Shown: in pieces, positions 1 through 35,415 of the stretch
How positions within the stretch are numbered: the stretch's first letter is position 1
Layout of the letters: the number at the start of each line of letters is the position of its first letter
From: Candidatus Kapaibacterium sp.
GTDB taxonomy: Bacteria > Bacteroidota > Ignavibacteria > Kapaibacteriales > Kapaibacteriaceae
Direction of reading: 5' to 3'
Length of the DNA stretch: 35,415 nt
Assembly: GCA_018882895.1 (NCBI GenBank)
Contig: VERF01000023.1
Span: 1 to 35,415, forward strand
Made by a program: the position numbers and the translations under genes
Notes under the pieces: generated by a model
Databases searched by the model: none
Told to the model about the DNA's origin: nothing
The model's input: only the letters and a program-made list of their open reading frames with translations

Positions 1-140
1 CCGTAATCCGTAATCCGTAATCCGTAATCCGTCCTCCGTAATCCGTCCTCCGTAATCCGTCCTCCGTAATCCGTCCTCCGTAATCCGTCCTCCGTAATCC
101 GTCACCTGTCACCCGTCACCTGTCACCCGTCACCTGTCAT
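1..140. repeat. Heptanucleotide tandem repeat array (20 units)
   Basis: Twenty 7-bp units lie in perfect phase from the window edge to base 140. There are four CCGTAAT units, then five alternating CCGTCCT/CCGTAAT pairs (29-98), then CCGTCAC alternating with CTGTCAC (99-133) and a final CTGTCAT. The last base of the last unit is the first base of the stop codon of the neighbouring minus-strand gene. The array may continue to the left of the window. It has no spacers and is not a CRISPR. Function is unknown. Confidence 0.95.
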
Positions 141-1111
141 CACCACGCATACGCCTCGGGAGCTTGGCCTCCCGGACCGGGCCAGATTGCATCGAGTTCA
201 GCCAGCGTTTCGGCATCGAGGGTGATGGAAAGCGATGCAACATTCGCATCAAGTTGTTCAACCGTTCGAGGGCCGATGATGGGGCTTGTCACTCCGTCAC
301 GCTGAAGCACCCAGGCAAGGGCCACGTCAGCACATTCCAGACCGAGTTTGGCACAGAGAGCCTCGAAGCGTTCTACTTGTGGACGCAGCTTTTCGGCGGC
401 CTCGATGAGTTGCGGACGCTTGCGTCGCAGCGTGTCGGACTTCGAGAAGATGCCCGCAAGCAAGCCCCCTCCGAGCGGACTCCACGGAATCATCGCCATG
501 CCGTAGGCCTTGGCAGCGGGGATGACCTCAAGCTCGATGTGCCTGTTGCGCAGAGAATAGACACTTTGTTCACTGACCAGACCGAGGAAGTGACGACTCT
601 TGGCTATCTCGTTGGCCTGGGCCATGTTCCATGCTGCGAAGTTGCTTGAGCCAACGTACAGGATCTTCCCTTCGCGCACGAGTTGCTCCATGGCCTGCCA
701 AACTTCCTCCCATGGAGCAGACCGGTCGATATGATGCATCTGATAAAGATCGATGTGATCGGTCTTGAGTCGACGCAGCGAATCCTCACAAGCCTTCTTG
801 ATGTGATAGGCCGAGCATCCGCGGTCATTCACGCCATCGCCCATCGCACCATAGAGCTTCGTAGCAAGCACGATCTTGTCGCGCCGTGACGGATCCTGGC
901 TCAGCCAGTTGCCGATGACCTCTTCGGTGCGCCCCTTACCCTTGTCCCATCCGTACACGTTTGCCGTATCGAAGAAGTTGATCCCATGCTCCAGGGCGCG
1001 ACTCATCACAGGATAGGAGTCCTGCTCCTCGATCCAGTAACCGAAGTTCATAGTGCCAAGGCAGAGTCTGGATACTTTGACGCCAGTGCGTCCGAGGTTT
1101 ACGTAGTTCAT
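140..1111 (-). CDS. Aldo/keto reductase
   Basis: This 323-residue protein is a full-length NAD(P)H-dependent aldo/keto reductase with a (beta/alpha)8 barrel. Such enzymes reduce carbonyls in the cytoplasm; the substrate here cannot be read from sequence. The N terminus has the family's LGRTGVKVSRLCLGTMNFG start. The catalytic tetrad is visible as D48 (FFDTA), Y53 (NVYG), K85 (LATK) and H126 (DLYQMH). The C-terminal cofactor-binding segment GPRTVEQLDANV is also present. The ATG start gives the usual family length; no clear Shine-Dalgarno site precedes it. The gene is divergent from the acyltransferase gene with 47 bp between their starts, and its stop codon touches the heptamer array. The family call is firm and the substrate open. 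Confidence 0.93.
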   Translation of the reverse strand: MNYVNLGRTGVKVSRLCLGTMNFGYWIEEQDSYPVMSRALEHGINFFDTANVYGWDKGKGRTEEVIGNWLSQDPSRRDKIVLATKLYGAMGDGVNDRGCSAYHIKKACEDSLRRLKTDHIDLYQMHHIDRSAPWEEVWQAMEQLVREGKILYVGSSNFAAWNMAQANEIAKSRHFLGLVSEQSVYSLRNRHIELEVIPAAKAYGMAMIPWSPLGGGLLAGIFSKSDTLRRKRPQLIEAAEKLRPQVERFEALCAKLGLECADVALAWVLQRDGVTSPIIGPRTVEQLDANVASLSITLDAETLAELDAIWPGPGGQAPEAYAW

Positions 1112-1158
1112 GGGGTGGTGATGATGCTGTGAATGGTAAGGGAAGGTGATCTTGAATC

Positions 1159-3045
1159 ATGGCAAGCTACGAACGTGCGGTTTATGGTTTGCTTACGCTG
1201 GATAAACGTGCACGTAATGTTCCACGCTTAGTATTGAACGTGGTGAAACTAGACCGTGCGCAATTGAACGACGCCGTGCTTATGACGCGGAGTGATCTGG
1301 CGACCAGGATCGGTTTGTCAGAGGCAAATCCAGTCGTACGAATCGTCGAGAGTATCCTACGACTTGAGGCACTCAACGGCATATACTCAGCCTGCGATCG
1401 CGAGAATGTCGATGCATTCCTCGAGAGCTTCTTCTCTGTCATGCGGATCAATCGACATGTCGAAGAAAGCGATCTTGAGCACATTCCTTTGCACGGGCCA
1501 GTTGTGATCGTGGCCAATCATCCCTTTGGTGCAGTCGACGGCATGGCAATGCTCGCTAGTGTGCGCAAGCGCCGTCCTGATGCCTGCGTGATGGCAAATG
1601 ATCTGCTCAGGATCGTAAGGCCTTTGGAGGATGTCATCATTCCGGTCGATCCTATCGGCTTTGAAACGTCAGCAAAGGTCAACACTGGTGGTATCCGCAG
1701 GTGCCTTCAACACCTCGCTGAAAACAAGGCGCTCATCGTATTCCCTGCCGGTGAGGTATCATCACCACAGCACATGTCAGATGAACCTATCGACAAGCAG
1801 TGGAACTCCACCATCGCTAAGTTGATCACTCGGACTGACGCAACTGTCGTACCGGCATTCATTGCCGGACGAAACTCTGATTTGTTCTATACGCTTGGGA
1901 GAATACATCCTCGGCTGCGCACTGCGTGGCTGCCGAGAGAACTTCTTGCCAAGCGCGGCTCGTCCTTGAAACTGCACTTCGGTCGACCAATTGATAAGGT
2001 CATCATCAGAAATTGTCGGGATGCAGTGAGTTTGGCGGCGTACCTGCGAGCACACGTCTACGCACTCGGCAGCCTGCAGTCCGAGCCCAGCCGCGAACGC
2101 ACTCGGATTCATTCTAACAGTGTGCAAATAGCCGAGAGCCTGGGGTCGCAGCCTATCGCTCAGGAGATTCTGCAGCTCAGCGATCGTAGGATCTTATCCC
2201 AAGGTGGCTTTGAGCTCTACCTGATTCGCGGCGATGCGTCACCGAACATTCTGCACGAGATCGGGCGCCTTCGCGAAGTGACCTTCAGAAGCGTAGGAGA
2301 GGGAACCAACACGGCACTAGATATCGACGAGTTCGATCGTGTGTACGAACACCTGATCCTGTGGCATCCCGAAACGTCGATGATCGCCGGTGCATACCGT
2401 CTCGGCCATGGTGGGCAGTGCATCGATCGTGCCGGTGTATCCGGACTCTACATCTCGACGCTCTTTCGGATCGATGATTCGGCAAAGCAACAGCTGCGAA
2501 TGAGTCTGGAACTAGGCCGGTCGTTTGTTCGTGCGGAGTTTCAACGCCATCGTCTGCCCCTATTCCTGCTCTGGAGAGGGATCCTTACCTACTTGATCCA
2601 GCATCCCGAGATCCGACACATCATCGGACCAGTCTCTATTAGCGCCTGCTATACGACCTTGTCTCAGCAGCTAATGATCGACTTCTTTGCCAGCGAGTCA
2701 GGTGCAACATCGTTCTCAGGGCGAGTCCAAGCGCGCACACCCTTCAAACAGGCATCTCACCACGCATCTGATATCAGTGCGCTGCTCGCTCCTTGCTGCA
2801 GCGATGTGCGAATACTTGAAAGGGTCATCTCACACTTCGAGACTGAGCGCAAAGGTGTTCCGGTTCTGCTTCGCAAGTACTGGGCGCAAAGCGCCCGAAT
2901 CGTAGCCTTTAATGTCGATCCGATGTTCAGCGACGCGCTCGACGGATTCATGGTTCTCAACATCGAGGAAATGCGTTCCGAGTTGGAAGAGATGATGAAC
3001 TGCCGCATCTCAGCACCAGTCCCGGCCGAAACGCAAACGCTCTAA
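1159..3045 (+). CDS. Bifunctional acyltransferase, PlsC-like plus hemolysin-type GNAT (OlsF/GlsF-like aminolipid synthase)
   Basis: The 628-residue protein has two acyltransferase domains. Residues about 85-305 form a PlsC-type lysophospholipid O-acyltransferase with the H-X5-D variant NHPFGAVDG (H121, D127) and FPAGE (195-199) where classical PlsC has FPEGT. Residues about 345-560 match the hemolysin/OlsB-type N-acyltransferase (GNAT) pattern: LREVTFR (371-377), ETSMIAGAYRLG and a VSGLYIS segment. Known fusions with this order (OlsF and relatives in Serratia and Flavobacterium) make ornithine or glycine lipids, the C-terminal domain N-acylating the amino acid and the N-terminal domain adding the second acyl chain. 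It would act at the inner membrane. AAGGTGAT about 8 nt before the ATG is a weak Shine-Dalgarno match. The choice of amino acid cannot be told from sequence. Confidence 0.85.
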   Translation: MASYERAVYGLLTLDKRARNVPRLVLNVVKLDRAQLNDAVLMTRSDLATRIGLSEANPVVRIVESILRLEALNGIYSACDRENVDAFLESFFSVMRINRHVEESDLEHIPLHGPVVIVANHPFGAVDGMAMLASVRKRRPDACVMANDLLRIVRPLEDVIIPVDPIGFETSAKVNTGGIRRCLQHLAENKALIVFPAGEVSSPQHMSDEPIDKQWNSTIAKLITRTDATVVPAFIAGRNSDLFYTLGRIHPRLRTAWLPRELLAKRGSSLKLHFGRPIDKVIIRNCRDAVSLAAYLRAHVYALGSLQSEPSRERTRIHSNSVQIAESLGSQPIAQEILQLSDRRILSQGGFELYLIRGDASPNILHEIGRLREVTFRSVGEGTNTALDIDEFDRVYEHLILWHPETSMIAGAYRLGHGGQCIDRAGVSGLYISTLFRIDDSAKQQLRMSLELGRSFVRAEFQRHRLPLFLLWRGILTYLIQHPEIRHIIGPVSISACYTTLSQQLMIDFFASESGATSFSGRVQARTPFKQASHHASDISALLAPCCSDVRILERVISHFETERKGVPVLLRKYWAQSARIVAFNVDPMFSDALDGFMVLNIEEMRSELEEMMNCRISAPVPAETQTL

Positions 3046-3054
3046 GTAGCCCCC

Positions 3055-3062
3055 TATATTTG
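3055..3062 (+). promoter_or_regulatory. Bacteroidota-type -7 element before leuS
   Basis: TATATTTG matches the TAnnTTTG consensus exactly. It is followed by three bases (CGA) and the ATG of leuS, so the predicted transcription start is the A of ATG. No clear -33 TTTG is seen. A TTG overlapping the element is in frame and could mislead start prediction. Confidence 0.7.
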
Positions 3063-3065
3063 CGA

Positions 3066-5615
3066 ATGCACTATCCATTCGCCTCTATCGAAGAAAAATG
3101 GCAACGTCGCTGGGCCGAGAGCGAGCCGTATCGGGTCTCAAGCGACCAAACGAAGCCGAAGTACTACGTGCTGGACATGTTCCCGTATCCTTCGGGGGCC
3201 GGCCTTCACATCGGCCACCCTGAAGGGTACACGGCAACGGATATCGTAAGTCGGTTCAAGAGGATGTGCGGATTCAACGTGTTGCATCCGATGGGCTTCG
3301 ACGCGTTCGGACTTCCGACGGAGCGCTACAGCATGACGACGGGCATCCACCCATCGATCGCTACGGCCAACAACATCGCCACATTCAAGCGTCAGCTCAA
3401 CGCCATCGGCTTTGACTACGACTGGTCGCGCGAGGTCAACACAACGCTTCCGGAATATTACCGCTGGACGCAGTGGATGTTCCTTATGATGTACAATTCG
3501 TGGTTCGATCGATCGGTCGGCAAGGCGCGTCATATCGACGAACTGCCGATCCCTGCGGATGTGACGTCGGCGGCAGACATCGAGACATATCGTGATGCTC
3601 ATCGTCTTGCCTACATCGCCTACAGTCCCGTGAACTGGTGCGAAGCACTCGGCACGGTGCTGGCCAACGAAGAGGTCGACGAATGGAAGGAAAAAGGCTA
3701 CACCGTCGAGCGACGTCCAATGCGCCAATGGATGCTCCGCATCACGGAGTATGCCGAGCGTCTGCTTGAAGATCTGACACTGCTTGACTGGCCGTCGTCG
3801 ACGCTTGAAATGCAGCGCCACTGGATCGGAAAGAGTCAGGGGGCTGAGGTTCACTTCCCTGTTCAGGATCATGAGCACTCGATAACGGTTTTTACCACTC
3901 GCCCCGATACTCTCTTCGGTGCAACCTACCTGGTAGTTGCTCCGGAGCACCCGATCGTCGACCATATCGTCTCCGAGCAGCATCGCACAGAAGTGATGGC
4001 ATACCGCGAGGCAACGTCATTGAAGAGCGACCTTGAGCGTACTGAACTCAGCAAGTTCAAGACGGGTGTTTTCACCGGCGCCTACGCCATCAACCCTGCC
4101 TCTTCTCAGGCAGTGCCCGTCTGGGTGGCCGACTACGTTCTTGCTCATTACGGGACCGGTGCGATCATGGCCGTGCCCGGACATGACGAGCGCGATCATG
4201 AGTTCGCCACGAGCTTCGGGCTGCCGATCGTCCAGGTGGTCACGCCGATCGATGGGTCCAGCGTCGACCTTGCTGCGGCCGCCTTCAGCGACGAAGGCAT
4301 CGGTGTGAACTCCGAAAACGCCCATGTGAATCTCAACGGGTTGCCCACGGCCGACGCAAAGGCCGCCATCATCTTGTGGCTGGAAACTTCCGGCACCGGC
4401 AGGGGGCGCACACAGTATCGTCTGCGCGACTGGCTCTTTTCACGTCAGCGCTACTGGGGTGAGCCAATCCCGATCATGTTCTTCGAAGACGGCACCAAGC
4501 GGGCACTCGAGGCCGATGAGCTTCCGTTGCTGCTGCCCGAGGTGGCTGAGTTCAAGCCGGCCGGCACGGGCGAGTCGCCCCTTGCCACGGTCGAGTCATG
4601 GGTCAACTTTATCGACCCCAAGACCGGCAAGAAGGCTCGTCTTGAGACCAACACCATGCCGCAGTGGGCAGGATCGTGCTGGTACTATCTGCGCTATTGC
4701 GACCCGCAGAACAGTGAAACATTTTGTGATCCCGATGCAGAGCGCTACTGGATGGGCTCGACCGGCGTCGACCTCTACGTGGGAGGGGGCGAGCACGCCG
4801 TGCTGCACCTGCTCTATGCACGCTTCTGGCACAAGGTGCTGTTTGATTACGGCTATGTCACAACTCCCGAACCATTCAAGCGACTCTTCCACCAGGGCCT
4901 GATCATGGGCGAAGACGGGCGGAAGATGTCGAAGTCTCTCGGCAACGTGGTCAACCCCGATGATGTCATCCACGTGCATGGAGCCGATGCTCTGCGCTTG
5001 TATGAGATGTTCCTTGGCCCGCTCGAAGCATCAAAGCCTTGGAACACAACGGGCATCGAGGGTGTGACGCGCTTTCTGAACCGCGCATGGCGCATGATCG
5101 CCACGGAAGACTCGACTCTCTCACCTGCGGTGCAGGACGTGCCGTGCGCATCTGATGCCGAACGAGTTCTGCACGCAACCATCAAGAAGACCCGCGAAGA
5201 CGTCGAAGCATTGAGCTTCAATACCACCATCGCTCAGCTGATGATCTTCGTCAACGAATTCACGAAGCTGGACGTGCGCCCACGGTCAGCCATGATGCAG
5301 TTCGTGCAGTGCCTCGCCCCCTTCGCACCGCATATCACCGAAGAGCTATGGCAGATCCTCGGAGGCGAGGGCTCTGTGCATACCTCATCGTTCCCCGAGT
5401 TCGACGCATCGAAGCTCGTGGTCGACAACGTTGAGATCGTTGTGCAGGTCAGCTCCAAGATCCGCGGCAAGATCATCGTGCCGCTTGATGCTGATGCCGC
5501 AACCACAGGTTCACTTGCACGTCAGGACGAGAGCATCGCTCGGCATCTCGACGGCAAGGAGATCGTACGCGAGGTGTTCGTGCCGAACAAGCTCATCAAC
5601 TTCATCGTGCGCTAA
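3066..5615 (+). CDS. leuS: Leucyl-tRNA synthetase
   Basis: This 849-residue class Ia synthetase charges tRNA-Leu with leucine in the cytoplasm. The HIGH signature is HIGH at 48-51 within GAGLHIGHPEGY, and KMSKS lies at 620-624. The CP1 editing domain shows TTRPDT (277-282) and GHDERD near residue 372, so proofreading should be intact. Length is normal for bacterial LeuRS. An in-frame TTG six bases upstream falls inside the promoter element at 3055-3062, so ATG 3066 is preferred. The stop codon is followed at once by the ATG of the next gene, suggesting co-transcription with the lipoprotein and serine hydrolase. Confidence 0.98.
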   Translation: MHYPFASIEEKWQRRWAESEPYRVSSDQTKPKYYVLDMFPYPSGAGLHIGHPEGYTATDIVSRFKRMCGFNVLHPMGFDAFGLPTERYSMTTGIHPSIATANNIATFKRQLNAIGFDYDWSREVNTTLPEYYRWTQWMFLMMYNSWFDRSVGKARHIDELPIPADVTSAADIETYRDAHRLAYIAYSPVNWCEALGTVLANEEVDEWKEKGYTVERRPMRQWMLRITEYAERLLEDLTLLDWPSSTLEMQRHWIGKSQGAEVHFPVQDHEHSITVFTTRPDTLFGATYLVVAPEHPIVDHIVSEQHRTEVMAYREATSLKSDLERTELSKFKTGVFTGAYAINPASSQAVPVWVADYVLAHYGTGAIMAVPGHDERDHEFATSFGLPIVQVVTPIDGSSVDLAAAAFSDEGIGVNSENAHVNLNGLPTADAKAAIILWLETSGTGRGRTQYRLRDWLFSRQRYWGEPIPIMFFEDGTKRALEADELPLLLPEVAEFKPAGTGESPLATVESWVNFIDPKTGKKARLETNTMPQWAGSCWYYLRYCDPQNSETFCDPDAERYWMGSTGVDLYVGGGEHAVLHLLYARFWHKVLFDYGYVTTPEPFKRLFHQGLIMGEDGRKMSKSLGNVVNPDDVIHVHGADALRLYEMFLGPLEASKPWNTTGIEGVTRFLNRAWRMIATEDSTLSPAVQDVPCASDAERVLHATIKKTREDVEALSFNTTIAQLMIFVNEFTKLDVRPRSAMMQFVQCLAPFAPHITEELWQILGGEGSVHTSSFPEFDASKLVVDNVEIVVQVSSKIRGKIIVPLDADAATTGSLARQDESIARHLDGKEIVREVFVPNKLINFIVR

Positions 5616-6800
5616 ATGATGATTCTTCGACTAGCCGGAGTATTGCTTCTTGTGGTAGCATGCTCGGGTCAGGGTAACAAGGAGACATTCTGGTTTGGTG
5701 GACCGTTTCGAGTGGGTACAACGCCACTATCCACATTGCCGGAGGTCTCGGGTATGGTCTCTTCGACAGAGAATCCCGGAGTGCTGTGGATGCACAACGA
5801 CTCGGGAGACGAACCGCGCATTTTCGGCATCGTCCTGCCGGGACGCGTAGCAGCCGAAGTGCGCATCACCGGTGCCAGTCACATCGACTGGGAGGATATG
5901 GCACGCGGACCCGGCCCGCAGGCAGAGGCATCCTATCTATACCTGGCAGATATCGGCGACAATTCCGCGCGGCGCACTACGATAGTTGTTTACCGAATTC
6001 GCGAGCCGAAGATCGACACGTCATGGCAGAGCCGACGCATCAGCATCTCGGCCGATTCGGTCGAGCGCTTCGTGCTGCGCTACCCTGACGGAGCGCGTGA
6101 TGCCGAGGCATTACTGGTCGACCCGCGAACTGGCGACATCGTCATCGTCACCAAACGCGAAAATCGCTGCCGCATTTACTCTGCGCCTGCGCCACATGCG
6201 TCGGGCACCGAGCGCGTGCTCAAGCTTGAGGGCGAACTTCCGCATCAGCTTATTACGGGCGGTGACGTATCGCCTGACGGACGCAGCATTCTTTTGAAGA
6301 GTTACCACCGAGTTTGGATGTGGACGCGCGAAGCATCAACATCGCTGGCCTCGGCGATGGTCGGTTCCGGCACAAGCGTCCCCTATCAGCCGGAGCGTCA
6401 GGGTGAGGCGATCTGCTTCAGCGCCAGCGGCGACGGCTACCTAACAACGTCAGAATGCGAAGACTCGGGTCCTGCCGCAGCCATCATGCTATACCTGCGA
6501 GCCGAGAGCGCCGAGGCAGCAGCACGCCTGCGCGATGTGCGCTTGCCATCGATCAGCGCTGCTCGACTTGGTATGAGCGGCTCGCTGTATCGCATTCGCT
6601 ACACGGTGCCGGAGGTTCAGCGCATTTCGCTGAAGATCTGCAATGCCGCCATGTTCACCGTCATGGTCGTGGCCGAGGATTCGGCCGAATCCGGCATCCA
6701 GGAGCGCGACGTTAATCTCTCGAAACTTCCTGCCGGCAGCTATGCCATCGTTCTGGAGTCGACCTCTGCACGCGTCTCAACAATGCTGGAGATCAAATGA
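5616..6800 (+). CDS. Lipoprotein with SdiA-regulated/esterase-like beta-propeller features
   Basis: This 394-residue protein begins with a lipoprotein signal whose lipobox is VVAC, lipidated Cys16. The body carries repeated beta-strand segments with EVSGMV (43-48), HNDSGD (60-65), DWEDMA (91-96) and ADIGDN (111-116). These resemble periplasmic or surface proteins loosely called SdiA-regulated, NHL-like or phytase-like propellers; enzymatic activity is not established for such proteins. Mature protein would sit in the outer or inner membrane facing the periplasm. The ATG directly follows the leuS stop, and a second ATG codon is adjacent. Its TGA overlaps the next start as ATGA, indicating translational coupling to the serine hydrolase. 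I cannot name a substrate. Confidence 0.8.
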   Translation: MMILRLAGVLLLVVACSGQGNKETFWFGGPFRVGTTPLSTLPEVSGMVSSTENPGVLWMHNDSGDEPRIFGIVLPGRVAAEVRITGASHIDWEDMARGPGPQAEASYLYLADIGDNSARRTTIVVYRIREPKIDTSWQSRRISISADSVERFVLRYPDGARDAEALLVDPRTGDIVIVTKRENRCRIYSAPAPHASGTERVLKLEGELPHQLITGGDVSPDGRSILLKSYHRVWMWTREASTSLASAMVGSGTSVPYQPERQGEAICFSASGDGYLTTSECEDSGPAAAIMLYLRAESAEAAARLRDVRLPSISAARLGMSGSLYRIRYTVPEVQRISLKICNAAMFTVMVVAEDSAESGIQERDVNLSKLPAGSYAIVLESTSARVSTMLEIK

Positions 6801-8095
6801 ACATGCACGTCTGCAAGGGGCTATGTGGCATCGCCACTGCGGCCCTGACATTGCTTTTTTCGAGCGTGACGATGCAGGCCGACGATGCGGCCATGAAGCG
6901 CCGGCTTGACGATGTGTGTCGCATCATCTCAGGGTCGCCGGTGGTGTATGAGTCGACCTTCACCGCTCAGTTTCTCAAGCAGGTGCCGGCGGCCAAGCTA
7001 TCGATGCTGGTTGGACAATTGACGTCTCAGACCGGACCCTGCAACGGCATCCGCATCACCGAGAGAAGGTCGGCCTATCAAGTTGCTGCCGAAGCTTCGA
7101 CCACAAACGGCTTTTCCATTCCGGTGCTTCTTACCATCGAAGCGCAAGCCCCTTACCTGATTGCCGGATTCTTCCTGCGTCCGCCCGTGAAGGCCGTTGG
7201 CACGCTCGACTCCCTTGTCGGGAGCCTCAAAGATCTTGAAGGAAGCGTCGCGTTCACAGTAACGAATCTCAGTGGTGGCTCGGTGGTGACCTCGATCGGC
7301 AGCAGCGAGCACCTGCCCGTGGGGTCGACCTTTAAGCTATACGTCCTGGGCGAGCTGGTGCGCTCGATCGGTCGCGGCGAACGTGCCTGGACCGACATCC
7401 TTCGCATTGATTCGGCGTTTCGATCACTGCCATCGGGGCGCTTGCATACGTGGCCTCACCGTTCGCCGCTGACGTTGCACTCGCTCGCAGCGATGATGAT
7501 CTCGGAAAGTGACAACACGGCCACGGATGCGCTCATTCGGCTTCTTGGGCCCGACAAGATCGCCCAACAAATGTCGGCCATGGGACATGACCGTCCGGAT
7601 CTGAACGTACCGTTTCTGACGACGTTGCAAGCCTTTAAGCTCAAGTATGCTCCCGGCGGACTGGCTGCCGCATTCGTTTCGAAGTCAGTGGAGGAACGTC
7701 GTAGCATGCTGGCCCAGATCGACACGGCCGTTACGCATGATTCGATCGCCTTCACGATGGAGCCGACAGCCTTGGAGACCATCGAGTGGTTTGCAACAAC
7801 CTCCGAACTTACACGCGCAATGGACTGGCTCAGGCGCGATGCGATGATGAGGAAGGATGACTCCGGGCTCGAGATCCTGTCGATCAACTCCGGCGTGCCC
7901 GTCGGCAAGTCGTGGAAGCGGGTCTGCTTCAAAGGGGGCTCGGAGCCGGGCACCATCAACTTGACATATCTGCTGGAGCACGCCAACGGAACATGGTACG
8001 CCGTCAGCGGTACGTGGTTCAACAAACGCGGTGCTGTCGACGAAGCCCGTTTCGCTGGCCTCATGGAGCGAGCCATCACACTGCTGGAGAAGTAA
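6797..8095 (+). CDS. Exported serine hydrolase of the class A beta-lactamase fold
   Basis: The 432-residue protein has an N-terminal signal peptide (hydrophobic stretch about 8-25, likely cleavage after MQA). Its C-terminal half is a beta-lactamase/transpeptidase-like domain. The active-site SxxK is S177-T-F-K180, the second element is S238-D-N240, and the third is KGG (379-381) in place of KTG. The preceding 150 residues form a separate domain with no family I recognise. All three active-site boxes are intact, so it is probably an active periplasmic hydrolase, either a penicillin-interacting enzyme or a peptidase-like relative. Resistance to antibiotics cannot be inferred. The start overlaps the previous stop by 4 bp; the gene ends 3 bp from the convergent ATPase stop. 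Confidence 0.85.
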   Translation: MNMHVCKGLCGIATAALTLLFSSVTMQADDAAMKRRLDDVCRIISGSPVVYESTFTAQFLKQVPAAKLSMLVGQLTSQTGPCNGIRITERRSAYQVAAEASTTNGFSIPVLLTIEAQAPYLIAGFFLRPPVKAVGTLDSLVGSLKDLEGSVAFTVTNLSGGSVVTSIGSSEHLPVGSTFKLYVLGELVRSIGRGERAWTDILRIDSAFRSLPSGRLHTWPHRSPLTLHSLAAMMISESDNTATDALIRLLGPDKIAQQMSAMGHDRPDLNVPFLTTLQAFKLKYAPGGLAAAFVSKSVEERRSMLAQIDTAVTHDSIAFTMEPTALETIEWFATTSELTRAMDWLRRDAMMRKDDSGLEILSINSGVPVGKSWKRVCFKGGSEPGTINLTYLLEHANGTWYAVSGTWFNKRGAVDEARFAGLMERAITLLEK

Positions 8096-8098
8096 CTC

Positions 8099-9277
8099 TC
8101 AGCGTGGGGGCATGCGGCGCAGAATGAACTGGCCGAACAGGGGAACCGTGAAGTCGATAAGTCCATGCCGTGGACTGTAGATCATCCCCTTCTCGATGAG
8201 TCGACTTCGCAGAGCGGCCAGTTCCTGAAGTGATTCACCGATCGCATCGGAGACATCGGATGTTTCATACGGACCCTTGCCAAGCGCCGCCATCGTCGCC
8301 AAGTACAGACGTTCCTTCTGTGTGACACGGTCGAAGCGCACTCCAAAAAAACTCACGTCAAGCGAAGCATGGGCGATGACGCGTGCATCCTCAACGTCCC
8401 GTCGCGTGATCGGCGATTGTTGTGCGCAATTCCAAGCGTGCTTGCCCCATTCCTGCAGGAAGTATGGATATCCTTGGGTATCGTCAAGGATCAACTCAAG
8501 AGCATCTGCTTCGATCTGCACGCCCTCGGATTGCAGAGGGATGCAGATTGCATCGATCGACTCTGTTCGATTCAGCACCGACAACTCGGAAAACTCTATC
8601 ATACGCTCAGCGTAAGTTTTGGCATTGCCAATTCTCCCTCGAAGCTGCGGTAGACCAGCACCGATGAGGATGATCGGCAACTGCCGCTGCGCACATCGAT
8701 GAAGAGCTGAGATCAAGGGACCAAGCTGAGACGTGGGCACGTGCTGCAACTCATCGATCAGAAGGATGAGCGCCGTTGACGTCCTTTGCGCTGCTGTGGC
8801 GATCGTTTCCAAGAGCACAGAGAGGTCATGCTCAAGGTCACCAATGTCTGCCAAGCCTACCTCTGGCTCAATGTCGAATTGAACCTCTACATCGCTGAAC
8901 TTCAGCTTCATTGCCGAGGCAAATCCGGCAAGCGCACGAAGTCCTCTCTGAGCAAGATCCTTTGCTGATTCACGACGAGAGAATCGAACAAGGGCGAGTC
9001 GCAGTTCCGGAATCAGCGCAGCCGGTAACGATTTCTTCTCTGGTGCCTCGATCTGTACCACGATGTGACCCGTGTTCTCAGCTCTTGATCTGATCTCCTC
9101 AAGCAGTACGGTCTTTCCCACGCCTCTGAGACCAATGAGCGCGTGGTTCTTTGCTGGTCGACCCAAGACCACACGGCCGATCGACACACGCACCTCCTCC
9201 AGGATGGCATCACGCCCTGCCATTGCATATGGCCTTGTGCCTGCACCGGGCGCAAAGGGATTCAGAATTGACTCCAT
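8099..9277 (-). CDS. AAA-type ATP-binding protein with C-terminal winged helix
   Basis: The 392-residue protein is an ORC/Cdc6-like or AAA_16-type P-loop ATPase. Walker A is GLRGVGKT (49-56) and Walker B is LLIDELQ with D175-E176. The C-terminal quarter, after QKERLYLATMAALG, reads as a winged-helix domain. Related proteins are widespread as orphan ATPases, some beside mobile elements; no partner gene is visible here. Residues GRDAILEEV follow the N terminus as in other family members. ATG 9277 is preferred because it sits three bases after a perfect -7 element; the TTG two codons upstream lies inside that element. Function is unknown; DNA binding is plausible from the winged helix. Confidence 0.85.
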   Translation of the reverse strand: MESILNPFAPGAGTRPYAMAGRDAILEEVRVSIGRVVLGRPAKNHALIGLRGVGKTVLLEEIRSRAENTGHIVVQIEAPEKKSLPAALIPELRLALVRFSRRESAKDLAQRGLRALAGFASAMKLKFSDVEVQFDIEPEVGLADIGDLEHDLSVLLETIATAAQRTSTALILLIDELQHVPTSQLGPLISALHRCAQRQLPIILIGAGLPQLRGRIGNAKTYAERMIEFSELSVLNRTESIDAICIPLQSEGVQIEADALELILDDTQGYPYFLQEWGKHAWNCAQQSPITRRDVEDARVIAHASLDVSFFGVRFDRVTQKERLYLATMAALGKGPYETSDVSDAIGESLQELAALRSRLIEKGMIYSPRHGLIDFTVPLFGQFILRRMPPR

Positions 9278-9280
9278 GAC

Positions 9281-9288
9281 CAAATATA
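9281..9288 (-). promoter_or_regulatory. Bacteroidota-type -7 element before the AAA ATPase gene
   Basis: On the minus strand TATATTTG is followed by GTC and the ATG at 9277-9275. The spacing is identical to that of leuS. It predicts a leaderless transcript. A further TACTTTCG-like element occurs just upstream on the same strand. Confidence 0.65.
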
Positions 9289-9302
9289 TCGAAAGTATAG
9301 GT

Positions 9303-9333
9303 GTATATCCATGTATATCGACATGTGATATAC
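9303..9333. promoter_or_regulatory. Inverted repeat, candidate operator between divergent genes
   Basis: The left arm GTATATCCATGT (9303-9314) and the right arm ACATGTGATATAC (9321-9333) are complementary except for one extra base, around the 6-bp centre ATATCG. The repeat lies upstream of the -7 elements of both the AAA ATPase gene (minus) and miaE (plus), so a bound protein could control either. Cruciform formation is an alternative. Confidence 0.6.
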
Positions 9334-9363
9334 TTTGTCGATGAGTGACAGGCGGTACTTTTG
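9334..9363 (+). promoter_or_regulatory. Bacteroidota-type promoter before miaE
   Basis: TTTG at 9334-9337 fits the -33 element and TACTTTTG at 9356-9363 fits TAnnTTTG, with an 18-bp spacer close to the usual 19. Three bases (CAG) separate it from the miaE ATG. Confidence 0.7.
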
Positions 9364-9366
9364 CAG

Positions 9367-9942
9367 ATGCTTTGTCTCGAATGCGAATCCAATCCCGAGT
9401 GGATCGGTGTTGCCAACGACCATCTGATCGACATTCTGATCGACCATGCGCACTGTGAAAAGAAGGCGGCGGCGTTCGCCCTGGCGCTGATCAACCGCTA
9501 CCCGGAGCGCACCCGTCTGGTAAAGGACATGATCGACCTGGCCAAGGAAGAGATCGAGCACTTCGAACTCGTGGTCAAAGAGCTCGAGTCAAGGGGCGTT
9601 GCACTGCGCCATGATGCCGGCAACCGCTATGCGCAGCAGCTGCACGAACACATTCGCAAAAGCGAACCTCACCGGTTGCTGGATTCACTCATTGTGGGCG
9701 CGTTCATCGAGGCGCGCTCCTGCGAACGGTTCTCCCTTTTGGCCGAACACGCCACGGCCGACGATATGCGGGCGCTCTACAAGAGTCTGCTGGCCAGTGA
9801 GGCCGGACATTACCGCGCCTACACGGACATCGCCCGCCAGTACTTCCCGGTCGAAGAAGTGCGCCAGCGCCTGAAGGAGTTTGGGCGTATCGAGGCCGAC
9901 ATCATTCGGTCGATGACAAACCAACCAACGATGCACGGCTGA
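9367..9942 (+). CDS. miaE: tRNA-(ms2io6A)-hydroxylase, MiaE-type diiron enzyme
   Basis: The 191-residue protein is a ferritin-like diiron monooxygenase family member that hydroxylates the isopentenyl group of ms2i6A37 in tRNA. The four-helix carboxylate/histidine pattern is visible: E31 in HCEKKAA, EEIEH (61-65), E115 in EARSCERF and E145/H148 in SEAGHY. Length fits MiaE. ATG 9367 is chosen because it is three bases from a -7 element; the in-frame TTG six bases earlier overlaps that element. Its TGA overlaps the fmt start as TGATG, so translation should be coupled. It is the first gene of a long plus-strand block. Confidence 0.9.
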   Translation: MLCLECESNPEWIGVANDHLIDILIDHAHCEKKAAAFALALINRYPERTRLVKDMIDLAKEEIEHFELVVKELESRGVALRHDAGNRYAQQLHEHIRKSEPHRLLDSLIVGAFIEARSCERFSLLAEHATADDMRALYKSLLASEAGHYRAYTDIARQYFPVEEVRQRLKEFGRIEADIIRSMTNQPTMHG

Positions 9943-10898
9943 TGTCGTCGATCATCTTCATGGGAACGCCGGAGTTTGCCGTACCGGCCCTGGAGGCACT
10001 GCATCGGCAATACGGCGTTTCGACCGTGGTTACCGTGCCCGACCGTCAGAAGGGACGGGGCCTGCAGACCACGCCGAGTGCCGTGAAGGTTGCTGCCATG
10101 CAGCTTGGCATCAGCGATATACTTCAGCCCACGTCGCTGCGCGATGAGGCATTTGCCGAAGAGATACGAAAGCGCTCGCCCCTTGTCATTTGTGTGATCG
10201 CCTTTCGGATCCTTCCGAGGTCTATCTACACTCTGGCCAGCCAAGGGGCCTTCAACGTTCACGCGTCGCTCTTGCCTCGGTTTCGCGGAGCGGCTCCGAT
10301 CAATCATGCCATCATGCAAGGCGAGACCGTTTCGGGTGTGACGTCTTTTCTGCTCAACGACGTGGTCGACACCGGAACGATGATCGAGCAACGAACATGT
10401 GCGATCGATGACGCCATGACGGCCGGAGATCTGTACGCGGCACTCATGCCCCTTGCCGCCGACTGTGCGGTCTCTACCACGGGCAAGCTTCTGTCGGGCT
10501 CGTACCAGACAACCACGCAGGACGAGTCACTCGCAAGCCCGGCCCCAAAGGTCTTCCGCGAGCACGCCGGCATCGACTGGGCGCACTCGCGCGAGCATGT
10601 GCGCAACTTCATCCGAGCACACAGCCCGGTGCCAGCGGCATGGACCATCTGGAATGATGAGATCATGAAGGTCTTCTCGGCCGAGCGGATCAACGATGTT
10701 GTGCCGTGCGGACGCTGGATCATTCAAGGTGAACGGCTCATCGCCGGTTGCGCTGATGGCGCACTATCCCTTCTGGAGGTTCAACTTCCGGGACGTCGGC
10801 GCATGAACTTTGCCGATATTGTCCGCGGCTATCGGGGTCCATCCGAGGGCCACTTTTCCCAACACCGTTCAACAATGCTTCCGGAGAAGCACGAATGA
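9942..10898 (+). CDS. fmt: Methionyl-tRNA formyltransferase
   Basis: This 318-residue enzyme transfers the formyl group of 10-formyltetrahydrofolate to initiator Met-tRNA. The N-terminal catalytic domain carries MGTPEFAVPALEAL, the hallmark FNVHASLLPRFRGAAPIN with N105 and H107, and D143 in VDTGTMI, matching the Asn/His/Asp triad of the family. The C-terminal OB-like domain (about 205-300) begins after the KVFREHAGIDW segment. Length is normal. Start and stop overlap its neighbours (TGATG with miaE, ATGA with the phosphodiesterase), indicating tight operon packing. Confidence 0.97.
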   Translation: MSSIIFMGTPEFAVPALEALHRQYGVSTVVTVPDRQKGRGLQTTPSAVKVAAMQLGISDILQPTSLRDEAFAEEIRKRSPLVICVIAFRILPRSIYTLASQGAFNVHASLLPRFRGAAPINHAIMQGETVSGVTSFLLNDVVDTGTMIEQRTCAIDDAMTAGDLYAALMPLAADCAVSTTGKLLSGSYQTTTQDESLASPAPKVFREHAGIDWAHSREHVRNFIRAHSPVPAAWTIWNDEIMKVFSAERINDVVPCGRWIIQGERLIAGCADGALSLLEVQLPGRRRMNFADIVRGYRGPSEGHFSQHRSTMLPEKHE

Positions 10899-11671
10899 TT
10901 CCATTCAACGAGTTCGTCGAAGAGAACTCATTCATCGTCTGTGCGCATCGCGGTGCATCGGGCATTGCGCCCGAGAACACCATGGCGGCCGTAGCAATGG
11001 CCCTGGAATGCGGTGCCCCGATGGTGGAGATCGATGTTCAATACACGCGTGACAGGAAGATGGTGGTCTTCCATGACGATTCGCTGGAGCGAACCACCGA
11101 TGGCAAGGGGCTTATCAAGGACTGGACATTTGAGGACCTTCGGAAGCTTGACGCGGGGGCATGGTTCAGTCCAAGCTTCGTGGGCCAGCGCATCCCGGCC
11201 CTTGTCGATGTCCTGGAAGAACTTCGAGGTCGGGCCTACGTCAACATCGAGATAAAACCACGCGCTGCCTCCGAGCAAGCAGCCGCCGAATTGGCCGAGC
11301 TCATCGCCCTTGTCAAGGGCCTTGAGATGTTCGGCAAGTGCGTGTTCTCGTCCTTTGATCACTCGGCACTTGTCTACCTTCGGTCTGTCGAGACCGAGGT
11401 GCGCACCATCGCTCTTAATGTTCCGGGCGACGAGCGCTCACCGGTTCGTGTTGTGCGCTCGTGCGGCGCCGACGGATTTGGCTGCTCGATCGAAGAACTC
11501 ACAAAGGAGCGATCCGAGGCATGCCGCCATGCAGGCATACCGTTCGGTATCTACACGGTGAACACTCCGCAGGAACTCGAATTCGTGCTCGATCACGGGG
11601 CAAGCGGCATCGTTACCAACATGCCCCATATCGTGATCCCGCATTATCGCATGATCGCATCAACTCCCTAG
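10895..11671 (+). CDS. Glycerophosphodiester phosphodiesterase family protein
   Basis: The 258-residue protein has the GDPD TIM barrel that splits glycerophosphodiesters into glycerol-3-phosphate and an alcohol. Catalytic and metal residues are seen: H18-R19 in AHRGASG, E27 in PENT, E45 and D47 in VEIDVQ, and H60 in VFHDDSLERTTDG. Near the C terminus the family's GIYTVNT motif is followed by NMPHIV. No signal peptide is present, so it is probably cytoplasmic, like UgpQ. The ATG overlaps the fmt stop by 4 bp. The physiological substrate is not determined. Confidence 0.94.
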   Translation: MIPFNEFVEENSFIVCAHRGASGIAPENTMAAVAMALECGAPMVEIDVQYTRDRKMVVFHDDSLERTTDGKGLIKDWTFEDLRKLDAGAWFSPSFVGQRIPALVDVLEELRGRAYVNIEIKPRAASEQAAAELAELIALVKGLEMFGKCVFSSFDHSALVYLRSVETEVRTIALNVPGDERSPVRVVRSCGADGFGCSIEELTKERSEACRHAGIPFGIYTVNTPQELEFVLDHGASGIVTNMPHIVIPHYRMIASTP

Positions 11672-11686
11672 CAGACTCCCCGCAAT

Positions 11687-11962
11687 ATGATCGACCTTGT
11701 TGATGTCCTTGGCCTGGTGGCCGGCTGCTGTTCAACGTTCGCACTGGCGCCGCAGGCCATCCGAGTATGGCGCACTCAGCAGGTTGAGCAGCTCAGCGGC
11801 GGCATGCTGTGGCTGATGATCACCGGTTGCATGCTATGGCTTTCGTACGGACTGCTAAAAATGGATATCAGCATCATCTGGGCCAATGGCGTGGCGTTTC
11901 TTTTCATCACGTACATGCTCACCAAGAAGGTTCAGGACATAAAAGCAACGGGTCGACGATGA
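11687..11962 (+). CDS. SemiSWEET-type PQ-loop transporter
   Basis: This 91-residue inner-membrane protein has three predicted membrane helices (about 7-27, 39-57 and 64-82). The first contains the PQ motif in FALAPQAIRVWRT. Size, helix number and motif match SemiSWEETs, which dimerise to carry sugars or related small solutes down gradients. The start is 15 bp after the phosphodiesterase stop, and the stop overlaps the next start as ATGA. The substrate is unknown. Confidence 0.9.
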   Translation: MIDLVDVLGLVAGCCSTFALAPQAIRVWRTQQVEQLSGGMLWLMITGCMLWLSYGLLKMDISIIWANGVAFLFITYMLTKKVQDIKATGRR

Positions 11963-12429
11963 GCGGCGACGGTTCACTGCCGCCATTGATCTTTCCAAGC
12001 TTCGAGTTGAAGATCCAGCACAACGAAGCCTCGACGCGCATTTTCGATCCGGTGCGCAAGCGCTATGTGATACTCACCCCCGAAGAATGGGTCAGGCAGC
12101 ACTGCCTTCACTGGATTGTCTCGCGTGGATACCCCATGAGCCGCTGCAGCGTCGAGCGCCTGGTCGACCGTTCCACTGCTGCGCCGTCGCAGCGTTTCGA
12201 TCTGCTATGGCGAGATGCATCGCTCGCCCCCTTCCTGCTGATAGAATGCAAGTCGGCCTCGACCGCTATCAACGATGCCACTCTGCGTCAGACTGCATGG
12301 TATAACTTGACGCTCAAAGCACCCTACATTTTGCTCACGAATGGCTTGACGGCCTTCTGCGCGCGCATTGCCGAAGACGGATCGATCGAGCCTCTGACAG
12401 ACATTCCGGATTACTCACTCGCTGGCTGA
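11959..12429 (+). CDS. Stand-alone HsdR N-terminal-like protein (PD-(D/E)XK fold)
   Basis: The 156-residue protein matches the small proteins annotated as type I restriction enzyme R N-terminus in Bacteroidota. The nuclease-fold core is visible: RFDLLW with D81, then LLIECKS with E96 and K98, and TLRQTAWYN with Q111. The N terminus has FDPVRKRYVILTPEEWVRQ, a conserved block of this group. There is no helicase domain and no hsdM or hsdS nearby, so it is not a restriction system. The start is the ATG overlapping the SemiSWEET stop; longer in-frame ORFs run into that gene. Position between SemiSWEET and pyrC suggests a housekeeping or DNA-metabolism role, which is inference. Confidence 0.85.
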   Translation: MSGDGSLPPLIFPSFELKIQHNEASTRIFDPVRKRYVILTPEEWVRQHCLHWIVSRGYPMSRCSVERLVDRSTAAPSQRFDLLWRDASLAPFLLIECKSASTAINDATLRQTAWYNLTLKAPYILLTNGLTAFCARIAEDGSIEPLTDIPDYSLAG

Positions 12430-12432
12430 CAC

Positions 12433-13434
12433 ATGGAAATCACCCTTCACTCGCCCCTTGACATGCACCTGCACGTGCGGCAGGATGCCATGCTTGATCT
12501 GGTTGCGCCTCTTACGGCACAGCACTTCGCCGGTGCCGTGATCATGCCGAATCTGCTGCCCCCGGTCGACACGGTGGAGCGTCTCCACTGGTATACCTCC
12601 GAGGTGCGACGTGCCACGTCCGGCTATGCATTTGAGCCGTTCATGACGTTGTTCTTTCGTGACTACTCACATGAGGAATTGCTGGCGGCGCGCGATCACA
12701 TCATCGGCATCAAGCTTTATCCTGCAGGTGCGACCACCAACAGCGATGCCGGCGTGCGCGAGGTGCTGGCAATGGACCATGTCTTCGGCATGATGCAGGA
12801 GCTGGGCATTCCGCTTCTGGTGCATGGAGAGACGCATGGCTTTGTGATGGACCGCGAGGCCGAGTTCTGCGAGGTATATCGGGAGCTCGCCACGCGATAT
12901 CCGCGCCTGCGCATTACGATGGAGCATATCACAACGGCCAAGGCCGTTTCACTGCTCGATGAGTTTGAGAACCTGCGGGCAACCGTCACGCCACACCACC
13001 TTATTATCACACTCGATGATGTGGCAGGGGGCCTTCTGAACCCGCACCTGTTCTGCAAGCCGATCGCAAAGCGACCCGAAGATCGGCAGGCACTGTTGGA
13101 AGCATCGCTCAAGGCCCATCCGAAGCTGATGCTGGGTAGCGACAGTGCGCCTCACCCACGTCACGCCAAGGAAGCTCCCGGATGCGCTGCCGGCGTCTTC
13201 ACCGCTCCGATCATCCTGCCAATGCTGGCCGAGCTGTTTGTGCGCCATGGCGCCGAGCAGAACCTGCAGGCATTTGTCAGCGACAATGCCCGACGTCTCT
13301 ACGGCGTCAACCCGCCGGCCACCACGGTGAGGCTTGCAAACGATCCCATGCAGATTCCGGCTTCCTATGGCCAGGTCGTGCCCATGTGGGCCGGCCGCTC
13401 TCTGTCGTGGTCCGTCAAGGAGGTCACATGCTGA
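12433..13434 (+). CDS. pyrC: Dihydroorotase (class II, PyrC type)
   Basis: The 333-residue enzyme interconverts carbamoyl-aspartate and dihydroorotate in pyrimidine synthesis. The metal site begins HLHVR (H12, H14, R16). The carbamylated lysine is K94 in [16 protein letters not shown], a PyrC-specific signature. Later ligands include the His residues in VHGE and MEHITT, and D237 in GSDSAPH. Length fits class II dihydroorotases. The start is 3 bp after the preceding stop. The end overlaps the start of the following exported protein gene by 7 bp and contains that gene's Shine-Dalgarno site. Confidence 0.97.
13417..13423 (+). promoter_or_regulatory. Strong Shine-Dalgarno site inside the end of pyrC
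   Basis: AAGGAGG lies 4 nt before the ATG at 13428. It decides the start of the downstream gene against longer in-frame alternatives inside pyrC. Confidence 0.75.
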
Positions 13435-14228
13435 TGCGCGGTCGAGGTCTTCTGCTTGCCCTTGCGGTCTTCTTCGTAAGCCTCGGCACGACGCAGCTGC
13501 GGGGTCAGTCGACATTTGACACCTGCGGCGCCGAAGGCAGTGCAAAACGCAGCGATGTGCGGGCGATCAACCGCAAGAAGAACCGCGATGGATTCCCCAC
13601 CGATGCACAGATCAATCGCGCCATCACGTTCAACGCAATGCTTATGGCCGGCGAGAATCCGAAAGGATTCTCCGAGGGCGATGCCGCCGAGATCGTGGCC
13701 TACTGCGCCGATGTGAAGATCGGCTCGGTCGAAAGCGTCAACTGCGGTGCCAAGGATCATTGGCATCGAGATACGCACATTGAGCTGACGCTTGATCCGA
13801 ATGATTCGCAGAACGAGACCAAGATCCTGGTCGTCGAGGTCACCCCACGCTTCCGTCAGGCAATGAAGGAACGCGGAGTCGACTGGTCCCAGCAGGCCCT
13901 GCGCGACAAGTTTCTTGGTCGCTGGGTGAAGGTTCGCGGCTGGGTATTCTACGACGCATTGCATGCCGATGAATCCGCCGGCTCCGGCAACGAGAAGATC
14001 TGGCGCGGCTCCCCGTGGGAGATCCACCCCGTGACGGACATGTCTGTCACCACCCGGCCGGCCAACATCACCGTCGAGACGCCGTCGGTGCGCCCCTCGA
14101 CAGGCACCGACACACCAGCCCCCTCCGGCGGTGCAACCGTGCAGTGCTCCGGCACGACGGCCAAGGGGAAACGTTGCTCGCGCATGACAAAGGACCCGAG
14201 CGGCTTTTGCTGGCAGCATCAGCGCTGA
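13428..14228 (+). CDS. Exported protein of unknown function with C-terminal CCCH zinc-knuckle motif
   Basis: The 266-residue protein starts with a signal peptide ([16 protein letters not shown], probable cleavage after LRG or GQS). The middle (about 95-200) has a compact domain with [19 protein letters not shown] and [11 protein letters not shown], ending WEIHPVT. This could be an OB- or SH3-like fold; I do not recognise a named family with confidence. After a Thr/Pro-rich linker the last 27 residues carry C240, C250, C261 and H264 in the pattern C-x9-C-x10-C-x2-H (KGKRCSR and GFCWQH), a small zinc-binding module usually found in intracellular proteins. Translation is coupled to pyrC through a strong Shine-Dalgarno site. 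Confidence 0.75.
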
Positions 14229-14237
14229 TTTCAGGCG

Positions 14238-14245
14238 TATCTTCG
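14238..14245 (+). promoter_or_regulatory. Candidate -7 element before the M16 peptidase gene
   Basis: TATCTTCG differs from TAnnTTTG at one position and lies 5 bp before the ATG at 14251. It could give the M16-addA pair its own, nearly leaderless transcript within the longer block. Confidence 0.45.
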
Positions 14246-14250
14246 CCGCC

Positions 14251-15519
14251 ATGACACGCTCCAGCGCGCGCTCGGTATGGACGCCCCCCGATGACATCAT
14301 TCTACCCAACGGCATTCGCATCATCTGCGACCCGGTGGGACACGTCGACTCAGCTGCTCTCGGCATCTGGGTGCGCGTTGGCACGCGCGACGAGCCCCGT
14401 GGCCAGCGTGGTGTGGCGCACTTCGTCGAGCACACATCCTTTCGTCGAACACGGCATCGCACCGCAGCCAAAATCTCGCGTGACTTTGAAAACCGTGGAG
14501 CGTATGCAAATGCCTACACCACGAAGGAGGAGACATGCTACTACGTGCGAACACTGAGCGAACATCTCGACGATGTTCTCGACACGCTGCTGGACGTGGT
14601 TCTGTGGCCTACCTTTCAGAAAGAGGACATCGACAAGGAACGGTCAATCATCACCGAAGAGATCCGCTCTTACGAGGATGAAGCCGAAGAACACATCTTC
14701 GATCTTGGCGAATTGCAGCTCTTTCCCCGACATCCCCTCGGCTCTCCGATCGTCGGTACGGTAGACGACGTACGGTCACTCAAGGCCGATGATGTGCGCA
14801 GCTTCCATGCCCGTCATTATCATCCCGGATCGATTACCGTGGCCATAAGCGGACGCTGCGATGCTGATAGTTTGGGCAAAAAGATCCAGAAGCTGACTGA
14901 GGGCGTGTCCAAGCGCCAGCGCGCACCACGGCGCAGTACTCCTGCCACGCGGCCGGCGACGCACCTGGAGCTGACTCGCGCCATCCAGCAGGCGCATCTT
15001 CTGTGGCAGACGCCCACCATCGGGTGCCGACACGAAGACCGCTTCGCCCTGCAGCTTCTGAACGTTGTGTTGGGCGACGGTATGTCATCACGTCTGAACG
15101 TACGCCTGCGCGAGTCCACAGGGCTTACCTACACGGTGTACTCTCAGCTGCAACTGTTTGCCGACTGTGGCATCCTTGCCATCTATGCCGGCGTCGATGA
15201 ACAGAACATCACAAAGGCCGAGCGGGGCATCAGACGTGTGCTGCACGAGATCGCTGATGGCGGAATCACGCCCGCCGAACATCGTCGCGCTCTTGCACAA
15301 CTGCGTGCCGGAAAGCTCATGTCGCTCGAATCACTGACCGCACGCATGACCATGCTCGGCAAGGGCGTCATGGAACAGGGTCAACCCGAAGATCCGCGCG
15401 AAACGATCGAACAATTCCAAGCCGTCACCCGCGAAGATGTCGCCCGCCTTGCGCAGCGATACTGCAAGGAAGCTGCCTGGAGTACCTGCACTCTGCGCCC
15501 GTCGTCTGATCGTTCGTAA
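14251..15519 (+). CDS. M16 family zinc metallopeptidase (pitrilysin/MPP-like)
   Basis: The 422-residue protein has the inverted zinc motif HxxEH as HFVEH (57-61) with E60 catalytic. The third ligand is E137 in TEEIRSYED, 76 residues after H61 as usual for the family. The C-terminal inactive half contains the LLNVVLGDGMSSRL and GLTYTVYSQ signatures of MPP/processing-peptidase-type members. Length fits a single-chain bacterial homologue. No signal peptide is visible, so a cytoplasmic location is likely. The gene is preceded by a -7-like element and followed after 16 bp by the addA-like gene. Confidence 0.93.
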   Translation: MTRSSARSVWTPPDDIILPNGIRIICDPVGHVDSAALGIWVRVGTRDEPRGQRGVAHFVEHTSFRRTRHRTAAKISRDFENRGAYANAYTTKEETCYYVRTLSEHLDDVLDTLLDVVLWPTFQKEDIDKERSIITEEIRSYEDEAEEHIFDLGELQLFPRHPLGSPIVGTVDDVRSLKADDVRSFHARHYHPGSITVAISGRCDADSLGKKIQKLTEGVSKRQRAPRRSTPATRPATHLELTRAIQQAHLLWQTPTIGCRHEDRFALQLLNVVLGDGMSSRLNVRLRESTGLTYTVYSQLQLFADCGILAIYAGVDEQNITKAERGIRRVLHEIADGGITPAEHRRALAQLRAGKLMSLESLTARMTMLGKGVMEQGQPEDPRETIEQFQAVTREDVARLAQRYCKEAAWSTCTLRPSSDRS

Positions 15520-15535
15520 GGGGCTTGCCAGTTCC

Positions 15536-18500
15536 ATGAACGCTCAGCAACAGGCAGCTCTCGACACGCACGTACACTGCGCCGTACTGGCCAATGCCGG
15601 TGCCGGCAAGACGCAGGTCCTGGTGCAGCGTCTGCTTCGCATTCTGGTCGTCGAGAACGTCGAACCCGACCGAGTTGTGGCCATCACCTTTACGCGCGCA
15701 GCCGCCATGGAGATGCGTCAGCGCCTGCATGAACTGATTGAGTCTATCCTGCGAGGTACGGAAGACCCCGCCCCCTATCTGGGATCATTGCCGCCGACAT
15801 CCTATGAGCCGCGGCTACGACGGCTGCTGGTGCAGATCGGCTCGACGCGGATCAGTACGTTTCACAGCTTCTGTGCCTCACTGGTTCGGCAGTACGCAGA
15901 CGTGGTTGGCCGCTCATCAGATGTGCGTGATGCCGATGAACGCTTAAGCTCCGAACTGTGTCAGGAAGCCGTCGATGCCGCAATGAACCACTTCCTGGGT
16001 GCTGAACGTCTTGCTGATCCGCGAGTGCAGGCCGCCTTCGACTCGCTCTCGATCGGCAAGGTTCATGAAATCGTTGCCGGCATGACCCGAAGCTCGGCCG
16101 AGCGGCGCCAGATGTCGAGCATTCTCGCAGAGCCCATAAGCGCAGCGCTTGAACGCCGGCGCACCGCAGCAGACGGCATCCGGCGCCAGCAGGCGCGGCT
16201 GGTCTGCATGGAGCTACTGCGACATCTGCATGACTTCACTGACGTGCGTGAGATCGAGCAGTTACATCACTCCCTTGCCGATCTTTCTGATCGCGTGGAA
16301 GGGGGCGACGAAGCGCTCGGTGAACTCACCTCATTGCTTGAGACATGGTTCAATCGGGACTACACGATCAAGAAGACCAAGCTCAGCAAGGACTCAAAGG
16401 GAAGCCCCCTGCCGGAGGCACCCGACAAGGCGCTTGCAGAAATGGCGGACTTCGCCCGCGCTACGTGGGACGACGCTTCAGAGCGCCATCAACTGATGGT
16501 CACACAAGGTCTGGCTCTGATGTCGGACCGAGCGGCGCGCCACTATGCTGAGATCAAGCGTCGACGTAATGTGATCGACTTCGACGATATGATCGATGAT
16601 GCTACGAAGCTGCTGACCGATCCGGGCGTGTCGACGATGATCCGTGAATCGGTATCGTACATCATGATCGATGAGTTCCAGGACACCGACCCAACGCAGT
16701 ATCGGCTGCTTGAACTTCTTGCTCCGGCCCTTCGGGACGGCAGGTCCGGCGGCCCGAACGTCTTCCTCGTGGGCGACGACAAGCAAAGCATCTACGGTTT
16801 TCGCAATGCCGACGTGCGGCTCTTCCGACGCGCGCGGCGCGCCATCAAGGGGGCAAACTCGGCAACGGAACCGGCAGATACCGGCCTGAGACCGCTCACG
16901 CAGTCGTATCGGATGCACCAGCACCTGGTCGAGGCCATCAATGACATCTGCAAGCATGCCTTTGGTGCTGTGGCACCACCTGACGAAGAAGACGAGGTAT
17001 CATTCGATGTTGCCTACATGGAACTTGCAGCTGCCATCGAGCGGGAAACGCGTCAGTCTCTGAGCTCGCTTCGGCTGCTTGGCGTGGGTGATGGTGATGA
17101 TGATTCCGACTCCGAGTTTGAGCACCTGGCGCGGCATCTTGCCGGCATGCTGGCTGCCGACTCCGGCGTCGAAGTCTTTGAGCGATCCGTTGCCCATCGT
17201 CCGGTGCGCCCGGGAGACATCGCCGTGCTGGTCCCGAGCAACAAGGACAAAAGCAAGGTGGCCGAGGCCCTGCGTCGCCAGTCACTGCCCTACACCATCT
17301 ACAGCGGACGTTCCTTCTTCTCACGACCGGAAGTGGCCGACGTGCGTGCGGCGCTCACGGCCGCATCGGATCCGCAAAATGATCTGGCCACGGCAACGGC
17401 CATGCGCTCGCCCCTTCTCAGAGTGCCGGATGACGATATCGTCAGGGCATCCCTGCGCGGACGTAAGAGCAGTCTCCAAGATGGTCTGGCTGACCTTGTC
17501 GCATCAGGGACAGCCTCTGATGAGGCAAAGGCTGCAATGAGGTTTTTCGTTGACCTTCGAACGATGATCTCACTGCGTCCCTTGAGCGAGGTCATCACGC
17601 CAATGCTCGAGCAATGCGGTTGGCATCAGGCCACGTCTGCCGATGCACGATATCGGCAGATGGTGGTGAACATCGACAAGCTCATCGAGATCTGCGCCAA
17701 GGCCGAGCAGGACCGATCGGCCTCCCTGTCCGATGTTCTGAATGCCATTGCCGAACCCGACCGGGATCTGGAGGCCGAGGGAACCGTGATGAGCGACGAT
17801 GACGCCATCCACGTGATGACCATTCATGCGTCCAAGGGGCTCGAGTTCCCGGTGGTGGCACTTGCCGGTCTCAATACACGATCGCATGACGACACTTTTG
17901 TCATCAGTCAGCAGATCGGCCCCACGATGAACGTACCCGACAAGATCGTCCTGCCCTCCGATGCACTGTCAACCGCGAGCCTTCCTGTGAGCATGTCGTG
18001 CCGCGCTAACGCGATCATCTCACGTCAGCGCAGGGAGGCCGAACAGCGTCGCCTGCTCTATGTAGCACTGACGCGCGCAAAGGCCCATCTTGTGATCTGC
18101 CTACCGTCGGGTGAGCAAGCCTCCCGTGCAAAGGGGCTCTCGCGCATCCTTGTGGCAGCAACGACGCATGATGGACCGTGGCTCCGTTTCGATGCCTCAT
18201 CGGCAGAAGACGCAGTTGATGTGGCAGCCAGGGCACCGGTGGCAAGCCCCCTGACAAAGCCGTTTGCCCCGATTCCGCCGCCGGCGCCACTGCTGGTGAC
18301 CGCCAGCACACTGAACCGCCAGACAAGTTCACATGCGACCCCGGTTGGACGAAGGATCGTTGGCACGGAGTCGTCATCAACCGAGTACGGTACGGCGGTG
18401 CATTCAGCGCTGGCCGATCTTGTCCGCAGCGCATCGGCGTCGAGTACGGATGAGTCCATCCGACGCTTGGTCAGCATCATGAAGCGTCACGAGCTCGACC

Positions 18501-18916
18501 GAGAGCGCTCAAAGCAAGCCATCGACGAGGTACTGGCAGTGCTGGGAAGTTCGCTCGTACAAGGTCACACCGAGGCTCTCGCCTCCGGCGTGATAGAGGG
18601 AACACTCATGGCGCTGCGCGGAGAGACACTCGTCGAGGGCGTACTCGACGTGCGTCTAACATCCGCCGATGGAACGGTAGAGGTCTGGGACTGGAAGACC
18701 AACAAGGTGCGTTCAGAACGTCAGATGCAGGAAGTGGCCGACTCGTATCGGACGCAGATGGAAACCTATGCGTGGCTCTGCATGCAGGCCCTGCCGGATT
18801 GCCATCGTGTTGTGACGCGGCTTGTCTTTACCAAGGCAGCACTGGCCGGCTGGGCGCGTATCGACCATGAGCAGCTCTGGCACCGAGCCGACGTGAGCCT
18901 CTTTACCGGCGCGTGA
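15536..18916 (+). CDS. addA: AddA-like UvrD/Rep helicase with C-terminal PD-(D/E)XK nuclease
   Basis: This 1126-residue protein is a superfamily 1A helicase-nuclease of the RecB/AddA type for double-strand-break processing. Walker A is AGAGKT (21-26), motif Ia follows as VVAITFTRAAA, motif II is DEFQD (D379-E380), and HASKGLEF and LYVALTRAK mark motifs V and VI. The C-terminal nuclease has GVLDVRL with D1038 and VWDWKT with D1052 and K1054. ATG 15536 is selected because QQQAALD, the helicase Q-motif region, follows it directly; an ORF extension into the M16 gene is spurious. No AddB partner is in the window. It overlaps the convergent flavoprotein gene by 14 bp. Confidence 0.88.
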   Translation: MNAQQQAALDTHVHCAVLANAGAGKTQVLVQRLLRILVVENVEPDRVVAITFTRAAAMEMRQRLHELIESILRGTEDPAPYLGSLPPTSYEPRLRRLLVQIGSTRISTFHSFCASLVRQYADVVGRSSDVRDADERLSSELCQEAVDAAMNHFLGAERLADPRVQAAFDSLSIGKVHEIVAGMTRSSAERRQMSSILAEPISAALERRRTAADGIRRQQARLVCMELLRHLHDFTDVREIEQLHHSLADLSDRVEGGDEALGELTSLLETWFNRDYTIKKTKLSKDSKGSPLPEAPDKALAEMADFARATWDDASERHQLMVTQGLALMSDRAARHYAEIKRRRNVIDFDDMIDDATKLLTDPGVSTMIRESVSYIMIDEFQDTDPTQYRLLELLAPALRDGRSGGPNVFLVGDDKQSIYGFRNADVRLFRRARRAIKGANSATEPADTGLRPLTQSYRMHQHLVEAINDICKHAFGAVAPPDEEDEVSFDVAYMELAAAIERETRQSLSSLRLLGVGDGDDDSDSEFEHLARHLAGMLAADSGVEVFERSVAHRPVRPGDIAVLVPSNKDKSKVAEALRRQSLPYTIYSGRSFFSRPEVADVRAALTAASDPQNDLATATAMRSPLLRVPDDDIVRASLRGRKSSLQDGLADLVASGTASDEAKAAMRFFVDLRTMISLRPLSEVITPMLEQCGWHQATSADARYRQMVVNIDKLIEICAKAEQDRSASLSDVLNAIAEPDRDLEAEGTVMSDDDAIHVMTIHASKGLEFPVVALAGLNTRSHDDTFVISQQIGPTMNVPDKIVLPSDALSTASLPVSMSCRANAIISRQRREAEQRRLLYVALTRAKAHLVICLPSGEQASRAKGLSRILVAATTHDGPWLRFDASSAEDAVDVAARAPVASPLTKPFAPIPPPAPLLVTASTLNRQTSSHATPVGRRIVGTESSSTEYGTAVHSALADLVRSASASSTDESIRRLVSIMKRHELDRERSKQAIDEVLAVLGSSLVQGHTEALASGVIEGTLMALRGETLVEGVLDVRLTSADGTVEVWDWKTNKVRSERQMQEVADSYRTQMETYAWLCMQALPDCHRVVTRLVFTKAALAGWARIDHEQLWHRADVSLFTGA

Positions 18917-20090
18917 GCGCGGCGGCGGCAGATGCGGCCGATGACCATGCCCACTGGAAGTTGTACCCGCCAAGCCAGCCCGTGACGTCGACCACTTCTC
19001 CGATGAAGTAGAGTCCGTCGACTATGCTGCTCTGCATGGTCTTGGATGACAATCGTGAGGTGCAGACTCCGCCCGAAGTGACCTCGGCCTTGGCATATCC
19101 CTCGGTGCCGCTGGCGGTAAGTCGCCAGTGCTTCATGGCAGTGAGCAGTGACTCGACATCACGTCGAGCAATAGTGTTGACAGGCTTTGATAGAAGGGGG
19201 CTGTCCCACACGTCGACCAATCGTTGCGGCAGATGCAGCGCAAGTACCGATCGCAGCTGTCGCCGCTCGGACGGGTAATCGGTGATGACTGCACGTGCAT
19301 CGACGTCGGGAAGTAGATCGATCTCAAGCGCCGCGTCGTCACGGAGATACGAAGAGATCTGCAAAATGGCCGGTCCGCTCAGACCTCTGTGGGTGAATAG
19401 GACGTTCTCTCGGAACAAGGCCGACGAGGCCCGCACGTTGGCCTCGAGTGAAACACCCGACAGATCACCGAACCTGCCGGTGAAATCCGTACCAAAGGTC
19501 AGTGGCACCAGTGCCGGAAGGGGCTCAATGATCGGATGACCGAAGTGCTCGGCGATCCGATACCCGAGATCGGATGCACCAAGTGACGGGATACTAAGGC
19601 CACCCGTTGCCACAACAAGGTTGCCTGCACGCGCCTGCTTGGCACCACTGCTGCTCATGTATTCGACCATGAACAGGTCAGACTTCGTAACGGTGTTTAC
19701 ATGACAGTCGAACGCGATCTCTACTTGCGACCTTCTGCACTCCGACATCAGCATGTCGATGATCTGCTGTGCGGATCCGTCGCAGAAAAGCTGACCCAGC
19801 TTCTTCTCATGCCAGGCGATGCCATACGATTCGACAAGCTCGATGAAGTCACCCGGCCCATATCCGGCCAGTGCAGACCGAGCGAAGTCGGGATTCCGAC
19901 TGATCATATTACGATGCGTCACCGATCGATTCGTGAAGTTGCATCGGCCTCCGCCGGAGATGCGGATCTTCTTGCCGGGACGGTCGTTGTGCTCCACAAC
20001 AAGCACGCTGCAGCCCCCTGCCGCAGCGCGTGCAGCACACATCAGACCGGCTGCACCGGCTCCGAGAACAACAACGTCAAAGTTCTGCAA
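18903..20090 (-). CDS. BaiN/YhiN (HI0933) family FAD-dependent oxidoreductase
   Basis: The 395-residue flavoprotein begins with a Rossmann dinucleotide-binding motif GAGAAG (about 10-15) and has the family signatures GKKIRISGGGRCNFTN and VVATGGLSIPSLGASDLGY, ending with a second FAD segment near GLYFIGEVVDVTGWLGGYNFQWAW. Members are cytoplasmic flavoproteins of poorly defined role. The start is a TTG: the reading frame upstream is closed by a stop 15 bp earlier with no ATG or GTG, and the next internal Met would remove the FAD-binding glycines. It lies 4 bp after the stop of the upstream large secreted protein gene. No terminator separates it from the convergent addA-like gene. Confidence 0.9.
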   Translation of the reverse strand: MQNFDVVVLGAGAAGLMCAARAAAGGCSVLVVEHNDRPGKKIRISGGGRCNFTNRSVTHRNMISRNPDFARSALAGYGPGDFIELVESYGIAWHEKKLGQLFCDGSAQQIIDMLMSECRRSQVEIAFDCHVNTVTKSDLFMVEYMSSSGAKQARAGNLVVATGGLSIPSLGASDLGYRIAEHFGHPIIEPLPALVPLTFGTDFTGRFGDLSGVSLEANVRASSALFRENVLFTHRGLSGPAILQISSYLRDDAALEIDLLPDVDARAVITDYPSERRQLRSVLALHLPQRLVDVWDSPLLSKPVNTIARRDVESLLTAMKHWRLTASGTEGYAKAEVTSGGVCTSRLSSKTMQSSIVDGLYFIGEVVDVTGWLGGYNFQWAWSSAASAAAALTRR

Positions 20091-20094
20091 GGGG

Positions 20095-23000
20095 CTACTT
20101 GGCGATCACAAATGGAACCGTTGAATCATACACGCCTGCCGAGATCCTGAGCATGTACATGCCCGAAGGAAGATCGGCCGTGTCGAATCGCAAAGCATAT
20201 TCCCCACCGGAGAGCGTCACCGATCCATCCAGAACCGTACGAACCACCATCCCTCGAGAGTCGATCACATCCAGAAGCACCGGCACGGTCTCCTGCATAC
20301 GGAAGTTGACGACGGCTTCGCTAACGGCAGGCTGCGGAACCACCTGCATACGCGGTCGACCCGTGGGGGCGAACTTCACGACGGTGATGTTGCATCGACC
20401 TGCGACCTCGACCGGGGAGGTTCCTGAGCGCGGCACGATGTCGAGAAACTGCAGACTATCCGAGGTGTATCCCGAGGAGCTGACGCTGATGTTGGTCGTC
20501 GATGAGTCGGGCACGGCCATGACGAAGCGCAACGTGGCAACCGGACCCGACCGAAGCGAGTCGGCCCCACGCACGGCAATGGAAACGCGGCCGGGCGCCT
20601 GCGCCGGCGTAGCCGTTGTGTTGGCCGGCTTGGCAGCCGATACCATGTCGATGAACTTCAAGGCTCGAGGTGCATAGTCAACTTCGAGATCGAAGTTCAC
20701 GCCGTTGAGGAAGTACTCCACGCCATTGTAGGTGGCAGAGATGTTCTTCTCAAGCATGATCGGCACCATGATCGTATCGCCGATGGCGCCACCGAAGGCC
20801 TTCGGCACGAAGAACTCACTGGTGGGGAGCATTGCAAGCTCCAGCTCCGGTGCATAGCCCCATCCATCAGCCGTTGTGGTGTCGCGCACGTCACACGGAT
20901 AGCCACTGACGATGCGCGGAGATGCATCGAAGTAGCGCTCTTCGAGTGGACAGAAGCGCAGCGTCACCACGACCGAATCTCCGGGAGCCACCGAGTCGCC
21001 GATCGCGGGCACGGAGCTAACCACCGTGGTATAGTCAGGCAGGTCCAGGAGTTCCGTAACAGCATTGTAGACGTCACCGGTATTGATCACCGTGATCGTT
21101 CGCTCGGCACATTCGAGGATCCGCACGGAGTCGAATCTCACCGGCTGTGAGATGGCGATCTCGGACTTCAGAGCCACGACGGTTCCTCGATCACCCGTGG
21201 CGATCAGCTTGTAGAGGATCACGTCCTCGGTATCGAAGTTGATACTGTCAATGGTGAGTCGACTGTTGGCACGATTGTTATTGGTGGTCACGAATCGAAG
21301 AACGGCAAACGGCTGCGTCGAGTCGATGCCGCAGAAGTTCTTCATCGTAACGGCCTGACCTCCGTACGGAGAAGGCACATAGGCCAGCGACGGCTTGAAC
21401 TTGACGCCTCCGGTCTGCGACACACACTCGTTACCGATCAGCGACGAGGTGATGTCCAGAAGCCGCAGCTGCGTCGAATCAAAGTCAACCCGCATCTTGA
21501 TGTCAACCACCGATGCATCGATCTTGATCGAACTATACAGCGGCACGTTCAGCGTGTCGCATGAGATCATCCGGAAGGTATCCGGCAGGGGGCGAAGGGC
21601 ATCAAAGCTGAACTGCAGACCGCGCGTCTGTGCAAAGCCCCCTCCTCGCACAAGAACCGTCGTATCCCATCCAACGCAGGGTGAGGAGAACCAGAACTTG
21701 ATGCGTGCACGGTAGTCACGAGGTGCACGCGGACGCTGCCGAATCTGCACCACGAGCGAGTCACCCGGATTGAGCGTCTGCGGCCACGTCGCCGGCTGGG
21801 TGATCGTGAATATGCGCTCGTCGGGGAAGAAGGACACTGAATCAACAACCACTCGGTCCTGACTTGGATTGAGGCGGAAGTCGGGGATCTTCAGCACCAC
21901 CGACAGGATCTGCGGACTGAGCACATCGACGACGCCATATGGGAACTGCACCGACGTGGGACGTGGCCGGAAGGTCAGCGATCGCTTGCCAACCAGGAAC
22001 GTCTCGAGCGTATTGGACCATTGAGAACCCGATGCCTTGATGTGGAGCGCAGCACGGCACTCCATCAGGGTCGAGTCAGCCGGCGTGCGCGGACAGAAGG
22101 TAAGCGTGACCGTGTCGCGCTCACCCGGTGGCACCACGTAAGGCACTATGCCGGTGGGCGAGTACTTTGACTTCCAGGCGAAGAACTGCGGCTTGCCTCC
22201 GGGCACTCCCGCAGAGTCGATCCACACCCTTTCGACGGTCATGTCGAACTTGAGCGACCCATTGAGCAGTTCGATCGTACGGTCAACGCATTCGCACGGG
22301 CGAACGTAGCCGAAGTTGACAAGAGAAAGAGCGCTTTCGAGTTTGACGATGATGCCTCGGCCCGACAGCGGTCCGGAGCCGGTGATCGCGCAGGGATCAG
22401 ACGAATGCGCCGTCAGCGCGCCGGCGTATGTGCGGGCTGCATCCGGAGCGAACTCAACCTCGACCCGGATAGAATCCCGAGGAGCAAGGACAAGGGGCAC
22501 GGCACGACTGGTCGACACGATGCGGAACCCCGGAGTGATCGTCAGCGAGTCGACGCGTACGGGCAACGATGAGGTGTTCTCAACGATCAGCTGCATGGTC
22601 TTGACGTCGCCAACCTCGACGGTCCCGAAGGCCGAATTCTGAGACACGTAGAGCTTTGGAGCCACAGAGGTAGCGATGAGCTGCACCTGCCATTCGGCGC
22701 GGCTTTCATCACGAAACTTGATGTATGCCCTATCGGCCCTGTCCCTCGATGGATCGGCCGGGGTGTAGCGCGTGCGGAAACGGATCGAGTCACGCGGCGG
22801 AATCGTCCGCACGGTGTTGTTGATCGATGTTGGCGGATCAACGATCTGAATACGTCCACCCGATTGATCGACGAACTGCAACGAGTCGATGCGCCGTGGT
22901 GTATCGGTAAGGTTCACGATGAAGACCGAATCTTCGCGCGTCTGACAGGAGATGACGTTCTGTGTCTCCATCACAAGCGGCTGGAAGCGGAAGATCTGCA

Positions 23001-25140
23001 TCACGCCTCGCCCCTTGAGATCGATACAGTCAGAAACGTAGCATCGGTTCTCGAACAGACACAGCTTATCGTCATACGTCAGCGAGTCCGTCGGCCGGAA
23101 CGTGATCGGAATCGTCGTCGAATCACCCGGTTGGATCGTGCGGCTTGTGCCGCCGAGCAGCGCGAACGACTCGCCCTTCTGCACATACAGAGAAACGGTC
23201 AGGGCATCGAGCTTGCTGGTATTCTTTGCTCGTACGCTGAGCGTCTTTTGCTGCCCCACGAGTACGTCTCCGAAATCCACCAGACCATTGACCGACCACT
23301 GGACCTTGTTGTCGAGACCGCGGCCCGAGACATAGATCTTTCGTTCGATGTTGCAGCCCTGGATCCTGGTCTTGATGATGATCGAGTCGAAGACGAATCC
23401 CGGCTGGCGCGGCAGGAATCGCACGGAATTGAAGGGGTACCCTGTCTTGGGCAGAAGCGTAAACGGAAAGCGAATGCGGTAATGAGTGAAGTCTTTGGGG
23501 ACGATGATGGTATCGATGACCAGGTCCGACAACGTCAGGTTCTGCCACGTGTAGTTCTGAGGATTGCTCAGCAGTCCGGGGCAGACGGCCTCGAATCGCA
23601 TGGTGTCGATACGACGCGAACCGGATGTATTGCGGATCGAGATCACTTCCTGCGTTCTTCCCGTCAATGCGATGGTGATCGGGGATTTCTGACAGCGATC
23701 ATCGGTGATGAGTCGAAGCGTGTCCGGATAATCAGCCGTGGTATCTCGCACAAATGAGCGGATCACCAGCGTCGTGCACTGTCCGGGTTGAATCACGATC
23801 GGATAGGTAACGCCGACGACGGCGAAGCCCTTCGGCTCATTCGTGATCGCATTTCGAATGGTCAGGGGGCGAGGCTGTCCGAGCTTGTCGGAGGTATTAC
23901 AGACGATGATGGTCGAGTCGATCGTGGTCTTATCCACGCATCCAACCCAAAGCGTGTCGAATAACACGCCTCGTCGATTGACGCCGGTTTCGGTGATACG
24001 GTTCAGTTCGAGCCGGACCTGCGTGTTTGGCAGGCCGCATCGGTTGGTGGGTCTGATCTCGAGCGTGTCGATGAACGTGCCCACGAGTGTCCCCCGAAAT
24101 GTCACGGTCACCACCTGCGGCGTACCGCTGGCGAGATTGACCGATGCAGGGGTGATGGTGAACATGCTCGCCTCGGGCCCGCGCATAACAAGGTTGGCCG
24201 TGCTTCCACATGCTGCGGTGTCGACGAGGGTGAACTGCCACTGAGCAACGGTATCGCAGAGAATGTCCTGCTTGATCGCCGTGGGGGTGACGCTGAGCGA
24301 GCGCGGAATCGTTCGATCAGATCGCTGATTGGAAGCCCCGGAGCGCAGAAGTCCCGAGTGTCCGTTGCCGGTAGCATCGCACATCGTCGAAATGTTGCCA
24401 ACGCCTTCGTTGCAGCGCAGATATGCCCGCAGACCCTGTTCGTTTCCGTTCAGTGAGCGGGTCATTTGACATCGAATGGTCGACTCATCCAGCGCGCGGT
24501 CCCAGATGCGAATTTCGTCGACAAGCCCCTTGAGCGTTCGATTCAGATTCTGGTTGTCGGCCACACCATTGCATGAGCCGATCAGAAGCGGCAGATCGGG
24601 CCGGTCGAGTCCGCGCAGATACGACGACGGATACTGGTCATTGCGAATAGGGCCTACAACGACCTTGCCATCGATGTAGATGAACGAGCTCTCAACACCG
24701 CCATCGAACACCACGGCAATGTGATGCCAAGCTCCGTAGAGTCCGGCAGCCGGCGTCCGTGCGATCGTGTTATCGGCGCTCTTGAGCTGGCCGACGTCGC
24801 CATTGACCTCGAACACGAGATCATCATTGGCGTCGATGTAGATCACGAACACATCATTGAAGTCCGAGTTCGGCCCCCAAAGTCCGGCCAGGTACTGGCG
24901 CTGGTTGGCCTGCTTTTCGATCTTGGCCCACATTTCAAACGTCACGGCCGACTGGCGCGCGCGCACGGGATTCTTGATCAGCTCGATGAAGTGCTGGCTG
25001 CGACCACTGGTGGTGGTGAACTGAACGGCATTGAAGATGCAGTCCTTTCGGCCGTCACACGATGCCGGGAACTGGGCCGATACGTTCACGGCGGCCAGCA
25101 ACATCGCAATTCCAAATGAAAGTAGTCGAAGTATCTGCAT
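20095..25140 (-). CDS. Large T9SS-secreted protein: LamG-like, choice-of-anchor repeats, cohesin-like domains
   Basis: The 1681-residue protein has a signal peptide (MQILRLLSFGIAMLLA, cleavage near VSA). Residues about 30-240 form a LamG/concanavalin-like domain with WHHIAVVFDG and GLVDEIRIWDRAL. A long stretch (about 280-1170) holds repeated beta-sandwich units of the choice-of-anchor D/ASPM-SPD-2-Hydin type, each with a turn such as IQPGDSTTIPITFRP. Two cohesin-like units follow near 1175-1317 and 1437-1585. Residues about 1594-1681 are a T9SS type A sorting domain (VVPQPAVSEAVV, LPSGMYMLRIS). It is expected at or beyond the outer membrane, perhaps for adhesion or structure. ATG 25140 is preferred over one 16 codons upstream because it opens directly into the signal peptide. 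Confidence 0.9.
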   Translation of the reverse strand: MQILRLLSFGIAMLLAAVNVSAQFPASCDGRKDCIFNAVQFTTTSGRSQHFIELIKNPVRARQSAVTFEMWAKIEKQANQRQYLAGLWGPNSDFNDVFVIYIDANDDLVFEVNGDVGQLKSADNTIARTPAAGLYGAWHHIAVVFDGGVESSFIYIDGKVVVGPIRNDQYPSSYLRGLDRPDLPLLIGSCNGVADNQNLNRTLKGLVDEIRIWDRALDESTIRCQMTRSLNGNEQGLRAYLRCNEGVGNISTMCDATGNGHSGLLRSGASNQRSDRTIPRSLSVTPTAIKQDILCDTVAQWQFTLVDTAACGSTANLVMRGPEASMFTITPASVNLASGTPQVVTVTFRGTLVGTFIDTLEIRPTNRCGLPNTQVRLELNRITETGVNRRGVLFDTLWVGCVDKTTIDSTIIVCNTSDKLGQPRPLTIRNAITNEPKGFAVVGVTYPIVIQPGQCTTLVIRSFVRDTTADYPDTLRLITDDRCQKSPITIALTGRTQEVISIRNTSGSRRIDTMRFEAVCPGLLSNPQNYTWQNLTLSDLVIDTIIVPKDFTHYRIRFPFTLLPKTGYPFNSVRFLPRQPGFVFDSIIIKTRIQGCNIERKIYVSGRGLDNKVQWSVNGLVDFGDVLVGQQKTLSVRAKNTSKLDALTVSLYVQKGESFALLGGTSRTIQPGDSTTIPITFRPTDSLTYDDKLCLFENRCYVSDCIDLKGRGVMQIFRFQPLVMETQNVISCQTREDSVFIVNLTDTPRRIDSLQFVDQSGGRIQIVDPPTSINNTVRTIPPRDSIRFRTRYTPADPSRDRADRAYIKFRDESRAEWQVQLIATSVAPKLYVSQNSAFGTVEVGDVKTMQLIVENTSSLPVRVDSLTITPGFRIVSTSRAVPLVLAPRDSIRVEVEFAPDAARTYAGALTAHSSDPCAITGSGPLSGRGIIVKLESALSLVNFGYVRPCECVDRTIELLNGSLKFDMTVERVWIDSAGVPGGKPQFFAWKSKYSPTGIVPYVVPPGERDTVTLTFCPRTPADSTLMECRAALHIKASGSQWSNTLETFLVGKRSLTFRPRPTSVQFPYGVVDVLSPQILSVVLKIPDFRLNPSQDRVVVDSVSFFPDERIFTITQPATWPQTLNPGDSLVVQIRQRPRAPRDYRARIKFWFSSPCVGWDTTVLVRGGGFAQTRGLQFSFDALRPLPDTFRMISCDTLNVPLYSSIKIDASVVDIKMRVDFDSTQLRLLDITSSLIGNECVSQTGGVKFKPSLAYVPSPYGGQAVTMKNFCGIDSTQPFAVLRFVTTNNNRANSRLTIDSINFDTEDVILYKLIATGDRGTVVALKSEIAISQPVRFDSVRILECAERTITVINTGDVYNAVTELLDLPDYTTVVSSVPAIGDSVAPGDSVVVTLRFCPLEERYFDASPRIVSGYPCDVRDTTTADGWGYAPELELAMLPTSEFFVPKAFGGAIGDTIMVPIMLEKNISATYNGVEYFLNGVNFDLEVDYAPRALKFIDMVSAAKPANTTATPAQAPGRVSIAVRGADSLRSGPVATLRFVMAVPDSSTTNISVSSSGYTSDSLQFLDIVPRSGTSPVEVAGRCNITVVKFAPTGRPRMQVVPQPAVSEAVVNFRMQETVPVLLDVIDSRGMVVRTVLDGSVTLSGGEYALRFDTADLPSGMYMLRISAGVYDSTVPFVIAK

Positions 25141-25339
25141 GCCACGTCCCTCAAAGCAAGAATGGTGCGCGCGGGCTGAAGTTGGCAATTCGCCCCCAAA
25201 TGATCACCACGTGCGCGCGCGAAAGATACGAGAAGTCGACTGTTTCATGGGTGCTCCGAACATCGTAACTTTTGCGTGGTAATACCGGGCCACACCAGGC
25301 TTCGAATTCGGACGCATCAACCCTACGGGAAGAATCATA
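25141..25339. promoter_or_regulatory. Divergent promoter region between two T9SS cargo genes
   Basis: About 200 bp separate the two divergent starts. On the plus strand TAACTTTTG (25266-25274) resembles a -7 element with one extra base. On the minus strand TATCTTTC near 25220-25227 is one mismatch from TAnnTTTG. Both would give leaders of roughly 65-80 nt. Shared control of the two secreted proteins is possible. Confidence 0.35.
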
Positions 25340-27436
25340 ATGCCACAGACCCTTCGACTGGTTACGCGCATCATTGCGCTTTTTTTCGCCACCGTGTCGA
25401 TGCTGGCGCAAGCGCCGGCTCCACGTGACTTCGGTCTGGGCCTGAATGCGCGCATCAACCCCGGTTCGAAGCCATCGATCACCCTTCGCTGGAGCAAGGA
25501 CGACAACCAGCAGTCGGTCTATATCTGGAAGAAGCTCAAGGACGTGTCGCTGTTTGAAGCCGACGTACATGATTCCGTCGTCGGCAAGGGGCAGGAATGG
25601 ACCGACACGGACGTCGAGGTTGGCACATCGTATGAGTACCGCGTGTTTCGTCTGGTAAGCCGTGCCAATGGCACCGCAACGGCTTCCTTCTATGCCACGG
25701 GGTACATCAATGCTGGAATTGAAGCGCCCCCTGCCCCACGCGAGCGTGTACTGGTGCTGGTGGATTCGACCATGCGGCAGCCCCTGACCACGCAGTTGGC
25801 TACTTTTGCGCAGGACCTGAACAATGAAGGATGGGATGTGACCACACTATCGGTCCCCCGCGCAGAGACCTTCGATTCGGCAAAGGTCAACCGCGTGCGC
25901 GCGCTGATCAAGCAGGAGTGGAATTCGGGTCGCGACCTCGGCGCAATCGTCCTTGTTGGCAGGGTTCCGGTGCTCTACTCCGGCGTCATCGCTCCTGACG
26001 GACACACGCCGGACCACCTGGGGGCATGGCCTGCCGACGGGGTCTACGGTGATCACAATGGCGTGTACACAGACCGCTCATCGAACCAGCCGAACACCAC
26101 GCGCGCGTCGAACAACAACGTTCCGGGTGACGGGAAGTTCGACCAGAGTTTGTTCAACACGGACGTTGACATTCCCGTAGGACGCATCGACTTCTACAAC
26201 ATGCCGCAGTTCACGAAGAGTGAGACCGACCTGCTGAAAAACTACTTCGCCAAGAACCATGCTTATCGCACCGGAGAGTGGACCGTGCGCGCCGGCGGGA
26301 TCATCGACGATAACTTCGGCACATACGGAGAGGTGTTTGCCGCATCGGCGTGGCGCACTTTCAGCGTATTCGGAAACGACACGTCGGTGAAGGCGGGCGA
26401 CTTCTTCACCGATCTCAAGGGGCCAACCACCTACCTGCTTGGCTACGGCTGCGGCGGTGGCACTGACATCTCGGCCGGAGGCGTTGGCAACACGTCGGAC
26501 ATGGCAACCAAGCCGGTGCATGCTGTCTTCACGTTCCTCTTCGGCAGCTACTTCGGTGACTGGGACACGAAGAACAACTTCATGCGTGCAGCCCTTGCCA
26601 CGGACCCTCGGGTGCTGACCTGTGCCTGGTCGGGCAGACCTCACTGGTACATCCACCACATGGCTCTCGGTGAGACCATCGGATATGGTGCTCGCCTGTC
26701 GCAGAACAACCAGGTGATCGTTGGCGGCAATCAGCTGGGCAACTACGTACCGAATGCCAGCTTGACGCCCACGGGCATGAGTCTTGCCGCCACGGGAGAC
26801 CGTCAGATCCATATTGCGCTGCTGGGCGACCCTACGCTGCGCTCGATCGCGAAGCCGATCGCGGCCCTGGGTACGATCACGGCCAAGACTGAGTTCCCCA
26901 ACAAGGTCAATCTGACGTGGCTCAAGCCCGTCGGCTCTGCCGATGCCTACATGGTATATCGTCGTAAGGACGGCGTCAAGAAGTGGACGCTTCTGACGCC
27001 TCGGCCGATCACGGCGACCGCTTACCGGGACTCGCTCAAGAACGACGGTACGCTTGAGTATATGGTCCGCTGCTGCGCCCTGCGCAGCAGTGCCAGCGGC
27101 ACGTACTACGACATGGGTCGGGGCGTAACAGCCAGCGTCCTCACGACGAATGTGGCAGAAGACTCAGATGTTTCGTCAGCCATCTCGGCAACGGTTTCTC
27201 CAAACCCTGCGTCTGAGAACATCAACGTCGTATTCTCGCTGGCCACCGCGTCAGCCACATCGGTCGAGCTCATCGACGTCACAGGACGCATTGTATCGAC
27301 CTTCGATGCTGGAGTGCTGGCCGCCGGCACGCACCAAACATCATTTGATGTGACCTCGCTGCCGGTGGGCACCTACACGATTACCATCAGGGGCCAGCGG
27401 CAGCACGTCAGCGTTCCGCTCGCGGTAATGCGGTAA
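25340..27436 (+). CDS. T9SS-secreted protein with gingipain (C25)-like domain, catalytic dyad not evident
   Basis: The 698-residue protein has a signal peptide (cleavage near MLAQ, about residue 23). A fibronectin-III-like domain spans about 45-115. Residues about 135-500 resemble the caspase-like fold of C25 peptidases: VLVLVDSTM, AIVLVGRVPVLYSG and DVDIPVGRIDF. Where the family shows the catalytic His (GHG) this protein reads LLGYGCGGGTD near 370, and where the catalytic Cys is expected it reads FGSYFGDWD near 400. A second FN3-like domain lies at about 515-590. Residues about 620-698 form a T9SS type A sorting domain (VSPNPASENINVVF, LPVGTYTITI). It may be a pseudo-peptidase or use a different residue. 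Confidence 0.8.
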   Translation: MPQTLRLVTRIIALFFATVSMLAQAPAPRDFGLGLNARINPGSKPSITLRWSKDDNQQSVYIWKKLKDVSLFEADVHDSVVGKGQEWTDTDVEVGTSYEYRVFRLVSRANGTATASFYATGYINAGIEAPPAPRERVLVLVDSTMRQPLTTQLATFAQDLNNEGWDVTTLSVPRAETFDSAKVNRVRALIKQEWNSGRDLGAIVLVGRVPVLYSGVIAPDGHTPDHLGAWPADGVYGDHNGVYTDRSSNQPNTTRASNNNVPGDGKFDQSLFNTDVDIPVGRIDFYNMPQFTKSETDLLKNYFAKNHAYRTGEWTVRAGGIIDDNFGTYGEVFAASAWRTFSVFGNDTSVKAGDFFTDLKGPTTYLLGYGCGGGTDISAGGVGNTSDMATKPVHAVFTFLFGSYFGDWDTKNNFMRAALATDPRVLTCAWSGRPHWYIHHMALGETIGYGARLSQNNQVIVGGNQLGNYVPNASLTPTGMSLAATGDRQIHIALLGDPTLRSIAKPIAALGTITAKTEFPNKVNLTWLKPVGSADAYMVYRRKDGVKKWTLLTPRPITATAYRDSLKNDGTLEYMVRCCALRSSASGTYYDMGRGVTASVLTTNVAEDSDVSSAISATVSPNPASENINVVFSLATASATSVELIDVTGRIVSTFDAGVLAAGTHQTSFDVTSLPVGTYTITIRGQRQHVSVPLAVMR

Positions 27437-27505
27437 GTAGCATTTCTGCGAAGGTGTTGCCAAAGTTTTTCCCATCTTCCCAGACCGGGCAAGTTGTGAC
27501 GTGCG

Positions 27506-28321
27506 TTAGTTGGAGACCGTGACAGCAACCTCATGTACGCTCCGACCAATGATAACCAGCTTCTTTCCGCCTGGCATCATCACGTACTTGGGTTCGTACT
27601 GCGTCACACTCAAACGGTATTGACCATTGGGTAAGGCGCTAAGCTCCGATGCGCTCAGTGTCACCGTACCGGTATTGTCGGTGTACTTCAAGATACCCTG
27701 GGGACCTCGGTAGGTTGGATCAACTTCCGTTGCGACTCTCAGCAAGGAGACTGAGACAAAGTCTGTTCCTGAGCCACTCCATGCAACCACATAGTTAGTT
27801 GCCTTCGAGATTGTTGTTCCCCGGGTGGTACTGGTCAAAAGAATGGCAGATCCAAACTGAACGCTGTCTCGGAAAGCGGGGTAATCTGGACCGGTATCTG
27901 CCTTCACAAGGTTCCATCCACTGCCAAAATTGACTGTGAGTGAGGACGGTTGTGCTGCCTCCCACCGATACTGACCTGCATCAAAGGGGACGAGCAGCCC
28001 TGTGTTAACCCACAGATTTTCCATCGACGCCCCTTCATTGAGGTTCGAAGCATTGCGAATTGTTGCTGCAGCGCCGAATGACGTGGCATCAACAGGCTGT
28101 GAGGAGCCATTGTAAATTGAATACTGGATCTTGGATAGGTCAACCACTCCAACAACATCAGCAGCGGAATAGCGATCAAGAAACGGCTGTATCGGGTGTG
28201 ATGATGACAGGTTCATCAGCTGCCCAAGAGAATTGGGCTGGGGATCAAGTGGGCTCGATCCATCTTGACATCCAGTTGCAATCAGAATCAGACTGATTGA
28301 TAAGATTATTGACTTGACCAT
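27506..28321 (-). CDS. Lipoprotein of unknown function
   Basis: The 271-residue protein starts with a lipoprotein signal, MVKSIILSISLILIATGC, with lipidation expected at Cys18. The mature part is Ser/Thr-rich and beta-strand-like. YSIYNGSSQPVDA, GQYRWEAAQPSSLTVNFG and SALPNGQYRLSVTQYEP suggest a beta-sandwich. I do not recognise a family. ATG 28321 is chosen because AAAGGAG lies 8 nt upstream; an in-frame TTG 18 bp earlier overlaps that site. Base composition is AT-richer than neighbours, and the gene lies in the island with the two small ORFs upstream on the same strand. Confidence 0.75.
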   Translation of the reverse strand: MVKSIILSISLILIATGCQDGSSPLDPQPNSLGQLMNLSSSHPIQPFLDRYSAADVVGVVDLSKIQYSIYNGSSQPVDATSFGAAATIRNASNLNEGASMENLWVNTGLLVPFDAGQYRWEAAQPSSLTVNFGSGWNLVKADTGPDYPAFRDSVQFGSAILLTSTTRGTTISKATNYVVAWSGSGTDFVSVSLLRVATEVDPTYRGPQGILKYTDNTGTVTLSASELSALPNGQYRLSVTQYEPKYVMMPGGKKLVIIGRSVHEVAVTVSN

Positions 28322-28329
28322 CACGAGTT

Positions 28330-28336
28330 CTCCTTT
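28330..28336 (-). promoter_or_regulatory. Shine-Dalgarno site of the lipoprotein gene
   Basis: AAAGGAG on the minus strand lies 8 nt before ATG 28321. It sets the start and contrasts with the leaderless layout of leuS, miaE and the AAA ATPase gene. Confidence 0.7.
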
Positions 28337-28407
28337 CAAGTTTATCTGAACGTCCGCAATTGGTTAGTAGTGTTATGCATGGTAGCTGGAATCAACATTG
28401 CGTGACC

Positions 28408-28593
28408 CTAGTTACATGCTGAACAGCCGGGCTCCAACTCAAGAGGTATTGTTTGATTCTGAAGGATGTATGTTGGATTAATCTCTTTGATGAAACACTT
28501 AGTGCCATCAGGAAACGTGAGAAATCCGGCAAATCCAGTCAATTCATTACTTCCCACCGGAAAGCAAATCTTCGTAATGCGCTCTGTTTTCAC
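28408..28593 (-). CDS. Possible small protein ending in CSAC-N
   Basis: This 61-residue ORF has a GTG start preceded by GGAAAG about 7 nt upstream, and no earlier start in frame before a stop. The protein has Cys10, Cys33, Cys57 and Cys60, ending PGCSACN, with a FLTFPDGTKCFIKEINP core. There is no signal peptide or membrane helix. Its 5' end overlaps the 56-residue ORF in another frame, so it could be a translationally coupled second cistron, or the two could be one frameshifted gene. I recognise no family. Local GC is low (19 of 60 bases at 28441-28500). Confidence 0.4.
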   Translation of the reverse strand: MKTERITKICFPVGSNELTGFAGFLTFPDGTKCFIKEINPTYILQNQTIPLELEPGCSACN

Positions 28594-28717
28594 AACAAGT
28601 CTTTCCAGCTATCCTTTCGGTACTCATCAGGCCAGGGCCACGCTTGGTAGCAAGCATCGCTAAGGCCATCCGAAAGAACACTCGCCAGCGATTATTCGTT
28701 TTCTCGTATCTAATCAT
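28547..28717 (-). CDS. Possible small basic protein, first cistron of the small-ORF pair
   Basis: The 56-residue ORF begins MIRYEKTNNRWRVFFRMALA and ends DLLSGGK. It is supported mainly by a near-ideal Shine-Dalgarno sequence, GAGGTGA, 7 nt before the ATG. It is Arg/Lys-rich with a short hydrophobic stretch (FFRMALAMLA). Its last 16 codons overlap the 61-residue ORF in a different frame. I recognise no family; a frameshifted remnant of a single larger gene remains possible. Confidence 0.4.
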   Translation of the reverse strand: MIRYEKTNNRWRVFFRMALAMLATKRGPGLMSTERIAGKTCCENRAHYEDLLSGGK

Positions 28718-28724
28718 GGTCGCC

Positions 28725-28731
28725 TCACCTC
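28725..28731 (-). promoter_or_regulatory. Shine-Dalgarno site of the 56-residue ORF
   Basis: GAGGTGA on the minus strand is a seven-base match to the anti-SD complement, 7 nt before ATG 28717. It is the main support for the small ORF being translated. Confidence 0.5.
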
Positions 28732-28980
28732 TTAACGATGACAGTAATGATTGGCCTTCAGCGTAGCCTCGAATTTTAGCTAGCCTAGGTTATTAGCTTT
28801 TGTCGTTTACGTGTCGAACGTACACACACACACACATAAACAAGCGAAAGTTGCCCACAGGCTGGATCTTCTTCGCAGGCCGACGTTTCCGGACAATCCT
28901 GATCCTGAGACCCAGAGTTAGCGATGGCATATTTCAAGCCAACTTCAAAAGATGCAGCCCGTCGAGGGTGCCTGCTGCAC
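28732..28980. other. Non-coding stretch with a CA microsatellite
   Basis: No convincing gene lies here. It contains an alternating (AC)7A run at 28822-28836. Short ORFs exist on both strands but lack start signals or recognisable protein character. The island's AT-rich composition gives way to higher GC at about 28.9 kb. Confidence 0.6.
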
Positions 28981-28985
28981 GAGGG

Positions 28986-29143
28986 GCAGATTCGCTGCAG
29001 ATGGGCACCTTCGGTGCGGACGGACGGCTTCGCCATCGAGAAATTGACAAACTGTTATCGGCAGCGAAGCTGCCCATCCACGCGAAGCGTCCCTCTACGG
29101 CAAAGCGTCCCTCTACGGCTATCACGTCCCTTCACGGCGAAGC
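28986..29143. repeat. Cluster of mini-hairpins with GAA/TTC loops and an 18-bp tandem repeat
   Basis: Short palindromes follow each other. They are GCAG-ATTCG-CTGC (28986-28998), GCACC-TTC-GGTGC (29005-29017), GGC-TTC-GCC (29026-29034), GGCAGC-GAA-GCTGCC (29060-29074) and ACGC-GAA-GCGT (29080-29090). GCGAAGC or its complement occurs at 29027, 29064, 29082 and 29137. An 18-bp direct repeat (29084-29101 and 29102-29119, one mismatch) plus a degenerate third copy lies within. The cluster ends 5 bp before the stop codon of the minus-strand permease, that is, in its 3' region. Confidence 0.8.
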
Positions 29144-29148
29144 TGCAA

Positions 29149-30612
29149 TCACCGGCGCCAGAGGGCGTAGACAGGAACTCCGCTTGCCACGATCAGCAGG
29201 CCAGGCCAGCTGTAGTTGGGCTTGTAGATCAGCAGGCAAACGCAGATCGCCAGCGCCAGCACGATGTAGAGCGCCGGTAGGACCGGATAGCCAACAGCTT
29301 TGATCGGGCGAGGTGCATCGGGCCGGGTTGCACGCAGTCGCATGATGCCGAGAATTGTCAGGACATAGAACAGCAGCACGGCAAACACAACGTAGTCGAG
29401 CAGATCTCCATACTTGCCGCTCAGACACAACACCGAAGCCCAGATGGCCTGCATCCAGAGCGATGCAGCAGGCGCGCCATTGCGGTTGAGCAAGGCGGCC
29501 TGACGGAAGAACATGCCGTCGTTAGCCATGGCGTAGTAGGCTCGTGATCCGCTGAGGATGATACCGTTGTTGCATCCAAACGTCGAGATCATGATAAGCA
29601 CCGCCATGATCACACCGCCGGAGGTTCCGAAGATCACCTCGGCTGCGGCCGCCCCGACGCGGTCGTTTGTGGCAAAAGCGATCCCGCGATCAAGAGCCGT
29701 GGTCGCATCCGGTGAGCCCCCTATCGGCATGACGGCGATGTATGACAGGTTCGTCAGCAGGTACAGCACCGTCACCAGGCTTACGCCGATCACCAGCGCG
29801 CGCGGGATGGTGCGCTCGGGATCCTTGACCTCGGCAGCGGCGAAGGTGATGTTATTCCATGCATCGCTTGAGAAGACCGAGCCGACCATTGCCACGGCCA
29901 CAGCGGCGAGAAACGGCATGCCGATGCGCGAGATGAATCCATACGACTCTTGCTGCCCGGGGGTAAGGTTGGGCACGATCGGCGCAATGCCATCCGTCCA
30001 GAGCGACCCCAGCGAGGCAGACAGTGAGCCCGTCGAAACACCGTAGACAATGCCCGCCACGGCCAGGGCAACCACGCTGACGATCTTGGTGGTGGTGAAG
30101 GTGTTCTGGATGATCTTGCCGAGGCTGACACCCCTGGCATTCAGTGCCGTGAGGAACACGATCGATAGTATGGCAAACACCTGGGCCGCATTCACCGAGA
30201 AGCCGGGGCTTGTTGCATCGCCCCCTATGGAAAGCAGGACGTTCGACTCACCAACGATCGGAAGCACCGCCGAGGTGTACTTGGCAAAGGCCATGCCCAC
30301 AGCGGCAATGGTCCCGGTCTGGATGACCGTGAACAACGTCCAACCATAGAGAAAGCCGGCAAACGGTCCAAACGCCTCCCGCAGGTAAACGTATTGTCCG
30401 CCGGCATGCGGCAGAAGTCCGGCCAGCTCCCCATAGCTCAGCGCCGCCGTCAGCGTCAGCACTCCCGTGAGCAGCCAAACAAGCAGGAGCATGCCCGGGG
30501 AACCCACCGTGCGGGCAATGTCTGCGCTCACAATGAAAACGCCGGATCCAATCATGGATCCGGCGACGATCATCGTGGCATCGAAGAGTCCGAGCTCACG
30601 TTTGAAACTCAT
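29149..30612 (-). CDS. APC-family amino acid permease (LAT/SteT-like)
   Basis: The 487-residue inner-membrane protein has about 12 predicted helices. The first helix carries the APC substrate-binding loop in GSMIGSGVFIVSADIA. A conserved segment WNNITFAAAEVKDPERTIPRAL lies near the middle. These features fit the L-type exchanger-like branch, such as SteT serine/threonine exchangers; the substrate is not determined. It begins 12 bp after the stop of the preceding permease gene on the same strand, suggesting one transcript. Its stop codon is 5 bp from the mini-hairpin cluster. Confidence 0.92.
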   Translation of the reverse strand: MSFKRELGLFDATMIVAGSMIGSGVFIVSADIARTVGSPGMLLLVWLLTGVLTLTAALSYGELAGLLPHAGGQYVYLREAFGPFAGFLYGWTLFTVIQTGTIAAVGMAFAKYTSAVLPIVGESNVLLSIGGDATSPGFSVNAAQVFAILSIVFLTALNARGVSLGKIIQNTFTTTKIVSVVALAVAGIVYGVSTGSLSASLGSLWTDGIAPIVPNLTPGQQESYGFISRIGMPFLAAVAVAMVGSVFSSDAWNNITFAAAEVKDPERTIPRALVIGVSLVTVLYLLTNLSYIAVMPIGGSPDATTALDRGIAFATNDRVGAAAAEVIFGTSGGVIMAVLIMISTFGCNNGIILSGSRAYYAMANDGMFFRQAALLNRNGAPAASLWMQAIWASVLCLSGKYGDLLDYVVFAVLLFYVLTILGIMRLRATRPDAPRPIKAVGYPVLPALYIVLALAICVCLLIYKPNYSWPGLLIVASGVPVYALWRR

Positions 30613-30624
30613 AGCCAGAAGACC

Positions 30625-32178
<1,554 letters not shown>

Positions 32179-32336
32179 TCAACCCCTCATAAAGAATTGA
32201 TCATGTCATTGAGAACTAGGGGGACAATATACGCGCCGGAATGAACGAATCCTGCCCGCTATTCGTTATACGCGCTCGAATCGCAGACCGATCCCGGTGG
32301 CGTCTTTTTGCACACTATCTATCTACGGAGAATTCC

Positions 32337-32807
32337 ATGGCACTTGCCGTTGGTACACCTGCCCCTGATTTCACCCTTCTCGATGCCGATAAAAACCCGG
32401 TCTCGCTTTCTTCATTCGCCGGCAAGCCCGTTGTTGTGGCCTTCTTCCCGGCCGCATTCACCGGCGTCTGCCAAGCAGAGCTGTGCACTTTTCAGGGGGC
32501 TATGCAGCGCCTGAATTCGGCCAATGCCTCAGTGCTGGCCATCAGCGCAGATATTCCGTTTGCCAATGGCGCCTTTGCTGCCGCCAACAACCTCACGTTC
32601 CCGATCCTGTCGGACTTCACCTTGTCGACCATCAACGCCTATGATGTTGCGTTTGAGAACTTCGCCGGTATTGCAGGGCTGACACGTTCGGCGCGAGCAA
32701 CGTTCATCGTTGACGCCAGCGGCACGATCTCCTACGTCGAAGTGACCGCCAACCCCGGCGTCGAGCCGAACTACGACGCGCTGTTTGCCGCCCTCGAGGC
32801 AGCCTGA
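32337..32807 (+). CDS. Peroxiredoxin (AhpC/TSA family, AhpE/Bcp-like)
   Basis: The 156-residue thiol peroxidase reduces peroxides in the cytoplasm. The peroxidatic site is FFPAAFTGVC with T42 and C45; a second Cys at 50 (AELC) could resolve it as an atypical two-Cys enzyme. The family Arg is in SARATFIVD. GGAG lies 7 nt before ATG 32337, which also begins the conserved VGTPAPDFTL; an upstream in-frame ATG at 32241 adds a non-homologous leader. It is followed by a strong terminator. Intergenic space to the divergent permease is about 160 bp. Confidence 0.92.
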   Translation: MALAVGTPAPDFTLLDADKNPVSLSSFAGKPVVVAFFPAAFTGVCQAELCTFQGAMQRLNSANASVLAISADIPFANGAFAAANNLTFPILSDFTLSTINAYDVAFENFAGIAGLTRSARATFIVDASGTISYVEVTANPGVEPNYDALFAALEAA

Positions 32808-32837
32808 TCAGCCCCCTACCAAGCAACGATCTTGCAG

Positions 32838-32878
32838 AAAGCAGAAACGGCCATCCTTTCGGATGGCCGTTCTGCTTT
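32838..32878. terminator. Bidirectional hairpin terminator after the peroxiredoxin gene
   Basis: A long hairpin with arms 32838-32856 and 32861-32878 and loop TTTC is perfect except for one bulged A. It has AAA before and TTT after, so it can serve both the peroxiredoxin gene and the convergent minus-strand gene ending at 32960. Confidence 0.8.
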
Positions 32879-32959
32879 GCGCTCTTCCCACGAGGACTGC
32901 ATCCTCTTTATGCTACATGCCTTCCCCCAAAGTCATGTTTTCCGTGGGAACCGTTACGT

Positions 32960-33328
32960 TTACGTGGTTTGCGCTGCCTTTCTTGGACGCCCATATCGGC
33001 GCTCTGACTTCTTCTTCAATCCCAATGCCGTGATCTCATCCGAATCGTCGCCATACTGGGCGATGACCTGTCGCTTGATGCCCAGAACGAGATCATGGAA
33101 GGCGTTTTCAATGAGGATGGCCTCATCGCGTGCTTTTGCGGCCGCCTCGTTGGCTACCCGCTCAGCTTCCTCTGCTGCCGTAATCCGTTCCAGTGCCTCT
33201 CGCAACTTGTCCGACGTGAACTCCTTGTTCGACGGGCTGTAATCCTTGAGTTTCAGGACGGCCTTGGCCACTTCCTGATCCTGTGCAAGGACCTTGCTGG
33301 TTACCCGTGTGGTCGTCCGTCGTGCCAT
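32960..33328 (-). CDS. Small coiled-coil basic protein of unknown function
   Basis: The 122-residue protein has a basic N terminus (MARRTTTRVTSK), a helical Ala/Glu-rich coiled-coil-like middle (about 42-75, RITAAEEAERVANEAAAKAR) and a basic tail ALGLKKKSERRYGRPRK. No signal peptide or catalytic motif is visible. The tail resembles tails of small conserved Bacteroidota proteins that I cannot name, and nucleic-acid binding is only a guess from charge. The ATG opens the conserved-looking frame. The gene is convergent with the peroxiredoxin and shares its terminator. Confidence 0.75.
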   Translation of the reverse strand: MARRTTTRVTSKVLAQDQEVAKAVLKLKDYSPSNKEFTSDKLREALERITAAEEAERVANEAAAKARDEAILIENAFHDLVLGIKRQVIAQYGDDSDEITALGLKKKSERRYGRPRKAAQTT

Positions 33329-33728
33329 CTGTTGCGAATTCCCCGAAGCACCGGTGGTTTAAGACATATGCTGCATGCCTGCTGAATTCCGTCTGCGTTG
33401 ATCAAACAACGAGACAAATATAGGTGAGTTTTTCATTGATGCAATAGATTCCGACACTTTTTTTCTGACATCAGACCTTGCCGTTATTCGTTTAGCAGAA
33501 CCTGAATCGACTTTTCTCATCATCAACGTGGCATTGAGACGTGTCGTATACACCAATTCATCAGCACTAGGCAACTCTCCGCTGGATAAACTGAGTATCG
33601 CTGGGCACTATATCCGCAACTATGCATGTGGACGAAGTTCGATTAGCGCCAAAACACTATTTTCGTCGCATGAGCGACATACGACCGGCCGCTCAAACAT
33701 TCATGCACGACTTACATCTGGGGTGATC
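33329..33728. promoter_or_regulatory. AT-rich intergenic region with a candidate promoter
   Basis: About 400 bp without a convincing gene lie between divergent genes. On the plus strand TATTTTCG (33658-33665) is one mismatch from TAnnTTTG and would give a leader of roughly 60 nt for the secreted-protein gene at 33729. I see no hairpin terminator, repeat or RNA gene in the rest. Confidence 0.45.
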
Positions 33729-34181
33729 ATGCGTCTGAATTCCATCATCATGCTCACGGCGACGGCTGTGCTGCTATCAACGGCGGCACTGGCTCAGCGA
33801 ACAGATCGGGTAACCACTACCTCGATCTTTGCTACGCCCAACGGTGCTCCACCTGCCGATGCGGTGCTCAAGCCGTCGATCAAGGTCGGAGACCTCAAAA
33901 GTGCCATCCAAATGCTGCAGGATGTCAATATCCGCGCCGTCGAGGTCGATGTGTTTCTGGGCTTGAGAAAGGTCCTCAGTGACGCCACTGCGGCAGCGAC
34001 AGCGGCCGGACGTGCCGACAATGCCGTGACGACCGTGGAGATGCAGGTTTCTCAGGCTCAAAACCTCGAAGCTCTGCTAAGACGTGTCAAGGCAAAGGGA
34101 TCCGACTCCACCACCATCATCGATATCGAAGCCGCACTAAAAGGGTCTGTCGAGCAGTGGAAACCGTCCAAGAAGAAGTGA
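33729..34181 (+). CDS. Secreted small protein, first of a tandem paralogous pair
   Basis: The 150-residue protein has a clear signal peptide (MRLNSIIMLTATAVLLSTAALAQ, cleavage after ALA or AQ). The mature part is largely helical with EVDVFLGLRKVLSDA, TVEM and QNLEALL motifs and a Lys-rich C terminus. I recognise no family. Residues from VLKP onward align without gaps to the next gene, with 44 of 100 positions identical. The start is the ATG at 33729, which opens the signal peptide; the longer ORF upstream has no such feature. It is preceded by a -7-like element at 33658. Confidence 0.8.
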   Translation: MRLNSIIMLTATAVLLSTAALAQRTDRVTTTSIFATPNGAPPADAVLKPSIKVGDLKSAIQMLQDVNIRAVEVDVFLGLRKVLSDATAAATAAGRADNAVTTVEMQVSQAQNLEALLRRVKAKGSDSTTIIDIEAALKGSVEQWKPSKKK

Positions 34182-34248
34182 TCGCGCAGAACGCGCCCCC
34201 TAGCCTTTGCTGACCATCAGCGCCTTGTTTTTCAGGCACACCAAATCG

Positions 34249-34256
34249 TAGTTTCG
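34249..34256 (+). promoter_or_regulatory. Candidate -7 element of the second paralogue
   Basis: TAGTTTCG is one mismatch from TAnnTTTG. A TTG-containing stretch (CTTGTTTTT) about 20 bp upstream could serve as the -33 element. The leader would be about 28 nt, so each paralogue may have its own promoter. Confidence 0.4.
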
Positions 34257-34287
34257 CACACCTTTTCCCACACTCAAATTGAGAACA

Positions 34288-34704
34288 ATGAGAATCTTCG
34301 CAATCCTCGCCATTGTCGGCGCCGTCGTCTTCAGCAGCACCGATACCTTCGCACAAGGCTCACTAACCCCAGCTGCTCAGGCACCGGTGGTTCTTAAGCC
34401 AAAGCTCAAGCTCGCCTACATCAAGGGCGCTGCCAACTTCATGGGCGGCATTGAGATCCGTGGTAACGAAGTAGATGCTTATCTCGACGTCCGCAAGGTC
34501 CTGTCAGATGCCATCGATGATGCCACCAAGGCCAAGAAGACCGATGATGACGTCATCACCGTTGAAATGCGCGCCGACCAGATCCAGAACCTTGCCGTGC
34601 TGATGCAGCGCGGCACGCTCAAGGGCTCAGAAGCAGATGCATTCAAGGACATCATGACGGCTCTGAATGAATCCGTGAAGGCAGCTCAGGCCAGCGGCAA
34701 GTAA
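34288..34704 (+). CDS. Secreted small protein, second of a tandem paralogous pair
   Basis: The 138-residue protein has a signal peptide (MRIFAILAIVGAVVFSS, cleavage near TFAQ). The mature region shares EVDAYLDVRKVLSDA, DDVITVEM, QNLAVLMQRG and LKGS with the upstream paralogue. It is helical and rich in Ala, Asp and Lys. ATG 34288 is chosen because it opens the signal peptide; a TTG three codons earlier is in frame but unnecessary. A strong rho-independent terminator follows. Periplasmic or extracellular location is expected; function is unknown. Confidence 0.8.
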   Translation: MRIFAILAIVGAVVFSSTDTFAQGSLTPAAQAPVVLKPKLKLAYIKGAANFMGGIEIRGNEVDAYLDVRKVLSDAIDDATKAKKTDDDVITVEMRADQIQNLAVLMQRGTLKGSEADAFKDIMTALNESVKAAQASGK

Positions 34705-34730
34705 GACAAGGATCCTCGTCAGAAACCTAC

Positions 34731-34768
34731 AAGCCCCATGATCACCGGTCATGGGGCTTTTCTTTTTT
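34731..34768 (+). terminator. Rho-independent terminator after the secreted-protein pair
   Basis: An 11-bp perfect stem, AAGCCCCATGA with TCATGGGGCTT (34731-34741 and 34749-34759), has a 7-nt loop and is followed by a T-rich tract to 34768. The next gene starts only 8 bp downstream. Confidence 0.92.
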
Positions 34769-34775
34769 GCCAAGC

Positions 34776-35108
34776 ATGGACATCGTTGAACTCTGCACCT
34801 ACGCTCTCTCGCTCGATGACGTCGAGGAGACCTTCCCCTTCGGACCTGACGTGATCGTCTACAAGGTACGCGGCAAGGTCTTCTTGCTCGTGCCGCTTGA
34901 TACCACCGAGCTGCAATTCAACGTCAAGTGCGACCCCGAGCGTGCCATCGAACTCCGGGAGCGCCATGCATGCGTGCTGCCGGGCTACCACATGAACAAG
35001 AAACACTGGAACACCGTGGTGGTGGACGGCTCAGTGAGCGCTACCGACCTAAAGGGGTGGATCGAACATTCGTACGACCTCGTCAGCGGGCGCAGAAGGC
35101 GGTCGTGA
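34776..35108 (+). CDS. MmcQ/YjbR family protein
   Basis: The 110-residue protein matches the MmcQ/YjbR family (CyaY-like fold): MDIVELCTYALSLDDVEETFPFGPD at the start, VYKVRGKVFLLVP, then QFNVKCDPERA, and a C-terminal MNKKHWNTVVVDG. Members are small cytoplasmic proteins, some reported to bind DNA; the role here is unknown. ATG 34776 matches the usual N terminus; the TTG three codons earlier adjoins the terminator T-tract. No Shine-Dalgarno is possible outside the terminator tail, so a very short or absent leader is implied. Confidence 0.88.
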   Translation: MDIVELCTYALSLDDVEETFPFGPDVIVYKVRGKVFLLVPLDTTELQFNVKCDPERAIELRERHACVLPGYHMNKKHWNTVVVDGSVSATDLKGWIEHSYDLVSGRRRRS

Positions 35109-35125
35109 GACTCAGCCGCACGGCC

Positions 35126-35415
35126 TCAGAATCGCAGTCCGAACCACGCAACCTGCGGATAGATCTCCACGGCCGGTGCCGGCAAATGATACATGTGGAG
35201 CCATTCGAAGGCTGAACGAAGCCAGTTCGGCAGGCCCGGCAAGCGCTTTACGTTCCAGTCGAGCGACAGGACAAGCACATGCTCGCGTGGGCCGGGGCCC
35301 ACAAGCCCCCTGACCGAGTGGCCGAGGGCGATGTTGAGATAGCTAGGATACCAGGCCTGTGCCTCGGCAGGAAGCATCTCGTAAACGTCGAAGCTCAGCC
35401 AATGCGTCGTGCTCT
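35126..35415 (-). CDS. DUF2279-family protein, 5' part beyond the window
   Basis: The minus-strand frame is open from its stop at 35126-35128 to the window edge, giving the last 95 or so residues of a larger gene. THWLSFDVY, WYPSYLNIALGHSV, LVLSLDWNVKRLPG and WLRSAFEWLHMYHLPAPAVE match the C-terminal part of DUF2279 (YfiM-like) envelope proteins of Bacteroidota. An internal ATG at 35377 is not the start because the conserved THWLSFDVY lies upstream of it. It is convergent with the MmcQ gene, 17 bp apart. Confidence 0.75.
   Translation of the reverse strand, partial: STTHWLSFDVYEMLPAEAQAWYPSYLNIALGHSVRGLVGPGPREHVLVLSLDWNVKRLPGLPNWLRSAFEWLHMYHLPAPAVEIYPQVAWFGLRF

Follow-up and report, generated by a model that had tools for sequence, protein, structure and literature searches.

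A tandem pair of probably exported paralogues from an unnamed, often porQ-linked protein family of a single Bacteroidota order

Introduction

In Porphyromonas gingivalis the protein PorZ is anchored by PorQ, within an attachment complex that also includes PorU and PorV (PMC5562754). To this attachment apparatus of the type IX secretion system (T9SS) the family presented here is connected by gene order, as 46 of its 68 carrier genomes have the family gene immediately 3' of a porQ-like gene. However, no sequence relation to the family was found among the T9SS models, the family is absent from some PorQ-bearing genomes, and it is unlinked from porQ in the very genus from which our sequence stems. 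The other closest matches are phage proteins, among them the phage family phrog_18977, which corresponds to a single structural unit, whereas the proteins described here comprise two units in 138-150 aa, carry a predicted signal peptide and are chromosomally encoded.

The window, i.e. the whole stretch of 35,415 nucleotides of Candidatus Kapaibacterium sp. that was analysed, contains two such genes, ORF A and ORF B. Both proteins are members of an unnamed family which we detected in a single Bacteroidota order only and which is undescribed in the literature we consulted, on Kapabacteria/Kapaibacter secretion and on PorQ. Beyond the first-pass annotation of this DNA, we find that B is distributed order-wide and often porQ-linked, that A is known from four genomes only, that both proteins contain internal repeats and that the locus most likely exists as two alleles.

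Results

ORFs A and B are paralogues with predicted signal peptides

A and B are neighbours on the same strand, forming the tandem pair that had been proposed:

33729..34181, plus strand: ORF A, 150 aa, predicted signal peptide at about residues 1-23
ORF A, about residues 46-95 and 100-147: repeat units of A, placed by alignment to B
34288..34704, plus strand: ORF B, 138 aa, predicted signal peptide at about residues 1-23

BLASTP aligned the two proteins with 38% identity across 149 columns (E 4e-27), and the best gap-free stretch of 100 residues contains 45 identities, close to the 44 reported earlier. Restricted to the part beyond residue 23, the Smith-Waterman score was 202, as compared to a mean of 31.4 (sd 5.8, maximum 62) for 2000 shuffled sequences. 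By eye, both N-termini resemble Sec signal peptides that end in ...AQ and are devoid of a lipobox cysteine, in agreement with the signal peptides claimed before. The first-pass annotation had also suggested a retained duplication of a small envelope protein, and the pair is indeed supported as a duplication of a probably exported protein, retained in the four genomes that carry both copies.

The family had been called unrecognised, and profile searches with both sequences bear this out: A and B stay under every Pfam and NCBIfam cut-off, with best E values of 0.066-0.082 (Pfam) and 0.13 (NCBIfam), all far below cut-off. The NCBIfam scan covered A and B, the Pfam scan also 22 family members, five of which matched Pfam RGCC (best E 2.8e-4), by name a vertebrate family, which we took as chance. 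No T9SS C-terminal sorting domain was among the Pfam matches of A, B and the 22 members, and an identity as T9SS cargo was set aside on this ground.

Both proteins contain a strand-helix-helix unit twice in tandem

Alignment of the profiles of the two protein halves spans 48 columns with a score of 30.9 (E 4.7e-7). None of 200 column-shuffled controls reached this score (mean 8.6, maximum 16.05), and the reversed control scored 7.2. A and B have each arisen by internal duplication of a strand-helix-helix unit of 48 residues, located in B as follows:

34390..34539, plus strand: first repeat unit of B, about residues 35-84; strand, helix, helix
34552..34695, plus strand: second repeat unit of B, at about residues 89-136, with strand, helix and helix; matched by phrog_18977

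Structure prediction of the single chains, which the earlier annotation had recommended, gave strand-helix-helix twice and a disordered N-terminus for both proteins (B: pLDDT 76.8, pTM 0.64; A: pLDDT 80.5, pTM 0.69). Invariant residues of the family are few and of a non-enzymatic kind. In the PDB none of 218 Foldseek matches had an E value of 0.001 or below, the best VIA-align hit, a part of BIRC6, had a Z of 7.8, which is within the chance range for helical models, and the best E value of the sequence profile search was 2.4. The predicted fold hence appears to have no convincing match among solved structures.

The predicted fold resembles uncharacterised phage proteins

In the viral structure library B has three matches at E<=0.001 and A has one, all being uncharacterised phage proteins. 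The tailed-phage proteins A0A6J5SXK3, A0A6J5NNQ6 and A0A8D9CDL5 of BFVD resemble B with a Foldseek probability of 1.00 (E 1.3e-5, 4.2e-5 and 2.4e-4, respectively), and the same three are the leading matches for A. A0A8D9CDL5 superimposes on B over 112 columns with an rmsd of 2.3 and a TM of 0.65 by B's length, whereas the alignments of A0A6J5SXK3 and A0A6J5NNQ6 have high rmsd values of 14.6 and 11.5, and all three proteins share only 13-15% identity with B. As they are uncharacterised, the fold match names no activity for A or B.

The profile of phrog_18977, a phage family of 55 positions, hits 15 of the 22 members at E<=1, in each case in the second unit, with a best E of 8.1e-6 and an E of 8.5e-5 for B; its match to the consensus of both halves is weak (E 0.0013 and 0.0043). 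A tblastn search of one member against phages yielded no sequence relative, and none of the 11 pattern matches of profile A1 in viral contigs was confirmed.

The family is confined to one order and A is a duplicate of restricted range

Among the 99 genomes of the order, including that of the window, the family was matched in 76 at E<=1 and in 68 at E<=1e-6; the single-sequence search left 31 of the 99 without a match at the latter threshold. A profile search of 296 genomes of the phylum (E<=0.01) matched 19 of the 24 order members and none of the 272 genomes sampled outside the order. The record titles of relatives at 21 loci read Ignavibacteria, Kapaibacterium, Kapabacteria or Bacteroidetes/Bacteroidota, with one Melioribacter and one Bacterium HR21, on which basis we identify the order as the Kapabacteria lineage, represented by MAGs. 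Two family genes are not read as one intact frame, one being split into two overlapping frames (G003, L044:6001-6345) and one containing an internal stop (G064:C295); either the genes are broken or the sequences contain errors.

A survey of copy number in relatives, likewise recommended earlier, revealed that nearly all genomes have one copy, usually of the B type. A-type and B-type genes are adjacent in four of the 11 genomes of the genus (G000, G005, G008 and G009). In a tree of 25 rows the five A rows are separated from six B rows with a support of 100/99, A forming one clade; the midpoint root serves for drawing only, nine of its 22 internal branches are left open, and long branches prompted a warning from the program. 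Without the root, the tree places the A clade beside the B copies from that same sub-clade, which would be expected for a late duplication, although this placement is not firm. We regard B as the ancestral member and the usual single copy, and A as a duplicate known from four genomes.

The dN/dS ratios are 0.02-0.38 in 15 of 19 comparisons and dS is saturated in the remaining four (winA-C100A, winA-winB, winA-G005A and G009A-G001); as dS exceeds 1 in many further comparisons, all ratios are rough. A evolves faster than B (dN/dS between G005 and G008 of 0.19 and 0.02, respectively). With distinct clades and low dN/dS neither copy looks dead, and a pseudogene reading of one copy was rejected as both frames are open and the ratios low. 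Where measurable, the substitution patterns indicate that A and B are under purifying selection.

Promoter-like elements and terminator

The first-pass annotation had assigned a -7-like element to each gene and one strong terminator to the pair. The corresponding features are:

33658..33665, plus strand: weak -7-like element 5' of A, TATTTTCG; matched at the aligned position in G009 alone
34225..34256, plus strand: promoter-like element of B, TTG-N21-TAGTTTCG; positional match in related alleles
34731..34759, plus strand: terminator hairpin behind B, stem of 13 pairs followed by T's

The terminator is present 3' of B. Each of the five alleles compared has a similar hairpin 3' of B, in which base changes occur in pairs (by eye), and region 33300-34900 contains four terminator-like sites, with 1.3 expected. 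The two -7-like elements differ: that of B recurs at the same position in related alleles, that of A is weakly supported, and neither is an exact TAnnTTTG. At B, TAnnTTYG occupies the aligned site in 5/5 alleles and TTG lies 21 bases 5' of it in 4/5 (spacing counted by hand), but as these alleles are related, descent alone could account for the retention. The composite motif of B is not rare, with two matches in the window on both strands as compared to 0.97 in mononucleotide shuffles, and neither is the relaxed TANNTTYG enriched (15 matches, 11.6 expected). The A element TATTTTCG is present at the aligned position in G009, imperfect in C100 (a second contig of the window's genome) and absent from G005 and G008. 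A scan for sigma-70 promoters found none, and an Rfam search of the window returned no match.

The family gene often follows porQ

Among the matches listed, the PorQ model hit all 99 genomes at E<=1e-5, 92 of them at E<=1e-39 and 29 over cut-off; the matches of seven genomes are weak and may represent PorV (G004, G020, G022, G052, G074, G078 and G088). Linkage was counted with the best PorQ row per genome among the matches listed and with one family gene per genome at E<=1e-6 (G000, which has two B rows, entering once). Excluded were second copies, A rows, fragments (G003, G005:C109 and the second of G098) and rows at E 0.08-0.93. On this basis the family gene is located 3' of the best PorQ match listed, on the same strand, in 46 of 68 carrier genomes and elsewhere in 20, two genomes not being compared. 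The hit-to-hit distance is 32-375 bases in the 46 linked genomes, and the gap between the two ORFs, determined at 21 loci with mechanically assigned starts, has a median of 11 nt (-43 to 104). In all three loci tested the upstream protein matches PorQ and PorV-family models, its score exceeding the PorV/PorQ family cut-off and staying below that of PorQ proper. Genes for a NUDIX protein, ParA, ParB and a YbgC thioesterase lie 5' of porQ (NUDIX, YbgC and PorQ were identified by test, ParA and ParB by eye), and the genes 3' of the family gene vary between groups.

In the 20 genomes with the gene away from porQ, which include that of the window, 12 loci of genera g1, g2 and g5 have it near gcvH, accC, accB and efp (names assigned by eye), and ParA-ParB-YbgC-PorQ are still together in all six porQ loci checked in genomes with a relocated gene. 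Profile A1 did not detect the family in the porQ loci of 20 of the 31 genomes that had no match (L125-L144); ParA, ParB and YbgC precede PorQ in 10 of these 20 loci, and the genes 3' of porQ differ among them (both by eye).

The genome of the window has a PorQ match and a T9SS sortase match, each over cut-off. By eye, two large ORFs of the window (20095-25188, minus strand, and 25340-27436, plus strand) have C-termini like type IX sorting domains, so that T9SS cargo may share the window. Two neighbouring minus-strand ORFs (29149-30612 and 30625-32178) are amino-acid permease-like by eye and perhaps an old tandem pair. A 122-aa ORF (32960-33328, minus strand), with no Pfam match over cut-off and no NCBIfam match, is preceded on its own strand by a TTG-N19-TATATTTG element and has relatives in 14 compared loci (cluster 6), mostly adjoining the A-B locus.

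Contig C100 most likely carries a strain allele of the locus

Contig C100 of the same genome contains a further pair, for which the identity to the window's own copies is 83% in B and 60% in A. The allelic stretch is bounded by two identical segments:

33284..33410, no strand: left edge, 127 bases identical to the first 127 of C100
35289..35415 (window end), no strand: right edge, 127 bases identical to C100:2054-2180

Both runs are exactly 127 long, which we take to be the k-mer length of an assembler, and they occur on these two contigs only. Per 100 columns the identity between window and C100 is 35-42% in the stretch 5' of A, increases to 45-70% within A and 69-86% within B, and reaches 96-100% 3' of B. 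We considered whether the genome instead holds two tandem A-B pairs, i.e. four genes with C124 and C100 as the units. Both contigs belong to a single bin with a completeness of 100 and a contamination of 0.24, and a tandem duplication could likewise break the assembly graph. However, each overlap end comprises exactly 127 identical bases with one outer flank per contig, no other contig of the bin contains either 127-mer (although a short contig joining the two may have been left out), the course of identity from 100% to 35-70% and back to 96-100% would be odd for tandem units, and EF-P beyond the locus is single. Moreover, G009, which has one pair, shows an equal contig break, two contigs of its A-B locus overlapping by exactly 127 bases. 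From the overlaps and the identity profile we set the four-gene array aside as improbable, and the apparent second pair is most likely a strain allele of one locus, the variation having broken the assembly. In G005 two contig ends overlap by 551 bases at 93.8%, and in all four pair genomes a contig ends 0.2-0.7 kb 3' of B (window end 35415; G005:C107, G008:C153, G009:C1), which points to a strain-variable spot.

Discussion

The family protein would leave the cytoplasm via Sec, and its mature part of about 110 residues would form a helical, pseudo-two-fold body in the periplasm that may act through binding, without an enzymatic role. In the two-copy sub-clade A could serve as a second subunit which, by diverging, provides a varied binding surface. 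Together, the porQ linkage, the predicted export and the small binding-type fold suggest that the protein is exported to act as an accessory of the PorQ/T9SS apparatus at the outer membrane, a role that we put somewhat short of even. It is weakened by the relocations and by the PorQ-bearing genomes that lack the family, and the linkage could stem from gene order retained by descent alone. About as likely is a general periplasmic function, e.g. in envelope structure, as chaperone or as small-molecule binder, that is unrelated to T9SS, the adjacency to porQ then being inherited order. That 20 of 68 genomes have moved the gene off porQ yet kept it, 12 of the moved loci being near gcvH, accC, accB and efp, and that PorQ-like genes exist without the family favours such a general role, which in turn leaves less readily explained why the link with its short gaps is retained in 46 of 68 genomes from several families of the order, and why the downstream side varies while the porQ side stays.

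A phage-related function, either as a domesticated hairpin protein that blocks phage entry or as a phage target with a variable surface, would fit the tailed-phage proteins without assigned function that share the fold, the phrog_18977 matches in 15 of 22 members and the two divergent alleles, which phage targeting would explain. We nevertheless regard it as very unlikely, as no adjoining phage genes were seen, in most genomes a single, conserved copy lies next to housekeeping genes, dN/dS is low and neither tblastn of phages nor the scan of viral contigs found a relative by sequence.

In the most far-reaching reading, a two-unit hairpin fold shared with tailed-phage proteins may have become an exported, order-specific part of the PorQ/T9SS outer-membrane apparatus, the duplicate of one sub-clade being swapped between strains as divergent alleles; as a whole we consider this picture rather unlikely. 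The alleles call for caution, as seeming extra gene copies in such bins may be strain alleles. If true, the picture would name a family in an order known mainly from metagenomes, provide a candidate accessory factor for the type IX secretion system beyond the cultured models, and give a cellular, selectable setting to a fold that we otherwise met in phage proteins alone.
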